Assembly (NCBI GenBank): GCA_901420285.1
Contig: CABDVE010000001.1
Span: 1,736,001 to 1,800,000 of the forward strand
Direction of reading: 5' to 3'
Length of the DNA stretch: 64,000 nt
DNA from: Stutzerimonas stutzeri
GTDB lineage: Bacteria; Pseudomonadota; Gammaproteobacteria; Enterobacterales; Pasteurellaceae
Shown: in pieces, positions 1-64,000 of the stretch
Numbering within the stretch: position 1 is the stretch's first letter
How the letters are laid out: each line of letters starts with the position of its first letter
Position numbers and translations under genes: made by a program
Notes under the pieces: generated by a model
What the model was told of the DNA's origin: nothing
The model's database searches: none
Seen by the model: the letters and a program-made list of their open reading frames with translations, nothing else

Positions 1-1470
1 ACCGAAGGCACCGGAATTGTGGCCGTGGACTTGGTTGCCTACGCCGATTCCGATGGATTGGTTGCCGGTGACGTTGGAGGCGTTACCGATGGAGATGGAG
101 GCTTCGCCGGTGGCGTTAGCATAGAAGCCTTGGGCGATGGCGTAGTTGCCGGAGGAATTTGATACTACGCCTTGAGCGATGGAGTAATTACCAAGCGCGT
201 AAGCTGTTGCACCGATTGCAATCCCTGCTTGTGACGCCGCATAGGCGGAGTCCCCTAGCGCAAGTGAAACACGTCCCGCTGCGGATGAGCCTAAACCTAT
301 AGCGGTAGCTCGTAATGCTGTAGCACTCGCATTTAAACCCATGGCAATTGCGTATTGACCGGATGCATTGGCTTGATGTCCCATCGCCATAGATACACAT
401 CCACTTGCCCGAGTACGCAAACCGATAGCGATTGCAGCTTCATCGCTCGCGGTAGCATTTTCACCAATCGCGATAGTCTGATTAGCCGTGGAGTTGGACG
501 CATTACCAATGGCGATAGATCCAAGGCCGGTGGCATTAGCGAAAGCGCCTTGGGCGATGGAGTAATTGCCAGTGGCATTGCTGATTGCACCAATAGCCGT
601 TGCAAACAGGCCTTTTGCATTAGAAGAAGCCCCGACAGCCACTGAACCCATGCCTTTTGCGTTTGCAACCGAGCCGAATGCTGCGGCATTCTGACCTGTT
701 GCGCTTGCACCGCCTCCCACAGCTGAAGCACTATTTGCTGTCGCAGATGCAGATGAACCTATAGCAGTAGCCGATATTCCTGTCGCGTTAGCGCCGAAGC
801 CGTGGGCGATGGAATACTGGTCGGTGGCATTGGCAAAGTAGCCTTGCGCTATGCTGTGATGACCGGATGCGATGGCGTGATCACCAACTGCAAGAGATGA
901 AGTATCGCTTGCAGTCGCATTTGGACCAATTGCAATGGCATTCGCGCCCGTCGCGCCACTACCATCACGGTTGCCCGCGAAAGTGGAATTCACGCCGAAA
1001 TATTTCACGGAGTTTTTGCTGACGTTATAAAGTTGCGCACCCGTTACGGCGTCGGTGGAGTTTTCGGACACGAGGCCTTCGGCGACGCCTTGAATGCGGC
1101 GGCGTTCGTTGGCGCTGATGTTGCCGACGGAGATGACGCCGACGGTGCCTGTGCCGCTTAGGCCGGCGGTGGTGTTGCTGTCGGCCGCGGTGTAGGCGGT
1201 GTTGGAGCCTAAGAACACGGAGTTGCTCGCGGTGGTTTTGATGTCGTTACCGAGTGCAAATACGCCGGTTTGGCCTGCGGCGAGGGTGTTGTTGTTACCC
1301 ACGCTGTAGGACGCGTTGGCGTTAATCACGCTTGGATCACCGAATGCACCGGAGTTGTGTCCGTGAACTTGGTTGCCTACGCCGATACCGATGGATTGGT
1401 TGCCGGTGACGTTGGAGGCGTTACCGATGGAGATGGATTCGTGGCCAGAGGCGTTGGAGCGTAAACCTTG
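1..1470. repeat. In-frame 1338-bp offset direct repeat inside the adhesin gene
   Basis: Bases 1-100 and 1339-1438 are almost identical, and the surrounding head and neck modules correspond. The offset of 1338 bp is a multiple of three (446 codons), so recombination between copies would add or remove a whole head-neck module without breaking the frame. A second neck pair (RRIQGVAEG) is spaced 1050 bp apart, also in frame. Confidence 0.75.
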
Positions 1471-3135
1471 GGCGATGGAGTAGTTGCCGGTGGCATTAGC
1501 GACTGCACCGATTGCCACGGAAGCAGTTCCCACTGCATTGGAAACACTCCCCATGGCTAATGCCGAAATACCCTCTGCGGTGGCAAATGCACCCACAGCA
1601 ACCGTACTATCTTTTGTTGCGTTTGCGCCACGACCGAAAGCTGAAGCTATCATTCCTGTTGCATTTGCTCCATCACCTATGGCAACAGTATCTACATTTG
1701 AAGCATTAGCCCAGTGCCCCATGGCTATTGAATATTGGCCGGTTGCATTCGCATAGTAACCAACCCCCACACTCCAGAGCTCAGTTGAATTAACGTTTTG
1801 ACCGATAGCTATAGAGCCGGAATTACTTGCTTTCGAATACTGACCAATGGCCAAACCAGCCCCCCCATCTGCGCGAGCATTATCCCCAATCGCAATTGAC
1901 GATATATTCGCCGTTGTGGCATTTAGCCCGATTGCAATGGACTGACTGGAATTTGTTGATGCATTTGCACCGATGGCAATTGAATCCGCACCTACTGCAC
2001 CACTACCATCACGGTTGCCCGCTAAAACGGAATTCACGCCGAAATATTTCGAGCCTGTGGCATTTGCCATGGCGGCGTAAAGTTGGGCGCCGTTGACGGC
2101 GTCGGTGGATTGGTTGCTGATTAAGCCTTCGGCGACGCCTTGGATGCGGCGAGTATTGGTGCCTGCACCACTCACTGACACAACACCAACTACAGTACTC
2201 GATACGCTGGCATCACCTAGAGTAGTGGTGTTATTGCGCGCAGTGTATTGCGAATCAGAACCAAGGAAAACAGAGTTGCTCGTGATGTTTGTGATGTTAT
2301 TACCGAAGGCAAATACATCATTGTGGTAGGTTGTGCACCCGATCACGTTGTTGTTACCGATGGCAAAGCTATTAAAAAGCTGGGTTAAATTATTATTATA
2401 ACCCATGGCACCTGAAATGCGCGCACTGCTCAAAATGTTATTATTACCAATGGCATAGGAATGGCAAGTTTGCATCGTAAAGGTGTTATTATTCCCCAAA
2501 ATGCCAGAATCACTGGTTTGTAATGTAATATAGTTATTATCCCCTAAAAAGGTATTGTTATAACTCTGCAGGTCAACTTTAGTATTACTTCCAAAAACTC
2601 TATTTCTGTGACTCTGAGTAGCAATAGTTACGTTATCCCCAAATACATAATCATATTGCCCCATAACAACAGAAGAACTATTCCCTATAACAAATGAGTT
2701 AGTACTCCCGAAAGTAACGCTCGCCCACGTCCCTATTGCAAGGGAATAATTACCCTGTGAGGCTGCGTTATCCCCTAGCGCATAGGAATAAATTGCGCCA
2801 CCGCCACTTCCCCCAACTGAGCTGTTACCAATTGCTATAGAACCCGTACCACCGGCAAATGAACTATAGCCAATAGCGACAGCCCCCCCACTTGCTGTGG
2901 AACCCTCCGGAATGGCGGCATGGGCGGTTGAACTTAGGGCTAATAAAGTCACGGCGACGCTGCCGATTAAAGTGCCGCTGCCAAGTTTACCGAGCGGCAA
3001 TGCACCGTTTTGGCTTAGTGCCTCGTTCGATGCGGTGCTCGTGGCGGAGGCTTTTACGTGCCCGCGCGCGAGTTCGGATACGACGACCCAAGCTTGTTGG
3101 GCGGCGTTCCAGACAATTTTGTATATTTTGTTCAT
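1..3135 (-). CDS. Trimeric autotransporter adhesin (YadA/Hia-like), N-terminal part, truncated by window edge
   Basis: The reading frame is open from ATG 3133-3135 to base 1 (1045 codons) and continues off the left edge. Residues 1-30 (MNKIYKIVWNAAQQAWVVVS...) form an extended signal peptide region, followed by a hydrophobic core ending near STAHA (about residue 74). Next come dozens of 14-residue Hep_Hag head repeats of the type NATGNYSIAQG and ASSIAIG. The repeats are broken by two neck/stalk motifs, RRIQGVAEG plus NSTDAVNGAQLY, near 2070-2160 and 1040-1115. Such proteins are surface-anchored trimeric adhesins that bind host tissue; the C-terminal YadA beta-barrel anchor must lie outside the window. 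The 3' part visible here repeats an earlier module at an offset of 1338 bp. The family call is secure; which adhesin it is cannot be decided from this part. Confidence 0.93.
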   Translation of the reverse strand, partial: MNKIYKIVWNAAQQAWVVVSELARGHVKASATSTASNEALSQNGALPLGKLGSGTLIGSVAVTLLALSSTAHAAIPEGSTASGGAVAIGYSSFAGGTGSIAIGNSSVGGSGGGAIYSYALGDNAASQGNYSLAIGTWASVTFGSTNSFVIGNSSSVVMGQYDYVFGDNVTIATQSHRNRVFGSNTKVDLQSYNNTFLGDNNYITLQTSDSGILGNNNTFTMQTCHSYAIGNNNILSSARISGAMGYNNNLTQLFNSFAIGNNNVIGCTTYHNDVFAFGNNITNITSNSVFLGSDSQYTARNNTTTLGDASVSSTVVGVVSVSGAGTNTRRIQGVAEGLISNQSTDAVNGAQLYAAMANATGSKYFGVNSVLAGNRDGSGAVGADSIAIGANASTNSSQSIAIGLNATTANISSIAIGDNARADGGAGLAIGQYSKASNSGSIAIGQNVNSTELWSVGVGYYANATGQYSIAMGHWANASNVDTVAIGDGANATGMIASAFGRGANATKDSTVAVGAFATAEGISALAMGSVSNAVGTASVAIGAVANATGNYSIAQGLRSNASGHESISIGNASNVTGNQSIGIGVGNQVHGHNSGAFGDPSVINANASYSVGNNNTLAAGQTGVFALGNDIKTTASNSVFLGSNTAYTAADSNTTAGLSGTGTVGVISVGNISANERRRIQGVAEGLVSENSTDAVTGAQLYNVSKNSVKYFGVNSTFAGNRDGSGATGANAIAIGPNATASDTSSLAVGDHAIASGHHSIAQGYFANATDQYSIAHGFGANATGISATAIGSSASATANSASAVGGGASATGQNAAAFGSVANAKGMGSVAVGASSNAKGLFATAIGAISNATGNYSIAQGAFANATGLGSIAIGNASNSTANQTIAIGENATASDEAAIAIGLRTRASGCVSMAMGHQANASGQYAIAMGLNASATALRATAIGLGSSAAGRVSLALGDSAYAASQAGIAIGATAYALGNYSIAQGVVSNSSGNYAIAQGFYANATGEASISIGNASNVTGNQSIGIGVGNQVHGHNSGAFG

Positions 3136-3194
3136 TAAAATACTCCATTGTGGTTTGTGTTGTGGGCTTGCGCCCGTTGAAGAAATTTCTTGTT

Positions 3195-3222
3195 ATGGGT
3201 TCTCTTTGGGGGGAGAGCCCAT
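3195..3222 (-). other. Hairpin in the 5' leader of the adhesin gene
   Basis: ATGGGTTCTC and GAGAGCCCAT form a 10-bp stem with one mismatch, 60 bases upstream of the adhesin start codon. It would lie in the mRNA leader. Any regulatory role is inference. Confidence 0.35.
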
Positions 3223-3293
3223 AAGAAGTGAGTTGGTTTCTTCGTTAATTTGTATCGGGGTTCGATTTAACATCGGGTTTCGCCCTAGGGCGA

Positions 3294-3329
3294 CTTACTT
3301 TTTCTTTGCTTCGCCAAAGAAAAAGTAAG
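3294..3329. repeat. Hairpin element, copy A
   Basis: A perfect 15-bp stem, CTTACTTTTTCTTTG (3294-3308) against CAAAGAAAAAGTAAG (3315-3329), with a 6-base loop. It is preceded by GGGTTTCGCCC and followed by CAAAAAGAAAG, exactly as in copy B at 4521-4556. Confidence 0.75.
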
Positions 3330-3863
3330 CAAAAAGAAAGGCGACCCGACTAAGCCGCTTTTTATTCGCAACTCAGCACAGCTGACTTGCTCACCCCTTC
3401 GGGGCCGTCGGCAGAGCCGACGTTCAAAACGCGTTGCGTTTTGTCCATTTTTGTTAAAAATTTTTTTGACGGAAGGTTAGCAGTCTCCGCTGAACGCGTC
3501 GCTGGCGTAACCTTCCTAAAAATTTTTAACAAAAATGGGCGGCTTACACGGGATTCCGTTTTTTCTCCGTTGCGCTCCGCTGGCGTTACTTTCCTAAAAA
3601 TGCGCCCAAAAAATGGGCGATTTATACGGGGAGTCCGTTTTTTCTCTACTCCGCCACTTGTTCTTTTTTGGGCGGGGGAGTTCGTTTTTTCTCCGCTTTC
3701 AATGCGGTGCTGTTTTGTACTTTCGTTGTATGGCGCTCTATGAGCGCCTTTGGTTATGTTTTTGTTGTGTTTGGGCGCTGGGGCGCCGGTTTGAGTTTGC
3801 CGTCAGTTGGCTTTGTGAATGCCGTCTAAGTCATTTAGGCGGGGGGTGTGAATAAAAAAAACA

Positions 3864-3948
3864 CACTGCCCGGCGGGAGGCCCGCAAAGGTGGAACCGGC
3901 CGGGGCGCGCGTGCGGGGTGCTGGCGAGCCTCAGTCGGGTGGGCAGTG
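3864..3948. other. GC-rich structured block
   Basis: This stretch is much richer in G and C than its neighbourhood. CACTGCCC (3864-3871) can pair with GGGCAGTG (3941-3948), enclosing a second hairpin GCGGG/CCCGC (3873-3885). It could be part of a structured RNA or a relic of inserted DNA; no known RNA family was recognised. Confidence 0.3.
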
Positions 3949-3982
3949 AGGATGTGAAATTGGGTGTGGCGGCAAGCCGCGA

Positions 3983-4040
3983 CGGATAAATTGTGCGCGG
4001 TGAGGCGTGCCGTTGGGCGTTTCAATGCGGTGCTGTTTTG
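3983..4040 (+). repeat. 58-bp direct repeat, copy 1
   Basis: Runs from CGGATAAATTG to GGTGCTGTTTTG and matches 4106-4163 with about four differences. Each copy ends in the CAATGCGGTGCT motif. Confidence 0.8.
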
Positions 4041-4105
4041 ATGGTACGTTTTTGCTAGCGATTTGAGCGCTGCGTTGAATACGTTGGATAGTTTTTGTGC
4101 TACAG

Positions 4106-4163
4106 CGGATAAACTGCGCGCGATGAGGCGTGCCGTTGGGCGTTTCAATGCGGTGCTGTTTTG
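4106..4163 (+). repeat. 58-bp direct repeat, copy 2
   Basis: Second copy of the 58-bp repeat, starting CGGATAAACTG and ending GGTGCTGTTTTG, 123 bp downstream of copy 1. Confidence 0.8.
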
Positions 4164-4264
4164 GGTGTGCGTTGGGTGTGTTTTGTGGGCCGCGGTAATA
4201 ATCGGGGCGGCGCTTGGGTTTGGGGTTAGTAGCTGTGGCGCAGTAGGCGCAATACGAATGCGAA

Positions 4265-4350
<86 letters not shown>

Positions 4351-4520
4351 TTTTCATGGTAATGGCCTTTGGGGTTGGGTGTCTAGGATAAATTTGGGGG
4401 ATTATAGGTTTTTTTTGGGGGGATGTAAAATTTTTGGGTTATTTTTGGTTGTTTTTTTGGTTGGGGTTGTGGGTTTTGATATTTGTGATTTTTTGGAATC
4501 GGGTTTCGCCCGATGGGCGA

Positions 4521-4556
4521 CCTACTTTTTCTTTGCTCGTGCAAAGCAAAAGTAGG
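4521..4556. repeat. Hairpin element, copy B
   Basis: A 16-bp stem with one mismatch: CCTACTTTTTCTTTGC (4521-4536) against GCAAAGCAAAAGTAGG (4541-4556). Relative to copy A the second pair has changed from T-A to C-G on both arms, so the pairing is maintained. The flanks GGGTTTCGCCC and CAAAAAGAAAG are shared with copy A. Confidence 0.75.
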
Positions 4557-4872
4557 CAAAAAGAAAGCACGCCCCAATTAAATCGCTGTTCTTTGCTTTG
4601 TTTCAATTTTCTTTACGGCAATTTTGCAACTCGCGGCAAAGCCGCTCAAACAGAGCAAAATTGCCTAAAAATTGAAAGTCGCAAAGGCGATTTATATGGG
4701 GAGTTTTTTCTTTCTTCGGAAAATTGTTTTTGCTGCGCTGGGGTTAGTTTTTTAAAAATGAAGATAAAAAATGGGCGATTTACACGGGGGAGAGGGCTTT
4801 CTTCGGTTTGTTTTGGTGGGGTTAGTTTTTTAAAAATTTCATTTTTATTTGGGGGGTAAAAATTGCTTTCTT

Positions 4873-4892
4873 TTTGTATCCGTTCGAATACA
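4873..4892. promoter_or_regulatory. Dyad upstream of first toxin-antitoxin pair, putative operator
   Basis: TTGTAT-N8-ATACAA is a perfect 6-bp inverted repeat overlapping a possible -10 box TACAAT (4888-4893), 30 bases before the toxin start. Type II modules of this kind usually repress themselves through such a dyad; the role here is inferred. Confidence 0.4.
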
Positions 4893-4923
4893 ATGGTTGT
4901 TCGGTAAAATTAGTGTTACGACG

Positions 4924-5250
4924 ATGAATCAAATTATTATTACTCATTATTTTTCGATATGGCTTGAGCGGTTGAAAAATCCTGTCGCTAAAGCGGCTAT
5001 TGTTAGAAGAATTAAGAATGCCGGTAAAGGGAATTTTGGCGATCATAAATTGTTGGCCGGTGGGGGCGGGGTTTATGAGATGCGTGTAGATTGTGGTAAG
5101 GGTTATCGGGTTTATTATGCTCAGCGGGGGGAGGCGATTTATATTTTGCTATATGGCGGGGATAAATCGACGCAGCAAGACGATATTGAGAAGGCGCGGG
5201 CATTATGGGCGGAATTGAAACAGACAGGAGGAAAGGATGGAATTTATTGA
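4924..5250 (+). CDS. Type II toxin, RelE/ParE superfamily (addiction module killer protein)
   Basis: A 108-residue basic protein beginning MNQIIITHYFSIWLERLKN. It has the typical order of this toxin family: an N-terminal helix WLERLKNPVAKAAIVRRI, then GNFGDHK, then YEMRVDCGKGYRVYYAQRG, and YILLYGGDKSTQ near the C-terminus. These toxins are usually ribosome-dependent or free mRNA interferases. The start at 4924 matches the usual family N-terminus; a longer frame back to 4849 has no ribosome site. It overlaps the antitoxin gene by 14 bases, so the two are translationally coupled with the toxin first. Family assignment is firm; the exact target is unknown. Confidence 0.85.
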   Translation: MNQIIITHYFSIWLERLKNPVAKAAIVRRIKNAGKGNFGDHKLLAGGGGVYEMRVDCGKGYRVYYAQRGEAIYILLYGGDKSTQQDDIEKARALWAELKQTGGKDGIY

Positions 5251-5560
5251 GATGAATGATGAGATGACGGAAAAGCATGGTTTGCGGCCTTTTGATGTGG
5301 CGGAGTTTTTAGACGATGAGGAGACAATACGCGCTTATTTGGCGGAGGTGTTGCAGGAAGGCGATCAAGATGAATTTTTAGAAGCTTTGAATGATGTGGC
5401 GCGGGCGCGTGGGATTGCGGAGCTTGCCAGACAAACGGGGCTTGGGCGTGAAAGTTTGTATAAAACGCTTTCTAAAGGCAGTAAGCCGCGGTTCGAGACG
5501 ATTCAGAAAATATTGGCTGCGTTTAATCTTGTTTTAATTCCGCAGATTAAGAATGTTTAA
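5237..5560 (+). CDS. Antitoxin with helix-turn-helix, partner of the upstream toxin
   Basis: 107 residues. The N-terminal half is acidic (DVAEFLDDEETIRAYLAEVL) and the C-terminal half is a helix-turn-helix (GIAELARQTGLGRESLYKTL, then KPRFETIQKILAAFNLVL), the layout of addiction-module antidote proteins that pair with this toxin family. It starts within the toxin gene after AGGAGGAAAGG, giving a strong ribosome site. It should neutralise the toxin and repress the operon through the upstream dyad. Toxin-first order is normal for this subfamily. Confidence 0.85.
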   Translation: MEFIEMNDEMTEKHGLRPFDVAEFLDDEETIRAYLAEVLQEGDQDEFLEALNDVARARGIAELARQTGLGRESLYKTLSKGSKPRFETIQKILAAFNLVLIPQIKNV

Positions 5561-5607
5561 AAACGAGGCGTGTTTTGAGATTTCGATTTAGCACCGCATT
5601 GGGTTGT

Positions 5608-5635
5608 TTGCTTTTGGTGGTTGTCGGGGTATAGT
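5608..5635 (+). promoter_or_regulatory. Putative promoter of the second toxin-antitoxin pair
   Basis: TTGCTT (5608-5613) and TATAGT (5630-5635) are separated by 16 bases and lie 26 bases upstream of the antitoxin start, with an AGGTG ribosome site between. Confidence 0.45.
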
Positions 5636-5660
5636 GGCGCGGTTAGATTGGAGGTGAAAA

Positions 5661-5846
5661 ATGTTTAAAGAAGAAGGTTATGAGGCGTTTTTGGCGGAGA
5701 AGATTCGTCGCGGGGAAGAGGATGTTAAGGCCGGGCGGGTTGTGACGCTTGAGGATGCGCAAGTAAGATGGCAAAAAACCATTGAGCGTAAGGCGGCGGA
5801 ATTAGCTAAGCAGGAGGAGGAACTGATCGGGGGCGTTTGTGGCTAA
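5661..5846 (+). CDS. Probable antitoxin of second toxin-antitoxin module
   Basis: A 61-residue, highly charged, largely helical protein (MFKEEGYEAFLAEKIRRGEE... AELAKQEEELIGG) with ribosome site GGAGGTG. It overlaps the following toxin gene by 8 bases. I recognise no specific DNA-binding fold. Size, composition, overlap and position directly before a RelE/ParE-type toxin make it the likely antitoxin. It is antitoxin-first, unlike the neighbouring module. Confidence 0.7.
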   Translation: MFKEEGYEAFLAEKIRRGEEDVKAGRVVTLEDAQVRWQKTIERKAAELAKQEEELIGGVCG

Positions 5847-6123
5847 GGTGATTCTGTCCCAATCGGCTGAACGTGATGTTGATGAAATTTTGGCCAGCGT
5901 CTATGATTTCACCGGTTTTATTTCGACGCCTGAGAGATTAATGGCGGAATTTATTAAAACGTTTGAATTGATTGCATTTATGCCAAATGCTATTGGTAGG
6001 TTGCGCGATGATGGTATGCGTGAGGCGTTTTGTCGCGGTTATCGCATCGTGTATGATATGGCGGGCGATGAGGTGCGGATTCAAACCGTTATTCACAGTC
6101 GGCGGCTGTATCCTCGCCCTTGA
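5839..6123 (+). CDS. Type II toxin, RelE/ParE family
   Basis: 94 residues beginning with GTG: (V/M)AKVILSQSAERDVDEILASVYDF, then FELIAFMPNAIGRLRDDGMREAFCRGYRIVYDMAGDEVRIQTVIHSRRLYP. The pattern of an N-terminal SAERDVDEI helix, a central MP..GR segment, a basic GYRIVY strand and a final IxHSRR strand is that of ParE/RelE toxins. The GTG start is chosen because no ATG precedes the conserved region and it overlaps the antitoxin stop. A rho-independent terminator follows directly. Confidence 0.82.
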   Translation: MAKVILSQSAERDVDEILASVYDFTGFISTPERLMAEFIKTFELIAFMPNAIGRLRDDGMREAFCRGYRIVYDMAGDEVRIQTVIHSRRLYPRP

Positions 6124-6147
6124 AACGCCCGGTTGGGCGTTTTTTTG
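6123..6147 (+). terminator. Terminator after second toxin-antitoxin module
   Basis: ACGCCC-GGTT-GGGCGT stem followed by seven T, starting at the last base of the toxin stop codon. Confidence 0.8.
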
Positions 6148-6186
6148 TGGGGTCAATGCGGTGCTGATTTAATACTTCAAATTGAT

Positions 6187-6216
6187 AAAGGCGCGTTGGG
6201 GGCGCCTTTATTTTGT
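6187..6216. terminator. Convergent terminator hairpin
   Basis: AAAGGCGC (6187-6194) pairs with GCGCCTTT (6202-6209), followed by ATTTTGTTTT on the plus strand. It lies between the toxin-antitoxin operon and the 3' end of the yedI-like gene. Confidence 0.6.
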
Positions 6217-6217
6217 T

Positions 6218-7078
6218 TTAATGTTTTCCGAAAATTTTTATTACCGGTAATACTACGCCGCAAGCGAGAAGGCCGATTATTAAGCCGATGATGAGGGCGG
6301 CGAGGTTACTTGTCCAGCCGTCGGCGAATCCGTGTTGTTCGAGGAAATGGTGAATAAAATCCAAGTTGTGGACGAAAATGCCGCCGCCTACGAGGAACAT
6401 GGCAAGGGTGCCGATGACGTTTAGCGAGCGCATAAATTTCGGCATAATTAGTAAAATCGCGCGGCCGATATGTTGGGTGGGGGTGCCTTTTTGTATGAGG
6501 TATAAGCCGAAATCGTCGGCTTTAACAATTAATGCCACTAAGCCGTAAACGAAAGCGGTAATGCCGATACCGATAAGTAATAAGGCGACGATGCGCGTTG
6601 ATAAGTCAGCTTGGGTTAATTCGCCTAAGGCGATGATGATGATTTCTGCCGATAAAATAAAGTCGGTGCGAATTGCGCCTTTGATTTTTTCGGCTTCATT
6701 AAACCTATCTTGCGGTTTGTGTTGTTCTTGCTTTTGTGTTTGCGATAGAAATTTATGCAGTAATTTTTCTACGCCCTCAAAACACAAATAAGCGCCGCCG
6801 AGCATTAATAGTGGCACGATAAGGCTGGGCAGAAACGCGGAGAGCAATAAGGCGATGGGAATTAACACCGCTTTGTTGATGAAAGAACCTTTGGCCACGG
6901 CCCAAACAATCGGCAATTCGCGTTCTGCGCCGGCGCCGGCCACTTGGTTGGCATTGAGTGCCAGATCGTCGCCCACGACGCCGACGGTTTTTTTGGCGGC
7001 GGTTTTGGTCATTAAGGCGACGTCGTCAAGAATTGAGGCGATATCATCTATTAAAGTAAAAAGCGAACTAAACGCCAT
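6218..7078 (-). CDS. yedI: DUF808 family inner-membrane protein (YedI-like)
   Basis: 286 residues. The N-terminus MAFSSLFTLIDDIASILDDV, followed by MTKTAAKKTVGVVGDDLALN, is diagnostic of the DUF808/YedI family. At least five hydrophobic segments follow (for example LIPIALLLSAFLPSLIVPLL, IALLLIGIGITAFVYGLVAL and LAALIIGLIIGLLACGVVL), so it is a multi-pass inner membrane protein. No biochemical function is established for the family. It is separated from dnaX by 38 bases and could be cotranscribed with it, since both read leftwards. Confidence 0.85.
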   Translation of the reverse strand: MAFSSLFTLIDDIASILDDVALMTKTAAKKTVGVVGDDLALNANQVAGAGAERELPIVWAVAKGSFINKAVLIPIALLLSAFLPSLIVPLLMLGGAYLCFEGVEKLLHKFLSQTQKQEQHKPQDRFNEAEKIKGAIRTDFILSAEIIIIALGELTQADLSTRIVALLLIGIGITAFVYGLVALIVKADDFGLYLIQKGTPTQHIGRAILLIMPKFMRSLNVIGTLAMFLVGGGIFVHNLDFIHHFLEQHGFADGWTSNLAALIIGLIIGLLACGVVLPVIKIFGKH

Positions 7079-7116
7079 AGTTTTTCCTTTTTGGTTAAAT
7101 TTTGAGTGAAACGAGA

Positions 7117-9270
7117 TTATACCGGGCGGATGCTGTCTGTATCCAATTTAGCATCAAACTCTTTTTGTAAGCGCAATAATTTGGGGTCTTGTTGCAGTTC
7201 GGTACGAGCCTGTTCGCACAAGTTTTGATAGACCTGTTTGCGTAAATCCATCGGGGTGAGCAAGCTGCGATCGTCTAATTGAATTTTGACAGAAATCGGT
7301 TTTCGGTAAAGTTGTTCGAGGGCTTGCGTTAACATTTTAATGCTGCGATCTTGGCACAAATGTGCTTTTTCGGAATGCAGTGCAAGCCGAATTTCATGTT
7401 CGTGTTTGCCAAGCAAGCAACAATTTAGCGCCAATTCTTTGGAAAAGCCGGTTACTCCACAACGTTCGATGATGTCTGTCCATTCGTCCTGTTCTTGGGT
7501 GATGGCGACAATGCGTAAACGCAGTTCCGGGGTGATGTCTTGCAAGATCGCCTGTTTAATGTCGGAAGGGCGCAAGCCGCTATCCACTTTGGCCAATTCC
7601 GGATTGCTCCATTCCCAGCGATAGGTTTCTGCGTCAAGCATTTGTTGTTCTTCTTGTTCGATTTCCGCGTTGTCTTCCATGCTATTTTCGACGGTTTGTA
7701 TGTCTTTCGGGATTTCGCGGGTGGCTTGCACGGTTTGCGACGCGGCAGTTTGATTTGCCGTTGGTTGCGCTTGAGGCTGAGGCGGTGTCATTGTGCGCAC
7801 CGGAAGAACGGTCATTTGGTGCGGTGCTGTTTGTGCGTCCAATGCATCTAGCTGATGCAAGGCTTCGCTCACCGCTGCTTGTTGTTCGGCATGTCGGGCT
7901 TGACGTTCGTTTTGTTCGATTTGATTGAGTTGCTCCAGCGCATCCAATGCAGCCAAACCGGCAAGGCTGAATGCGGTGCTGTTTGAGGATTCAGCGCTTT
8001 TCAATGCGGTGCTATTTGGCACGTTCGATACAGCGGAAGCGGGAGGAGAAGAGGCTGTCCCTTTTGCTTGATAAGCGGATTTCGTGTTTTGCGACAACAC
8101 CGGTAACTCAATATCATTGCCGGAACGTTGCGTTGCACTTTCTTGTGCGGGAGTACGCGGTTCGAGCGAATTAGTCTCGGCTGTTGCCGTAAGGAACTTT
8201 GGGTGAAATGCCAATGCCCTCAATAATGTCATTTCGGCGCCGGCACGACGATTCGGCGCGGCGTTTAATTCTTTTCGGCCGGATAGCATCACTTGGTAGA
8301 AAAATTGCACGTCTTCCGGTGCGATATGTTGCGCCAGAAACGTCAAATGTTCGTCTTCATCGGCCTTTTGCGGCAACAATTGCAGCAGTGCGATTTGATG
8401 CAGTTTTTCTGCGGTTTCCACCAATAATTCATCCCAATCGCCACCGTTGTCTGCAACGGATTGAACGGTTTTCATTAAGTTTTCTCCGTTGCCTTGGTGC
8501 AGCGCGTAGATGATGTCGATGGCTTGGCCGTCGTCTAACAAGCCTAACATGGCATTTACCACGTTCACCGTGATATGCCGGTTGCCCATGGCGATGGCTT
8601 GGTCGGTTAAACTTAATGCGTCGCGAATACTGCCCTGTGCGGCTTTGGCTAGTTTATCCAAAGCCAAAGGTTCGAATTCGATCTGTTCTTGCGTCAGAAT
8701 ATGCGCGAGATGCTGAGAAATTTGCGTTTCATCCAAGGCTTTTAAATGGAACTGCATACAGCGCGATAAGATCGTGACCGGCAATTTTTGGGGATCCGTG
8801 GTGGCGAGCAAGAATTTCACGTATTCGGGCGGTTCTTCCAAGGTTTTTAACAAGGCATTGAAAGAATGACGCGACAACATATGCACTTCATCAATAAGAT
8901 ACACTTTGAAGCGGCCGACGACCGGTTTGTATTGCACGTTATCCAGCAATTCGCGCGTGTCTTCCACTTTGGTGCGCGACGCTGCATCAATTTCGATTAA
9001 GTCGATAAAGTTGCCTTGCTCAATGGCTTTGCAATTTTCACATTCACCGCACGGGTGATCCGTGATGCCGTTTTTAATGCAATTCAAGCCTTTGGCGAAC
9101 AAACGCGCGATGGAAGTTTTGCCAACGCCGCGGGTGCCGGAAAACAGGTAGGCGTGGTGCAGCCGTTGTTCTTTTAAACCGTTGGAAAGCGCGGTGAGGA
9201 TATGCCCCTGTCCGACGACTTCTTCAAAGGTTTGCGGCCGCCATTTGCGGGCTAAAACTTGGTAGCTCAT
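7117..9270 (-). CDS. dnaX: DNA polymerase III subunits gamma/tau
   Basis: 717 residues. The N-terminal AAA+ clamp-loader module has Walker A GTRGVGKTS (about residue 45), a zinc site in CGECENC, Walker B LIDEVHMLS and the SRC motif LSRCMQF. A low-complexity Q/A-rich linker (about 380-560) precedes the tau C-terminal domain that binds polymerase and helicase. The linker carries NSTALKSAESSNSTAF, encoded by two copies or near-copies of the CAATGCGGTGCT motif (about 7972 and 8002). I see no A-AAA-AAG slippery site of the E. coli type, so separate gamma production is not supported by sequence. The gene follows apt with a repeated leader between them. Confidence 0.96.
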   Translation of the reverse strand: MSYQVLARKWRPQTFEEVVGQGHILTALSNGLKEQRLHHAYLFSGTRGVGKTSIARLFAKGLNCIKNGITDHPCGECENCKAIEQGNFIDLIEIDAASRTKVEDTRELLDNVQYKPVVGRFKVYLIDEVHMLSRHSFNALLKTLEEPPEYVKFLLATTDPQKLPVTILSRCMQFHLKALDETQISQHLAHILTQEQIEFEPLALDKLAKAAQGSIRDALSLTDQAIAMGNRHITVNVVNAMLGLLDDGQAIDIIYALHQGNGENLMKTVQSVADNGGDWDELLVETAEKLHQIALLQLLPQKADEDEHLTFLAQHIAPEDVQFFYQVMLSGRKELNAAPNRRAGAEMTLLRALAFHPKFLTATAETNSLEPRTPAQESATQRSGNDIELPVLSQNTKSAYQAKGTASSPPASAVSNVPNSTALKSAESSNSTAFSLAGLAALDALEQLNQIEQNERQARHAEQQAAVSEALHQLDALDAQTAPHQMTVLPVRTMTPPQPQAQPTANQTAASQTVQATREIPKDIQTVENSMEDNAEIEQEEQQMLDAETYRWEWSNPELAKVDSGLRPSDIKQAILQDITPELRLRIVAITQEQDEWTDIIERCGVTGFSKELALNCCLLGKHEHEIRLALHSEKAHLCQDRSIKMLTQALEQLYRKPISVKIQLDDRSLLTPMDLRKQVYQNLCEQARTELQQDPKLLRLQKEFDAKLDTDSIRPV

Positions 9271-9312
9271 TTCGATCCGTTGCTCATTTCGATCCGTTGC
9301 TCATTTCGATCA
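9267..9312 (-). repeat. 17-bp tandem repeat carrying the dnaX start and two leader mini-ORFs
   Basis: The plus-strand unit TCATTTCGATCCGTTGC occurs at 9267-9283 and 9284-9300, and again partially from 9301. On the coding strand each unit supplies GGATCGAAATGA, so ATG codons occur at 9304, 9287 and 9270. The first two open six-codon frames, MSNGSK followed by stop, whose TGA overlaps the next ATG as ATGA; the third is dnaX itself. Confidence 0.8.
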
Positions 9313-9855
9313 TTAATGGCCGGCAAAATTAACTAAGGTGTAGCACTGCACACCCAGAGCGCTTAAGCGTTTTTCGCCGCCTAATTCCGGCAAATTAATC
9401 ACAAATGCGGCGTGTTTGACTTTACCGCCTAAGCGTTCTACCAATTTCACTGTGGCTTCGACGGTACCGCCGGTGGCCAATAAGTCATCGATAATTAATA
9501 CGTTATCGCCGGCAGAAATGGCGTCGGTGTGAATTTCCAAGGTGTCTTCGCCGTATTCGAGTTGATAAGATTGCGAGATGGTTTCGCGCGGTAATTTTTT
9601 CGGCTTGCGCACTAATTCAAAGGGTAAGCCCAACGCGAGCGCGACCGGCGCTCCGAAGATAAAACCGCGCGATTCGGTGCCAAGTACTTTGGTGATGTTT
9701 TTGTCGCGATATTGCTCTACGATTAAATCTACCGTTGCTTTAAATGCTGCCGGAACTTCAAGCAAGGCAGTGATATCGCGGAAGATAATGCCTTCCTTAG
9801 GATAATTAGGAATGGATTTGATGGAAGATTTGATGAGTTCAAGTTGTGCGTTCAT
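9313..9855 (-). CDS. apt: Adenine phosphoribosyltransferase
   Basis: 180 residues starting [19 protein letters not shown]. It converts adenine and PRPP to AMP in purine salvage. The PRPP-binding loop is [13 protein letters not shown], with the upstream [15 protein letters not shown] typical of Apt. The start at 9855 fits the family N-terminus; an open frame extends 55 codons further but crosses the 9963-9996 hairpin and is not conserved-looking. dnaX follows eight bases after the stop through the 17-bp repeats, so the two genes are probably coupled. Confidence 0.95.
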
Positions 9856-9962
9856 AAATAAGCTCAATAAAATGAAAGAAAAATCGAGGTTTTTTAGGCT
9901 CGGCATTCTATCATAAAAATGTCGAACTAAACGGAAAATTCCTGTTGGCGAACATACAAAAC

Positions 9963-9996
9963 AGCACCGCATTGGAGGCGCTTTCAATGCGGTGCT
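9963..9996. repeat. Inverted pair of CAATGCGGTGCT motifs
   Basis: AGCACCGCATTG (9963-9974) and CAATGCGGTGCT (9985-9996) are perfect inverses with a 10-base loop. The pairing extends outward as AACAGC/GCTGTT and is followed leftwards by TTTTG, so it can end leftward transcripts from mepS before apt. Confidence 0.85.
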
Positions 9997-10031
9997 GTTA
10001 TGCCTGTAAACCGGCGGCAAAGGACGAAAGA

Positions 10032-10064
10032 AAGGCCGAATCGGATTTTCATCGATTCGGCCTT
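10032..10064 (-). terminator. Terminator after mepS
   Basis: AAGGCCGAATCG (10032-10043) pairs with CGATTCGGCCTT (10053-10064), followed leftwards by a T-rich stretch (TTCGTCC). It lies 26 bases after the mepS stop. Confidence 0.65.
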
Positions 10065-10089
10065 AACCTGCTTTAACGCGCGTGCATTT

Positions 10090-10635
10090 TTACATTATGC
10101 GACGGGATTGGGTATAGGTTTTTGCCCAATAATCTTCATCCAGCGAACTGATGGTGACACCTTGACTGGTGCTAGCGTGCATAAATTGGTTGTTGCCCAG
10201 ATAAACGCCTACATGACTATTGCGGCGGAAAAAGACTAAATCGCCTTTGCGTAACTCGTGTTTGCCGATTTTACGCCCTAAATAACGTTGTTCGGCGGTG
10301 GAACGCGGAAGTTCAATACCGTAAGCAGACCAAAATGCGGTTTGCATAAAGGCGGAACAATCAATGCCATGTTTGCCAGTACCGCCCATGCGATAACGGG
10401 TTCCCGCCCATTCGTTATAAACGGCGGCAAGGGCTTTGTCATCGCCTAAGCTAAATTGTGGACGGTTTGTTTTTAATTTGTGACGAACGTTGCCATTTTC
10501 TAAGTTTTCGATTAATCCGCTAAGTTGTGCGTCATCACTTTCTGAGATTTTGCCGTGATGTGCGTTATTGCTCCCGCTCGAACAGGCGGTGGCTAATGTG
10601 GCCAGGCCGATAATTATGAAAAGTCGCTTTAACAT
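10090..10635 (-). CDS. mepS: NlpC/P60 lipoprotein peptidoglycan endopeptidase (Spr/MepS-like)
   Basis: 181 residues. The lipoprotein signal MLKRLFIIIGLATLATAC has its lipidated Cys at residue 18. The C-terminal NlpC/P60 domain shows catalytic Cys in GIDCSAFMQ, followed by RSTAEQ and the catalytic His region NSHVGVYLGNNQFMHAS. Members cleave D-Ala-meso-DAP cross-links to allow peptidoglycan expansion. Length and layout match MepS/Spr; the related NlpC lipoprotein is the alternative name. Flanked by terminators on both sides, so it is a single-gene unit. Confidence 0.85.
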   Translation of the reverse strand: MLKRLFIIIGLATLATACSSGSNNAHHGKISESDDAQLSGLIENLENGNVRHKLKTNRPQFSLGDDKALAAVYNEWAGTRYRMGGTGKHGIDCSAFMQTAFWSAYGIELPRSTAEQRYLGRKIGKHELRKGDLVFFRRNSHVGVYLGNNQFMHASTSQGVTISSLDEDYWAKTYTQSRRIM

Positions 10636-10760
10636 AGTAAAAATCTTGAAATAATGAAAAGATATAAGAAATAAAATCTTCAGAAGCCTATCAAATATAG
10701 CCTTAAATAGCCAGCTAAAATTATATTTTTATGTAAATTCGTGCGATTTTTAGGAAAAAT

Positions 10761-10786
10761 AAAGGCAATCCATCGGGATTGCCTTT
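10761..10786 (-). terminator. Terminator after lpdA
   Basis: AAAGGCAATCC (10761-10771) pairs with GGATTGCCTTT (10776-10786) around ATCG; leftwards it is followed by ATTTTTCC. Confidence 0.8.
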
Positions 10787-10804
10787 TAATCATTTTAAAA
10801 TTAA

Positions 10805-12229
10805 TTATTTTTTCTTCGCTTTCGCATTTGGAAGATCGGTAATCGATCCTTCAAACACTTCCGCCGCTAAACCGACGGATTCGTGCAAAGTTGGGTGAGC
10901 GTGGATAGTGAGTGCGATATCTTCCGCATCGCATCCCATTTCAATGGCAAGACCGATTTCGCCTAATAATTCACCACCGTTACTGCCAACGATGGCGCCA
11001 CCTAATACGCGATGGGTATTTTTATCGAAAATCAGTTTGGTCATTCCTTCCGAACATTCGGAGGCAATCGCACGACCGGAAGCCGCCCAAGGGAATTTTG
11101 CCACTTCGTAATTCAACCCTTCTTGCTTACATTCTTTTTCGGTTTTACCGACCCATGCCACTTCAGGCTCGGTGTAAGCGATGGACGGAATCACTTTCGG
11201 ATCAAAATAATGTTTTTGGCCTGCAATTACTTCCGCAGCGACATGGCCTTCGTGTACGCCTTTGTGCGCCAACATCGGTTGACCGACAATATCGCCGATG
11301 GCGAAAATATGCGGCACATTGGTACGCATTTGTTTATCAACACGAATGAAACCGCGTTCATCCACTTCCACGCCCGCTTTGCCGGCATCAATTAATTTAC
11401 CGTTTGGTACACGACCGATTGCTACGAGCACCGCATCGTAACGTTTTGTATCGTTGCAGGCTTTACCTTCCATGGAAACATAAATGCCGTCGTCTTTCGC
11501 TTCCACTGCTGTGACTTTGGTTTCAAGCATCAACTTGAATTTTTTCTCGATTTGTTTGGTGTAAATCGCAACGATGTCTTTATCCGCCGCCGGAATTACT
11601 TGGTCGAACATTTCGACTACTTCGATTTCAGAACCAAGCGCATGGTAAACCGTGCCCATTTCCAAACCGATGATACCGCCGCCCATGATAAGCAATTTTT
11701 TGGGCACTTCTTTTAATTTAAGGGCGTCGGTGGAATTCCAAATACGCGGATCTTCATGCGGAATAAACGGTAATTCAATTGGACGCGAACCCGCCGCGAT
11801 AATGGCATTGTCGAATTTAATTGTGGTTGGACGACCATCGCGATCACGCGCAATGAGGGTATTCGGATCGGTAAACGCGGCTAAACCTTCGACGACCGTT
11901 ACTTTACGTTGTTTCGCCATACCGGCTAAACCGCCGGTTAATTTTGCAACAACGGCTTCCTTGCCCGCGCGCACTTCATCCAGATCAATACGCGGTTCGC
12001 CGAAATACACGCCGTTTTTATTTGCCTGTTTGGCTTCTTCAATCACTTTTGCCACGTGCAATAAGGCTTTCGACGGAATACAACCGACATTTAAACACAC
12101 ACCGCCAAGAGTCGAATAGCGTTCAACCAGAACGGTTTCTAAGCCTAAATCCGCACAACGGAATGCGGCTGAATAACCTGCCGGCCCGGCACCAAGTACT
12201 ACGACTTGGGTTTTAATTTCTTTACTCAT
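10805..12229 (-). CDS. lpdA: Dihydrolipoyl dehydrogenase (E3)
   Basis: 474 residues starting MSKEIKTQVVVLGAGPAGYS. The FAD-binding GxGxxG is followed by the redox disulfide GGVCLNVGCIPSK. An NAD-binding GGGIIGLEMG segment and the C-terminal catalytic HAHPTLHES complete the fold. It reoxidises the lipoyl groups of pyruvate and 2-oxoglutarate dehydrogenases. The start at 12229 fits E3; a longer frame to 12316 runs into the upstream inverted repeat. It is last in aceE-aceF-lpdA, separated from aceF by 145 bases holding that repeat. Confidence 0.97.
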   Translation of the reverse strand: MSKEIKTQVVVLGAGPAGYSAAFRCADLGLETVLVERYSTLGGVCLNVGCIPSKALLHVAKVIEEAKQANKNGVYFGEPRIDLDEVRAGKEAVVAKLTGGLAGMAKQRKVTVVEGLAAFTDPNTLIARDRDGRPTTIKFDNAIIAAGSRPIELPFIPHEDPRIWNSTDALKLKEVPKKLLIMGGGIIGLEMGTVYHALGSEIEVVEMFDQVIPAADKDIVAIYTKQIEKKFKLMLETKVTAVEAKDDGIYVSMEGKACNDTKRYDAVLVAIGRVPNGKLIDAGKAGVEVDERGFIRVDKQMRTNVPHIFAIGDIVGQPMLAHKGVHEGHVAAEVIAGQKHYFDPKVIPSIAYTEPEVAWVGKTEKECKQEGLNYEVAKFPWAASGRAIASECSEGMTKLIFDKNTHRVLGGAIVGSNGGELLGEIGLAIEMGCDAEDIALTIHAHPTLHESVGLAAEVFEGSITDLPNAKAKKK

Positions 12230-12281
12230 TTTTACCTCGTAAAAACGTTTAAAATATTGACTGCACTTTCTTGCGATCTTT

Positions 12282-12373
12282 GTAGGGTGGGCTTTTAGCC
12301 CACCAATAGATCTCATTAATCGGTGGGCTGAAGCCCCCCCTACAGAATCAGTAGGCTGAAGCCCATCCTGCAG
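12282..12373. repeat. Inverted GTAGGGTGGGCTTxAGCCCACC-type intergenic repeat
   Basis: The left arm (12282-12304) and right arm (12322-12343) are near-perfect inverses, each itself partly palindromic (GGGCTTTTAGCCC). A third decayed arm follows (12351-12373, GTAGGCTGAAGCCCATCC). Located between aceF and lpdA, it would fold into a long hairpin in the operon mRNA. Confidence 0.75.
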
Positions 12374-12374
12374 A

Positions 12375-14288
12375 TTACATAATTAAGCGACGTAAATCCG
12401 CTAATATGGCACCGATGTAACTAATGAAACGCGCCCCGTCCGCACCGTCGATTACACGGTGATCGAAGGACAATGACATCGGTAAAATTAGACGCGGTGT
12501 AAATTCTTTACCGTTCCATACCGGTTCCATGGAAGATTTGGATACGCCCAAAATCGCTACTTCCGGTGCATTTACGATCGGCGCGAAATGTGTCGTGCCG
12601 ATGCCGCCGAGGCTGGAAATAGTAAAACAACCGCCTTGCATATCCGATGCGGTAAGTTTGCCGTCACGAGCTTTTTTCGAGACTTCCATCAATTCGCGAG
12701 AAAGTTCGATGATGCCTTTTTTGTTCACGTTTTTGAACACCGGCACGACCAAGCCGTTCGGTGTATCTACCGCTACGCCGATGTTGATGTATTTTTTCAA
12801 GATCAAGCGTTGTGCGTCTTCAGTGATTGAGCTGTTGAAACGCGGATAGGCTTCTAAGGCTTTCGCCACCGCTTTCATGATAAATACGACAGGCGTAATT
12901 TTCACGCCGAGTTTTTGTTTTTCGGACAAGGCGTTTTGTTCTTTACGGAACGCTTCCAAATCGGTGATATCCGCTTTGTCGAAGTGCGTCACATGTGGGA
13001 TCATCACCCAGTTACGATGTAAGTTCGCACCGGAAATCTTATTGATACGGCTTAATTCTACTTCTTCGATTTCGCCGAATTTACTGAAATCTACTTTCGG
13101 CCATGGTAGCAAACCTAAGCCCGCACCGTTTGCTGCTCCGTTGCCCGGTTGAACTGTCGAAACAGCACCGCATTCGAAAGCCTTCACTGCGGTTTTTACG
13201 TAAGCTTCGATATCTTCTTTAACGATGCGACCTTTACGGCCGGTACCTTTCACACGATCAAGGTTTACGCCGAATTCACGCGCTAAACGACGAATAATCG
13301 GCGTTGCGTGCGCATAACCCGCACTCGCCACCACTTGTTCTTGGCTTAAACCGGAAATATTGCCGCTTTGCGGTGCTGAGGCCGGTGCTACCGGTGTCGG
13401 AGCGGTTTGTGTCGCAGCCGGTGCAACTTGCGCATCCAATGCGGTGCTCGATGCAGCTCCCGCCACAGATCCCGCCACTTCAAAGCGCATAATTAATGAA
13501 CCGGTAGAAACTTTATCGCCTGATTTCACTAAGATTTCTTTTACCACACCGGCAAACGGAGCCGGAACTTCCATTGAAGCTTTGTCGCCTTCAACAGTAA
13601 TTAACGATTGTTCTGCAGAAACGGTATCACCGACGGCTACCATAATTTCAGTGACATTCACTTCGTCACCACCGATATCCGGTACGTTGACATCTTTGAT
13701 TGCCGCTGTTGCCGGAGCCGCGGTTGGTGCATCTTGCGCCGGTGTTGAAGCCGCCGGTGCTGCGTCCGCCACGGCGAACTTCATAATGAGTTTGCCGGTA
13801 GTTACTTTATCGCCTACATTAATTAAAATTTCTTTCACCACTCCGGCGATTGGCGCAGGAACTTCCATTGAGGCCTTGTCGCCTTCAACGTTGATGATGG
13901 ATTGATCAACTTCTACGCGGTCGCCCACTTTCACCATGATGTCGGTAACATTGACTTCGTCGGAACCGATATCCGGTACGTTCACCTCAACCACGCTTGC
14001 CGCAGCAGGCGCTGTAGGTGTCGGAGCGGCTTGCGCAGGAGCAGGCGCTGCCGCGTCGGCAGATGCTAAAACGAGCATCGGCGTGCCGGTGGTGACTTTA
14101 TCGCCCACTTTCACCAACACTTCTTTCACCACGCCCGCTTCCGGCGCCGGAACTTCCATTGAGGCTTTATCACCTTCAACGCTAATAATGCTTTGATCTG
14201 CCGCAATGGTGTCGCCCACTTTTACCATCACTTCAGTTACGGTAACTTCATCACTACCGATATCAGGAATTTGAATTTGTTTTGACAT
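12375..14288 (-). CDS. aceF: Pyruvate dehydrogenase E2, dihydrolipoyl acetyltransferase
   Basis: 637 residues. There are three tandem lipoyl domains, each with the lipoylation motif [11 protein letters not shown], joined by Ala/Pro-rich linkers. A peripheral subunit-binding domain follows ([20 protein letters not shown]), then the catalytic core ending in [17 protein letters not shown]. It transfers acetyl groups to CoA in the pyruvate dehydrogenase complex. The linker after the third lipoyl domain contains SSTALDAQV, written by a copy of the CAATGCGGTGCT motif at 13437. It lies 60 bases downstream of aceE. Confidence 0.97.
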
Positions 14289-14307
14289 TGTTTGTTCCTT
14301 TAATAAA

Positions 14308-14337
14308 TGCGGTCAAAATTTTTATTTTTTGACCGCA
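14308..14337 (-). other. Intercistronic hairpin between aceE and aceF
   Basis: TGCGGTCAAAA (14308-14318) pairs perfectly with TTTTGACCGCA (14327-14337). The GCGGTC core resembles uptake-signal sequences. Without a long T tract it may be a partial terminator or mRNA-stabilising hairpin. Confidence 0.55.
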
Positions 14338-14348
14338 GTTTTCATCAA

Positions 14349-17006
14349 TTATGCATAGAGCGGATTGATGCGATCCACATTCAAGCCGAATTTCGCAATG
14401 GCATCCGCAACCACTTGGTTCGTTACCGTACCTTCTTTCGCTAATTGAGAAAGCGCTGCCACTACAACATAACGCGCATCCACTTCAAAGTGTTCGCGTA
14501 AATTTGCACGGCTGTCCGAACGACCGAAACCGTCGGTACCTAACACGTGATAATATTTGGTTGGTACGAATGCACGGATCTGCTCGGCGTAAGATTTAAT
14601 ATAGTCGGTTGATGCCACAGTCGGTAAATCTGCCAATACTTGCGATACATAAGGTACACGTTGTTCTGCTGTCGGGTGCAATAAATTCCAACGTGCCGCA
14701 TCATGACCTTCGCGTGCCAATTCGTTAAACGAAGGCGCAGAGAAGACATCGGAAGTCACGCCGTAGTCATTAGCAAGGATCTGTGCCGCTTCACGCACGT
14801 GACGCATAATCGCACCGGAACCTAATAATTGAACATGGCCTTTGCCTTTACCTTCAACGGTTTCAAATTTATATAAACCTTTACGGATACCGTCTTCCGC
14901 ACCTTCCGGCATGGCCGGTTGTTCGGTTACTTCGTTTAAAGTGGTGATGTAATAGAACACGTCTTCTTGTTTTTCGCCGTACATACGTTGAATACCGTCT
15001 TGAACGATCACCGCAACTTCAAAGGCAAATGACGGATCGTAAGTGACACAATTAGGAATTACGCTCGCTTGAATATGGCTGTGACCGTCTTCGTGTTGTA
15101 AGCCTTCACCATTTAAAGTTGTACGACCTGAAGTACCGCCGATCATAAAGCCACGCGCAAGTTGGTCACCTGCAGCCCACATCATATCGCCCACACGTTG
15201 GAAACCAAACATGGAGTAATAAATGAAGAAAGGAATCATCGGTTGGTTATTTACAGAGTATGAGTTCGCTACCGCTAGCCAAGATGCCGTTGCACCTAAT
15301 TCGTTGATACCTTCTTGTAAGACCTGCCCATCTTTTGCTTCACGGTAATAAGCAACTAAATCGCGGTCTGACGGCACATAGTTTTGACCGTGCGGGTTAT
15401 AAATACCGATTTGACGGAATAATCCTTCCATACCGAACGTACGCGCTTCGTCCGCGACGATTGGCACAATAGTTTTACCGATATTTTTATCTTTTAATAA
15501 GGTATTTAATACACGAGTAAACGCCATGGTGGTTGAAATACCACGTGGTTGCGCATCCAATAACGCTTTAAATTCATCTAATGCAGGAACTTTATATTCC
15601 ACATCAAATTTTGCTCTACGCGCCGGCACATAACCGCCCAATGCTTTACGATGGCCGTGTAAGTAGTTGTATTCTTCGGAACCTTCGGCGAACTTGATAT
15701 ATTCAAGATTTTCCACTTGTTCGTCAGTTAATGGGAGTTGGAAATAGTCACGGAAACCTTTAAGACTGTCGTAAGACATTTTTTTCGATTGGTGTGCGGT
15801 ATTTTTACTTTCCGCTTCAGGGATTTTATAGCCTTTCACTTGTTGCGCTAAAATTACGACAGGTTTAGTCGCTTTTTGCGCTTTTACATAAGCCGCGTAA
15901 AGTTTTTCGCTGTCGTGCGCACCGCGACGTAACGCCCAGATTTCATCATCCGTCATATCCGCTACCAATGCGGCCGTTTCCGGATAACGACCGAAGAAAT
16001 GTTCGCGTACGTAAGCGCCGTCTTTCGACTTGAAGGTCAGGTAATCACCATCCACCACTTCCATCACTAATTGGGTCAATTTACCGGAAGTATCTTTCGC
16101 GAATAATTTATCCCAGTTGCTGCCCCATAATACTTTGATCACTTCCCAACCCGCACCGGTGAATAAGCCTTCTAATTCTTGCACAATTTTACCGTTACCG
16201 TTAACCGGGCCGTCTAAACGTTGAAGGTTACAGCTTATGGTAAAGATTAAGTTATCCAAGCCTTCGCGCGCAGCAAATGTTAAGGCGCCTTTAGACTCAA
16301 TTTCGTCCATTTCGCCATCACCTAAGAATGCGTAAACTTTTTGATCTTTAGTATCTTTCAAACCACGATTATCTAAGTATTTTAAGAAACGCGCTTGATA
16401 AATGGCGTTCACCGGGCCTAGCCCCATTGAAACGGTGGAGAATTGCCAGAATTCAGGCATTAATTTCGGGTGCGGATAAGAAGATAAACCATCGGCGAAC
16501 GCTTCTTGACGGAAATTATCCATTTGTTCTTCGGTCAAACGACCTTCTAAGAAGGCACGTGCGTACATGCCCGGTGCGGCGTGGCCTTGGAAGAAAATTA
16601 AGTCACCGCCGTTTTTCTCGGTCGCCGCTTTAAAGAAGTGGTTATAGCACACTTCATACATGGTCGCTGCCGATTGGAAAGTGGAAATATGACCGCCTAA
16701 GTCGAGATCTTTTTTCTGACTGCGTAAAACCATCGCAATTGCATTCCAACGCACGGCAGAACGAATGCGGTGCTCGATAGCCTGATCACCCGGATACGCC
16801 GGTTGCTCGGAAACCGGAATCGTATTCACATATTCTGTGGTTACACCCGTCGGCAATGAAACGCCGCTAGTACGTGCTTGACCGATAACTTGTTCAACGA
16901 TGTATTGCGCGCGCTCGACACCTTCCTCACGAATCAAGGAATCTAATGATTTTAGCCAATCTTGGGTTTCGATTGGATCCACGTCATTTTTTAAAATCTC
17001 AGACAT
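14349..17006 (-). CDS. aceE: Pyruvate dehydrogenase E1 component
   Basis: 885 residues, the usual size of the homodimeric E1. It begins MSEILKNDVDPIETQDWL and has the thiamine diphosphate region GDGEMDEIESKGAL. Residues such as GHAAPGMYARAFLEGRL and IRAFVPTKYYHVLGTDGFGRS are characteristic. It decarboxylates pyruvate and reduces-acetylates the lipoyl groups of AceF. It is first in the aceE-aceF-lpdA operon, with two strong hairpins in its leader. Confidence 0.97.
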   Translation of the reverse strand: MSEILKNDVDPIETQDWLKSLDSLIREEGVERAQYIVEQVIGQARTSGVSLPTGVTTEYVNTIPVSEQPAYPGDQAIEHRIRSAVRWNAIAMVLRSQKKDLDLGGHISTFQSAATMYEVCYNHFFKAATEKNGGDLIFFQGHAAPGMYARAFLEGRLTEEQMDNFRQEAFADGLSSYPHPKLMPEFWQFSTVSMGLGPVNAIYQARFLKYLDNRGLKDTKDQKVYAFLGDGEMDEIESKGALTFAAREGLDNLIFTISCNLQRLDGPVNGNGKIVQELEGLFTGAGWEVIKVLWGSNWDKLFAKDTSGKLTQLVMEVVDGDYLTFKSKDGAYVREHFFGRYPETAALVADMTDDEIWALRRGAHDSEKLYAAYVKAQKATKPVVILAQQVKGYKIPEAESKNTAHQSKKMSYDSLKGFRDYFQLPLTDEQVENLEYIKFAEGSEEYNYLHGHRKALGGYVPARRAKFDVEYKVPALDEFKALLDAQPRGISTTMAFTRVLNTLLKDKNIGKTIVPIVADEARTFGMEGLFRQIGIYNPHGQNYVPSDRDLVAYYREAKDGQVLQEGINELGATASWLAVANSYSVNNQPMIPFFIYYSMFGFQRVGDMMWAAGDQLARGFMIGGTSGRTTLNGEGLQHEDGHSHIQASVIPNCVTYDPSFAFEVAVIVQDGIQRMYGEKQEDVFYYITTLNEVTEQPAMPEGAEDGIRKGLYKFETVEGKGKGHVQLLGSGAIMRHVREAAQILANDYGVTSDVFSAPSFNELAREGHDAARWNLLHPTAEQRVPYVSQVLADLPTVASTDYIKSYAEQIRAFVPTKYYHVLGTDGFGRSDSRANLREHFEVDARYVVVAALSQLAKEGTVTNQVVADAIAKFGLNVDRINPLYA

Positions 17007-17040
17007 AGGTTTTCCTTATCTGTTAATTAAATAAAAGTTA

Positions 17041-17095
17041 GTTTGGCTAGCGCCAAACACGGATGTCAGAAAATGTTTGTCTTTTACAAACATTT
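17041..17095 (-). promoter_or_regulatory. Two hairpins in the aceE leader
   Basis: GTTTGGC-TAGC-GCCAAAC (17041-17058) and AAATGTTTGT-CTTTT-ACAAACATTT (17071-17095) are perfect stems within 90 bases upstream of the aceE start. They may be regulator dyads (for example for a PdhR-like repressor) or leader RNA structures; no specific regulator is assigned. Confidence 0.4.
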
Positions 17096-17307
17096 AACAA
17101 ATCGTGCAAATTTTAGAAGATTTTTTGCAATAAAGATAGTAAATTTTCACCGATGTACCGGCTCTACCGGCAACGTTTTCACCCGTAAAAGCGCGATGAT
17201 TCTTCATTAATTTTTAAGTAAATCCGCTAAAATTTGCGCAGAAAATATTGCACCGACGGCATAATTCTTCTAAAGTTTCAGCGCCTTTCATTCTTCGAGG
17301 AACTTAT

Positions 17308-17766
17308 ATGAACACCACATCCCGCACCATTTCCAATCATAAACGTATCGCTCTTGTGGCTCACGATAGCTGCAAGCAAAGTCTGCTCCAATGGACCCTC
17401 GCTCACAGCACCGCATTGAAACCGCATCAGCTCTACGCGACCGGTACCACCGGCCATTTGCTGGCGCGCGCAACCGGCTTACACATTCATTCGTTATTAA
17501 GTGGCCCGATGGGCGGCGACCAACAGCTCGGCGGGCTGATTGCCGAGAAAAAAATCGACTTAATGATTTTCTTTTGGGATCCGATGAACGCCGCACCGCA
17601 CGATCCCGATGTAAAAGCGCTTATGCGCATTGCTACCGTGTGGAACATTCCGGTCGCCATCAACCAAGCATCGGCGGATTTTTTATTGACTTCGCCGTTA
17701 TTCAAACAAGACGTCGAAATTGAAATTCCCGATTATGAAGGTTATTTACAAGAACGCTTAAGCTAA
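17308..17766 (+). CDS. mgsA: Methylglyoxal synthase
   Basis: 152 residues starting [20 protein letters not shown] after ribosome site GAGGAA. It converts dihydroxyacetone phosphate to methylglyoxal. Family landmarks are [35 protein letters not shown] and [20 protein letters not shown]. It is divergent from aceE. NSTAL-type coding of the dispersed motif appears as HSTALKPHQ (17406). The longer frame from 17248 lacks a ribosome site. Confidence 0.95.
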
Positions 17767-17795
17767 AACTTTCAAAAAACCGCAGTTAGAAAACG

Positions 17796-17826
17796 AAAAA
17801 GGCGATAAATCATTTATCGCCTTTTT
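17796..17826. terminator. Bidirectional terminator between mgsA and ydgA
   Basis: AAAAAGGCGATAAA pairs with TTTATCGCCTTTTT around a three-base loop; it has A-rich and T-rich flanks on both sides and sits between convergent genes. Confidence 0.85.
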
Positions 17827-17845
17827 GTTTGGTTCTTGCCGTTAA

Positions 17846-19333
17846 CTAGTGTTGCATCGCGGCACCCATTATCAACATAAGAAGAATGCCTTGAACTTGT
17901 TCTTCCGGTACCGGCCGGCCATTTAACTTCAATTCACCGTTTTCAAGCACCAATTTCATGGTCACAGATTTCTCATTATTCACCGCAAAACCGTTTTTCG
18001 CCCCTTCTGCCGCCAATTCTTCAATTTTGGCTTTAACCATTGCTTTTACCTCGTTTTGCTCTTCTTTCGGTGCGAGTTTCACCATGAGGTTCTCTGCAGT
18101 GGCTTTATCTAACTGAATATCCACCGCGAAATCGGTAAATTGTTTATACAGATTGCCACGCATTAAATCGAATTTCGGATTTTTCGCTAGCGCGATATTT
18201 AAATCCAACGAGAGTTTGCCTTGTTCATCAGAAATTGAAAGCGGGTTAAGCTTGATTTGTGGTTGATTATTAAAAATCGCCATACCGTGTTGGTTTACCC
18301 AAGTATCCAGCAACTGACCGACTAACGCATCCGTATTCGCGCCCTGTTCTTTTGCCGCGTTAAAGATCGCAACGAAAGATTCCAATAACGCATTTATCGC
18401 ATTAGCCTCTAAATGATTGAATTCCAAGTTGTAAACCACTTTTCCCAAGTCTGTGTTATCAATTTTAATTGAATCGACCGAATTGGTTCCTTTTAAGCTA
18501 ACAAAATCTCCGTCAAGACTGATTTCAGACGCTCCCTTCACACCTTTTTCAACGAACGATATCGCTTTACCGTTTTCATCCAAACCGGTCATTTCCAAAC
18601 TTTCTACGGAAGAAGAGCCTTTTCCGGTATAAAGATAAGCCCATTTTGTCGGCGCAAAGGCAGTATCAAATCGAATGCCTTGCCATTTCAATTTCACGGA
18701 TTCAAGCTCATTACCGCCTAAATTGGCAAAATCCATACCGAGCGCATCAATTCGTACATTATATGTTCCCGCCAAATCTTTATTGACGTCAAAATCCGTA
18801 ACGATATTCGACCAAGAAATCTTATTGTTTGCCGATTGGGGATCAACAAATTCACCGCCTGCCAATTCAAATCCGCCTTTGGTGTTTAAACCGTAACCGG
18901 TCGAAGCATAATATTCAATGGGTTTGTCCGATTTTATGGTTTCGAATAAGGCTTGCGTACTTTCGTTTTTAGCAATAAAACCTTCCGCCGAATACATTAC
19001 CGGTAAGAAATTTAGCTGCGCTAAACGATTCAACGGTAACGGACCGTGATAAAGTTTGGTAGAAAACGGAATCGTCAATTGTTTTTGCGCTTGCGGAAGG
19101 GAAATCACCACTTCATCTTCCACTTGAGAACTGAATAAGCCGCGTTCAAAAGACTTATTTTTGAATTCCACATTCAAGGAATCCGATACGCCAAGAGCTT
19201 TGAATTTTTGATTCGCTTGCTCAATTTGGCGTTTATATTCGGTTTCCGCCGTTTGACCGGTGAACCACGCACCACCAATCCAAGCAGCACCGAGTACCGC
19301 AATTACGCCAATAGCAACTTTTGATTTTTTCAT
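17846..19333 (-). CDS. ydgA: DUF945 family protein (YdgA-like)
   Basis: 495 residues. MKKSKVAIGVIAVLGAAWIGGAWFTG is an uncleaved or cleavable N-terminal hydrophobic anchor, followed by a periplasmic domain of alternating strands (TEYKRQIEQANQKFKALG and so on). The order of segments matches the DUF945/YdgA family, whose function is not defined. It is a single gene, convergent with mgsA and divergent from dnaK. Confidence 0.8.
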   Translation of the reverse strand: MKKSKVAIGVIAVLGAAWIGGAWFTGQTAETEYKRQIEQANQKFKALGVSDSLNVEFKNKSFERGLFSSQVEDEVVISLPQAQKQLTIPFSTKLYHGPLPLNRLAQLNFLPVMYSAEGFIAKNESTQALFETIKSDKPIEYYASTGYGLNTKGGFELAGGEFVDPQSANNKISWSNIVTDFDVNKDLAGTYNVRIDALGMDFANLGGNELESVKLKWQGIRFDTAFAPTKWAYLYTGKGSSSVESLEMTGLDENGKAISFVEKGVKGASEISLDGDFVSLKGTNSVDSIKIDNTDLGKVVYNLEFNHLEANAINALLESFVAIFNAAKEQGANTDALVGQLLDTWVNQHGMAIFNNQPQIKLNPLSISDEQGKLSLDLNIALAKNPKFDLMRGNLYKQFTDFAVDIQLDKATAENLMVKLAPKEEQNEVKAMVKAKIEELAAEGAKNGFAVNNEKSVTMKLVLENGELKLNGRPVPEEQVQGILLMLIMGAAMQH

Positions 19334-19498
19334 AAATTATCCTTTTAATGAGTCATGAGATGTAAAGATCGCTCGGGATTCTACCGTATTTTTCCTAGTA
19401 TTTCACTTTTTGTCTATTTTGTTCCAATGTAATGCTCACGCAAATACTTGAGAAGTCTTTAGCAAAACGAATCGAACGGAAATTTCACCTTCTGTAAT

Positions 19499-19532
19499 AG
19501 CACCGCATTGGAGGCGCTTCCAATGCGGTGCT
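19499..19532. repeat. Inverted pair of CAATGCGGTGCT motifs
   Basis: AGCACCGCATTG (19499-19510) and CAATGCGGTGCT (19521-19532), extended by TAATAGC/GCTATTA, form a stem with an 8- to 10-base loop. It stands between divergent genes, so it is not at the 3' end of either neighbour. Confidence 0.85.
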
Positions 19533-19698
19533 ATTACGACCTTCCACTGTCTCAAAGGCAACTGAATAGGTGTAATTTCAATTCTAATTTCATATTTTTT
19601 CAGCTTCCCCCTTGAAGATTTTCCATATGTTCTTATGTTGCGGAACACAAACCGGAATGTGCGCATTTTTAACAAAATGAAATTTTTTAAAATTTTCT

Positions 19699-19724
19699 CT
19701 TGAAATGCGAAAGAACATCCACAT
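19699..19724 (+). promoter_or_regulatory. Sigma-32 heat-shock promoter of dnaK
   Basis: CTTGAAA (19699-19705), 13 bases, then CCACAT (19719-19724) matches the RpoH consensus CTTGAAA-N13/14-CCCCAT with one change. It lies 55 bases upstream of the dnaK start. Confidence 0.75.
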
Positions 19725-19778
19725 CTTACAGTTCGTAACAAATTACACTAAATTTAAATTTTTACTTAGGAGTACAAA

Positions 19779-21680
19779 ATGGGAAAAATTATTGGTATTG
19801 ACTTAGGTACAACCAACTCTTGTGTGGCTGTTATGGAAGGTGACAAACCTCGCGTAATCGAAAATGCCGAAGGCGATCGCACCACTCCGTCAATCATCGC
19901 TTATACAAATGATAACGAAACGTTAGTGGGTCAACCGGCAAAACGCCAAGCGGTGACTAATCCGAAAAACACCTTATTTGCAATTAAACGTTTAATCGGT
20001 CGTCGTTTTGAAGACGAAGAAGTAAAACGCGACATCGACATTATGCCGTTTGCAATTACCAAAGCGGACAATGGCGATGCATGGGTCGAAGTGAAAGGTG
20101 AGAAATTAGCCCCTCCGCAAATTTCTGCTGAAGTGTTGAAAAAAATGAAAAAAGCGGCCGAAGATTACTTGGGCGAACCGGTTACCGAAGCGGTGATTAC
20201 TGTGCCGGCATACTTTAACGATGCACAACGCCAGGCAACCAAAGACGCCGGTCGTATCGCAGGGTTAGACGTTAAACGTATCATCAACGAACCGACAGCC
20301 GCCGCATTGGCTTATGGTTTAGATAAAGGTACAGGTAACCACACAATTGCGGTTTACGACCTAGGTGGTGGTACATTCGACCTATCTATCATCGAAATCG
20401 ATGAAGTTGGTGGAGAAAAAACTTTTGAAGTATTAGCAACCAACGGTGACACACACTTAGGTGGTGAAGACTTCGATAACCGCATCATCAACTATTTAGT
20501 CGATGAATTCAAAAAAGAACAAGGTATCGATTTACGCAATGATCCGCTTGCTATGCAACGTTTGAAAGAAGCGGCAGAAAAAGCCAAAATTGAGCTTTCT
20601 TCCGCACAACAAACAGATGTGAATCTTCCTTATATCACAGCGGACGCAACCGGTCCTAAACACTTGAATATTAAATTGACTCGCGCGAAATTAGAGTCTT
20701 TGGTTGAAGATCTCGTGGCGAAATCTCTTGAACCTGTACGTATTGCGTTAAAAGATGCCGGCAAATCTCCGTCTGAAATCGACGATGTGATTTTAGTGGG
20801 CGGTCAAACTCGTATGCCGTTGGTTCAACAGGAAGTGGAAAAATTCTTTGGCAAAGCACCGCGTAAAGACGTGAACCCAGACGAAGCCGTTGCAATCGGT
20901 GCGGCGGTACAAGGTGGTGTGTTAGCCGGCGACGTAAAAGACGTATTATTGTTAGACGTTACTCCGCTCTCTCTTGGTATCGAAACCATGGGCGGTGTGA
21001 TGACCACTTTAATTGAGAAAAACACGACGATTCCGACTAAGAAATCACAAGTGTTCTCAACTGCGGAAGATAACCAAAGTGCGGTAACTATTCACGTGTT
21101 ACAAGGTGAACGTAAACAAGCGTCAGCCAATAAATCTTTGGGTCAATTCAACCTTGAAGGCATCAACCCGGCTCCACGCGGTATGCCGCAAATTGAAGTG
21201 ACTTTCGACATTGATGCGGACGGTATTATTCACGTTTCCGCAAAAGATAAAGGCACAGGTAAAGAGCAACAAATTACCATCAAAGCTTCTTCCGGTTTAA
21301 GCGATGAAGAAATTCAACAAATGGTGCGCGATGCCGAAGCGAACGCTGAATCCGACCGTAAATTTGAAGAATTGGTACAAGCCCGCAATCAAGCGGATCA
21401 CTTAGTTCACAGCACGCGTAAACAATTAGACGAAGCGGGTGATAAAGTGCCTGCGGCAGATCGCGGTGCCATCGAAAGCGCATTAAGCGATTTAGAAAAA
21501 GCAGCGAAAGGCGAAGATAAAGTCGTGATTGAAGCCAAACTTCAAGCCCTTGCCGAAGTTGCACAAAAACTTGCACAAACAGCACAACCGCAAGGTGAGC
21601 CACAACAAGCGCAAAGCAACGGCAAACCAAATGATGATGTTGTGGATGCTGAGTTTGAAGAAGTGAAAGATAGTAAGTAG
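19779..21680 (+). CDS. dnaK: Chaperone protein DnaK (Hsp70)
   Basis: 633 residues starting [20 protein letters not shown]. The nucleotide-binding domain shows [28 protein letters not shown] and [11 protein letters not shown]. The linker [13 protein letters not shown] leads to the substrate-binding domain and a C-terminal lid ending [13 protein letters not shown]. It is an ATP-dependent chaperone working with DnaJ and GrpE. It is preceded by a sigma-32 promoter and AGGAG, and followed by a strong terminator, so it is transcribed apart from dnaJ. Confidence 0.98.
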
Positions 21681-21700
21681 TTTCACTCTCACTAAAATAA

Positions 21701-21724
21701 AAGGGCGTAGCAATACGCCCTTTT
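21701..21724 (+). terminator. Terminator after dnaK
   Basis: AAGGGCGTA-GCAA-TACGCCCTT stem followed by TTT, 20 bases after the stop codon. Confidence 0.85.
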
Positions 21725-21744
21725 GGTGTATTCATCAACCACAA

Positions 21745-21784
21745 TTTTTTCTGACTTTATTTAAAAAAGTGAAGTCAGAAAAAA
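21745..21784. other. Hairpin upstream of the GyrI-like gene
   Basis: TTTTTTCTGACTT (21745-21757) pairs with AAGTCAGAAAAAA (21772-21784), a perfect 13-bp stem around 14 bases, just upstream of the AGGAG of the next gene. It could be a second terminator or a regulator site. Confidence 0.5.
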
Positions 21785-21800
21785 TAAACTAGGAGAACAA

Positions 21801-22199
21801 ATGGCGCTAAAACTCTACCCAATCGTACAACAACGCTTAAATAACAACATAGCAAATAAGATCATCCCAATCCTTTGGCAAAACAATTTCGATAAACTGC
21901 CACAAGGTCACTATTGTTATGGCATTTATTTTAATTATGCTGCGAATTACCAAGCAGACTATGATTTTGCGATTGCAAGTGAAGCAGTATTAGAGACTGA
22001 TATCCCGGTGATTGAAATTGAAGATTTGAGTTTCTACGAAGTTTTTCGCTGTAAAATAGATGAAATTTATCAAACATGGCAACTGATCTGGAAAAAAGAA
22101 CAACAAGGTTTACTTACGCGGGCTTATTCGGTGGATTTTGAAAAATACCACCCTAATGGTTTAGTAGAAATTTATATCGCCATTGCACCACATTGCTAA
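21801..22199 (+). CDS. GyrI-like effector-binding domain protein, hypothetical
   Basis: 132 residues beginning MALKLYPIVQQRLNNNIANK with ribosome site AGGAG. The arrangement of a short N-terminal part, GHYCYGIYFNYAANYQADYDFAIASEA, a charged middle, and a C-terminal strand pair (YSVDFEKYHPNGLVEIYIAI) resembles the GyrI-like/AraC effector-binding small-molecule domain without a DNA-binding part. No function is assigned. It sits between dnaK and dnaJ, which are usually adjacent, and is bounded by hairpins, suggesting insertion as its own transcription unit. Confidence 0.6.
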   Translation: MALKLYPIVQQRLNNNIANKIIPILWQNNFDKLPQGHYCYGIYFNYAANYQADYDFAIASEAVLETDIPVIEIEDLSFYEVFRCKIDEIYQTWQLIWKKEQQGLLTRAYSVDFEKYHPNGLVEIYIAIAPHC

Positions 22200-22618
22200 G
22201 CCCAAAGTGCGTAAAATTTTATAAAAAATGACCGCACTTGAAGGTCGTGTGGCGATAATGTGTTCCGCATCAGGACAATCTGCGGTTTTTTATGCAATGT
22301 TGAATATTTTAGAAGTCGACGATCACTTTATTTCTTCCTCTGCAGCAAAATAAGGGCATTCAAGACAGGTAATTCAGCCTGCCTCTTTGAACAACAACAT
22401 ATCGTAACAGAAATATGAACGGCTCATTTTGGTTTGTTGATTTTCATTTGGCTATATACAAACGAAAATAAGCTGGGTCATACCTTAATAAATTCATGTG
22501 TTGGCTCTTGATATTTCTGCCTTTGACATCATTTTGGTGTTTAAAACTATTGTTCATATAATACAATACATAATCATAGAAGTAGCATTTGATATTTTAA
22601 ACGGAAAATTGAAACATT
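22200..22618. other. Intergenic region before dnaJ
   Basis: 419 bases without a credible gene. It contains one classical uptake signal (ACCGCACTT at 22231) and a likely sigma-70 promoter near its right end; the rest is AT-rich with no recognised feature. Confidence 0.6.
22534..22562 (+). promoter_or_regulatory. Putative sigma-70 promoter of dnaJ
   Basis: TTGGTG (22534-22539), a 17-base spacer and a perfect TATAAT (22557-22562) end 56 bases before the dnaJ start. No sigma-32 match as good as that of dnaK was seen. Confidence 0.5.
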
Positions 22619-23752
22619 ATGGCAAAACAAGACTACTACGAACTACTCGGCATCTCAAAAGGCGCAGACGAAAAAGAAATTAAACGCGCCTACAAAAAAC
22701 TCGCGATGAAATATCACCCCGATCGCACGCAAGGCGATAAGGAAAAGGAATCTAAATTCAAAGAAATTCAAGAAGCCTACGAAATCCTTAGTGATAAAGA
22801 AAAACGTGCGGCTTACGATCAATACGGTCACGCCGCCTTTGAACAAGGTGGTTTTGGCGGTGGATTCGGCGGCACCGATTTCGGCGATATGTTTGGCGAT
22901 ATTTTTGGTGACATTTTTGGCGGCGGACGCACTCGTCAACGTGTCGTTCGCGGTGAAGACTTACGTTATGACTTAGAAATCACTCTCGAAGAAGCTGTAA
23001 AAGGCGTTACCAAAGATATTCAAATCAATACCCTCGCACATTGCAACAACTGTGACGGAAGCGGTGCAGAGAAAGGCTCGAAAGTGGAAATCTGTCCGAC
23101 CTGTCATGGTGCCGGACGCATTCGTCGTCAACAAGGTTTCTTTGTCACCGAAGTCGCTTGCCCGACTTGCCAAGGCTCCGGCAAAAAAATCGAAAAACCG
23201 TGCCGCAGCTGTCACGGCGAAGGCCGCGTGCATAAAAAAGAAAATCTTTCCGTTAAAATTCCGGCCGGCGTGGACAGTGGCAACCAACTTCGCTTGGCCG
23301 GCAAAGGTGCTGCGGGCGAACAAGGCGCACCGGCCGGCGATTTATATGTGATAATTCACGTGAAAGATCACCATATTTTTGAACGTGACGGCAATAATCT
23401 TTATTGTGAAGTGCCGATTAGCTTCACGACTGCCGCGCTAGGCGGTGAGATTGAAGTGCCGACGTTAGACGGTAGAGTAAAACTCAAAATTCCGGCGGAA
23501 ACGCAAACCGGCAAATTATTCCGGATGCGCGGTAAAGGCGTAACGTCCGCCCGCAACGGTTACGCCGGCGATTTAATTTGTCGCATTGTGGTCGAAACAC
23601 CGGTGAATTTAAGCAAAGAACAAAAAGAATTATTGGAAAAACTGGAAGAAAGCTTGCAAGGAAAAGGCTTGAGTAAACACAGTCCTAAATCCTCCGGTTT
23701 TCTGGACGGAGTGAAAAAATTCTTTGACAATCTAGGCAAGTCAGACAAATAA
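22619..23752 (+). CDS. dnaJ: Chaperone protein DnaJ (Hsp40)
   Basis: 377 residues starting [20 protein letters not shown]. The J-domain has the HPD tripeptide in KYHPDRT, then a Gly/Phe-rich linker ([18 protein letters not shown]). Four CxxCxGxG zinc repeats follow ([32 protein letters not shown]), then the C-terminal substrate-binding domains. It delivers substrates to DnaK and stimulates its ATPase. A strong terminator follows. Confidence 0.98.
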
Positions 23753-23761
23753 GCTCACATA

Positions 23762-23790
23762 AAAAAGTCCGCATTACGCGGACTTTTTTT
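23762..23790 (+). terminator. Terminator after dnaJ
   Basis: AAAAAGTCCGC-ATTAC-GCGGACTTTTTTT, starting 10 bases after the dnaJ stop. Confidence 0.9.
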
Positions 23791-23869
23791 CTATCGGCGC
23801 TCCGCATTGCGCAAATAAGAACGCGTTCAATTTAAACGGTTGTTAAACATCGTGATAACGCCTGTTGTA

Positions 23870-24013
23870 TCCGATGCGGTGCTATTTTGAGGGTTCAATG
23901 CGGTGCTGTTTTAAGGGTTCAATGCGGTGCTATTTTGAGGGTTCAATGCGGTGCTGTTTTAAGCGTTCAATGCGGTGCTGTTTTAAGAGTTCAATGCGGT
24001 GCTATTTTGAGAG
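23870..24013. repeat. Tandem array of six 24-bp units of the CAATGCGGTGCT motif
   Basis: Units begin at 23870, 23894, 23918, 23942, 23966 and 23990, exactly 24 bases apart. Each reads TTCAATGCGGTGCT then (A/G)TTTT(G/A)AG plus two variable bases; the first unit is degenerate at its left end (TCCGATGCGGTGCT). There are no spacers, all units point the same way, and A and G variants are interleaved. It fills the gap between the convergent dnaJ and modC genes. Confidence 0.95.
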
Positions 24014-24146
24014 ATCGCAAAAATGGCGATATGCGCACTTATAAAAACTTCCCGATAAACTAATTCGATACGACGACAAAAGTCTCCCCCAAGCTCTCAA
24101 AGGAAAATCGGGTCTTTTTTTGTCGCCGATCATTTCATTGAGGGAA

Positions 24147-25202
24147 TTAAACGACTGAAATTGCTTTAATTTGCAAGTAAACCTCTTGCCCTACGGCAAA
24201 ACGTAATTCGTTTTGCGCCCATCTACTGACGCTTGCCCAGATTTTATGCCCTTCCACTAGCACCGCAATATCGATACGTCGTTCTTGCCGTTCAATTTGT
24301 ACGATTTGCCCACGCAAAATATTGCGAATACTGGTTTGCTGCGGCTTAACCAAGGTAACGGAGACATCCGAACTGTAAATACAGACGCGTACGCGTTCGC
24401 CCGCTTCCGCTTGTACTTGATTAAGCCAAAGAGCTTGATTACCGAGAGAAAGGGCGCTCATTGCGTAAGCCGGATTATGTAAATAGAGCGGCAATTCCAG
24501 CACGCTACTTTGCTCACTTTCACCTTTCCAAGGCGCAAAAATCGGGCTGTTCCAAATTTTTTCTACGCTGTCATAAGCTTTTACTTTACCGTTTTCCATT
24601 AACACCACGCGATCGGCCAAGCGCAACAATTCATCTAAGCTATGCGTGACATATAAAATCGGAATATTGATTTCTTTGGAAAGGCGTTCCAAATAGCCCA
24701 TCAATTCGCGTTTACGCGGAACATCAAGCGCTGAAAGCGGTTCGTCCATCAGCAAAATATCGGGATCCGTCAACAGCGCGCGTCCGATGGCAACCCGTTG
24801 TTTTTCACCGCCAGAAAGCGTGAGCGGATAACGTTTCAATAAATGACCGATTCCGAGTAATTCGACGATATAGTCAAAATCCGTCTGTGAGACATTATTC
24901 GCACCGTAACGCAAATTACCTTTCACCGTATAATGCGGAAACAAACGCGCGTCTTGAAACACATAACCGATTTTGCGTTGATGCGCCGGCACGTTTTGTT
25001 GCGTTTCCGTATCCACCAAAGTGCGTGTGTTTAGGCGGATAAATCCCTCGTCCGGCACAGTTAAACCGCTCACCAGATTAATCAATGAGGTTTTACCTGA
25101 ACCGGATAAGCCGAAAATCGCGGTAACGCCTTGCTCGGGAATCTGTAAATCGGTTTGCAACGCAAGTTGGCCAAGTTGTTTTTTTACATTAATTTGCAAC
25201 AT
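24147..25202 (-). CDS. modC: Molybdate ABC transporter, ATP-binding protein
   Basis: 351 residues. ABC motifs are Walker [10 protein letters not shown], signature [15 protein letters not shown] and Walker [13 protein letters not shown]. The C-terminal 70 residues form a molybdate-binding TOBE domain ([19 protein letters not shown]... [14 protein letters not shown]), as in ModC. It energises molybdate uptake with ModA and ModB. It overlaps modB by 14 bases. Confidence 0.95.
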
Positions 25203-25917
25203 TAGGTTGTCCTAATTTTTTCTGCATACGTTTGCTTAACCATTCAGATAACAGCAAAGAAATCAATGAAAGAATGATCGCAAATAAACACAAACGCGCG
25301 GTTTGTTCTTCCGCTCCCGGCGTTTGAATAAAGGAATACATTGCAAGCGGTATCGTTTGAGTTTCGCCGGCAATATTGGAAACAAAAGTGATGGTAGCGC
25401 CGAATTCGCCTAGCGAACGGGCAAATCCCAACACTAAGCCGGCTAACACGCCGGGTAACGAAAGCGGCAAAGTTATCGTGAAAAACACGCGCCAAGCTGA
25501 CGCACCTAATGTTTGCGCGGCTTGTTCTAATTTAATATCGATGCTTTCCAAAGAAAGTCGAATTGCGCGTACCACTAATGGAAAGGCCACCACGGCGGAG
25601 GCCAGCACTGCGCCTTTCCAACTAAAACCGAAGGAAAGCCCGAACCATTGATATAAATATTTACCGATAAAGCCGTTACGCCCCATCGCCACCAACAGCA
25701 AATAACCGATAACGACAGGCGGTAACACCAACGGCAGATGAATAATGCCGGTAATTAGCGATTTTCCGTAAAAATTTTTACGCGCCAGCAACCAGGCAAC
25801 TAAGATCGCCAATGGTAAGCTCCACAACATCGAACTAACGGCAACGCTTAAACTTAAACGAATCGCGTTAACTTCCATGCTGCTGAGATTAAAATAAGAG
25901 AGGAATTGAGTAAGCAA
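25189..25917 (-). CDS. modB: Molybdate ABC transporter, permease
   Basis: 242 residues with five or six membrane spans and the permease EAA-type loop [20 protein letters not shown]. The segment [27 protein letters not shown] is typical of ModB. It forms the membrane channel for molybdate. It is separated from modA by 65 bases containing a hairpin and overlaps modC. Confidence 0.95.
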
Positions 25918-25939
25918 ATTATGTTCCTTGGCATAATAA

Positions 25940-25961
25940 AAAGGGCAGAAACCTGCCCTTT
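25940..25961 (-). terminator. Hairpin between modA and modB
   Basis: AAAGGGCAG-AAAC-CTGCCCTTT. Followed leftwards by TTATTATG rather than a long T tract, it may be a partial terminator that makes modA mRNA more abundant than modBC. Confidence 0.55.
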
Positions 25962-25982
25962 CATTGAAAAAATCAATCTGAA

Positions 25983-26747
25983 TTATTTCACGGAAAAACC
26001 ATAGCTCACAAGCACTTTTTTCGCTGCGTCGGATTCTAAATATGTTAAGAAATCGCGAGAATCGGCGTTGTCATGATCTTTTAAGATCGCGACCGGATAA
26101 ACAACCGGTTTGTGGCTGTCGGCCGGGAAAACGCCCACAGTTTTCACATTAGGCGAAACTTTTGCATCTGTGCTGTACACGATGCCGTAAGGGGATTCCG
26201 CACGTTCAACTAATGCCAACGCACCGCGCACGTCTTTCGCACGGGCTAAACGATCTTTCACTTTGTCCCATAAATTTAATTTGGTTAATGCTTCTTCGGC
26301 ATATTGACCGGCCGGTACGTGCGCCGGATCGCCCACGGACAAGTAACTGTCTTTTAATGCCGCAACCCATTCGCCTTTTGCGATATCCACGGAATTCATC
26401 GCGCTTTTCGCCGGCGCAATTAACACTAAATCATTTCCCACCAACACTTTTTCCGTTTCTTTAACAGTTAAATCTTTTTCGGAAAGGTATTTCATCCATT
26501 TATTACTGGCTGACACGAAAATATCCGCCGGTGCGCCCTCTTCCACTTGTTTTGCCAAAGTTGAAGAAGAAGCGAAAGAAAATACCACTTCATTTTTCGG
26601 ATTTTGCTTGGCGTAATCGGCTGCCACTTGTTGCAACGCATCGGTCATAGATGCTGCTGCAAAGACGGTGACTTTCGCCGATGCACCAACCGAAAAACCT
26701 AATCCGGCGATTAAAAGTGCGGTTGAAATTTTGGTTAATTTTTTCAT
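25983..26747 (-). CDS. modA: Molybdate-binding periplasmic protein
   Basis: 254 residues. The signal peptide MKKLTKISTALLIAGLGFSVGASA is cleaved before KVTVFAAASMTDALQQVAADY, the conserved ModA N-terminus. Further ModA features are FSFASSSTLAKQVEEGAPADIFVSAS and the C-terminal FLTYLESDAAKKVLVSYGF. It captures molybdate or tungstate in the periplasm for ModBC. Divergent from modE. Confidence 0.96.
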   Translation of the reverse strand: MKKLTKISTALLIAGLGFSVGASAKVTVFAAASMTDALQQVAADYAKQNPKNEVVFSFASSSTLAKQVEEGAPADIFVSASNKWMKYLSEKDLTVKETEKVLVGNDLVLIAPAKSAMNSVDIAKGEWVAALKDSYLSVGDPAHVPAGQYAEEALTKLNLWDKVKDRLARAKDVRGALALVERAESPYGIVYSTDAKVSPNVKTVGVFPADSHKPVVYPVAILKDHDNADSRDFLTYLESDAAKKVLVSYGFSVK

Positions 26748-26770
26748 TCATCATCTCCTCTATGATTTAA

Positions 26771-26794
26771 CGTTATCTACCTGATTATATATTG
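26771..26794. promoter_or_regulatory. Putative ModE operator
   Basis: CGTTATCT-N8-ATATATTG matches the E. coli ModE site (CGTTATAT-N8-ACATAACG) in length, in 7 of 8 bases on the left and 5 of 8 on the right. It lies 23 bases upstream of modA. A further TATATAACG half-site is at 26840-26848, in front of modE. Confidence 0.45.
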
Positions 26795-26870
26795 AAATAA
26801 AAAATAAGCATATCGAAAAAATACAATTTTGGCATAAAATATATAACGCTCATATTTATAAGGGGATGAA

Positions 26871-27638
26871 ATGAAAAATACCGAAATTTTACTCACGATC
26901 AAATTACAACAAACGCTTTTTATTGACCCTAAACGCGTGCGTTTACTCAAAGAAATTCAACAATGCGGTTCTATTAATCAGGCGGCAAAGAATGCTAAAG
27001 TCAGCTATAAAAGCGCTTGGGATCACTTAGAAGCGATGCACAAAATCAGCCCGCGTCCTTTGTTGGAACGCAATATCGGCGGCAAAAACGGGGGCGGCAC
27101 CGCACTTACTACTTACGCCGAGCGCTTACTTCAGCTTTATGATTTACTGGAAAAAACACAAGATCACGCATTTCAAATTCTGCAAGACGAATCGGTGCCG
27201 CTCGATAGTTTGCTCAGTGCCACTGCGCGTTTTTCCTTGCAAAGTAGCGCACGTAATCAATTCTTCGGTAAAGTGGCCCGCCAACGCATTATTGATTCCC
27301 GCTGCGTGGTGGATGTAAATGTGACGAATTTGCCGGAACCGTTGCACGTTTCGATCACCACCAAAAGTTCTACCCGCTTGAAACTGATGACCGAAAAAGA
27401 AGTGATGCTGATGTTTAAAGCACCTTGGGTAAAAATCACCAAACAACCGTTAGAAAACCAAGCCAATCAGTTTGCGGTGACGATTAAATCTGTCAATGAC
27501 GAAGAAGCGATTTTGCAATTCGGTGACACTGACATTGAATTTTGCGCCACCGTCAGCCGACCAAACGATTGGCAAGTTGGTCAGCAGGTTTGGGTACACA
27601 TCGATCAAGAACAAATTATTTTGGCAACACTGGGGTGA
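26871..27638 (+). CDS. modE: Molybdate-responsive transcriptional regulator ModE
   Basis: 255 residues. The N-terminal winged helix (RVRLLKEIQQCGSINQAAKNAKVSYKSAWDHLEAM) is followed by GGKNGGGTALTTYAERLLQLY, the linker typical of ModE. Two C-terminal molybdate-binding Di-MOP modules follow (SARNQFFGKV, then the repeat VKITKQPLENQANQFAVTIKS). With molybdate bound it represses modABC. Divergent from modA. Confidence 0.94.
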   Translation: MKNTEILLTIKLQQTLFIDPKRVRLLKEIQQCGSINQAAKNAKVSYKSAWDHLEAMHKISPRPLLERNIGGKNGGGTALTTYAERLLQLYDLLEKTQDHAFQILQDESVPLDSLLSATARFSLQSSARNQFFGKVARQRIIDSRCVVDVNVTNLPEPLHVSITTKSSTRLKLMTEKEVMLMFKAPWVKITKQPLENQANQFAVTIKSVNDEEAILQFGDTDIEFCATVSRPNDWQVGQQVWVHIDQEQIILATLG

Positions 27639-27695
27639 GGCGAAAGTGCCTTCCAATCCACCGCATTCGCCCTGCAATCGGTGAGATGCTCAAAT

Positions 27696-27707
27696 AGCAC
27701 CGCATTG
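27696..27707 (-). repeat. Single intergenic CAATGCGGTGCT motif
   Basis: AGCACCGCATTG preceded by AAAT and followed by GAG, between modE and the terminator pair. Confidence 0.8.
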
Positions 27708-27766
27708 GAGCCCCTAATTTCAAGCCTTGTCGAAACCTGCAAACCGCGCCGTTCATAAAAAACAAA

Positions 27767-27798
27767 AAAGACCGAGCATAAAGCCTAACTCGGTCTTT
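27767..27798 (+). terminator. Terminator hairpin downstream of modE
   Basis: AAAGACCGAG (27767-27776) pairs with CTCGGTCTTT (27789-27798). Confidence 0.65.
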
Positions 27799-27820
27799 AA
27801 CTAAAATTCCATCCTTTAAA

Positions 27821-27844
27821 AAAGGAGAACTGGCGTTCTCCTTT
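27821..27844 (-). terminator. Terminator after fdhF
   Basis: AAAGGAGAAC-TGGC-GTTCTCCTTT, followed leftwards by TTTAAAGG; it lies 10 bases after the fdhF stop. Confidence 0.7.
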
Positions 27845-27854
27845 CATGTATTGT

Positions 27855-30014
27855 TTAAGCTGCCAATGCGGTCTCTCTTAAGCGTTTTTTGAGTTTGGCG
27901 TATTCACTGATCACATACTGCTCCGCCCAAGCTTGGTCGTCGATTTTTTCGATCCGCACTGCACTGTATTTGTATTCCGGCGTACGAGAACCCGGGTTCA
28001 AATGTTCGGCAGTGAGTTCGTTACATTTTCCGATCCACCATTGGTAGGTCATATAACAAGCGCCTTTGTTGGTGCGGGTGCTAACATCCGCGCGAGAAAT
28101 CACTTTACCGCGAGATGAAGCAATCCATACCAAGTCGTTGTTTTTGATACCAAGGGCTTTGGCATCTTGGTCGTTCATTTGCACAAATCCCGGCTCATCG
28201 GCAAGCGCAGCAAGCGCTCGGCAGTTACCGGTCATTGAACGGCAGGAATAGTGCCCCACTTCGCGCACGGTGGAAAGCACGAATGGAAATTCTTCGGAAA
28301 CGACTTCCATTGGCGCCTCCCAGTCGCAGGCAAAGAACTCGGCTTTGCCGTTCGGACGGTCAAAGATTTGTCCTTTATACAAATAAGACGTGCCTTGATC
28401 TTCCGGTCCTTCGTCGGTACAAGGCCATTGGATATAACCTAAGCCTTCCATTTTTTCGTAAGTCGCACCTTTATAAATCGGACAAAGCGAACGAAGCTCA
28501 TCCCAGATTTCTTGGGTGTTGTTATAGTGCATTGGGTAGCCCATGGCTTGTGCGATGAGACTGATAATTTCCCAGTCGTCTTTCACATTACCGGTCGGTT
28601 CAACGGCTTTATAGAAGCGTTGGAAACCACGGTCGGCAGCACTATATACGCCCTCATGTTCGGCACAAGAAGTTGCCGGCAATAACACATCCGCTTCCGC
28701 GGCGGTTTGGGTCATGAAAATATCTTGCACAATCAGAAATTCCACTTTCTCAAAGGCCTTTTTCACGGCATTGATATCAGGCTCTGTCTGCAATGTATCT
28801 TCGCCCATGATGTAGAACGCCTTGATTTTATCTTCCATGATAGCTTCCGGCACTTCGCTGAGCGGCACGCCCGGTTTGGTTGGAATGGACGGCACTCCCC
28901 AAGCTTTCGCAAATTTTGCATTAATTTCCGGATCGGCAAAGCTTTGGTAGCCTGGTAAGACGTTAAACAATGCGCCCATATCGCAAGCACCTTGTACGTT
29001 GTTTTGGCCGCGCACAGGGTTTACCCCCACATTCGGTTTACCTAAGTTACCCGTCAACATTGCCAAACTTGCCAAGGCACGCACGGTTTCTACCCCTTGA
29101 CGGAACTGACATACGCCCATTCCCCACAAGATGGTGGCTGTTTCCGCTTTGGCATAAGTGCGAGCGATTTCACGCAACATTTTCGGCTCGATACCGGTGA
29201 TATGTTGAGTGGATTCCGGTGTGTAGGATTTAACGGTTTCATAGAACACATCGAAATTTTCAGTATGTTCATCGATAAATTTTTGATCTTGCAACCCTTC
29301 TTCTAAAATCACATTCATCATGGCATTCAAGAATGCCACGTTACTGCCGTTAGCAAGCGGAGCATAAATGTCCGCAATACGGGCAGTTTCGATTTTACGC
29401 GGGTCACAAACAATGATTTTCGCCCCTTTTTGTTTAGCGTGATTAATTCGACGCGCCACAATCGGGTGTGAAGTAGAGGCATTATAGCCAAAAATAAATA
29501 CGCATTTGGTATCTTCAATCTCAACGATTGAGTTAGACATTGCGCCGTTACCGACCGATTTGAGCAGACCTGTTACAGAAGGGCCGTGTCATACGCGCGC
29601 ACAACAGTCAACGTTATTATTGCCTAATACCGCACGGGCGAATTTTTGCATCACGAAATTCACTTCGTTGCCCGGTCCACGGGAAGAGCCCGTTACCATG
29701 ATAGATTCGTTGCCGTATTTTTCTTTGATTTCTCTGAGACGGTTAGCGGTGTAAGAAATTGCCTCTTCCCAGCTTACCGGTGTGAATGGTTCGCCACGTT
29801 TATAGCGGATCATCGGTTGAGTCAAGCGAGGAGTCAGGATTTTTGTGTCATGTACGAAATCCCAGCCGTAATATCCTTTTAGGCACAACTCCCCTTCGTT
29901 GGTTTTGCCGTTTGCACCTTCAGCTCCCACAATTTTGTTGTTCTCCACCAAAAGATGGATTTTACAACCTGAAGCACAATACGGACATACAGTAATCACT
30001 TTTTTAATTGCCAT
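27855..30014 (-). CDS. fdhF: Formate dehydrogenase H, selenocysteine-containing
   Basis: 719 residues when the in-frame TGA at 29589-29591 is read as selenocysteine (residue 142). The N-terminus MAIKKVITVCPYCASGC holds the 4Fe-4S cysteines. The sequence before the TGA, NNVDCCARV, and after it, HGPSV, match E. coli FdhF exactly at its Sec140. The rest (VRGQNNVQGACDMGAL, TVREVGHYSCRSMTGNC) is colinear with FdhF to the C-terminus KLKKRLRETALAA. It oxidises formate with a molybdenum bis-MGD cofactor, usually feeding a hydrogenase in formate hydrogenlyase. modABC next door and the nickel and hyp genes nearby fit this role. Standard translation splits it into two false genes at 29540 and 29589. Confidence 0.95.
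29543..29591 (-). promoter_or_regulatory. UGA selenocysteine codon and candidate bacterial SECIS element
   Basis: Starting at the UGA, the coding strand reads UGACACGGCCCUUCUGUAAC, then AGGUCUGCUCAAAUCGGUC. The AGGUCU loop sits at the same distance as in E. coli fdhF, flanked by C-G. The upper stem, however, is weaker (UGUAAC against GCUCA), and the bulged U of E. coli is replaced by A. Confidence 0.6.
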
Positions 30015-30110
30015 AATTAATGTCCTTATTTTAGATACGCCAACTTGAAACGGAATTAATATTCCAAAGGCATCATACGCTTTTTATTAGGTATATAGGC
30101 ATATAAAATT

Positions 30111-30170
30111 TAGGGTTTTATTGATATAGAACAGGTTTTATGGATATAGAATAGGTTTTATTGAATCTGC
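30111..30170. repeat. Three 20-bp tandem repeats upstream of fdhF
   Basis: Units 30111-30130 (TAGGGTTTTATTGATATAGA), 30131-30150 (ACAGGTTTTATGGATATAGA) and 30151-30170 (starting ATAGGTTTTATTGA, then diverging) lie exactly 20 bases apart in the fdhF/methyltransferase divergent region. The two-turn spacing suggests an array of regulator sites. Confidence 0.7.
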
Positions 30171-30248
30171 CAAAACCCAAATGACATAAAAATATATACA
30201 TGCTAGAATCGCCCGCGTTTCGGCTAACTATTACTTAAGGAGTAACTT

Positions 30249-30833
30249 ATGAGAGAAACACACAAATCGATTGTTCAACGTCGGATTAAAAATATTAATT
30301 TTATCAATAGATACTTTGTCGGAAACGGCATTGATATTGGCGGTGGTCCTGATTCTCTAGCCCAGTTCTTAGGTATTTTTCCTAAAATGCTAAGTGTAAG
30401 AACTTGGGATCTTGAGGACGGTGACGGACAATATCTTGAAACCGTTCCTGATTGTACTTTTGATTTTGTTTATTCCTCCCACTGTTTAGAACATTTATAT
30501 GACCCTGTTATCGGGTTGCAAAACTGGTTACGTGTGTTAAAGCCGAACGGTTTCTTAATCGTCACGATTCCGGACGAAGATCTATACGAGCAAGGCATTT
30601 GGCCTTCAGTAAAAAATACCGACCACAAACATAGTTTCACCATTCACAAAAATCATTCTTTAATGCCGGCTTCCGTAAACGTACTGGATCTTGCCCGTCA
30701 CTTTTCCGACCAAGTTAATATTGAAAGTATTATTCAAGTGCACGATTATTATCGTGAAGGCTTACCGCGGGAAATTGACCAAACGCTAGGTGATGCCGAA
30801 TGTGCCATTGAATTTATTTGGCAGAAGAAATAA
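30249..30833 (+). CDS. Class I SAM-dependent methyltransferase, unknown substrate
   Basis: 194 residues with AAGGAG as ribosome site. The SAM-binding motif I is GNGIDIGGGPDSLAQ, the acidic position is WDLEDGDGQ, and motif IV/V is CTFDFVYSSHCLEHLYDP, followed by LRVLKPNGFLIVTIPD. This is the Methyltransf_11 pattern. The substrate cannot be inferred; the conserved C-terminal half with several histidines (TDHKHSFTIHKNHS) is unusual. Divergent from fdhF, with its own terminator. Confidence 0.82.
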   Translation: MRETHKSIVQRRIKNINFINRYFVGNGIDIGGGPDSLAQFLGIFPKMLSVRTWDLEDGDGQYLETVPDCTFDFVYSSHCLEHLYDPVIGLQNWLRVLKPNGFLIVTIPDEDLYEQGIWPSVKNTDHKHSFTIHKNHSLMPASVNVLDLARHFSDQVNIESIIQVHDYYREGLPREIDQTLGDAECAIEFIWQKK

Positions 30834-30840
30834 GCCAACA

Positions 30841-30876
30841 AAAAATAGAGCAAGAATTCTTGCTCTATTTTTTTCG
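30841..30876 (+). terminator. Terminator after methyltransferase gene
   Basis: A perfect 32-base palindrome, AAAAATAGAGCAAGAA then its inverse, followed by TTT. Confidence 0.9.
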
Positions 30877-30906
30877 CTCCCGCTACTTCCATTGAACATC
30901 TCCAAG

Positions 30907-30918
30907 AGCACCGCATTG
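30907..30918 (-). repeat. Single intergenic CAATGCGGTGCT motif
   Basis: AGCACCGCATTG followed by GAGCCGC, between the methyltransferase gene and grxA. Confidence 0.8.
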
Positions 30919-30977
30919 GAGCCGCTAATGGTGCCGCTAAACTGGAAACTGTGATACTACGAGTCGCTCAAACGTAA

Positions 30978-31036
30978 AAGTGCGGTCAATTTCTGCGCAG
31001 TTCTTGTAAAACTCACTGAAAATCGACCGCACTTCG
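30978..31036. repeat. Inverted pair of classical uptake signals
   Basis: AAAGTGCGGTCAATTT (about 30978) and AAATCGACCGCACTT (about 31022-31036) are Haemophilus-type AAGTGCGGT signals in opposite orientation, about 40 bases apart, just downstream of grxA (leftward gene). Such pairs commonly act as terminators. Confidence 0.75.
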
Positions 31037-31081
31037 CTCTGTAAAATAAACCTTAAGTTAAACGGCTAAAGCACAATATTA

Positions 31082-31345
31082 TTAAGCTACGATACCGAAT
31101 TGTTCTTTCATTAAGGCTTCAAAATCGGTACAACCGCCGATTGGCTTTTCATCAATAAAGATCTGCGGCACAGTTTCAACCGGTTTTCCGACGGATTTCG
31201 ACAAATCCTCTTTAGTAATGCCTTCCGCATGAATATCCACATAACGATAATCGAAATCGGCTACTTCACCTTTTAATTTTTCCGCAAGATTTTTTGCGCG
31301 TACGCAATACGGGCAGCCCGGACGGCCAAAAATAACGACAAACAT
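31082..31345 (-). CDS. grxA: Glutaredoxin 1
   Basis: 87 residues with the dithiol active site GRPGCPYCVRAK and the glutathione-binding TVPQIFIDEKPIGGCTDFE. Length and features match GrxA, which reduces ribonucleotide reductase and other disulfides with glutathione. It is divergent from rimK, the same pairing as in H. influenzae. Confidence 0.93.
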   Translation of the reverse strand: MFVVIFGRPGCPYCVRAKNLAEKLKGEVADFDYRYVDIHAEGITKEDLSKSVGKPVETVPQIFIDEKPIGGCTDFEALMKEQFGIVA

Positions 31346-31469
31346 AGTTTTTTCCTTTTGTTGATATAAAAATCGGCGCGATTCTACCCTTTTTTTACAA
31401 ACCTATAAACAGTTTTTCGGCATTGTTACGATTGGTATAATGTATCGCCTTTTAATTTGGGAATCGCCT

Positions 31470-32363
31470 ATGAAATTGTTAATGCTTTGTCGCGAACCGC
31501 GTTTGTATAGTTGCCAACGATTAAAACAAAGCGCCGAGCAGCGCGGCCATAAAATGGAGATTTTGGATCCGAACCGCTGTCTATTAAAACTCACGGGAAA
31601 TTTACCGCGTTTTGAAATTGACTATCAACCGCAGGAAGGTGAACCTTATCGTTTACCCGCTTACGATGCGGTGCTACCGCGGTTTGGTACCGCCAGCACG
31701 AAAACAGGCTGTGCGGTGTTACGCCATTTTCAAGCAAAAGGAATCTATTGTTTAAATTCCGAACAGGCCTTTTTAGCCGCTCGCGATAAATGGCGCAGTT
31801 TACAAATTCTAAGTGAGCAAGGTATCGCGGTGCCGCATACCCAATTAAGCGGAGCTGAGGTTTTGCCTAAAACGGCGATACGAAAAATGGCTGAACCGTT
31901 GGTCATTAAAACCCTTAATGGTTCACAAGGAATCGGTGTCGTACTGGCGGAACAAGCTTCCAATGCGGTTGCAATTTTGGAGTTACTCAAAGAGACCGGC
32001 GTACCGGTGTTATTGCAAGATTTTGTAGAGGAAGCTCGCGGTAAGGATATTCGCTGTTTTGTAATCGGCGACAAAGTGGTGGCAAGTATGCAACGTATCG
32101 GACCGGAAGGAGAATTCCGCGCTAATTTTCACCGTGGCGGAAGTGCAAATAAAATAACGCTGTCCGAAGATGAAAAACAAATTGCTATAAAAGCTGCAAA
32201 AGCCCTGGGATTGGCTGTTGCTGGTGTAGATTTAATTCGCTCGAAACAGGGTTTGTTAGTGCTTGAAGTCAATGCCAGCCCCGGTTTGGAAATGATCGAG
32301 AAAACCAGTGGCGTCAATGTAGCTTTAGAGATGATTTTATTTTTGGAAAAGGCTGTTTTATGA
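31470..32363 (+). CDS. rimK: Ribosomal protein S6--L-glutamate ligase family, RimK
   Basis: 297 residues starting [18 protein letters not shown]. It has the ATP-grasp fold: [37 protein letters not shown], and the metal-binding [20 protein letters not shown]. RimK adds glutamate residues to the C-terminus of ribosomal protein S6. The start at 31470 is ten codons inside the open frame and matches the family N-terminus. Confidence 0.93.
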
Positions 32364-32400
32364 CAGAGAAAGGCGAATTAACTGTTCGCCTGTTATTGTT

Positions 32401-33003
32401 TTACCCCTTCAGATTATTTTTTGGATCATAATTCGGCGGTAATTCAGGCATGGCATTCTCTTCATCGAAAGGCTCGCTCGCCGGCTGATGTTGAAATTCT
32501 TTATTATCTTGACCGCTTTTTTCTTTGCCCAAAAGCTGTGGTTGAAGTTTCACAAAACTGCTTTTCGGTGAAAGCCAAATATCAATAAAAGCCTGAGTGA
32601 ATTTAGCATCAAATTCGTGATCCAATACTGTATCGTTCGCGATGAAATAACCTTTATCTTCTAAAGCGACAAAATTTAAAATATCGTTTGGTGAAAAGTC
32701 AGGGAAAATTTGTTGCATTTTTTTCAACCATTCCGTGGTGTCATCTGCACTAATTTGTTGGGCTTCCATTTCTTTAATCAAAGTAATGGCAAAATTTTTA
32801 CCTTCAATCGGTTTTTCATATTTGATGGAAAACATTAATGGGCGCTGATTATTTTGATAAGAGCCGGTTTCGGAAAAAAGTCCGACACTGTAAACATGAA
32901 AAGGCCCCCAAGTATATTCGGCATTACCAACAGGCAACCAATGGGCAGAAAGCTCGGTTGAAAGGAACGCAAAAATTGCGGCAAAAAGAAATCTGATTTT
33001 CAT
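32401..33003 (-). CDS. Secreted chalcone isomerase-like domain protein, hypothetical
   Basis: 200 residues. MKIRFLFAAIFAFLSTELSA is a clear signal peptide, cleaved before HWLPVGNAEYTWGPFHVYSVGLF. The body (NQRPLMFSIKYEKPIEGKNFAITLIKEM) resembles the bacterial chalcone isomerase-like family of periplasmic proteins, which have no known enzymatic role. The C-terminal 40 residues are Pro/Glu-rich and probably disordered. It lies between rimK and fumC with no operon partner. Confidence 0.6.
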   Translation of the reverse strand: MKIRFLFAAIFAFLSTELSAHWLPVGNAEYTWGPFHVYSVGLFSETGSYQNNQRPLMFSIKYEKPIEGKNFAITLIKEMEAQQISADDTTEWLKKMQQIFPDFSPNDILNFVALEDKGYFIANDTVLDHEFDAKFTQAFIDIWLSPKSSFVKLQPQLLGKEKSGQDNKEFQHQPASEPFDEENAMPELPPNYDPKNNLKG

Positions 33004-33066
33004 ATCGTTATTTCATAATTTGAGATGCACGAATTATAACAAAAGCCCTTGAAAAACCACAAATAA

Positions 33067-33090
33067 AAAGGCGAGTCAGTACTCGCCTTT
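33067..33090 (-). terminator. Terminator between fumC and the secreted protein gene
   Basis: AAAGGCGAGT-CAGT-ACTCGCCTTT, followed leftwards by TTATTTG; 24 bases beyond the fumC stop. Confidence 0.8.
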
Positions 33091-33113
33091 GACTGTGATT
33101 TTTATCGTTTAGT

Positions 33114-34508
33114 TTATTTCAAACTGCCCACCATGTCTTCCGGACGCACCCATTTGTCGAAATCTTCAGCAGAAACCAAACCAAGATTAATGGCTTCTTC
33201 ACGAAGGGTTGTGCCGTTTTTGTGTGCAGTTTTGGCAATTTTCGCTGCGTTTTCATAACCGATGTGAGTATTCAGCGCAGTCACCAACATTAATGAATTT
33301 TCAAGCTGTTGTTTAATACGTGGATAGTTAGGTTCGATACCGGTTGCACAGTGCTCGTCGAAGGACACGCAGACGTCCGCCAACAATTGCGCGGATTGCA
33401 GGAAGTTGGCGATCATCACCGGATTGAACACATTCAATTGGAAGTGGCCTTGTGAGCCCACGAATGCAATAGTGGTGTCATTACCAAACACTTGTGCGCA
33501 CACCATAGTCATGGCTTCGCATTGGGTCGGATTCACTTTGCCCGGCATGATGGAAGAACCCGGTTCATTTTCCGGAATTAAGATTTCACCGATACCGGAG
33601 CGCGGACCGGATGCCAATAAACGAATGTCGTTAGCAATTTTGAATAAGCTCATAGCTAATTGACGTAATGCGCCGTGGGTTTCCACGATGGCATCATGCG
33701 CCGCCAAAGCTTCAAATTTGTTTTCGGCGGTGATGAATGGCAAACCGGTGAATTTGGCGATGTATTCCGCCACTTTCACGTCATAACCTTTCGGTGTGTT
33801 CAAACCGGTGCCCACTGCCGTGCCACCAAGGGCTAATTGGCGCAAATGCGGCAGAGTGTTTTTTAACGCAAGCAAACCGAAATGTAATTGCGCCGCATAA
33901 GCGGAAAATTCCTGACCTAATGTGAGCGGCGTGGCGTCCATTAAGTGGGTACGACCGATTTTCACCACATTTTTAAATGCTTCAGATTTTGCCGCAAAGG
34001 TTTTTTGTAAACGCTCTACCGCAGGAATGGTGGTTTCCACCACTTTTTTATATGCCGCAATGTGCATGGCGGTCGGGAAGGTGTCGTTGGAGGATTGGGA
34101 TTTGTTCACGTCATCGTTCGGGTGAATAATGGATTTTTCGCCCAATTTACCGCCATGTAACACATGAGCACGGTTTGCCACCACTTCGTTCACATTCATG
34201 TTGGACTGTGTACCGGAACCGGTTTGCCAAATCACCAATGGGAATTGATCGTCTAATTTGCCTGCCAAAATTTCATCACAGGCTTGCGCGATTAAATCCC
34301 GTTTTTCCGCAGGCAACACGCCAAGATCCGCATTAGCAAACGCCGCCGCTTTTTTCAAATAACCAAAGGCTTCGATCACTTCATGTGGCATAGAAGCCGC
34401 AGGACCAATTTTAAAATTATTGCGGGATCGTTCGGTTTGCGCCGCCCAATACTTATCCGCCGGAACCTGAACTTCACCCATAGTGTCTTTTTCAATACGA
34501 AATGCCAT
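33114..34508 (-). CDS. fumC: Fumarate hydratase class II
   Basis: 464 residues starting [21 protein letters not shown]. It has the superfamily signature [16 protein letters not shown] and the substrate-site segments [14 protein letters not shown] and [16 protein letters not shown]. It interconverts fumarate and malate without an iron-sulphur cluster. A monocistronic unit with its own terminator. Confidence 0.97.
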
Positions 34509-34639
34509 TGTGATACTCCTGTCAATAGAATAAAAAAAGTCGTTGGAATTCTAACACTTAGGGGTTATCAATGGAACGTAGCCAAAATACTAAAAATAAG
34601 TTTTGTGATTTAGATCATAAAAGTTGAGGTATGCCTGAA

Positions 34640-35041
34640 TTATAACCGTACAAATCTCACACTATGTTGCAGTAATAATTTCATCGGATCTTCATCCGTA
34701 CCAATGGTTTTTTCTTTTAATTCAATAAGTTTCATACGTAAATGGGCAAGCTCATGGATGCGTTTGGCAACATCTTTAATATGACGGTCAAGTAAACGAT
34801 TAATTTCTTCAGTGCGTTGTTCGTTGTGATTTTCCAATGAAAGCAGGGTTTTAATTTCATTAAGGGATAAATCCAAACTACGGCAATTGCAAATAAAAGA
34901 AAGACGTTGAACGTGTTCTTCATCGTATTTGCGGAAATTGCCGTTGGTGCGATGCGGTGCCGGCAGTAAACCTTGTTTCTCATAGAAACGAATGGTTTCT
35001 ACGGTACAGCCCAATGCATCGGCTAATTGACCTATTCTCAT
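34640..35041 (-). CDS. nimR: MerR-family nickel-responsive regulator NimR
   Basis: 133 residues. The N-terminal MerR winged helix is MRIGQLADALGCTVETIRFYEKQGLLPAP, followed by a dimerisation coiled coil (about residues 80-120). The cysteine pair and spacing expected of ZntR or CueR are absent; only CNC near residue 56 remains. It is divergent from nikKLMQO, whose promoter has the stretched spacer used by MerR activators. In H. influenzae the MerR protein beside nikKLMQO is NimR, a nickel-dependent regulator, so that name is used by context. Confidence 0.8.
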   Translation of the reverse strand: MRIGQLADALGCTVETIRFYEKQGLLPAPHRTNGNFRKYDEEHVQRLSFICNCRSLDLSLNEIKTLLSLENHNEQRTEEINRLLDRHIKDVAKRIHELAHLRMKLIELKEKTIGTDEDPMKLLLQHSVRFVRL

Positions 35042-35060
35042 CTTCTCTCCTAAATAGCGC

Positions 35061-35091
35061 TTGACTCTGAAGTTACTTCATATTTTATTAT
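35061..35091 (+). promoter_or_regulatory. MerR-type promoter and operator of nikKLMQO
   Basis: TTGACT (35061-35066) and TATTAT (35086-35091) are separated by 19 bases, the stretched spacing of MerR-activated promoters. The spacer contains the perfect palindrome TGAAGT-T-ACTTCA (35068-35080). Confidence 0.75.
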
Positions 35092-35127
35092 AAGTTCTAA
35101 TTTCGTAATAAAGTAAAGGAGAAAAAA

Positions 35128-35811
35128 ATGGAATTCAAAAAAATCGCCTTGAATTTGGCCATACTTTTAGCCGCCACCTTTGCCAAGGCGCATAATGTAT
35201 GGCTAGAACCCACGTCATCGCCAGGCGAATACGTGATGAAATTCGGCCACGAAGAAACCGAAAATTATCCGCAATCCAAAATCCAGTCGATCCAAGTCTT
35301 AAATTCTCAAGGAAAATTAACCCCGCTTGAGTACCAATTCAAAAATGGCGAAGCCTATTTGACACCCCAATCCGAACTCGTATTCCTTGAATTTAACAAT
35401 GGCGTTTGGTCAAAATTGCCGAACGGTAAATATGTAGAAAAAACCAAACGCGAAGCACCAAACGCGGAATTTAGCACTAATCCGATAAAATTTGGCAAAG
35501 CGATTCTAAAATGGGACAAACAAGCCTTTAACGCGCATAACGTGGCCTACGAACTGATACCTCAAAGTGTAGCCGAGGCCGGTAAACCGCTTGCCATTCT
35601 TGTGTTGCACAACGGTAAACCGGTGCAAGGGATTAAAGTTGGCACCGGTGAAGACGCACCGTTTAATTTAACCGATGAGAAAGGCATCGCCGAATTTACT
35701 CCGCGCAAAGGTGCCAACAAAGTTTGGGCGGAATTTAATGAAGCTGTGTCGAATAATCCGGATTACGATCGCCGTTCAATTGAATACATGCTGACTTTTG
35801 ACGCCAATTAA
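35128..35811 (+). CDS. nikK: Nickel ECF transporter, periplasmic component NikK (DUF4198)
   Basis: 227 residues with a signal peptide MEFKKIALNLAILLAATFAKA, so the mature protein starts with the metal-binding HN motif (HNVWLEP). DUF4198 features include FGHEE and a C-terminal carboxypeptidase-regulatory-like beta domain (PVQGIKVGTGEDAPFNLTDEKGIAEFTP). NikK is an auxiliary periplasmic protein of Haemophilus-type nickel ECF transporters. It is first in the nik operon, 12 bases before nikL. Confidence 0.88.
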   Translation: MEFKKIALNLAILLAATFAKAHNVWLEPTSSPGEYVMKFGHEETENYPQSKIQSIQVLNSQGKLTPLEYQFKNGEAYLTPQSELVFLEFNNGVWSKLPNGKYVEKTKREAPNAEFSTNPIKFGKAILKWDKQAFNAHNVAYELIPQSVAEAGKPLAILVLHNGKPVQGIKVGTGEDAPFNLTDEKGIAEFTPRKGANKVWAEFNEAVSNNPDYDRRSIEYMLTFDAN

Positions 35812-35822
35812 TCGGAAGACTT

Positions 35823-36320
35823 ATGAAAATTTTATCGTTTTTCACTGCACTTTTAAGTCTTTTCTTCGTAGCGCACGCACAAGCCCACGCACTTCATGTA
35901 TTTGCTCAATATGATGGGCAAATACTTTCCGGCAAAGCCTATTATTCCGATATGACGTCTGCTGCCGAAACCTATTTGGAAGTGCAACGTTCCGGCGTCG
36001 AAGAACCGATTTTAGCGGGTAAAACGGATGCGCAGGGCGCGTTTAATCTGACCGTGCCGGATATTGCAAATAGCACATTAAAAGTGGTGGTAGAAGGCGA
36101 AGAAGGACATCGTGCGGCCATTACGGCCGATCGCATCGCCCCTTCAAATAACAAAGGGGCGGATTTGATGTTATTGCGTGAAGACATCGCTCATTTAAAA
36201 ACCCAAATTTATCTGCGCGATATTTTGGGCGGCATCGGTTATATCGTCGGGATTATCGGCCTATTTGCGTGGTGGAACGCACGGAAAATCAAAAGCGAAA
36301 TTGAGAAGGAACGAATCTGA
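35823..36320 (+). CDS. nikL: Nickel ECF transporter component NikL
   Basis: 165 residues. A signal peptide (MKILSFFTALLSLFFVAHAQA) is followed by a His-containing N-terminus (HALHVFAQYDGQ), a small beta domain and one C-terminal membrane span (ILGGIGYIVGIIGLFAWW). This is the layout of NikL. Its stop overlaps the nikM start. Confidence 0.85.
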   Translation: MKILSFFTALLSLFFVAHAQAHALHVFAQYDGQILSGKAYYSDMTSAAETYLEVQRSGVEEPILAGKTDAQGAFNLTVPDIANSTLKVVVEGEEGHRAAITADRIAPSNNKGADLMLLREDIAHLKTQIYLRDILGGIGYIVGIIGLFAWWNARKIKSEIEKERI

Positions 36321-36943
36321 TGCATTTATCTGAAGGCGTACTACACGCACCGGTTCTATTGGCCAATGCGGTGCTCGCAGCAGGGGGCGTCGCAATTGGT
36401 TTGCGCAAACTTGAACAAGAGCGCTTACCGCTTACCGCATTATTCGCCGCCGCATTTTTTGTGGCCGGCACCATTCACGTGCCGGTCGGCATCGGCAGCG
36501 TACATTTGATATTAAACGGCATGGCTGGGCTTTTCCTCGGTTGGACGGTATTTCCCGCGTTTCTGATTGCATTATTGTTGCAAGTTTTGTTTTTCTCCTT
36601 CGGCGGCTTTGCCGTATTGGGCGTAAATCTGTGTATTATGGCGATTCCCGCCATCATCGCCCATTATTTATGGCGCGCGCGTTTACGCCCGCAAATGAGC
36701 CTGAAAGATCGTCTGTTTGTCGGAATCGGGGCGGGCGTCGTTGGTGTAGGCGGCGCGGCGGCCTTAGCCTCTTTGGAATTAATGCTGGATGGCGGCAAAA
36801 GCTACACGGATCTGGTCTGGTTACTTTTGGCTTCGCACTTGCCGGTATTTGTGTTAGATAGCGTAATTAGCGTTGGTGTAATTAGCCTACTGTGCAAAAT
36901 GTACCCCGACGCGCTAAATCGTTCCGTATTAGCGTCCTCATGA
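36320..36943 (+). CDS. nikM: Nickel ECF transporter substrate-binding membrane protein NikM (CbiM family)
   Basis: 207 residues. MHLSEGVLHAPVLLANAVLA contains the invariant N-terminal Met-His-(x)-x-E-G metal-binding stretch of CbiM/NikM, in which the amino group and His2 coordinate Ni or Co. Six or so membrane segments follow. NAVLA is encoded by a copy of the dispersed 12-mer (36364). The nikQ start overlaps its stop (ATGA). Confidence 0.93.
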   Translation: MHLSEGVLHAPVLLANAVLAAGGVAIGLRKLEQERLPLTALFAAAFFVAGTIHVPVGIGSVHLILNGMAGLFLGWTVFPAFLIALLLQVLFFSFGGFAVLGVNLCIMAIPAIIAHYLWRARLRPQMSLKDRLFVGIGAGVVGVGGAAALASLELMLDGGKSYTDLVWLLLASHLPVFVLDSVISVGVISLLCKMYPDALNRSVLASS

Positions 36944-37620
36944 ACAAAAATCTCAGCCATTGTCTGCCGCACTTTTCCCCGTCTTCCTTTTTAGCACCGC
37001 ATTGGCGCCTTATTGGACTGTTTTTTTGGGGCTTAATCATTAGCGTTCTAACGGACTTCGCCTACTTGATTGGGCTCAATGCGGTGCTAATTTTGACCTT
37101 CGCCATCTTACTTTTACGCAGCCAAAAATCTCTATCGTCTTATTGTAAACGCGGGATCGCCTTACTGATTTTTATCGCCTTGATTTGGGCGACGTTAAGT
37201 TGGCGCATCGAACAGAACCGCATTGAACTCAATCCGCAAGGCATTTTGCTGGCCGAAATCTTAACCTTGCGTATGAATTTACTGCTGTTTTCCCTTTGGC
37301 TTTTTTTATGGAACATTAGCGATGCGGTGCTGTTACAAGCATTGGGCAAATTGCCGTTGCCGAAAAAATTATTGCAACTGTTTATTTTAACGGTGCGCTA
37401 TATTGCGCTTTTGAGTAAGCTTCGCCAAAAAATGGATCGTGCAATGCGCGCGCGCGGATTTCGTCCCGGCGTGAATCGTCGCACCCTTTATGTAATTGCA
37501 CAGTCGGTTACGTTATTATTAATTCATGCCTTATTAAAAGCGGAAACGGCGCAAATTGCGTTGAAATGTCGCGGCTTTCAATTCACTCAAAAGAAGGAAA
37601 ACGAAAATGTTGTCCGTTAA
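36940..37620 (+). CDS. nikQ: Nickel ECF transporter transmembrane protein NikQ (CbiQ family)
   Basis: 226 residues starting MNKNLSHCLPHFSPSSFL at the ATGA overlap with nikM. It has the CbiQ/EcfT coupling helix motif MDRAMRARGF and a second ARG-like ALKCRGF. It couples NikO ATP hydrolysis to nickel transport. Three copies or near-copies of the dispersed motif lie in this gene (36993, 37077, 37321), encoding LAPHW, NAVL and DAVL. The longer frame from 36892 is not favoured. Confidence 0.92.
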   Translation: MNKNLSHCLPHFSPSSFLAPHWRLIGLFFWGLIISVLTDFAYLIGLNAVLILTFAILLLRSQKSLSSYCKRGIALLIFIALIWATLSWRIEQNRIELNPQGILLAEILTLRMNLLLFSLWLFLWNISDAVLLQALGKLPLPKKLLQLFILTVRYIALLSKLRQKMDRAMRARGFRPGVNRRTLYVIAQSVTLLLIHALLKAETAQIALKCRGFQFTQKKENENVVR

Positions 37621-38224
37621 AAATCTTTGTATTGAACGCCATGGCACGCTGATTATTAACGATTTAAGTTTCACTTTGGCGGGGCAAACCCGCTTGTTTG
37701 TACAAGGCGAAATCGGCACCGGCAAAACCACCTTGCTGCTAGCATTGCTTGGTTTTGTACCGATTACACGAGGCGAAATCAGCCTATTCGGAAAAATTTG
37801 CCGCCGAGAAAAGGACTTTGCGCCGTTTCGCGGTCCGATCGGCATTTGTTTCCAAAATGCCGATGATCAACTATTCGGCCCGACGGTATTGGACGACGTG
37901 GCATTTGGCCCCTTGAATCAAAACATAGCGCGTGAACAGGCTTATCGGATTGCCGAGCAACAACTTGAGCGTCTTGGTATCGGGCATTTAAAAGATCGTA
38001 CGGTGCACACGCTTTCCGGTGGCGAAAAAAATTTCACCGCCCTTGCCGGCGTGTTGGCGATGCGACCAAAAATTTTACTATTGGATGAACCAACCAACGG
38101 GCTAGATCGAAAAAATAGCGAAAAATTGCTTGCATTGTTGCGCGAATTGCGTTTGCCAATGCTGATTTCCTCGCATCATCAAGGATTTATCCACCGCTTA
38201 GCGGACGAAATTATTAGTTTATGA
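37607..38224 (+). CDS. nikO: Nickel ECF transporter ATP-binding protein NikO
   Basis: 205 residues. Walker A is GEIGTGKTT, the Q-loop region is CFQNADDQLFGPTV, the signature is LSGGEKN and Walker B is ILLLDEPTNGLD. It overlaps nikQ by 14 bases. At 205 residues it is a minimal ABC domain lacking the C-terminal extension of many CbiO/EcfA proteins; the end HQGFIHRLADEIISL includes the H-switch region (ISSHH). Confidence 0.92.
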   Translation: MLSVKNLCIERHGTLIINDLSFTLAGQTRLFVQGEIGTGKTTLLLALLGFVPITRGEISLFGKICRREKDFAPFRGPIGICFQNADDQLFGPTVLDDVAFGPLNQNIAREQAYRIAEQQLERLGIGHLKDRTVHTLSGGEKNFTALAGVLAMRPKILLLDEPTNGLDRKNSEKLLALLRELRLPMLISSHHQGFIHRLADEIISL

Positions 38225-38272
38225 TCTCTATCAAAAACAGAGACTTTGATTGTGTTATCCTTGTTGCAAATT

Positions 38273-38293
38273 TGTTGAAATCTAATTTCAACA
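38273..38293. promoter_or_regulatory. Perfect dyad upstream of hypB
   Basis: TGTTGAAAT-CTA-ATTTCAACA is a perfect 9-bp inverted repeat ending 18 bases before the hypB start and just before its CGGAGGA ribosome site. It could be an operator or a leader hairpin affecting translation. Confidence 0.5.
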
Positions 38294-38311
38294 TCCAGTA
38301 ACGGAGGATTT

Positions 38312-39121
38312 ATGTGTACAACCTGTGGCTGCGGACATCCGGATCAGGTCCGCATTGGCGAGCTACCGCATCGTCATTCTGACGACGATGCGCAAGAATA
38401 TACAACGCCAAATTTTTCTCATTCTACCTTTCATTTCAACAAGCCCACCGAACCGGATGATACGCAAAAACGTCTGCTAAAAATCGAACAAGATGTGTTA
38501 GGCAAAAATAATCGGCTAGCAGATCACAACCGTGCTTTTTTTGAAAAACAACATATTTTGGCGTTAAATCTGGTATCCAGCCCCGGTTCCGGCAAAACCA
38601 CGCTTTTAACAACTACGCTAAACGCGTTGAAAAACGACTGTACTTGCTATGTGATTGAAGGCGACCAACAAACGGAAAATGATGCCGATCGCATTCGCGC
38701 TACCGGCGTGCCGGCAATTCAAGTAAACACAGGCAAAGGCTGTCATTTGGATGCGCAAATGATCGGTGAGGCTATGGTGAAATTACGTCCAAAAGCCGAC
38801 AGTATTCTGTTTATTGAAAATGTGGGAAATTTGGTTTGCCCGTCAGAGTTTGATCTCGGTGAAAAAGCTAAAGTGGTGATTTTATCTGTGACCGAAGGCG
38901 AAGATAAGCCATTGAAATATCCACATATGTTTGCCGCTTCCGGTTTGATGATTCTGAATAAAGTGGATTTATTGCCGTATTTAAATTTCGACGTAGCGCA
39001 ATGCATTGCCAATGCGAAACGCGTGAATCCAAGTATTGAAGTGATTCAACTTTCCGCCACCACGGAACAAGGCCTGGGCGATTGGTTGAACTGGCTAGAA
39101 AACCAAAGAAAACAAGGATAG
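38312..39121 (+). CDS. hypB: Hydrogenase nickel incorporation GTPase HypB
   Basis: 269 residues. The N-terminal CTTCGCGHP is the high-affinity nickel motif CxxCGC. The G-domain has the P-loop [25 protein letters not shown] and NKVDLLPY. HypB, with HypA, inserts nickel into NiFe hydrogenases at the cost of GTP. It stands directly after the nickel transporter, and hypD follows three bases later. Confidence 0.96.
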
Positions 39122-39124
39122 TTA

Positions 39125-40237
39125 ATGCGATTTGTCGATGAATTTCGCGATCCTGAACTCGCCCGCAGTTTAGTGACGCAACTTGAAAAACTGATGGAAA
39201 AGCTCCCACACTTCACAGAGGAAAACCCACTGTATTTAATGGAAGTGTGCGGCGGTCATACGCATACGATTTTTAAATTCGGCTTGGATCGCTTATTGCC
39301 GAAAAGTATTGAGTTTATCCATGGTCCCGGCTGCCCAGTATGCGTATTACCGATGGGGCGAATTGATGTATGCATTGAAATTGCGCTCAAACCCGATGTG
39401 ATTTTCTGCACTTTCGGCGATGCTATGCGTGTGAAAGGTCGTCAAGGTTCGCTGTTAGAAGCGAAAGCCAAAGGCGCGGATGTACGAATCGTGTATTCCC
39501 CCTTGGATGCGTTAAATATCGCGCAAAATAATCCTGATAAAAAAGTGGTGTTTTTTTCCCTTGGCTTTGAAACCACGATGCCAAGCGCGGCGGTTACACT
39601 GCAGCAAGCGAAAAAACTGAGCACGAAGAATTTCTGGATTGTCTGCCAGAACATCACGATTATTCCGACTTTGCACAGTTTGTTGGCGCAAGATCAAGTG
39701 AAAATTGATGGCTTCATCGCACCGGGACATGTAAGTATGGTAATAGGTACGAAGCCGTATCAAAGTATTGTCGATAAATATCACAAACCCTTTGTAATTA
39801 CCGGTTTTGAACCCTTGGATATTTTACAGGCGATTGTAATGCTTATTCGGCAATTTGTGGATGGCCGTTGCGAAATCGAAAACCAATATAAACGCATTGT
39901 GGATAATCACGGCAATTTGCTTGCACAACACGCCATGCAAGAAGTATTTCAACTAAAAGAAAGCAGCGAATGGCGCGGATTAGGCGAAATTGAACAATCC
40001 GGCGTGGAACTTACTGAGGCTTATCGCCAATTTGACGCCGAAATTTACTTCCAAAGCCAAGCGCAACAAGTGGCCGACGATCCAAATTCTCGCTGCGGCG
40101 ATGTGCTGACCGGACGCTGCAAACCCTCCGATTGCCCGCTATTCGGCACCAATTGCAATCCGGATAATGCTTACGGCGCATTAATGGTATCTTCCGAAGG
40201 TGCTTGCGCGGCTTATTATCAATATCGTAGAGAATAA
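39125..40237 (+). CDS. hypD: Hydrogenase maturation factor HypD
   Basis: 370 residues. Conserved HypD motifs are MEVCGGHTHTIFKFGL, HGPGCPVCVLP, CTFGDAMRV and the C-terminal cysteine cluster CGDVLTGRCKPSDCPLFG that holds the 4Fe-4S cluster. HypD, together with HypC, carries the iron that receives cyanide and carbon monoxide ligands. Its partner hypC is not beside it, although hypC normally precedes hypD. Confidence 0.96.
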   Translation: MRFVDEFRDPELARSLVTQLEKLMEKLPHFTEENPLYLMEVCGGHTHTIFKFGLDRLLPKSIEFIHGPGCPVCVLPMGRIDVCIEIALKPDVIFCTFGDAMRVKGRQGSLLEAKAKGADVRIVYSPLDALNIAQNNPDKKVVFFSLGFETTMPSAAVTLQQAKKLSTKNFWIVCQNITIIPTLHSLLAQDQVKIDGFIAPGHVSMVIGTKPYQSIVDKYHKPFVITGFEPLDILQAIVMLIRQFVDGRCEIENQYKRIVDNHGNLLAQHAMQEVFQLKESSEWRGLGEIEQSGVELTEAYRQFDAEIYFQSQAQQVADDPNSRCGDVLTGRCKPSDCPLFGTNCNPDNAYGALMVSSEGACAAYYQYRRE

Positions 40238-40240
40238 AGA

Positions 40241-41254
40241 ATGAATAATATTATCACCATGGCGCACGGCAACGGTGGTGCGGCAATGCAACAATTAATT
40301 CAAGATTATTTTATGAAAGCCTTTGCCAACCCGATTTTAGCGCAAGGCGAAGATCAAGCGCGTATTCCTTTGGCCGAGCTGACACAACAAGGCGAAATCC
40401 TTTCGTTTAGTACCGATAGTTTTGTGATTGATCCTATTTTCTTCCCAGGCGGCGACATCGGCAAACTGGCAGTGTGCGGTACAGCGAATGATGTCTCAGT
40501 ATGCGGTGCGGTACCGAAATATCTTTCTGCCGGCTTTATTTTAGAAGAAGGCTTGCCGCTTAGCGAACTGCAACAAATTATTCAATCTATGGCGGAAACC
40601 GCAAAGGCAGCCGGTATTCAAGTGGTGACCGGTGATACCAAAGTGGTGCAAAAAGGCGCAGTAGATAAGATATTTATCAACACCAGTGGCATCGGTGTTA
40701 TTCCAAAAGGGCTGGACTGGGGCGTTCATCGAATTCAGGCGGGTGATAAAATTATCGTCAGTGGCACCATTGGTGATCACGGGGCGACCATTTTAAATTT
40801 ACGCGAAAAATTAGGCATTCAAACGGATTTACACAGCGACTGCGCAGTGCTTTATCCGTTAATTGAATGCTTACGCGAGATCGATGGTGTGAAAGCCGTG
40901 CGCGATGCCACCCGTGGCGGTGTCAATGCGGTGCTACATGAGTATGCTAATGCGCAAGCGTTGGGCATTCATATTAATGAGCAGGCGTTGCCAATTCGCC
41001 AAGAAGTGCGCGGTATTTGTGAATTACTCGGACTTGAAGCCTTAAACTTCGCCAACGAGGGGAAACTTGTGATTGTCGCTTCGGCAAACAAAACACCGGA
41101 AATTTTGACTGCACTTAATGCTCACCCGTTAGGCAAAAATGCTGCTGTGATTGGCGAAATGACGACGGATAAAAAAATACGTTTAATGGGCGTGTTCGGA
41201 CAAAGTCGTTTACTGGATTTACCGACTAATGAGCCGTTACCTCGAATTTGTTAA
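40241..41254 (+). CDS. hypE: Carbamoyl dehydratase HypE
   Basis: 337 residues. AIR synthase-related ATP-binding fold (MAHGNGGAAMQQLI, DSFVIDPIFFPGGDIGKLAVCGTANDV). The C-terminus PRIC supplies the cysteine that is carbamoylated by HypF and dehydrated to thiocyanate, the source of the hydrogenase cyanide ligands. Starts three bases after hypD. GVNAVLHEY is written through a copy of the dispersed motif (40924). Confidence 0.96.
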   Translation: MNNIITMAHGNGGAAMQQLIQDYFMKAFANPILAQGEDQARIPLAELTQQGEILSFSTDSFVIDPIFFPGGDIGKLAVCGTANDVSVCGAVPKYLSAGFILEEGLPLSELQQIIQSMAETAKAAGIQVVTGDTKVVQKGAVDKIFINTSGIGVIPKGLDWGVHRIQAGDKIIVSGTIGDHGATILNLREKLGIQTDLHSDCAVLYPLIECLREIDGVKAVRDATRGGVNAVLHEYANAQALGIHINEQALPIRQEVRGICELLGLEALNFANEGKLVIVASANKTPEILTALNAHPLGKNAAVIGEMTTDKKIRLMGVFGQSRLLDLPTNEPLPRIC

Positions 41255-41392
41255 ATTTTTAATAGAAATTTTCGATTAATACTTTAAATTCGAATCATAA
41301 TCCTTATTTAACTTATATCATGTTGTCTAAGGCGTGTAATTGTAATAGCCCCTTAGTTATTAAGATTTAAAAAGGAAATAAAAAGGAAAAGT

Positions 41393-42352
41393 ATGGCGGA
41401 GAAAAATTATTACGATGTATTGGGCGTGGCAAAAGATGCCGATCTCAATACCATTAAAAAAGCATATCGCAAATTAGTGCGTCAATATCACCCTGATGTG
41501 AGTAAAGATCCCGATGCGGTGAAAAAAACGGCGGAAGTCAATGAGGCTTACGAGATTTTAAAAGATCAAGAAAAACGCGCTGAGTATGATGAAATGTTAG
41601 CCAACCCTTATGGTGCGGCTCAAGGTGCTAATCCGTTTAGTCGGGGTAATCCATTCGGCAGTGAAGGCGGTGGATTTCATCGTTATGAATTCCATTCTGA
41701 CAGCGATGGCGCTTTTGGACAAGCTAATTTCAATTTTGAGGATTTATTTGGTTCATTTGGTCGTACGGCGCAAGCACGTGCGCGTCAAACCGGCCCAATA
41801 AAAGGCGACGATCAACATGCGGAATTTACCATCGACATCGCTACCGCTTATAACGGCGCGGCACGTAGCGTAACCTTAAATGTACCAACACTAGACGAAT
41901 ACGGACACGGTGTTTATCAAGCGAAAACGTTGAATATCAAAATTCCGAAAGGCATTACTGAAGGACAACAAATTCGATTAAGCGGTCAAGGATTGCCGGG
42001 CTTAAACGGCGGTGAAAACGGCGATCTATACTTAAAAATAAAATTCGACGAAGAGCCGGATCTTTACGTCAAAAATAAAAAAGACGTATATCAAATTATT
42101 GATGTAAAACCTTGGGACGCTGTCTTAGGCGGTAAAATCATTGCCGATACCGTTGCCGGTCGCTTACAAATCAACTTGCCGGAAAACAGCCAAAGCGGTA
42201 AAAGCATTCGTTTGAAAGGCAAGGGTATTCCGACGAAAGAAGCAGGGGATTTGTATTTGAATATTCGCATTGTCGTACCAAGCGTGCAAAGTGATGCAGA
42301 TCGTGCAGCATGGAAAGCTTTAGCCACACATTTTAACGGCAAGACAGCATAA
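41393..42352 (+). CDS. cbpA: Curved DNA-binding protein CbpA (DnaJ-like co-chaperone)
   Basis: 319 residues. The N-terminal J-domain has HPD in QYHPDVSKD, followed by a Gly/Phe-rich linker and two C-terminal beta domains, without the zinc domain of DnaJ. This matches CbpA, which acts as a DnaK co-chaperone and a nucleoid DNA-binding protein. cbpM follows after 17 bases, confirming the assignment. Confidence 0.93.
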   Translation: MAEKNYYDVLGVAKDADLNTIKKAYRKLVRQYHPDVSKDPDAVKKTAEVNEAYEILKDQEKRAEYDEMLANPYGAAQGANPFSRGNPFGSEGGGFHRYEFHSDSDGAFGQANFNFEDLFGSFGRTAQARARQTGPIKGDDQHAEFTIDIATAYNGAARSVTLNVPTLDEYGHGVYQAKTLNIKIPKGITEGQQIRLSGQGLPGLNGGENGDLYLKIKFDEEPDLYVKNKKDVYQIIDVKPWDAVLGGKIIADTVAGRLQINLPENSQSGKSIRLKGKGIPTKEAGDLYLNIRIVVPSVQSDADRAAWKALATHFNGKTA

Positions 42353-42369
42353 GGAATTGAGGAGATCAC

Positions 42370-42660
42370 ATGAAGGACATTGATATTACATTGACTTTTA
42401 ATGAAATCTTAAACGTATGCGCTTGCGATCGCCAATGGTTGCTGGCATTAATTGAAGAAGGTGTAATTACCGTGGACGGCGATCCGGAACAGGCTATTTT
42501 CAGCGGTTTTCAAATGGGACGTATTCGCCGTGCCGGACGAATTGGTCGCGATTTTGAAGCCAGCGTACCGGCGCTAGGATTGATTCTTCAATTATTAGAT
42601 GAAGTCGAAGAGTTACGGAAAGGAACTCGGCCTATCGCCATTACCGAAAATAATTCGTGA
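42370..42660 (+). CDS. cbpM: CbpA modulator CbpM
   Basis: 96 residues. MKDIDITLTFNEILNVCACDRQWLLALIEEGVI and FSGFQMGRIRRAGRIGRDFEAS are the MerR-like helical pattern of CbpM, which inhibits CbpA. Ribosome site GAGGAG. Second gene of the cbpA-cbpM operon. Confidence 0.9.
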   Translation: MKDIDITLTFNEILNVCACDRQWLLALIEEGVITVDGDPEQAIFSGFQMGRIRRAGRIGRDFEASVPALGLILQLLDEVEELRKGTRPIAITENNS

Positions 42661-42974
42661 AAAATACGCTTGTCATCGGCATGAATCTGAATGCGCAATT
42701 TACCTTGCGCATTCGCATTAATACGATGAGCCATATCCGGGCTAAATATGCGTTCGCGGCGTCGCTCTAAGCCTAATCTCCCTCCATCAGCACCATTGAG
42801 ATCCGTTTTCAGCACCGCATTGAAACCATCTTGCAATACGGTATTACTATATTCGAGTATAACGAAATTATACGTGCGCATGACGGCGTGTTCAGCTAAG
42901 CAGCGCCGTTACATAAAATTTGCCGTCAGCGCCCAAATTAGCGTCATCAGCTACATCGCCAAAATTAATTTTGC
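42661..42974 (-). pseudogene. Possible decayed gene fragment between cbpM and manA
   Basis: On the minus strand 42892-42972 reads KINFGDVADDANLGADGKFY plus VTALLS then stop. A different frame (42881 to about 42661) reads on as VILEYSNTVLQDGFNAVLK, TDLNGADGGRLGLERRRE and MAHRINANAQGKLRIQIH. Both look protein-like, but they are in different frames and have no start or ribosome site, so a degraded gene is likelier than a live one. I do not recognise the family. The region also holds one dispersed 12-mer (42811). Confidence 0.35.
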
Positions 42975-44177
42975 TTAAGGTAGCTTCGCCACGATTGCAT
43001 AGCCTTCCATTAGGCCTTCCACGCGATATGAAGAACCGGCCGTAATAAAAGCGGCTTCGCCTTGTTCAAGGTTCAATGCGGTGCTCTCAGCGCAGTCTAA
43101 CTTCACTTGTCCTTTCATCACCATCAAAATTGCAGCACTTTGTGTTGTTAAGTGGTGGGTTTCACCGCATTCGTATCGAATGTTTTGCAAGGCGAAGTCT
43201 TTTGCCGGCGTGGAATAAGTAAATACGCGCGATGCTTGCGGCGCAACCGGGATAATTTGTGGCTCCACTTCACGGCAATCGACGATTTTTAGCAATTCCG
43301 GAATATCCACATATTTCGGTGTCAAGCCGCCGCGAATAACATTATCCGAACAAGCCATCAGTTCGATATTTTGTCCGCGTAAATAAGCGTGTGGAATGCC
43401 GGCTTCTTGGTAAATGCCTTCGCCGATTTTGCAATGAACGATATTAAATAGATAAAAACAAATTAAGCCCGCATCAAGTTTTTGTGGAGAAATCTCCATC
43501 GCATCCATTGTATAAAGCAGCCAATAATCCGGATTCGTTAAATCCAGTTTATCGGCGGTATAAGCGGCGTAGTTTTGTTCAATCAGCGGGACGAGCCATT
43601 GAGCCAGCGAGGCCTGATCCGCTTGCATTATCTCGGCATAGAAATCGTGCAAATCTTGTTTGCGTAATTTTTCCGCCAATGGCGCAAGTGATGGACGACA
43701 TTCGAACGCGGCGAGAATTTTATCTTTGCATTTAAAACCGTGCAGTAACCAAAAATCCGATAAGGCAATCATCATTTCCGGTTTGTGATTATCGTCTTTG
43801 TAAATGCGTTTTGGATCGTTCAAATCAATGCCTTTCTCATTTTCTGCGGCAAAACCAATTTCCGCTTGCCGTTTCGTCGGATGAAGTTGAATAGAAAGCG
43901 GTTTCGCCACATCCAAAATTTTCAGTAAATACGGCAACGCATGACCAAAAAGCGCCGTACTTTGCGCCCCCAATGCGGTGCTATTTTGGCATACAAAATC
44001 GTTAAGCGGTTGAATTTTACCTTCCGTTTCAAGTACGGAGGGCGCAGAAGCGTGCGCGCCTAGCCAATATTCGGCGTAATGTTGGTTTTCTTCGGCGGGA
44101 ATATTCAATAATTGTGGAATATAATAGCGTCCACCCCAAATATAATGCCGGAGGGCACCGACGAGTTTATAAATCAT
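42975..44177 (-). CDS. manA: Mannose-6-phosphate isomerase, class I
   Basis: 400 residues. Type I PMI landmarks: YIWGGRYYIPQLLNI, AEYWLGAHASAPSVL, the zinc-binding SIQLHPTKRQAEIGF and the active-site GIPHAYLRGQNIELMACSDNVIRGGLTPKYVD. It interconverts mannose-6-phosphate and fructose-6-phosphate. Two dispersed motifs are inside it: QNSTALGAQSTALFGH (43971) and AESTALNLEQ (43073). It lies downstream of ptsH-ptsI-crr in the same direction. Confidence 0.94.
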   Translation of the reverse strand: MIYKLVGALRHYIWGGRYYIPQLLNIPAEENQHYAEYWLGAHASAPSVLETEGKIQPLNDFVCQNSTALGAQSTALFGHALPYLLKILDVAKPLSIQLHPTKRQAEIGFAAENEKGIDLNDPKRIYKDDNHKPEMMIALSDFWLLHGFKCKDKILAAFECRPSLAPLAEKLRKQDLHDFYAEIMQADQASLAQWLVPLIEQNYAAYTADKLDLTNPDYWLLYTMDAMEISPQKLDAGLICFYLFNIVHCKIGEGIYQEAGIPHAYLRGQNIELMACSDNVIRGGLTPKYVDIPELLKIVDCREVEPQIIPVAPQASRVFTYSTPAKDFALQNIRYECGETHHLTTQSAAILMVMKGQVKLDCAESTALNLEQGEAAFITAGSSYRVEGLMEGYAIVAKLP

Positions 44178-44203
44178 AATTTTCTCTTTGTAAAAATAAA
44201 AAA

Positions 44204-44224
44204 TCCGCTCAACGGCGGACTTTT
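44204..44224 (-). terminator. Hairpin after crr
   Basis: TCCGC (44204-44208) pairs with GCGGA (44215-44219) with A-rich/T-rich flanks (AAAAA on the left, CTTTT on the right), between crr and manA. Confidence 0.5.
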
Positions 44225-44239
44225 CAGGGATAACAAAAA

Positions 44240-44740
44240 CTATTTTTTGAGTACCAACACGATGGATTCACCGGCAACCACTTCGCCTGATTTTTTCTCG
44301 ATGTTGGAAATTTCATCCATATTAGAAACTACAACCGGCGTTAATACGGATTTAGCTTTGGATTCTAATAATTCAAGATCGAATTCAATCACCGTATCGC
44401 CGCGTTTTACAGCTTGGCCTTCTTGGGCAATGCGGGTAAACCCTTCGCCTTTTAATTCCACAGTATCAATGCCGAAGTGAACGAATAACTCAATCCCTTC
44501 TTTTGATTCCATTGAAAATGCGTGGTTGGTTTCGAAAATTTTACCGATAACGCCATCAATCGGGGCTACGATCTTGTTGCCTTTCGGACGGATAGCGATG
44601 CCGTCACCAACGATTTTTTCAGAGAACACAACATCAGGTACATCTTCGATATTCACGATTTCACCTGAAAGCGGTGCATAAATTTCGACTTCTACCGATT
44701 TTTTCTCTTTAGAACCGAATAATTTGTCAAATAAGCCCAT
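44240..44740 (-). CDS. crr: PTS glucose-specific enzyme IIA
   Basis: 166 residues. It begins [30 protein letters not shown], and the phosphorylated histidine is in [14 protein letters not shown]. It carries phosphate to sugar permeases and regulates uptake and adenylate cyclase. It is downstream of ptsI by 59 bases. Confidence 0.97.
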
Positions 44741-44799
44741 TTTAATCTCCTATCCATTAAAGATGGCCGGCATTTTAACGCAAAACCTTAATTTTGTAT

Positions 44800-46527
44800 C
44801 TAGTTTAGCGCTTTTTCTGCCAAAAATTCTTCAATTAACCGCTCAATTTGTGCTGCAGTCGGTTGCTGTAACGCCTTATCTGCAAGCGCTTTTGCATCTT
44901 GGAAATTCACGTTACGGATTAACTTTTTAATGCGCGGTACAGAAATCGCACTCATACTGAACTCGTCTAAACCCATACCGAGCAATAATAAGGTTGCATG
45001 TTCGTCACCGGCCAATTCGCCACACATTCCCGTCCATTTACCTTCGGTGTGCGACGCATCAATGACTTGTTTAATTAAACTCAACACAGACGGTTGCATT
45101 GGATTATAAAGGTGAGAAATCAATTCATTACCACGATCGACCGCTAAAGTATATTGGGTTAAGTCATTAGTACCGATGCTAAAGAAATCGACTTCTTTTG
45201 CTAAGAATTTTGCGTTCACCGCAGCAGACGGCGTTTCCACCATCACGCCAATTTGAATGTTTTCATCAAACGCTTTACCTTCCGTACGCAATTCCGCTTT
45301 TAAGATTTCCATTACAGATTTTAATTCACGAATTTCTTCTACCGAAATAATCATCGGGAACATCACCGCTAATTTACCGAATGCGGAAGCTCTTAACACG
45401 GCGCGTAATTGCGCATGCAGAATTTCACGACGATCTAAAGCAATACGAATTGCGCGCCAGCCCAAGAATGGATTCATTTCTTTCGGTAAATCCAAGTACG
45501 GCAAATCTTTATCGCCGCCGATATCCATCGTGCGAAGTACCACTAAGCGGCCATCCATCGCTTCTACCACTTCTTTATAAGCAATGAACTGCTCTTCTTC
45601 GGTCGGCAATTGATCACGATCCATAAATAAAAATTCGGTACGATATAGCCCCACACCTTCCGCACCGTTACGATTAGCTCCATCGCAATCGCGAATGGTT
45701 CCGATGTTTGCCACCACGTCCACTTTATGACCGTCTAAAGTAATTGCCGGAAGATCTTTTAATTTCGCCAATTCCGCTTTTTCTTCCGCCAGCTTTGCTT
45801 CCAATGCTTTTAATTCATCAATTTGAGCTTGAGTCGGATTGATATAAATTCTGTTATTTACCGCGTCAAGAATTAAGAAATCACCGGTATTAACTTGTTC
45901 GGTGACATTATTTGTGCCCACAATCGCCGGTAATTCTAAAGAACGCGCCATGATAGAAGTATGAGAAGTACGACCGCCGATGTCGGTGATGAAGCCAAGC
46001 ACTTTCTCAAGATTAAGCTGTGCAGTTTCGGATGGGGTTAAATCATACGCTACAAGAATCGATTCCTCGTTAATATCGCCAAGATCGACAATCGGCATAC
46101 CTAAAATATTTTTAATTAAACGATTACCGATATCACGAATATCACCGGCTCGCTCTTTCAAATATTCATCATCGATTTCCGACAGCATCGCCACTTGTTG
46201 ATCGATAATTTTGCTTGCTGCGACGCTAGCGTTAACGTTATGTGAACGAAGATAATCTAAAATTTCCTCTTCTAATTCTTCGTCTTCAAGAATCATTAAA
46301 TGGCCTTCAAAAATCGCCGCTTTTTCTTCACCCAATGAAGCGAATGCTCGATCCTTAATGGAATTTAATTGCTCAACGGCGGCATTTCTGCCCTCATAAA
46401 AGCGTGCCACTTCAGCTTCAACTTGATCATCTGTAATTTTAGTCGTATCAAGAACGATTTTTTCTTCTTTAAGCACTAATGCCTTACCAAAGACAATACC
46501 TGGGGATGCGGGAATACCTGAGATCAT
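44800..46527 (-). CDS. ptsI: PTS enzyme I
   Basis: 575 residues starting [19 protein letters not shown] with ribosome site GGAAGGTGAAC. The phosphorylated histidine is in [21 protein letters not shown]. The C-terminal PEP-binding domain has [20 protein letters not shown] and the catalytic cysteine in [14 protein letters not shown]. It transfers phosphate from PEP to HPr. A frame 11 codons longer has no support. Confidence 0.97.
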
Positions 46528-46568
46528 GTTCACCTTCCGAAACAATTTAATAGGGGTCAAACAAAACT

Positions 46569-46640
46569 ATAGCCATAAAATACCGCAACATTTCCCGAGT
46601 ACCTAAACCGGAGCAAACTTAAAACGGATTTTATGGCTAT
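46569..46640 (-). other. Long-range inverted repeat between ptsH and ptsI
   Basis: ATAGCCATAAAAT (46569-46581) and ATTTTATGGCTAT (46628-46640) are perfect 13-bp inverses 46 bases apart, in the 121-base gap between the two genes. Confidence 0.65.
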
Positions 46641-46648
46641 ATTCAAAA

Positions 46649-46906
46649 TTATTCTAAAGTTGGAATTAATGCGACTAAATGCTCGACAGCTTGTTGTTCG
46701 TCTTCACCGTCTGCAGAAATAGTGATCACCGTCCCTTGCGTTAAACCCAAAGTTTGTAACTTAAACAAACTTTTCGCACTTGCACTTTTCCCTGCGGATG
46801 TCACAGTGATATCAGAAACAAAGCCTTTTGCTTCTTTGACAAATTGTGCAGCCGGACGAGTATGCAAACCGTTAGGAGCTGTTATTTCGACATCTTTTGA
46901 AAACAT
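46649..46906 (-). CDS. ptsH: PTS phosphocarrier protein HPr
   Basis: 85 residues. The active site is [15 protein letters not shown] with His15; the regulatory serine region is [13 protein letters not shown]. HPr passes phosphate from enzyme I to EIIA proteins. It is first gene of ptsH-ptsI-crr, preceded by GAGGTAAC. Confidence 0.97.
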
Positions 46907-47084
46907 ATGTTACCTCTATTTAGTAATTGTTTAATTTTAAAATAGCCAGATTCAAAAAACCCGCGATAGTATCCTTGCTAAAGACTAAATAATCAAGGAA
47001 AAACGGGAAAAAAACTTGCGTTATGTCGTAAAAACAGAAGTATTCCTATATGTCCAAATGTTATCTTATTTACATGAAATTGAA

Positions 47085-48125
47085 TTAAAGCGTAGAAAAA
47101 TGTCGTTGTGATTTGGTTTCCGATAAACTCGCTATGAGCTTATGATAATTATCATAACGAACTGAAGAGATACGCCCCGCCGCTACTGCATCGCGTAATG
47201 CACAGCCGGGATCATTCAAATGTTTGCAATCGCGAAATTTACAGGTGCCAAGCACATATTGAAATTCGCGGTAACCTTTAGTAATTTGCTCCGCATCCAA
47301 ATGCCACAAACCGAATTCACGAATGCCCGGCGAATCAATCAAATTCCCGCCTTGCGGTAAATGGTATAAACGAGAAGAGGTCGTCGTGTGTTGACCTAAA
47401 CCCGAAGTTTCGCTAATGCTTCCCACCACCGCATTCACGGACGGCAAAATGCGATTGATTAAGCTGGATTTCCCTACGCCCGATTGCCCAACGAAGATTG
47501 ATGTGCCTTCACTTAAAAGCGCACTCAGTTTTTCCATATTTTTTCCGTTTTGCGCAGAAATAATCATCGTTTGGTAACCGATATCGCGGTAAATTTGCAG
47601 TTGCCCTTCCACTTCCTTTTCTTGCTGTTGCGACAACAAATCACCTTTATTGACGACAATCAGCGGTTCAATGCGGGCGGTTTCACATACCACAAGATAG
47701 CGATCAATAATATTCAAAGAAAGCGCAGGCAACATGGCGGAAACGATAATAATGCGGTCGATATTCGCCGCAATCGGTTTCAAGCCGTCATAATAATCAG
47801 GACGTGCGATTTCATTACGACGCGGATGAATTGCCTCAATTACACCGCTGACACCTTGTAATTGTTGATTGCCTTTACGCCACACTACATGATCGCCCAC
47901 CACCACGCCTGATAAAGCACGACGCAAATTACAACGATAAACCTCGCCTTGCACATTTTCTACATCCGCATGCGCGGAATAACGCGTCACCACAATGCCT
48001 TCTTGCGACTCGCCGAGCATTTCGTCTTGCCATTCAATGTCCTTTCTTTTATGACGATGCAAGGTTTTGGCGTTGTTAGCTTGAATACGGCGGGTTTGGT
48101 TTTGGGTAAGTTTACGTTTAGCCAT
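47085..48125 (-). CDS. rsgA: Ribosome small-subunit biogenesis GTPase RsgA
   Basis: 346 residues. An N-terminal OB domain ([21 protein letters not shown]) is followed by a circularly permuted GTPase order: G4 VVNKGDLLS, then P-loop [14 protein letters not shown], then [11 protein letters not shown]. The C-terminal zinc knuckle is [14 protein letters not shown]. It acts in late 30S maturation. Divergent from orn, with 69 bases between that contain a classical uptake signal (48127). Confidence 0.95.
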
Positions 48126-48194
48126 AAAAGTGCGGTCGTTTTCTGCGAAGTTTCTGCTAAAATGAAAAAAATTTCACATAGGATACCTTATATT

Positions 48195-48743
48195 ATGCAA
48201 TTAGATAAACAAAATCTGATTTGGCTCGACTTAGAAATGACGGGCTTAGATCCGGAAAAAGAACGTATTATTGAAATTGCCACCATCATCACCGATAAAA
48301 ATCTCAACATTCTGGCAGAAGGCCCTGTCTTGGCGGTGCATCAAAGTGACGAATTGCTAGGCAAAATGTCTGATTGGTGCGTGAAAACGCACACGGCGAA
48401 CGGCCTGGTGGAACGTGTCAAAGCCAGCAAACTCACCGAACGAGCAGCGGAATTACAAACCTTAGATTTTTTAAAACGCTGGGTGCCGAAAGGCGCATCG
48501 CCGATTTGCGGCAACAGCATCGCGCAAGATAAGCGTTTTTTATATCAATATATGCCGGATTTGGCGGATTATTTTCATTATCGCCATATCGATGTCAGCA
48601 CCTTGAAAGAACTTGCTGCCCGTTGGAAACCGGAAGTATTGGAAGGATTCCAAAAAGGCAACACGCACTTGGCTCTGGACGATATTCGCGAATCCATCAA
48701 AGAACTCGCTTATTATCGCGATCATTTCATCAAATTGGATTAA
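48195..48743 (+). CDS. orn: Oligoribonuclease
   Basis: 182 residues starting [20 protein letters not shown]. It belongs to the DEDDh exonuclease family: [17 protein letters not shown] and [10 protein letters not shown]. It degrades short oligoribonucleotides such as pGpG to mononucleotides. The start at 48195 is the family start; the frame extends upstream across rsgA without support. Confidence 0.96.
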
Positions 48744-48779
48744 AACTTCGCCAAGCGGCGCATTTTACAAATTTTGCCC

Positions 48780-48807
48780 TTGCAAGGCATTAAAATATTC
48801 GTATAAT
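48780..48807 (+). promoter_or_regulatory. Promoter of the tRNA-Gly genes
   Basis: TTGCAA (48780-48785), 16 bases, then TATAAT (48802-48807), followed by the GC-rich discriminator GTCGCCCC typical of stringently controlled stable RNA promoters. Confidence 0.8.
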
Positions 48808-48833
48808 GTCGCCCCATTCACTGATGTGAATTT

Positions 48834-48909
<76 letters not shown>

Positions 48910-48924
48910 ATTTTCACACTCAAT

Positions 48925-49000
<76 letters not shown>

Positions 49001-49003
49001 AAT

Positions 49004-49036
49004 TCACAATCCGTTGCAAAAGCAGCGGATTTTTTA
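49004..49036 (+). terminator. Terminator after tRNA-Gly pair
   Basis: AATCCGTTGC-AAAA-GCAGCGGATT followed by TTTTATT. Confidence 0.8.
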
Positions 49037-49119
49037 TTTATGCCAAAAGAGAAAATGCTTTTAGGCGACTTATGAAACAGTGCGGCGATAGCTTGAGGCA
49101 GAAATTACCCTTCCAAAAT

Positions 49120-49153
49120 AGCACCGCATTGAAGCCGCCTCCAATGCGGTGCT
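49120..49153. repeat. Inverted pair of CAATGCGGTGCT motifs
   Basis: AGCACCGCATTG (49120-49131) and CAATGCGGTGCT (49142-49153), extended by AAAAT and ATT, form a hairpin between the tRNA genes and tsaE. The surrounding 300 bases (49001-49300) hold nothing else recognisable apart from the terminator. Confidence 0.9.
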
Positions 49154-49309
49154 ATTCTTTGACACAAGCCAACGCTTTGATCGACAGGCGTTTTGTCAAT
49201 TTACCACAGCATACCGGCAAATAGCCGTTCTCACCAAAATCCGTTTCGCGAAAACGCCTAAAATGGGGTAAAATCTCGCACCGTTTTAACGCTAATCAAT
49301 ATGATAACT

Positions 49310-49780
49310 ATGCTCGAATCAACCCGTTATATTCCTGATGAATCCACCATGCTCCGTTTCGGCAAAAAGTTGGCCGAAAATATTTTACAAGTCCAAGCAA
49401 ATCGCGCCGTAATTTTATATTTCAACGGCGATTTAGGCGCCGGCAAAACCACACTTACACGCGGTATGGTGCAAGGTTTGGGGCATCAAGGCAAGGTGAA
49501 AAGTCCGACTTATACTTTAGTGGAGGAATACAACGTCGCCGGCAAAATGATTTACCATTTCGATTTATATCGTCTCGCCGATCCGGAGGAATTGGAATTT
49601 ATGGGCATTCGCGACTATTTCGCCAAAGACTGCATTTGTCTGATCGAATGGCCGGAAAAAGGCGAAGGGTTGCTTCCACCGGCAGATTTATCGATCAATA
49701 TCGATTATTACGATGATGCGCGCAACATTACGCTCATCGCGCAAACCACATTGGGCGAACAAATTCTTCGCCGGCTATAA
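49310..49780 (+). CDS. tsaE: tRNA threonylcarbamoyladenosine biosynthesis ATPase TsaE
   Basis: 156 residues starting [18 protein letters not shown]. The P-loop is [20 protein letters not shown], followed by [21 protein letters not shown] and CLIEWPEKG. TsaE powers the TsaBD complex that makes t6A37 in tRNA. An in-frame ATG nine bases earlier (49301) is an equally possible start; 49310 gives the length of H. influenzae TsaE as I remember it. First gene of tsaE-amiB-mutL-miaA-glnE. Confidence 0.93.
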
Positions 49781-49796
49781 CTCTTACACATTGCAC

Positions 49797-51080
49797 ATGA
49801 AAGCAAAATTTTTGTTTCTTTTCGGGATATTTTCCTTTTTTTCAACCGTGCTTTTTCCCACATCGGTTTTTGCGGCGCCTTGGATAATCGCCATTGACCC
49901 CGGCCACGGCGGCAAAGATCCGGGCGCTGTCGGACGCAATTTAGGCATTTACGAAAAAAATGTTACGCTTTCTATTGCGCGCGAACTGAAAGCTTTATTG
50001 GATAAAGACCCCAATTTTCGCGGTGTATTAACACGCAACGGCGATTACTATATTTCCGTACCTGAACGCTCGGAAATCGCACGCAAATTTAAAGCCAATT
50101 ATTTGGTTTCCATTCATGCCGATTCGTCGTTAAATCCGAACCAACGCGGTGCTTCCGTTTGGGTGCTTTCCAATCGCCGCGCAAACGATGAAATGGGGCA
50201 ATGGTTGGAAGACGACGAAAAACGCTCCGAACTATTAGGCGGTGCGGGCAAAGTGCTTTCACATAACAATGACAAATATTTAGATCAAACCGTATTAGAT
50301 TTGCAATTCGGCCACAGCCAGCGCACCGGTTACGAAATCGGTAGAAATATTTTGCGCCGCTTCGCCAAAGTGACGACCTTAAGTCGCAGCACGCCGCAGC
50401 ACGCCAGTCTCGGCGTATTGCGTTCACCGGACATTCCGTCAGTGTTGGTGGAAACCGGTTTTTTATCCAACGCGGAAGAAGAACAAAAACTCAATTCGCC
50501 GGCCTATCGGCGCCGCATCGCCTATATGATTTACGAGGGATTGGTAGCCTATCGCAACGGCAATTTAAAATCCGTCGTCACCTTTGAACAGGAAAACGCA
50601 GATAAAGACACCAACAAGTTATCGGTGAAAGACAGCTTAATCCGTCATAAAGTGAAAAACGGTGAAAGCCTCGGTAGTCTCGCCAATAAATATGACGTCA
50701 AAACGGCGGACATCATTGCCCTTAATAAACTTAAACGTAAAGAGTTGTGGATTGGCGAAACTATAAAAATTCCGGACAATGGCAAAAATCAGAAAGCCGT
50801 CGAAGCTAAAACGGTCGAACCTAAAAAAGTAGAAAATAATAAAGTAGAAAACGCCAAACCGGCCGATAAAAAAAGCGATAATAAGCCTGCTAAAAGCGAT
50901 AAGAAAACTGACCCGAAAAAAGGCGAAATTCCGCTTTATCACATTGTCCAAAAAGACCAAACGATTTACGCGATTTCCCGTGAATACAACATCCCGGTGA
51001 ATCAAATTTTAAAACTCAACCCTAAATTGAAAGACGGTAAAGTCCTTACCGGACAAAAAATTAAGTTAAGAGAAAAATAA
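49797..51080 (+). CDS. amiB: N-acetylmuramoyl-L-alanine amidase AmiB with LysM domains
   Basis: 427 residues. A signal peptide ([20 protein letters not shown]... SVFA) is followed by the Amidase_3 domain with zinc ligands in [17 protein letters not shown] and [10 protein letters not shown]. Two LysM peptidoglycan-binding repeats flank a Lys-rich low-complexity linker ([19 protein letters not shown] and [19 protein letters not shown]). It splits septal peptidoglycan. The stop TAA shares its last base with the mutL ATG. Confidence 0.95.
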
Positions 51081-53029
51081 TGGCGATTAAAATTCTTTCC
51101 CCGCAACTGGCCAACCAAATTGCCGCCGGCGAAGTTGTGGAACGCCCGGCCTCCGTAGTGAAAGAATTGCTGGAAAACAGTCTTGATGCGGGCGCCAACA
51201 AAATCCAAGTGGACATTGAAAACGGCGGCGCCGGCTTAATCCGTATTCGTGACAACGGCTGCGGCATTCCCAAAGATGAACTTGAACTTGCCTTGGCGCG
51301 CCACGCCACCAGTAAAATCGCCGATCTTGACGATCTCGAAATGATTTTAAGTTTAGGCTTTCGCGGCGAGGCATTGGCCAGTATCAGTTCTGTTTCGCGT
51401 TTAACGCTAACTTCACGAACCGCCGAACAAACGGAAGCCTGGCAAGTTTATGCCCAAGGACGCGAGATGGAAACCACGGTCAAACCGGCCTCGCATCCTG
51501 TCGGCACCACGGTGGAAGTCGCTAATTTATTTTTCAATACGCCGGCGCGACGCAAATTTTTACGTGCCGATAAAACTGAATTCGCGCATATTGACGAAGT
51601 TATTCGTCGCATCGCCTTGGCGAAATTCAATATTGCCCTCACTTTAACGCACAACGGCAAAATCGTGCGCCAATATCGTCAAGCTGCCGATCTGCCACAG
51701 CAACTTAAACGCATCAGCGCCATTTGTGGCGAGGATTTTGTTAAAAATGCGTTACGCATTGATTGGAAGCACGACGATTTGCATCTTTCCGGTTGGCTCG
51801 CCGCGCCGAATTTTCATCGTTCGCAAAATGATTTGAGCTATTGCTATATCAATGGTCGCATGGTGCGCGACAAAGTGATTATGCACGCCATTCGTCAGGC
51901 TTACGCCGAACATTTACCGAATGACGCCTATCCGGCCTTCGTTTTATTTATCGATCTCAATCCGCACGAAGTGGACGTAAACGTACATCCGACCAAACAT
52001 GAAGTGCGTTTTCACCAACCGCGCTTAATTCACGATTTTATCTATGAAGGCGTGAGCCATGCACTAAATAGCCAAGCACTAAATAACCCGGCACAAATGC
52101 AATTTCAAGCGCCCGAAAATACGCCCTCCAATGCGGTGCTAAATCGGAACCTCAATGAAATTCACGAACCGCTGCCGAGTTATGAGGCTTCTCGGCCGAA
52201 CAAACCGAATCGCGCGGCCGCCGGACAAAATATGTTTGCACCTAACCCGCTGCCGACGGAAAAAAACGCGCAAATTTCGCCGCATTTTTCGACCGACGAC
52301 GGCAACTCGTCTCACCCGATGCTTGAAGGTTATCGCGACTACCGCGCGCATTATCGTACGGGACAACCAGGCAAAATCGAACAGAAATTATACGGCGAAT
52401 TGCTGGGCGGAAAAGCTGCTTCAAGCCACATCATCGAGCCGTCCGCCCCTTCTTTTTCCCCCGCGCCACCGGCTTTTAGCGCGACGGAAACCGACCTCAA
52501 AACACAACCGCATCTTCGCGCACTCGCATTAATCGAAAATCGCGCCTTGCTGCTGCAGCAGCAACAAGATTTCTTCTTGCTGTCATTAGAAAAATTGCAA
52601 CGACTGCAATGGAAATTAGCGCTTCAACAAACACCTGTCGAACAGCAACCGTTGCTGATTCCCATTGTATTTCGCTTAACCGAAACACAATTTAATCGCT
52701 GGGAAAAACAACGTGAAGATTTCACCCGCGCCGGCTTTGAATTCATCGCCAACCACGCGCAACGCCGCTTAACGCTCAATCGAGTGCCAAGCCTATTGCG
52801 CGCGCAAAATCTGCAAAAATGCATAACGGCGCTACTTTCCGACGAACAACACAGCACATCATTTTTGAGTGCCCTTTGCACCCAACTAGAAAGCAAAAAC
52901 TGCAGTGCGCTTGCCGATGCGGTGAAATTATTAAGCGACACGGAATTATGTTTAACTAACGCCAACCGCAACGAATTTAACGCCTTGCTCAAACCGCTTC
53001 ACTGGCAGCCTTTATTAGATGAGTTATAA
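51080..53029 (+). CDS. mutL: DNA mismatch repair protein MutL
   Basis: 649 residues. GHKL ATPase motifs: [29 protein letters not shown] and [13 protein letters not shown] followed by [11 protein letters not shown] long variable linker (about 330-450) precedes the C-terminal dimerisation domain. The endonuclease motif DQHA of nuclease-type MutL is not seen, as in MutH-dependent species. The linker contains [10 protein letters not shown], encoded through a dispersed motif (52129). Confidence 0.95.
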
Positions 53030-53965
53030 ATGAAACCGACCGCAATTTTTTTAATGGGCCCGACAGCATCCGGCAAAACCGATTTGGCCATTCGACTGCG
53101 CAGCCAATTACCGGTAGAAGTGATTAGCGTTGATTCCGCGCTGATTTATAAAGGCATGGACATCGGCACTGCCAAGCCTTCCAAACAAGAGTTGATACGA
53201 GCACCGCATCGACTTATCGATATTTTAGATCCTGCCGAAAGTTATTCTGCGATGAATTTCCGCGATGACGCACTGCGCGAAATGGCACAAATTAGTGCGC
53301 AAGGCAAAATTCCGCTTCTGGTCGGCGGCACCATGCTGTATTACAAAGCCTTAATTGAAGGGCTTTCGCCGTTACCTTCTGCCGATGAACGCGTGCGTGC
53401 CGAAATCGAACGAAATGCAGCGCAACAAGGCTGGGCAGCCTTGCATCAAGAACTGGCGAAAATCGACCCGATATCTGCCCGTCGTATCAATCCGAACGAT
53501 TCGCAACGGATTAATCGCGCCTTGGAAGTGTTTTACATCAGCGGCAAAACCCTCACGCAACTGACTGCAGAAAAAGGCGAAGGCTTACCTTATGACGTGT
53601 TGCAATTTGCTATTGCGCCGCAAGATCGCCGGCTGTTACACGACCGCATTGAACAGCGCTTTCACCGAATGATCGAACTCGGTTTTCAACAAGAAGTGGA
53701 AAAACTTTACGCGCGCGACGATTTGCATATTAATTTGCCTTCCATTCGTTGTGTAGGTTATCGCCAAATGTGGGAATATTTGCAAGGCGATTACGGACAT
53801 GACGAAATGGTTTTTCGCGGCATTTGCGCCACCCGCCAACTCGCCAAGCGCCAAATAACTTGGTTGCGCGGTTGGCAAACGCCGCTGCACTGGCTCGACA
53901 GTTTGCAACCGAAAGCGGCTGAAGAAAGTGTGCTACGCAGCTTAGACGAACATCAAAAAGGTTAA
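53030..53965 (+). CDS. miaA: tRNA dimethylallyltransferase MiaA
   Basis: 311 residues. P-loop [31 protein letters not shown], and the conserved [30 protein letters not shown] and [15 protein letters not shown]. It attaches an isopentenyl group to A37 of tRNAs reading UNN codons. Its start codon directly follows the mutL stop. Confidence 0.97.
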
Positions 53966-53968
53966 ATA

Positions 53969-56914
53969 ATGACCGTATTTTCCACCCTTATCGAACAAAA
54001 ACTCCACGCGCTCGGCACCCTTTTATGCCAATCTTTTCCCGAAATCGACGCGCATCAACTTAATCAACACATTCAACAATACGCTTTTGACGAAAATCAT
54101 CCTATGGGACGATTAGGCTATGCGGTGGCAATGTCCGATTTTATGGAAAACGTACTGCAAAAACAGCCACACCTGCTCGCGCAATGGTGGGAACACAGCC
54201 CGACTTTTGCCGCTTGCGACGAATATTCGACACGCTTAAATGCCCGACTGGCGACAGTCGCCAACAGCACCGCATTGAATAACGTCTTACGCGTATTTCG
54301 CAATACGGAAATGGCAAAACTGAGTTTTTGCCAAAGTTTAAACTTAGCGAGCGTAGAACAAATTTTCGTACGTCTTTCCCAACTGGCGGAAAGTCTGATT
54401 ATCGGCGCACGCGATTGGCTTTATCGGCAAGCCTGCGACGAAATGGGCGTGCCTGTGGACGGACAAGGCAACGCGCAGCAACTTTATATTCTCGGCATGG
54501 GAAAATTGGGCGGCTTTGAGCTAAATTTTTCTTCCGACATCGACCTGATTTTTACTTATCCTTCTCTCGGAGAGACCCGCATTGAAGGCACGAATGCCCG
54601 CAAGCCCGTTGATAATCACAAATTTTTTACCCGCCTCGGACAGCGTTTAATCAGCGCGCTGGATGAATTCACCCCTGACGGTTTCGTATATCGTACGGAT
54701 ATGCGGCTGCGTCCGTTCGGCGAGAGCGGCGCACTGGCGTTAAGTTTTGCCGCAATGGAGCAATATTATCAAGATCAAGGACGCGATTGGGAACGTTACG
54801 CAATGATTAAAAGTCGTGTTTTAGGTGCACAGGAAGGCGATCCGCATGTGGCTTATTTGCAAAAAATGCTGCGTCCTTTCGTTTATCGTCGTTATATCGA
54901 TTTCAGTGTGATCCAATCACTGCGCGAAATGAAAGGCAAAATCGAACGCGAAGTGCGCCGTCGTGGCTTAAAAGACAATATCAAACTCGGTGCGGGCGGT
55001 ATTCGCGAAGTGGAATTTATCGTGCAAGTGTTTCAATTGATTCGTGGCGGGCGGGAAATCGCTCTGCAACAGCCATCGTTGCTTAAATTATTACCGGAAA
55101 TTGCCCGACTCGGTTTGATTTCGCAGGTTCAATCTCAAGACTTGCGGGAAAGTTATCTTTTCCTACGTCGCGTGGAAAATGTGCTGCAAGCAATTAACGA
55201 CCGACAAACTCAAACGCTGCCGACAAACGATACGGATCGCCTTCGTTTAATTGAAAGCTGCCGCCGTTTTCGCTGTCTGGACGAGACGGGCAATGCAATG
55301 GAAAAAACCTATTTAATAAAAGATTGGCAAGATTTTTACCACATTTTGCAGCAAATACAGGGAAAAGTGCGGTCGATTTTCAAGGAACTCATCGGCAGCG
55401 AAGAAAGCGAGAATCCGAACACGGAGAATCAATGGCAAGATTTTCTCGAAGCGAATTTTGATGAAATCGAACAAATGTTAGCAGAAAGCGGTGTTCAGCC
55501 GGACTATCTGCACGAGATTCTGGAGCAATTGGCACAATTCAAAGAAAGTTTAAGCCGCCGTGCAATCGGCGCGCGCGGACGCGAAGTATTGGGGCATTTA
55601 ATGCCAACGCTTTTTTCCTTGATTTTTAAACAAGCACATTACCGCACTTTACTGCCGCGCATACTGCATATTATCGAGAAAATTTCCAGCCGCACCACTT
55701 ACCTCGAATTATTACAGGAAAACCCGCAAGCTTTGCGACAAGTGATCGATTTATGCGCACAATCTCAATTGGTCGCCGATCAATTAGCGCGGCATCCGAT
55801 TTTGCTGGACGAATTGCTAAATTCCGACAGTTTGCGCAATCCGTTGCCGTTTTCCCGCTATCCCGACGAACTGCAACAATATTTGTTGCGTCTGCCGCCT
55901 GACGATGAAGAACAATTTATTGATGCACTACGTCAATTCAAACAGGCGATTTTACTGCGCGTCGCCGCGGCGGATATTTTAGGTGCCTTGCCGGTGATGA
56001 AAGTGAGCGACCATCTCACTTATTTGGCAGAAGCCATTATTGAAGCGGTGGTTAATTTAGCTTGGAAACAGGTTTCCGCAAGATTTGGTACGCCTCAACA
56101 TTTGCAGGGTGAAGAAAAAGGATTTCTTGTAATCGGCTACGGCAAACTCGGCGGCATCGAATTAGGCTATAAATCAGACTTGGATTTGGTTTTTCTTTAT
56201 GACGCGATAGAAGGCGAAACCGTCGGCGGCAAAAAAGTCATCGACAGTAACCAGTTCTACCTCCGATTAGCTCAAAAAATCGTCAGCATTTTTAGCCTTA
56301 ATACGAGCGCCGGCGTGCTGTACGAGGTGGATATGCGCTTACGGCCGTCCGGCGATGCCGGCTTGCTCGGTTGCTCGCTTAGCGCTTTTGAAAATTACCA
56401 ACTCAATGAAGCCTGGACCTGGGAAAAACAAGCTTTGGTGCGAAGCCGAGCGGTATTCGGTGAAAACGCGTTACGGGAAAAATTTGAAAATATTCGACAA
56501 CGAGTACTTTCCGCTCCGCGCGATATTGCCGAACTGAAACGAGATGTCACTGAAATGCGAGAAAAAATGTTTAGCCATTTGTCTCATTCTCAAACCAACG
56601 AATTTAATCTTAAAACCGATCGCGGTGGAATTACCGATATTGAGTTTATTGCACAATATTTAATGTTGGCGAACGCACCGCAAGATCCGAAGCTGACCAA
56701 ATGGTCGGATAACGTACGTATTTTTGACTCAATGGCGACGGCAAATATCATTAGCACAGAAGATTGCAATGCATTAAAGCAATGTTACGTGGATTTGCGC
56801 AATACCATTCACCATTTGAATTTATTAGGCAAGCCGCCCGTGGTCGCGCATTATGAATTTAGCAAAGAAAGGAAATTTATCCGCAATTTCTGGCAAAATT
56901 TATTTAATGCATAA
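53969..56914 (+). CDS. glnE: Glutamine synthetase adenylyltransferase/deadenylylase GlnE
   Basis: 981 residues. It has two nucleotidyltransferase domains with matching signatures: [20 protein letters not shown] (deadenylylase, N-terminal) and [20 protein letters not shown] (adenylylase, C-terminal). It controls glutamine synthetase by adenylylation in response to nitrogen status. ANSTALNNV near residue 100 is encoded by a dispersed motif (54265), in a loop of the N-terminal domain. Last gene of its operon; a motif hairpin follows. Confidence 0.96.
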
Positions 56915-56994
56915 CATAAAATCCGGCATAAGATTTCCAATCCGCAGAAACGCGCCGGACGATTGGTGAATCAAAACCATGCATCGGATATCAA

Positions 56995-57036
56995 AAATAG
57001 CACCGCATTGGAGGCCGTTCCAATGCGGTGCTATTT
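56995..57036. terminator. Inverted CAATGCGGTGCT motifs acting as convergent terminator of glnE and mfd
   Basis: AAATAGCACCGCATTGGA and TCCAATGCGGTGCTATTT (motif cores at 56999-57010 and 57021-57032) are perfect inverses around six bases, with A/T flanks on both sides, between two convergent genes. Confidence 0.85.
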
Positions 57037-57063
57037 CGAGAGTACAATAAAACCGAATGCAAG

Positions 57064-60000
57064 CTATTCGACTAACGTTTTCACTAATTCCACCACAAAT
57101 GCCAACCGCACGTTGCTTTCAGTCAAATCTTTTATAAACTTAAACTTCAGCGGCCCGTCAAAACGATACACAATCGGTTCTTTTTGAATCAACCGAATAA
57201 ATTTTTCCGGATCTACCTTAGCGCTCGGTGCAAATTCGATAAAACCGCCTTGCGTACCGGCGTCGATGCGCAATACCTTGAGCGGTGCAACCTGCAAACG
57301 CAATTCAGCGATTTGTAACAGATTTTTCGCTGCCTCCGGCAATAAACCGAAGCGGTCGATCAATTCCACTTTCAGCTCATCCAACTCTTGCTTACTGTCC
57401 GCGGCAGCAATGCGTTTATAGAAGGATAAACGCATATTCACGTCGCCTAAATAATCCTCCGGCAATAGCGCCGGAATGCGTAATTCAATGTCTGCGTGTT
57501 GCTGTGTCAATTCGTCCAACGATGGTTCACGCCCCTCTTTTAAGGCTTTCACCGCTGCGTCGAGCAATTCCATATAAAGCGAAAAACCGATGCTTTCAAT
57601 TTGACCGCTTTGTTCGTTACCAAGCAATTCGCCGGCGCCGCGAATTTCTAAATCGTGAGTGGCAAGAATAAAGCCGGCACCGAGATTATCCAGATTTTCC
57701 AACGCATCTAAACGACGCTCCGCATCTTTCGTCATCATTTTCGGGGGCGGTGTGAGCAAATATGCGTAGGCTTGATGATGAGAACGCCCTACCCGTCCGC
57801 GCAATTGATGCAACTGCGCCAAACCGAAGTGATCGGCTCGTTCAATAATGATGGTATTTGCAGTTGGCACGTCGATGCCGGTTTCGATAATCGTAGAACA
57901 CACTAGCACGTTATAACGTTGGTGATAGAAATCAGTCATTACGCGTTCCAGCTCGCGTTCACGCATTTGTCCGTGCCCGACGACAATGCGCGCTTCCGGC
58001 ACCAGTGCGGCAAGTTGTTCGGCAGTATTCTCAATACTCGCCACATCATTATGCAAATAATAAACCTGTCCGCCGCGCAGAATTTCGCGCAAAATTGCTT
58101 CACGTATTACGAGATCATCTTTTTGGCGCACGAAAGTTTTAATGCTCAAACGACGCGCCGGCGGCGTGGAAATAATCGAAAGATCACGAATGCCGTTCAT
58201 CGCCATATTCAACGTACGCGGAATCGGCGTCGCTGTGAGTGTGAGAATATCAATATTTGCCCGCAGCTGTTTGATTTTCTCTTTTTGTCCGACGCCAAAG
58301 CGGTGCTCTTCATCAATGATCAACAAGCCCAAATCACTAAATTTTACATCGGACTGAATTAATTTATGCGTGCCAATTAAAATATCCACTTTGCCTTCGG
58401 ATAAATTTTGCAGAATTTGTTTTTGTTCTTTGGTGGTTTTAAAACGAGAAAGCACTTCCACATTCACCGGTAAATTGGCGAAACGATCTTTGAAATTTTC
58501 GTAATGTTGTTGTGCCAACAGCGTGGTCGGCACCAATACGGCGACTTGTTTATGATTCATTACAGCTAAAAATGCGGCGCGCATCGCCACCTCGGTTTTG
58601 CCAAACCCCACATCGCCGCACACAAGGCGATCCATGGCTTTTGGTTGACACATATCCGAGAGCACCGCATTGATAGCCATTTCTTGATCATGGGTTTCTT
58701 CAAACGGGAAAGTCGCAGCAAATTGTTGAAATTCTTCACGATCATATTTGAATGCAAAGCCTTTCTTCGCCGCACGCTGCGCATACACATCCAGTAATTC
58801 CGCCGCCACATCGCGAATTTTCTCCGCCGCTTTTTGGCGCGATTTCGCCCAAGCCTCATTACCGAGTTTATGCAACGGCGCAGTTTCGTCCGAACCACCG
58901 ACATAACGGCTAATTAAATGCAGCGAAGTCACCGGTACGTAGAGTTTGGATTCATTCGCATAATTGAGCAGTAAATATTCCGCTTTAATACCGCCGGTAT
59001 CCAACGTTACCAAACCGCCGTAACGTCCCACGCCGTGATCCAAATGCACCACCGGTTGGCCGATTTTAAGTTCTACAAGATTGCGTACCAGCGTATCGGG
59101 ATTAACGCTTTTGCGTTTATCGCGGCTGCGTTGTTGCACGCGTTCACCAAGCAAATTCGCTTCGCCGATAATCGCAAGCGACGGCGTTTGTTCAATAATA
59201 AAACCTTGTTCGAGCGAACTTACCCACAGGCTAAATTTTTCTTGTTCTGCCTGATCAAGCGATTTTATTTGTTTCGGCTTGAGTTTTAACGGTGAAAGCA
59301 AATCCAGCAAGGTTTCGCGGCGCCCTTCCGTTTCCACGGAAAACAAAATATGGCCTTTAAATTGTTCGATAAATTGACGCAGTTGTCCAAGCGGTTCTTT
59401 TTGTTGCGATTGAATCGTCACTTCCGGCAATGCTGTTACCGGTAAATTTTTCTGGCGGACAGATGTGCGCACTTTTTCCGTTTTTAAGCTAATACGAGGA
59501 TAAGATTTGAGTTTGCGATTCACTTCATCGACATTCAGCCACAATTTTTGCGGAGCTAGCAACGGGCGCATTGGATCCGCTTTGCGCTGTTCATAACGCT
59601 GTGCCGCATCGCGATAAAAACGTTCCCCTTGCTCTTGATTACCTTCCATATCGATAAACAAAGTCTGCTGCGGCAAATAATCAAACAAGGTCGCCATTTC
59701 CGCAAAAAACAACGGTTGCCAATATTCGATACCGGAAATCAATGTGCCTTTAGTGATTTGTTGATAAATATGTTCCGGATCACGACGAATTTCGCCGAAA
59801 GTTTCTCGAAATTGTGCCCGGAAAAACTCGATGCCTTTATCGTCCGTTGGAAATTCATGCGCAGGCAATAAATTGACGGACTGAATTTCATCCAGCGTAC
59901 GCTGAGTATCCACGTCAAAGGTGCGGATAGAATCTATTTCGTCGTCAAAAAAATCTAACCGAAAAGGCTGCGCACTTCCCATTGGGAAAAGGTCCAGCAA

Positions 60001-60504
60001 TGAACCACGCACCGCATATTCACCGTGTTCCAGCACTTGCTCCACCGCGCGATAACCCGCCATTTCCAGTTGTAAACGCATTTTATCGATAACAAGACGA
60101 TCGCCTTTTTTAATCAACAGAACATTATGTTGCAGATATTGCGGCGGGCAAAGGCGTTGCATCAAAGTGGCGATCGGTAATAAAAAAATGCCTTTTTTGG
60201 CCTGTTGTAAATAAAAAAGGGCGCTCAAACGCGAGGAAATAATTTCTTGATGGGGCGAAAAAGTATCGTAAGGCAAGGTTTCCCAATCGGGGAATAAACG
60301 CACGTCCAGGCGGCTTAATTCTGCTAATACACGCGATAAACGCAGCGCGCTTCGGGTGTCCGGCGTAACCACTACCGTTAGCCCCGCATTTTGCTCGGCG
60401 ATTTCGCTAATCGCCAATGCATCGGCGCCCTGCAGTACGTTACCTAAAATTTTATGATCATTCGGTTCGGTAGGAAGATCAAGGGGGAAAAAAGCGGTAT
60501 TCAT
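57064..60504 (-). CDS. mfd: Transcription-repair coupling factor Mfd
   Basis: 1146 residues starting MNTAFFPLDLPTEPND. The N-terminal UvrB-like module includes LSRLDVRLFPDWETLPYD. The RNA polymerase-interacting domain (VVHLDHGVGRYGGL) is followed by RecG-like translocase motifs GDVGFGKTEVAMRAAF, DEEHRFGVGQKE, TATPIPRTL and QLRGRVGRS. It removes stalled RNA polymerase and recruits UvrA. AINAVLSDM is encoded by a dispersed motif (58661). The start at 60504 is the family start; a frame 12 codons longer has no support. Confidence 0.97.
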   Translation of the reverse strand: MNTAFFPLDLPTEPNDHKILGNVLQGADALAISEIAEQNAGLTVVVTPDTRSALRLSRVLAELSRLDVRLFPDWETLPYDTFSPHQEIISSRLSALFYLQQAKKGIFLLPIATLMQRLCPPQYLQHNVLLIKKGDRLVIDKMRLQLEMAGYRAVEQVLEHGEYAVRGSLLDLFPMGSAQPFRLDFFDDEIDSIRTFDVDTQRTLDEIQSVNLLPAHEFPTDDKGIEFFRAQFRETFGEIRRDPEHIYQQITKGTLISGIEYWQPLFFAEMATLFDYLPQQTLFIDMEGNQEQGERFYRDAAQRYEQRKADPMRPLLAPQKLWLNVDEVNRKLKSYPRISLKTEKVRTSVRQKNLPVTALPEVTIQSQQKEPLGQLRQFIEQFKGHILFSVETEGRRETLLDLLSPLKLKPKQIKSLDQAEQEKFSLWVSSLEQGFIIEQTPSLAIIGEANLLGERVQQRSRDKRKSVNPDTLVRNLVELKIGQPVVHLDHGVGRYGGLVTLDTGGIKAEYLLLNYANESKLYVPVTSLHLISRYVGGSDETAPLHKLGNEAWAKSRQKAAEKIRDVAAELLDVYAQRAAKKGFAFKYDREEFQQFAATFPFEETHDQEMAINAVLSDMCQPKAMDRLVCGDVGFGKTEVAMRAAFLAVMNHKQVAVLVPTTLLAQQHYENFKDRFANLPVNVEVLSRFKTTKEQKQILQNLSEGKVDILIGTHKLIQSDVKFSDLGLLIIDEEHRFGVGQKEKIKQLRANIDILTLTATPIPRTLNMAMNGIRDLSIISTPPARRLSIKTFVRQKDDLVIREAILREILRGGQVYYLHNDVASIENTAEQLAALVPEARIVVGHGQMRERELERVMTDFYHQRYNVLVCSTIIETGIDVPTANTIIIERADHFGLAQLHQLRGRVGRSHHQAYAYLLTPPPKMMTKDAERRLDALENLDNLGAGFILATHDLEIRGAGELLGNEQSGQIESIGFSLYMELLDAAVKALKEGREPSLDELTQQHADIELRIPALLPEDYLGDVNMRLSFYKRIAAADSKQELDELKVELIDRFGLLPEAAKNLLQIAELRLQVAPLKVLRIDAGTQGGFIEFAPSAKVDPEKFIRLIQKEPIVYRFDGPLKFKFIKDLTESNVRLAFVVELVKTLVE

Positions 60505-60594
60505 AAATAATGCGTCAATCTTGAATAAAAATTGACGCATAGTTTACTGAATTAAAATATGGGATTCAAGCCAAAGTCTGTATATAAAAACAGG

Positions 60595-60765
60595 TTATTT
60601 TTTGAAAAGCGAATCTTCCTTTTTTAAGTTTCCGTTTTCATCTTCACGCATTTTCGGCACGCCACAACAGCTCGGTGAATCAAGATCATAGGCTTTGATG
60701 AAATTGTCGTATTTTTCCAAAGCGCGCTTAAACCAGCCTTTTGGTTTTTCAATTTGTTCAGTCAT
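60595..60765 (-). CDS. Small hypothetical protein (DUF5363-like), overlaps tmcA
   Basis: 56 residues: MTEQIEKPKGWFKRALEKY, then DNFIKAYDLDSPSCCGVPKM and a charged tail ending SLFKK. It starts inside the tmcA stop region (ATGACTGA overlap of 8 bases) behind AAAGGACCC. A KPKGWxKRxxEKYD opening followed by a Cys-containing motif is typical of a small conserved Pasteurellaceae/enteric protein family that I believe is DUF5363; function unknown. Probably translated with tmcA. Confidence 0.7.
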   Translation of the reverse strand: MTEQIEKPKGWFKRALEKYDNFIKAYDLDSPSCCGVPKMREDENGNLKKEDSLFKK

Positions 60766-62626
60766 AAAGGGTCCTTTTATTATTCTTCAGTAAAAATTGT
60801 TTAATTTCTAAACGAAGGTATTCTACGCTTTTTTTCTTGTTAAACGGAAGTTGTTTTTTTGTTAAATAGGCAAAAATGTGCGGAAAATTTCGCTCACCGA
60901 AACGGTTTAACAAACGACGAATTGCCGGTTGCACGGAAAACAACGTTCGATGGAAATCGGCAAAGTCTTTTAGGCTTTGCCAATCCGTTTCGTTTAGCGT
61001 CCAATCCGTTTCGCCCGAAGCCAAGTTCGCCGCAAGAGGATGAAAAGACAAAGGCAAATTGCGCCGAAATTGTCGTTCGGCGACTCGTACCAATTCCGCG
61101 CCTTGTGCGGAAAGCCCTTTTAAGGCGATGGCAGAATAACAGCCACTGCTCGCGTCTTGATGCTCGCCTAAATGTACCAAAATAAAACCGCATTGAAGCC
61201 AAAAACGGGCGAGTTGCTCCGTGTAGCCGAAACTTACTGAAAGAAAATCGGTATGGCGACATTCGATCGAATCGACCAGCTTACGCCCGATGTGCTGCCG
61301 TTGCCAATGCGGTGCTACTGCGATACGTGAAATCCGTAGCGAACGCAAACGGCAAGCTTGCGGTAAATTTTCGTGAAAACACAACGCTTGCGGTACTAAA
61401 TTGCCCTTAGGGCGACGTTTGCCTCGTCGAATTTGCTCGAGCAGGTATTCGTCTCGTATTTCGCCCTCTTCTAACGCCCAAATTGCACCGAGCAACTTTT
61501 CGTCGCATTCGGCCAGACAAAAACGTTGTTTCCGACCGTCTAATAAGCGGCGAAGATCAATCGGTGAAGTGCGATAATGCGCAAGGCTCATCAAACCGTA
61601 AAAAGATTCGGGCGATTTTACTAATTTGCTTTGAGAAATTTCATGAATATGAATATCCGTTTGCCGCGCATAATCAAGTCGCCCGAATGCCTCTTCCGCA
61701 TTTAAAAGCAGCAGATCTTCAATAAAAAGTTCGAGCGGGTCATTTTCAGCCCAACGCAGCGGTTGTTGCAGTTCGAAAGACAAAAAAGTGCGGTCGATTT
61801 TTTGCTTAAATTTGACTTCAAAACCGCGTCCCGTACCTTCGTAACTATGGATCGTAGTACTGAATAAAATATGCTGAAAATGTCGCGCAAATCCTTGCAA
61901 CTGCGCAAGCGGAATCATCGCGGCCTCGTCCACAAAAAGCCAAGCATTTTTGCTAAACGCCGGATCTTGTCGCAGGCGTGCGCTCAACTCGTCCGGTGCG
62001 ATAAATTGCGGGTCGCTTGCGGCAAAATTGCGTAATGTTTCGACCGCATTTTTATTCGCGGCAGTCAAAAAAATCGGTGCTTTGAGTCGATCGGCCAGAA
62101 TACCTAACAGCGCGGATTTACCGCGTCCTCGTTTGGCTGTGAGAAAATACAGATCGTGCTTTTTTTGCAAAATCTGTTCGATAATTTTTTGCTGGGCCGC
62201 CGTCGCGTGCCGGCTTACATTTTCCGAATAATTGGATTGCCGAAATAGCACCGCATTGAACGCCGTCAACACGGGGAAGCCGTAGCGCGTCACGCATTGT
62301 TTGAAATGGCGAATAAAATTTGGTGTGGCAATAGCCTGTTGCTTGCCGCTCCAACGCAGGCTATCTTGATCCGGCCGGCACGCTAAATTCGCCCAATCCG
62401 CTAACAACAAGCAAAGCGTGCCGCCCCTTTTTAATGTACCGGCAGCAATGGCGAGCGCTTCTAAATGAATGCCTTGGCGCGCATCAAACAAAATGTGCGC
62501 AAATTCTTGCCCAAGCAAATTTACCGTTTTCGCAAAAGGCACGCCCGATTCCCCGACAACCAATACGTCAGGCGGCAAATTTTCGGGTAAATTCTGAGCA
62601 ATAAGCAACTGGCATTGGCGTGACAT
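60758..62626 (-). CDS. tmcA: tRNA(Met) cytidine acetyltransferase TmcA
   Basis: 622 residues starting MSRQCQLLIAQNLPENL behind GAGG. The RNA helicase-like domain has Walker A TAKRGRGKSALLGIL and Walker B AWLFVDEAAMIPL. The GNAT acetyltransferase domain has the acetyl-CoA site ISRIAVAPHWQRQHIGRKL, and a C-terminal tRNA-binding part follows. It makes N4-acetylcytidine at the wobble base of elongator tRNA-Met. Two dispersed motifs occur: FNAVLFRQ (62247) and the APHW of the acetyl-CoA site (61305). Confidence 0.94.
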   Translation of the reverse strand: MSRQCQLLIAQNLPENLPPDVLVVGESGVPFAKTVNLLGQEFAHILFDARQGIHLEALAIAAGTLKRGGTLCLLLADWANLACRPDQDSLRWSGKQQAIATPNFIRHFKQCVTRYGFPVLTAFNAVLFRQSNYSENVSRHATAAQQKIIEQILQKKHDLYFLTAKRGRGKSALLGILADRLKAPIFLTAANKNAVETLRNFAASDPQFIAPDELSARLRQDPAFSKNAWLFVDEAAMIPLAQLQGFARHFQHILFSTTIHSYEGTGRGFEVKFKQKIDRTFLSFELQQPLRWAENDPLELFIEDLLLLNAEEAFGRLDYARQTDIHIHEISQSKLVKSPESFYGLMSLAHYRTSPIDLRRLLDGRKQRFCLAECDEKLLGAIWALEEGEIRDEYLLEQIRRGKRRPKGNLVPQALCFHENLPQACRLRSLRISRIAVAPHWQRQHIGRKLVDSIECRHTDFLSVSFGYTEQLARFWLQCGFILVHLGEHQDASSGCYSAIALKGLSAQGAELVRVAERQFRRNLPLSFHPLAANLASGETDWTLNETDWQSLKDFADFHRTLFSVQPAIRRLLNRFGERNFPHIFAYLTKKQLPFNKKKSVEYLRLEIKQFLLKNNKRTLYD

Positions 62627-62917
62627 AAGAATCCTCAACAAATTCTTCTCATTTTAGCGGAAATTTAGCTAGCAAAAAACGGCGAAATGAAAGGACTCCA
62701 CGACGTAACATTTGTTTCGTTCAAAGAAGGCGGTCAACCTAATGGTAATTATTTTTGGTTTATTTGACTTGAGTATTTTGGGCTAGTGGATGGGTATTCT
62801 TTGCGTAATACTTTCATGGATTAGATAATAAAAAACACATCAAGCCCTTATTTTTAGATAAAAAGTAAAAGACACTTAAGAAATAACTACTTTTCCGCTC
62901 TAAAATGTGGCTATGTT
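62627..62917. other. Intergenic region between arcB and tmcA
   Basis: About 290 AT-rich bases with no recognised gene, terminator or motif copy; it holds the tmcA promoter region and the arcB 3' end. Confidence 0.5.
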
Positions 62918-64000
62918 CTAGACGTTTAAATAATCTTCTAATTCCTTCACATTGTCTTGCCAACTTTCATCCAATTTATTAAGCCATAATTCGATGCTCC
63001 AACGCCAATCTTCTGCTTCATTATGCTGCATTTTCTCCGCCCAGTCTTGAACGGTTAACAGGCCCACAGATGCCGCCGCGCCTTTAATTTTATGGGCGAG
63101 ATCGGCCACTTGTTCGGCTAAATAATGATTTTGTCGATAAGCGTTAAAAGTCTGATGCAATTCACTTAAATAATCTGGCATCATTTGTTTGAATAATGCC
63201 AAATTCTGCGCCATTTGTGTTTTACCTAATAAGCCGATAAGTTCCGTGTTTAGGGTTTGATGCTCACTTTTATCCGTAAATGCCGTTTGCACAGAAGAAG
63301 GTTCCATTTCCTCGGCAAAAAAACGATATAAACAATGCCGCAGTTCTCCTAAGGCAAGTGGCTTGCGCAGCACCGCATCCAGCCCTTTGGCCAGATATTC
63401 TTGCTCGGTTTGCATCACATTTGCGGTAAAAGCTACAAGTGGCGGAAGAAAATCATAAATGCCGTCCTCATATTTCTGACGGAAATGTTCGGCAATATCA
63501 AAACCCGACATATCGGGTAACTTAATATCTAATAAAACAATGTCGTAAGTATTACGCTCAAATAAATGAATTGCTTCCCGCCCATTCATCGCCACGTCCA
63601 CATGATGCCCTAATTTCTCCAGTGCACTTTTTGCCACGATAACATTGAGTTCGATATCTTCCACAAGCAACACCGACAAATGCAATGACGACTGTAACAG
63701 CGAATTATCCCTTATTGGTTCGCTTTTTTTGGCACGAATGGTTAAATCAAAAGTGGAGCCACTACCAAGGCGACTTTTCACATGCAAATCGCCGCCCATT
63801 AAACGTGCCAAATTTTTTGAGATAGCAAGACCAATCCCGCTACCGGAAGAGCGATTTGCGTTTTCCTTAACTTGATAATACATTTTAAAAATATTATCTA
63901 ACTCACATGGCGCAATACCGCTTCCCGTATCGATTACGCTAAATTGATAAACGTCGTTTTCCGGAGCGCTAACCTGCAAAGTAATTTTGCCTTTTTCAGT
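62918..64000 (-). CDS. arcB: ArcB-like hybrid sensor kinase, C-terminal part, truncated by window edge
   Basis: 361 codons are visible; the frame is open to base 64000 (TEKGKITLQVSAPEND...). From the N-side: the end of the histidine kinase ATPase domain (VIDTGSGI, GSGIGLAISKNLARLMGG, GSGSTFDL), a receiver domain with phosphoacceptor Asp in YDIVLLDIKLPDMSG and Lys in LRKPLAL, and an HPt domain with its histidine in ADLAHKIKGAAASVGL. The transmitter-receiver-HPt order is that of ArcB, which phosphorylates ArcA under low oxygen. The TTG at 63979 is not a real start. Other tripartite kinases cannot be fully excluded without the sensor part. Confidence 0.85.
   Translation of the reverse strand, partial: TEKGKITLQVSAPENDVYQFSVIDTGSGIAPCELDNIFKMYYQVKENANRSSGSGIGLAISKNLARLMGGDLHVKSRLGSGSTFDLTIRAKKSEPIRDNSLLQSSLHLSVLLVEDIELNVIVAKSALEKLGHHVDVAMNGREAIHLFERNTYDIVLLDIKLPDMSGFDIAEHFRQKYEDGIYDFLPPLVAFTANVMQTEQEYLAKGLDAVLRKPLALGELRHCLYRFFAEEMEPSSVQTAFTDKSEHQTLNTELIGLLGKTQMAQNLALFKQMMPDYLSELHQTFNAYRQNHYLAEQVADLAHKIKGAAASVGLLTVQDWAEKMQHNEAEDWRWSIELWLNKLDESWQDNVKELEDYLNV

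What the first reader, a model, noticed from the sequence alone, without database searches (positions are those of the whole stretch)
23870..24013. Six-unit, 24-bp periodic tandem array of the motif
Uptake-type signals are normally dispersed. Here the motif is stacked head to tail with exact 24-bp periodicity, no spacers, and two variants (A and G after the core) interleaved. The array fills the gap between convergent dnaJ and modC. It could be a recombination or slippage hotspot, a protein-binding array, a super-efficient uptake site, or the source from which motif copies spread.
Basis: seen in the sequence. Interest (0 to 1): 0.78.

Follow-up and report, generated by a model that had tools for sequence, protein, structure and literature searches.

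The report
Tandem array of DNA-uptake signals
A bacterium of the Haemophilus family appears to have switched to a new DNA-uptake signal, and at about twenty places in its genome that signal has multiplied into 24-base tandem repeats whose length differs between two strains.

Summary
The array is real: six 24-bp units at 23870-24013 between convergent dnaJ and modC, covering 144 of the 394-bp gap. It is one of 26 loci with close same-strand copies in this genome, 18 of them spaced exactly 24 bp. The same site in the only other held genome of the species has ten units; 19 of 24 mapped array loci differ in length: a minisatellite family.

The motif CAATGCGGTGCT looks like a third dialect of the Pasteurellaceae uptake signal sequence (USS). 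ATGCGGTGCT occurs 1091 and 1102 times in the two genomes, 0-20 times in each of 138 other family genomes, while Hin-USS fell to 357 and 334 against 1270-1816 in 13 congeners. Single copies carry a weak third segment, consensus TTC[A/G], repeating the 5' tetramer 24 bp on, so 24 bp is the shortest repeat in which neighbouring units overlap as complete signals. Spacers are alike within loci (0.82), not between (0.49): arrays grew locally and are not the source of dispersed copies. Uptake function and the cause of the period are inferred.

The parts
23870..23893 (+). unit 1, TCCGATGCGGTGCT + ATTTTGAGGG (5'-most unit; TCCG instead of TTCA)
23894..23917 (+). unit 2, TTCAATGCGGTGCT + GTTTTAAGGG
23918..23941 (+). 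unit 3, TTCAATGCGGTGCT + ATTTTGAGGG
23942..23965 (+). unit 4, TTCAATGCGGTGCT + GTTTTAAGCG
23966..23989 (+). unit 5, TTCAATGCGGTGCT + GTTTTAAGAG
23990..24013 (+). unit 6, TTCAATGCGGTGCT + ATTTTGAGAG; followed by ATCG, which keeps C and G at the segment-3 positions +22 and +23
22619..23752 (+). dnaJ, upstream convergent neighbour
   Evidence: ORF; PDB match DnaJ
23761..23790 (+). hairpin and T run just after dnaJ, its likely own terminator, separate from the array
   Evidence: sequence; fold (-19.3 kcal/mol for 23753-23800)
24147..25202 (-). modC-like ABC ATPase gene, downstream convergent neighbour (name recalled from sequence likeness)
   Evidence: ORF
9963..9996 (.). inverted pair of the motif at 24-bp offset, hairpin with 4-nt loop (terminator-like)
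19499..19532 (.). inverted pair of the motif at 24-bp offset, hairpin
49120..49153 (.). inverted pair of the motif at 24-bp offset, hairpin
56999..57032 (.). inverted pair of the motif at 24-bp offset, hairpin

Best explanation
The array is a minisatellite made of a new dialect of the Pasteurellaceae DNA uptake signal sequence. In this species the ancestral Hin-type USS (AAGTGCGGT) has decayed and a new motif, consensus TTCAATGCGGTGCT-RWTT-(6)-TTC[A/G], has accumulated about 1,100 times, as expected if the uptake receptor changed preference. The motif's 5' end (TTCA) and its weak third segment (consensus TTC[A/G]) are nearly the same tetramer 24 bp apart, so a 24-bp tandem duplication gives overlapping complete motifs, the third segment of one unit being the 5' end of the next. 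Single copies were duplicated locally, and units are gained and lost by slippage or unequal recombination. SHOWN: the array, motif enrichment, Hin-USS decline, the positional consensus, locus-specific spacers, length variation between two genomes. INFERRED: that the motif is read by the uptake receptor, that the overlap of segment 3 with the 5' end sets the 24-bp period, and the duplication mechanism.
For: Motif counts 1091/1102 in two genomes, 0-20 in each of 138 others. Hin-USS 357/334 versus 1270-1816 in 13 congeners; relic Hin-USS still carry the Hin AT segments (66 singles). In alignable DNA, 60 Hin-USS of sister G119 became 13 kept, 1 new-type, 46 neither. Clean single copies keep C at +22 (66% of 59; 76% of 50) and A/G at +23 (about 89%; 84%) in the two genomes, and +20 is the commonest offset for TTC[A/G] (9 of 59, next 5; 8 of 50, next 4). 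18 of 26 loci are spaced exactly 24 bp. The 27-, 32- and 36-bp arrays hold C at +22 inside the unit and a 12-bp array satisfies it by its own repeat (my reading). Lengths differ at 19 of 24 mapped loci. Spacer identity 0.82 within loci (last spacer left out), 0.49 between. Upstream flanks and last spacers resemble their own array's spacers more than other arrays' (22 and 1 of 10000 shuffles reach it). comNOPQ and comEC/rec2 are open.
Against: No uptake or binding data. The third segment is weak: the whole tetramer TTC[A/G] stands at +20 in only 9 of 59 and 8 of 50 clean singles, and weak core-like bases follow (T at +25 35% and 48%, G at +26 42% and 48%), so part of the signal could come from decayed former units. 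A C-[A/G] after the last unit is no commoner in arrays (12 of 19; full TTC[A/G] 5 of 19, two of these paralogous; my count) than in clean singles (35 of 59, 33 of 50), so slippage on this echo as the birth event is not demonstrated. The last spacer resembles the internal ones less (0.55) than these resemble each other (0.82), which a simple duplication of core plus following spacer does not predict. G102, a Hin-USS species of another genus, has a 24-bp array without the TTC element. Arrays of 15- and 16-bp period exist. ComN, the proposed receptor, is not singled out: divergence ratio 1.65 against comO 1.94, comP 1.70, recC 1.47, comQ 1.31.
Confidence: 0.7

Rival explanations
1. The 24-bp phase is functional: arrays are selected or driven as multivalent uptake sites, the receptor (or neighbouring receptors) reading overlapping units, so fragments with arrays are taken up and recombined more often.
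For: Exact 24-bp spacing at 18 of 26 loci although spacers differ between loci; C at +22 kept in arrays of 27, 32 and 36 bp; inverted pairs also favour the 24-bp offset, 22 of 32.
Against: In H. influenzae USS pairs within 100 bp give no more uptake than single USS (PMC7811141 section 19). The 13 congeners have only 0-3 Hin-USS pairs each. Decayed units are tolerated inside arrays.
Confidence: 0.2
2. A purely mutational minisatellite: any abundant 10- to 14-bp repeat gives tandem duplications by slippage or unequal crossing over; 24 bp reflects chance founder events and copying of a few arrays between loci. (Overlaps in part with the best explanation; the odds given are not exclusive.)
For: Length variation and a higher-order block. 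Several loci share RTTTTRAGNG spacers, and the window array matches another array of the same genome at 92% over 138 bp.
Against: Mean spacer identity between loci is 0.49 against 0.82 within, so one dispersed founder array does not explain 24 bp at all loci. Congeners with more Hin-USS (1270-1816) lack such arrays.
Confidence: 0.3
4. Array as source of motif copies, or an assembly artefact.
Against: Two assemblies agree on array sites but not on lengths; 17 of 18 alignable dispersed copies face no Hin-USS and no copy of the motif in the sister genome.
Confidence: 0.03

Closest known systems
Hin-type USS (Haemophilus influenzae, AAGTGCGGT with two AT-rich segments)
   Same: GCGGT core, T-rich second segment at a like distance, a third segment about two turns downstream, density of several hundred per Mb, use in inverted-pair hairpins.
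   Different: Core flanks CAAT...GCT instead of AAGT...CAA; segment 3 is a weak TTC[A/G], not a T run; tandem arrays; inverted pairs mostly at 24 bp (22 of 32), whereas in sister G119 the commonest offset is -17 (6 of 22).
Apl-type USS (Actinobacillus pleuropneumoniae, ACAAGCGGT)
   Same: A second dialect with the GCGG core; shows that dialects diverge (PMC1626085, part of the abstract and passages seen).
   Different: Not this motif: 0 copies in the window, 6 in 464 kb of G000.
DUS dialects of Neisseriaceae
   Same: Several related uptake-motif dialects in one family; eight are counted in a passage of PMC12616744.
   Different: Unrelated sequence; the words tandem, array and minisatellite do not occur in PMC2397512.
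Bacterial minisatellites (VNTR; recalled)
   Same: Length change between strains, a higher-order block, unit variants.
   Different: Many loci share one functional-looking core and one period while spacers differ between loci.
Hin-USS array in G102 (unnamed, another genus)
   Same: About ten mostly 24-bp head-to-tail units at a contig end.
   Different: Hin-type core, no TTC segment; one such array among the pairs counted in that genome.

Membership tests
Pasteurellaceae uptake signal sequence (general kind) | Hundreds to thousands of copies, far above chance | tested here: met
   1091 and 1102 copies; reversed-pattern control 5 and 6
Pasteurellaceae uptake signal sequence (general kind) | Inner core GCGG | tested here: met
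   Motif ATGCGGTGCT
Pasteurellaceae uptake signal sequence (general kind) | Two AT-rich segments 3' of the core | tested here: inconclusive
   Segment 2 (WTT) present; segment 3 lies at a like offset but is weak and reads TTC[A/G]
Pasteurellaceae uptake signal sequence (general kind) | Copies arise by point mutation, not insertion | tested here: inconclusive
   17 of 18 alignable copies lie at sites of sister G119 without a Hin-USS; 15 of the 18 alignments shown are ungapped. Only these 18 copies could be tested, and arrays are an exception
Pasteurellaceae uptake signal sequence (general kind) | Preferential uptake of DNA bearing the motif | not testable with these tools
   Needs uptake assays
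Pasteurellaceae uptake signal sequence (general kind) | Competence genes intact in the genome | tested here: inconclusive
   comNOPQ and comEC/rec2 open in both genomes; other competence genes not checked
Hin-type USS | Dominant 9-mer AAGTGCGGT | tested here: not met
   357 copies against 1091 of the new motif; still above chance, as relics
Apl-type USS | Dominant 9-mer ACAAGCGGT | tested here: not met
   0 in window, 6 in 464 kb of G000
Minisatellite / VNTR | Tandem units with number varying between strains | tested here: met
   6 versus 10 units at the window locus; 19 of 24 mapped loci differ in length; two genomes only
USS receptor ComN coevolution | ComN unusually divergent in the species with the new dialect | tested here: inconclusive
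   ComN ratio 1.65: above recC 1.47 and comQ 1.31, below comO 1.94 and comP 1.70. Changes at sites invariant in 12 congeners: comN 9/94, comO 25/134, comP 15/93, comQ 4/47, recC 48/646; all five exceed the highest one-species-out control, as a long branch would give

The most novel reading that the evidence does not exclude
A single lineage inside a Hin-USS genus has replaced its uptake specificity with a third dialect whose end elements overlap at 24 bp, and this overlap creates self-extending, receptor-readable uptake arrays and fixed-offset inverted pairs: uptake signals that multiply by tandem amplification, not only by point mutation, with arrays favoured through biased uptake.
Probability: 0.2. 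Interest if true: 0.87.

Novelty: new variant of a known kind. Interest (0 to 1): 0.73.

Why it matters
Two USS dialects are described for Pasteurellaceae; a 2025 study (PMC12616744 section 8) found all 150 genomes enriched in one or the other, from 31 to 913 copies per Mb. This species, with about 185 relic Hin-USS per Mb, would pass that test as Hin-type, so counts of the two known motifs alone can miss a third. A species that switched dialect within one genus, with relics of the old signal still readable, gives a close contrast for identifying the USS receptor and for watching uptake specificity evolve. The arrays suggest a second route, tandem amplification, by which uptake signals increase, and offer variable-repeat markers. 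The ComN result is a mild caution: in this lineage comO and comP changed at least as much.

Tried and rejected
Echo-driven slippage as the birth mechanism: attractive, but the echo after the last unit is no commoner in arrays (12 of 19, my count) than in clean singles (35 of 59, 33 of 50), so it stays an inference. Frame constraint as the cause of 24 bp (a multiple of three): not general, since 19 of 28 arrays are not wholly inside an ORF of 100 aa or more (my reading). ComN as the switched receptor: not singled out. Dispersed founder array: not general by spacer identities, though some loci share RTTTTRAGNG spacers. Hin-USS pairs in genera g11 and g40 (15-65 per genome): about what their USS density gives by a rough hand estimate, not made in a call. 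Phage collection: 6 records, only the dnaJ end of the query. Species name: not found; the 3.3-kb second contig matches 11 Haemophilus plasmid records. Folding of the array itself (-37.1 kcal/mol on +, -7.0 on -) had no shuffle control and is not used. Register slip: the 1214966 array was cut one base out of frame; one search uses the right frame. Paper searches: 30 of 54 listed; 20 of 23; 30 of 517; 20 of 26; 12 of 12; 9 of 9; in these listings I saw no report of this motif as a USS or of USS tandem arrays. The library lacks most subscription journals.

Full report
What is there. Window 23870-24013 holds six 24-bp units in the gap between convergent dnaJ (ends 23752) and modC (24147 onward). 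Each unit is TTCAATGCGGTGCT plus ten variable bases (RTTTTRAGNG); the first unit begins TCCG. The array takes 144 of 394 bp; a hairpin with a T run, likely dnaJ's own terminator, precedes it. TGCGGTGCT occurs 48 times in the window, 0.39 expected; AAGTGCGGT, the Hin-USS, 10 times, 0.52 expected; ACAAGCGGT, the Apl-USS, 0 times.

A third USS dialect. Across 140 family genomes, ATGCGGTGCT occurs 1091 times in the window's genome (G000), 1102 times in the other genome of the same species (G129) and 0-20 times in each of the other 138, including 13 of the same genus. AAGTGCGGT is reduced to 357 and 334 copies in these two against 1270-1816 in the 13 congeners. Position tables from a 464-kb sample of G000 (20 stretches of 20 kb, 18 chosen around arrays and 2 not, plus the window; 293 copies, of which 195 had no same-strand copy within 60 bp) give [TC][TC]CAATGCGGTGCT[AGC]WTT and a weaker TTC[A/G] at +20 to +23. 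After dropping every copy with a motif-like sequence (up to 3 of 10 mismatches, either strand) within 60 bp, 59 of 293 copies in G000 and 50 of 249 in a 400-kb sample of G129 remain. C at +22 (66%, 76%) and A/G at +23 (about 89%, 84%) persist. The whole tetramer TTC[A/G] at +20 is in only 9 of 59 and 8 of 50, though no other offset from +10 to +59 has more than 5 and 4; T at +25 (35%, 48%) and G at +26 (42%, 48%) are weakly kept, and little beyond. So there is a third element at this offset, but a share of decayed former units cannot be excluded. Hin-USS of the sister genome G119 (240 singles) have AT segments at +10 to +15 and +21 to +27, and the relic Hin-USS of G000 (66 singles) keep these. 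Where G000 and G119 samples align (85.5 kb of alignment), 18 new-type copies face 17 sites without a Hin-USS and 1 Hin-USS; 60 G119 Hin-USS face 13 Hin-USS, 1 new-type and 46 neither. This is what a change of receptor preference would leave: decay of the old signal and rise of the new one, mostly elsewhere. Helsem et al. 2025 (PMC12616744; outline with abstract, passages and section 8 read) describe two dialects and 150 genomes all enriched in one or the other; Redfield 2006 (PMC1626085; passages with part of the abstract read) showed by uptake experiments that the two types are distinct.

The arrays. In G000, 66 same-strand pairs of ATGCGGTGCT lie at start-to-start distances of 10-40 bp, none for the reversed control; I group them into 26 loci, of which 18 are spaced 24 bp, two 12 bp, two 32 bp and one each 15, 27, 33 and 37 bp. 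Taking the 31 spacings as equally likely, 18 or more of 26 at a given one has probability about 2e-21, though three of the 18 (399703, 1150893, 1151694) lie in what look like two paralogous genes and are not independent. G129 has 74 pairs with the same preference, plus a 36-bp array. Congeners have 0-3 Hin-USS pairs of any spacing. The one comparable case seen is G102, in another genus, with about ten mostly 24-bp units of a Hin-USS at a contig end.

Variation. The orthologous dnaJ-modC array in G129 has ten units, with a 96-bp block repeated and some decayed cores. Of 29 array rows in the G000 sample, 21 mapped by both flanks to one G129 stretch; two pointed to the same target from paralogous genes and were dropped, leaving 19, of which 14 differ in length and 5 do not (one of these by 1 bp). 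One search added five loci (two unmapped before, three first seen in G129), all differing: 19 of 24. The added five lean towards difference, since three were picked up because G129 has an array there. Not all differences are whole units (13 bp at 1584748; 548 bp with other changes at 785158). Left unresolved: the 951292 array (two rows), 1057606, 1743967, and the paralogous set 399693/1150889 with 1120978/1880476 of G129. At 1082379 and 1365799 of G129 and 254966 of G000 one genome has repeated copies and the other a single copy.

Local origin and period. Spacer identity is 0.82 within loci (169 pairs, last spacer of each array left out) and 0.49 between (1911 pairs) for 19 arrays. The ten bases upstream of an array and its last spacer resemble that array's own spacers more than others' (0.41 versus 0.32, 22 of 10000 shuffles; 0.55 versus 0.44, 1 of 10000), as local tandem duplication predicts. 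By my reading, 10 of 28 arrays have a + ORF on the left and a - ORF on the right, and 19 of 28 are not wholly inside an ORF of 100 aa or more, so reading frame does not explain 24 bp in general. The period fits the motif's anatomy: the 5' TTCA and the consensus TTC[A/G] of segment 3 are 24 bp apart, so at a 24-bp period each unit's segment 3 is the next unit's 5' end. A 12-bp period also satisfies it, and the 27-, 32- and 36-bp arrays carry C at +22 inside the unit (A/G at +23 in the first two); the 33-bp pair is off by one and the 15- and 16-bp ones do not fit. Whether this acts through slippage at the short repeats or through selection for complete motifs is open: the C-[A/G] echo after the last unit is present in 12 of 19 arrays (my count), no more than in clean singles (35 of 59, 33 of 50), and the last spacer is less like the internal ones (0.55) than they are like each other (0.82).

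Function. comN, comO, comP and comQ form open frames upstream of recC in both genomes and comEC/rec2 is open, so competence is plausible; other competence genes were not checked. ComN, the receptor proposed in PMC12616744, has a divergence ratio of 1.65 in this species, between recC (1.47) and comQ (1.31) below and comO (1.94) and comP (1.70) above (G124 lacked the com genes at a contig end). Opposite-strand pairs of the motif within 60 bp: 22 of 32 in 524 kb of G000 have the same 24-bp offset, and the four in the window fold into hairpins of -25 to -35 kcal/mol, like the USS-pair terminators reported for H. influenzae (PMC7811141 section 19). In G119 offsets are more scattered, the commonest being -17 (6 of 22). 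The same section reports that two USS within 100 bp do not detectably raise uptake, which speaks against a super-efficient uptake site. The array is therefore most simply an unstable, near-neutral by-product of a very abundant motif whose ends overlap, in a species with a new uptake dialect.

Limits. No uptake or binding experiment; only two genomes of the species; G000 sampled at about 28% and G129 at about 24%, with array regions over-represented; species name not established, although the small second contig matches plasmids of H. influenzae (10 records) and H. parainfluenzae (1 record). That the family is Pasteurellaceae is recalled from gene and USS likeness, and the names modC and com are recalled too; DnaJ, recC and comEC/rec2 come from calls.

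Noticed in passing
window 4265-4350: Perfect GTGC tetranucleotide tract, 21.5 copies, about 1.1 kb upstream of a long repetitive ORF (1-3135, minus strand, runs off the window) that looks like a trimeric autotransporter (recalled); a candidate phase-variable tract.
   Followed up: partly
window 9963, 19499, 49120, 56999 and the G000 sample: Inverted pairs of the motif favour a 24-bp offset (22 of 32), forming 34-bp near-palindromes; in sister G119 offsets are scattered, commonest -17 (6 of 22).
   Followed up: partly
G080 (genus g22): Hin-USS count 205 against 1276-1481 in ten congeners: another lineage that may have lost or changed its uptake signal.
   Followed up: no
G102:C7:1-260 (L178): 24-bp tandem array of Hin-USS at a contig end in another genus.
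   Followed up: partly
G000:C1:951292-951447; G129:C1:1387857-1388048: 12-bp arrays, (CAATGCGGTGCT)n and (CGATGCGGTGCT)n, at different loci. The G129 one has about 16 copies against three at its G000 orthologue (879687); the G129 counterpart of the G000 one was not resolved.
   Followed up: partly
G000 against congeners: G000 has higher G+C than the G119 sample (44.4% against 40.8%) and a smaller genome (1.93 Mb) than all 13 congeners (2.0-2.7 Mb).
   Followed up: no
comO and comP next to recC (L109, L110): comO shows the largest excess divergence of the five genes compared (25 of 134 sites invariant in 12 congeners changed), more than comN (9 of 94).
   Followed up: partly
window 48834-49000: Two tandem tRNA-Gly(gcc) genes 91 bp apart.
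   Followed up: no
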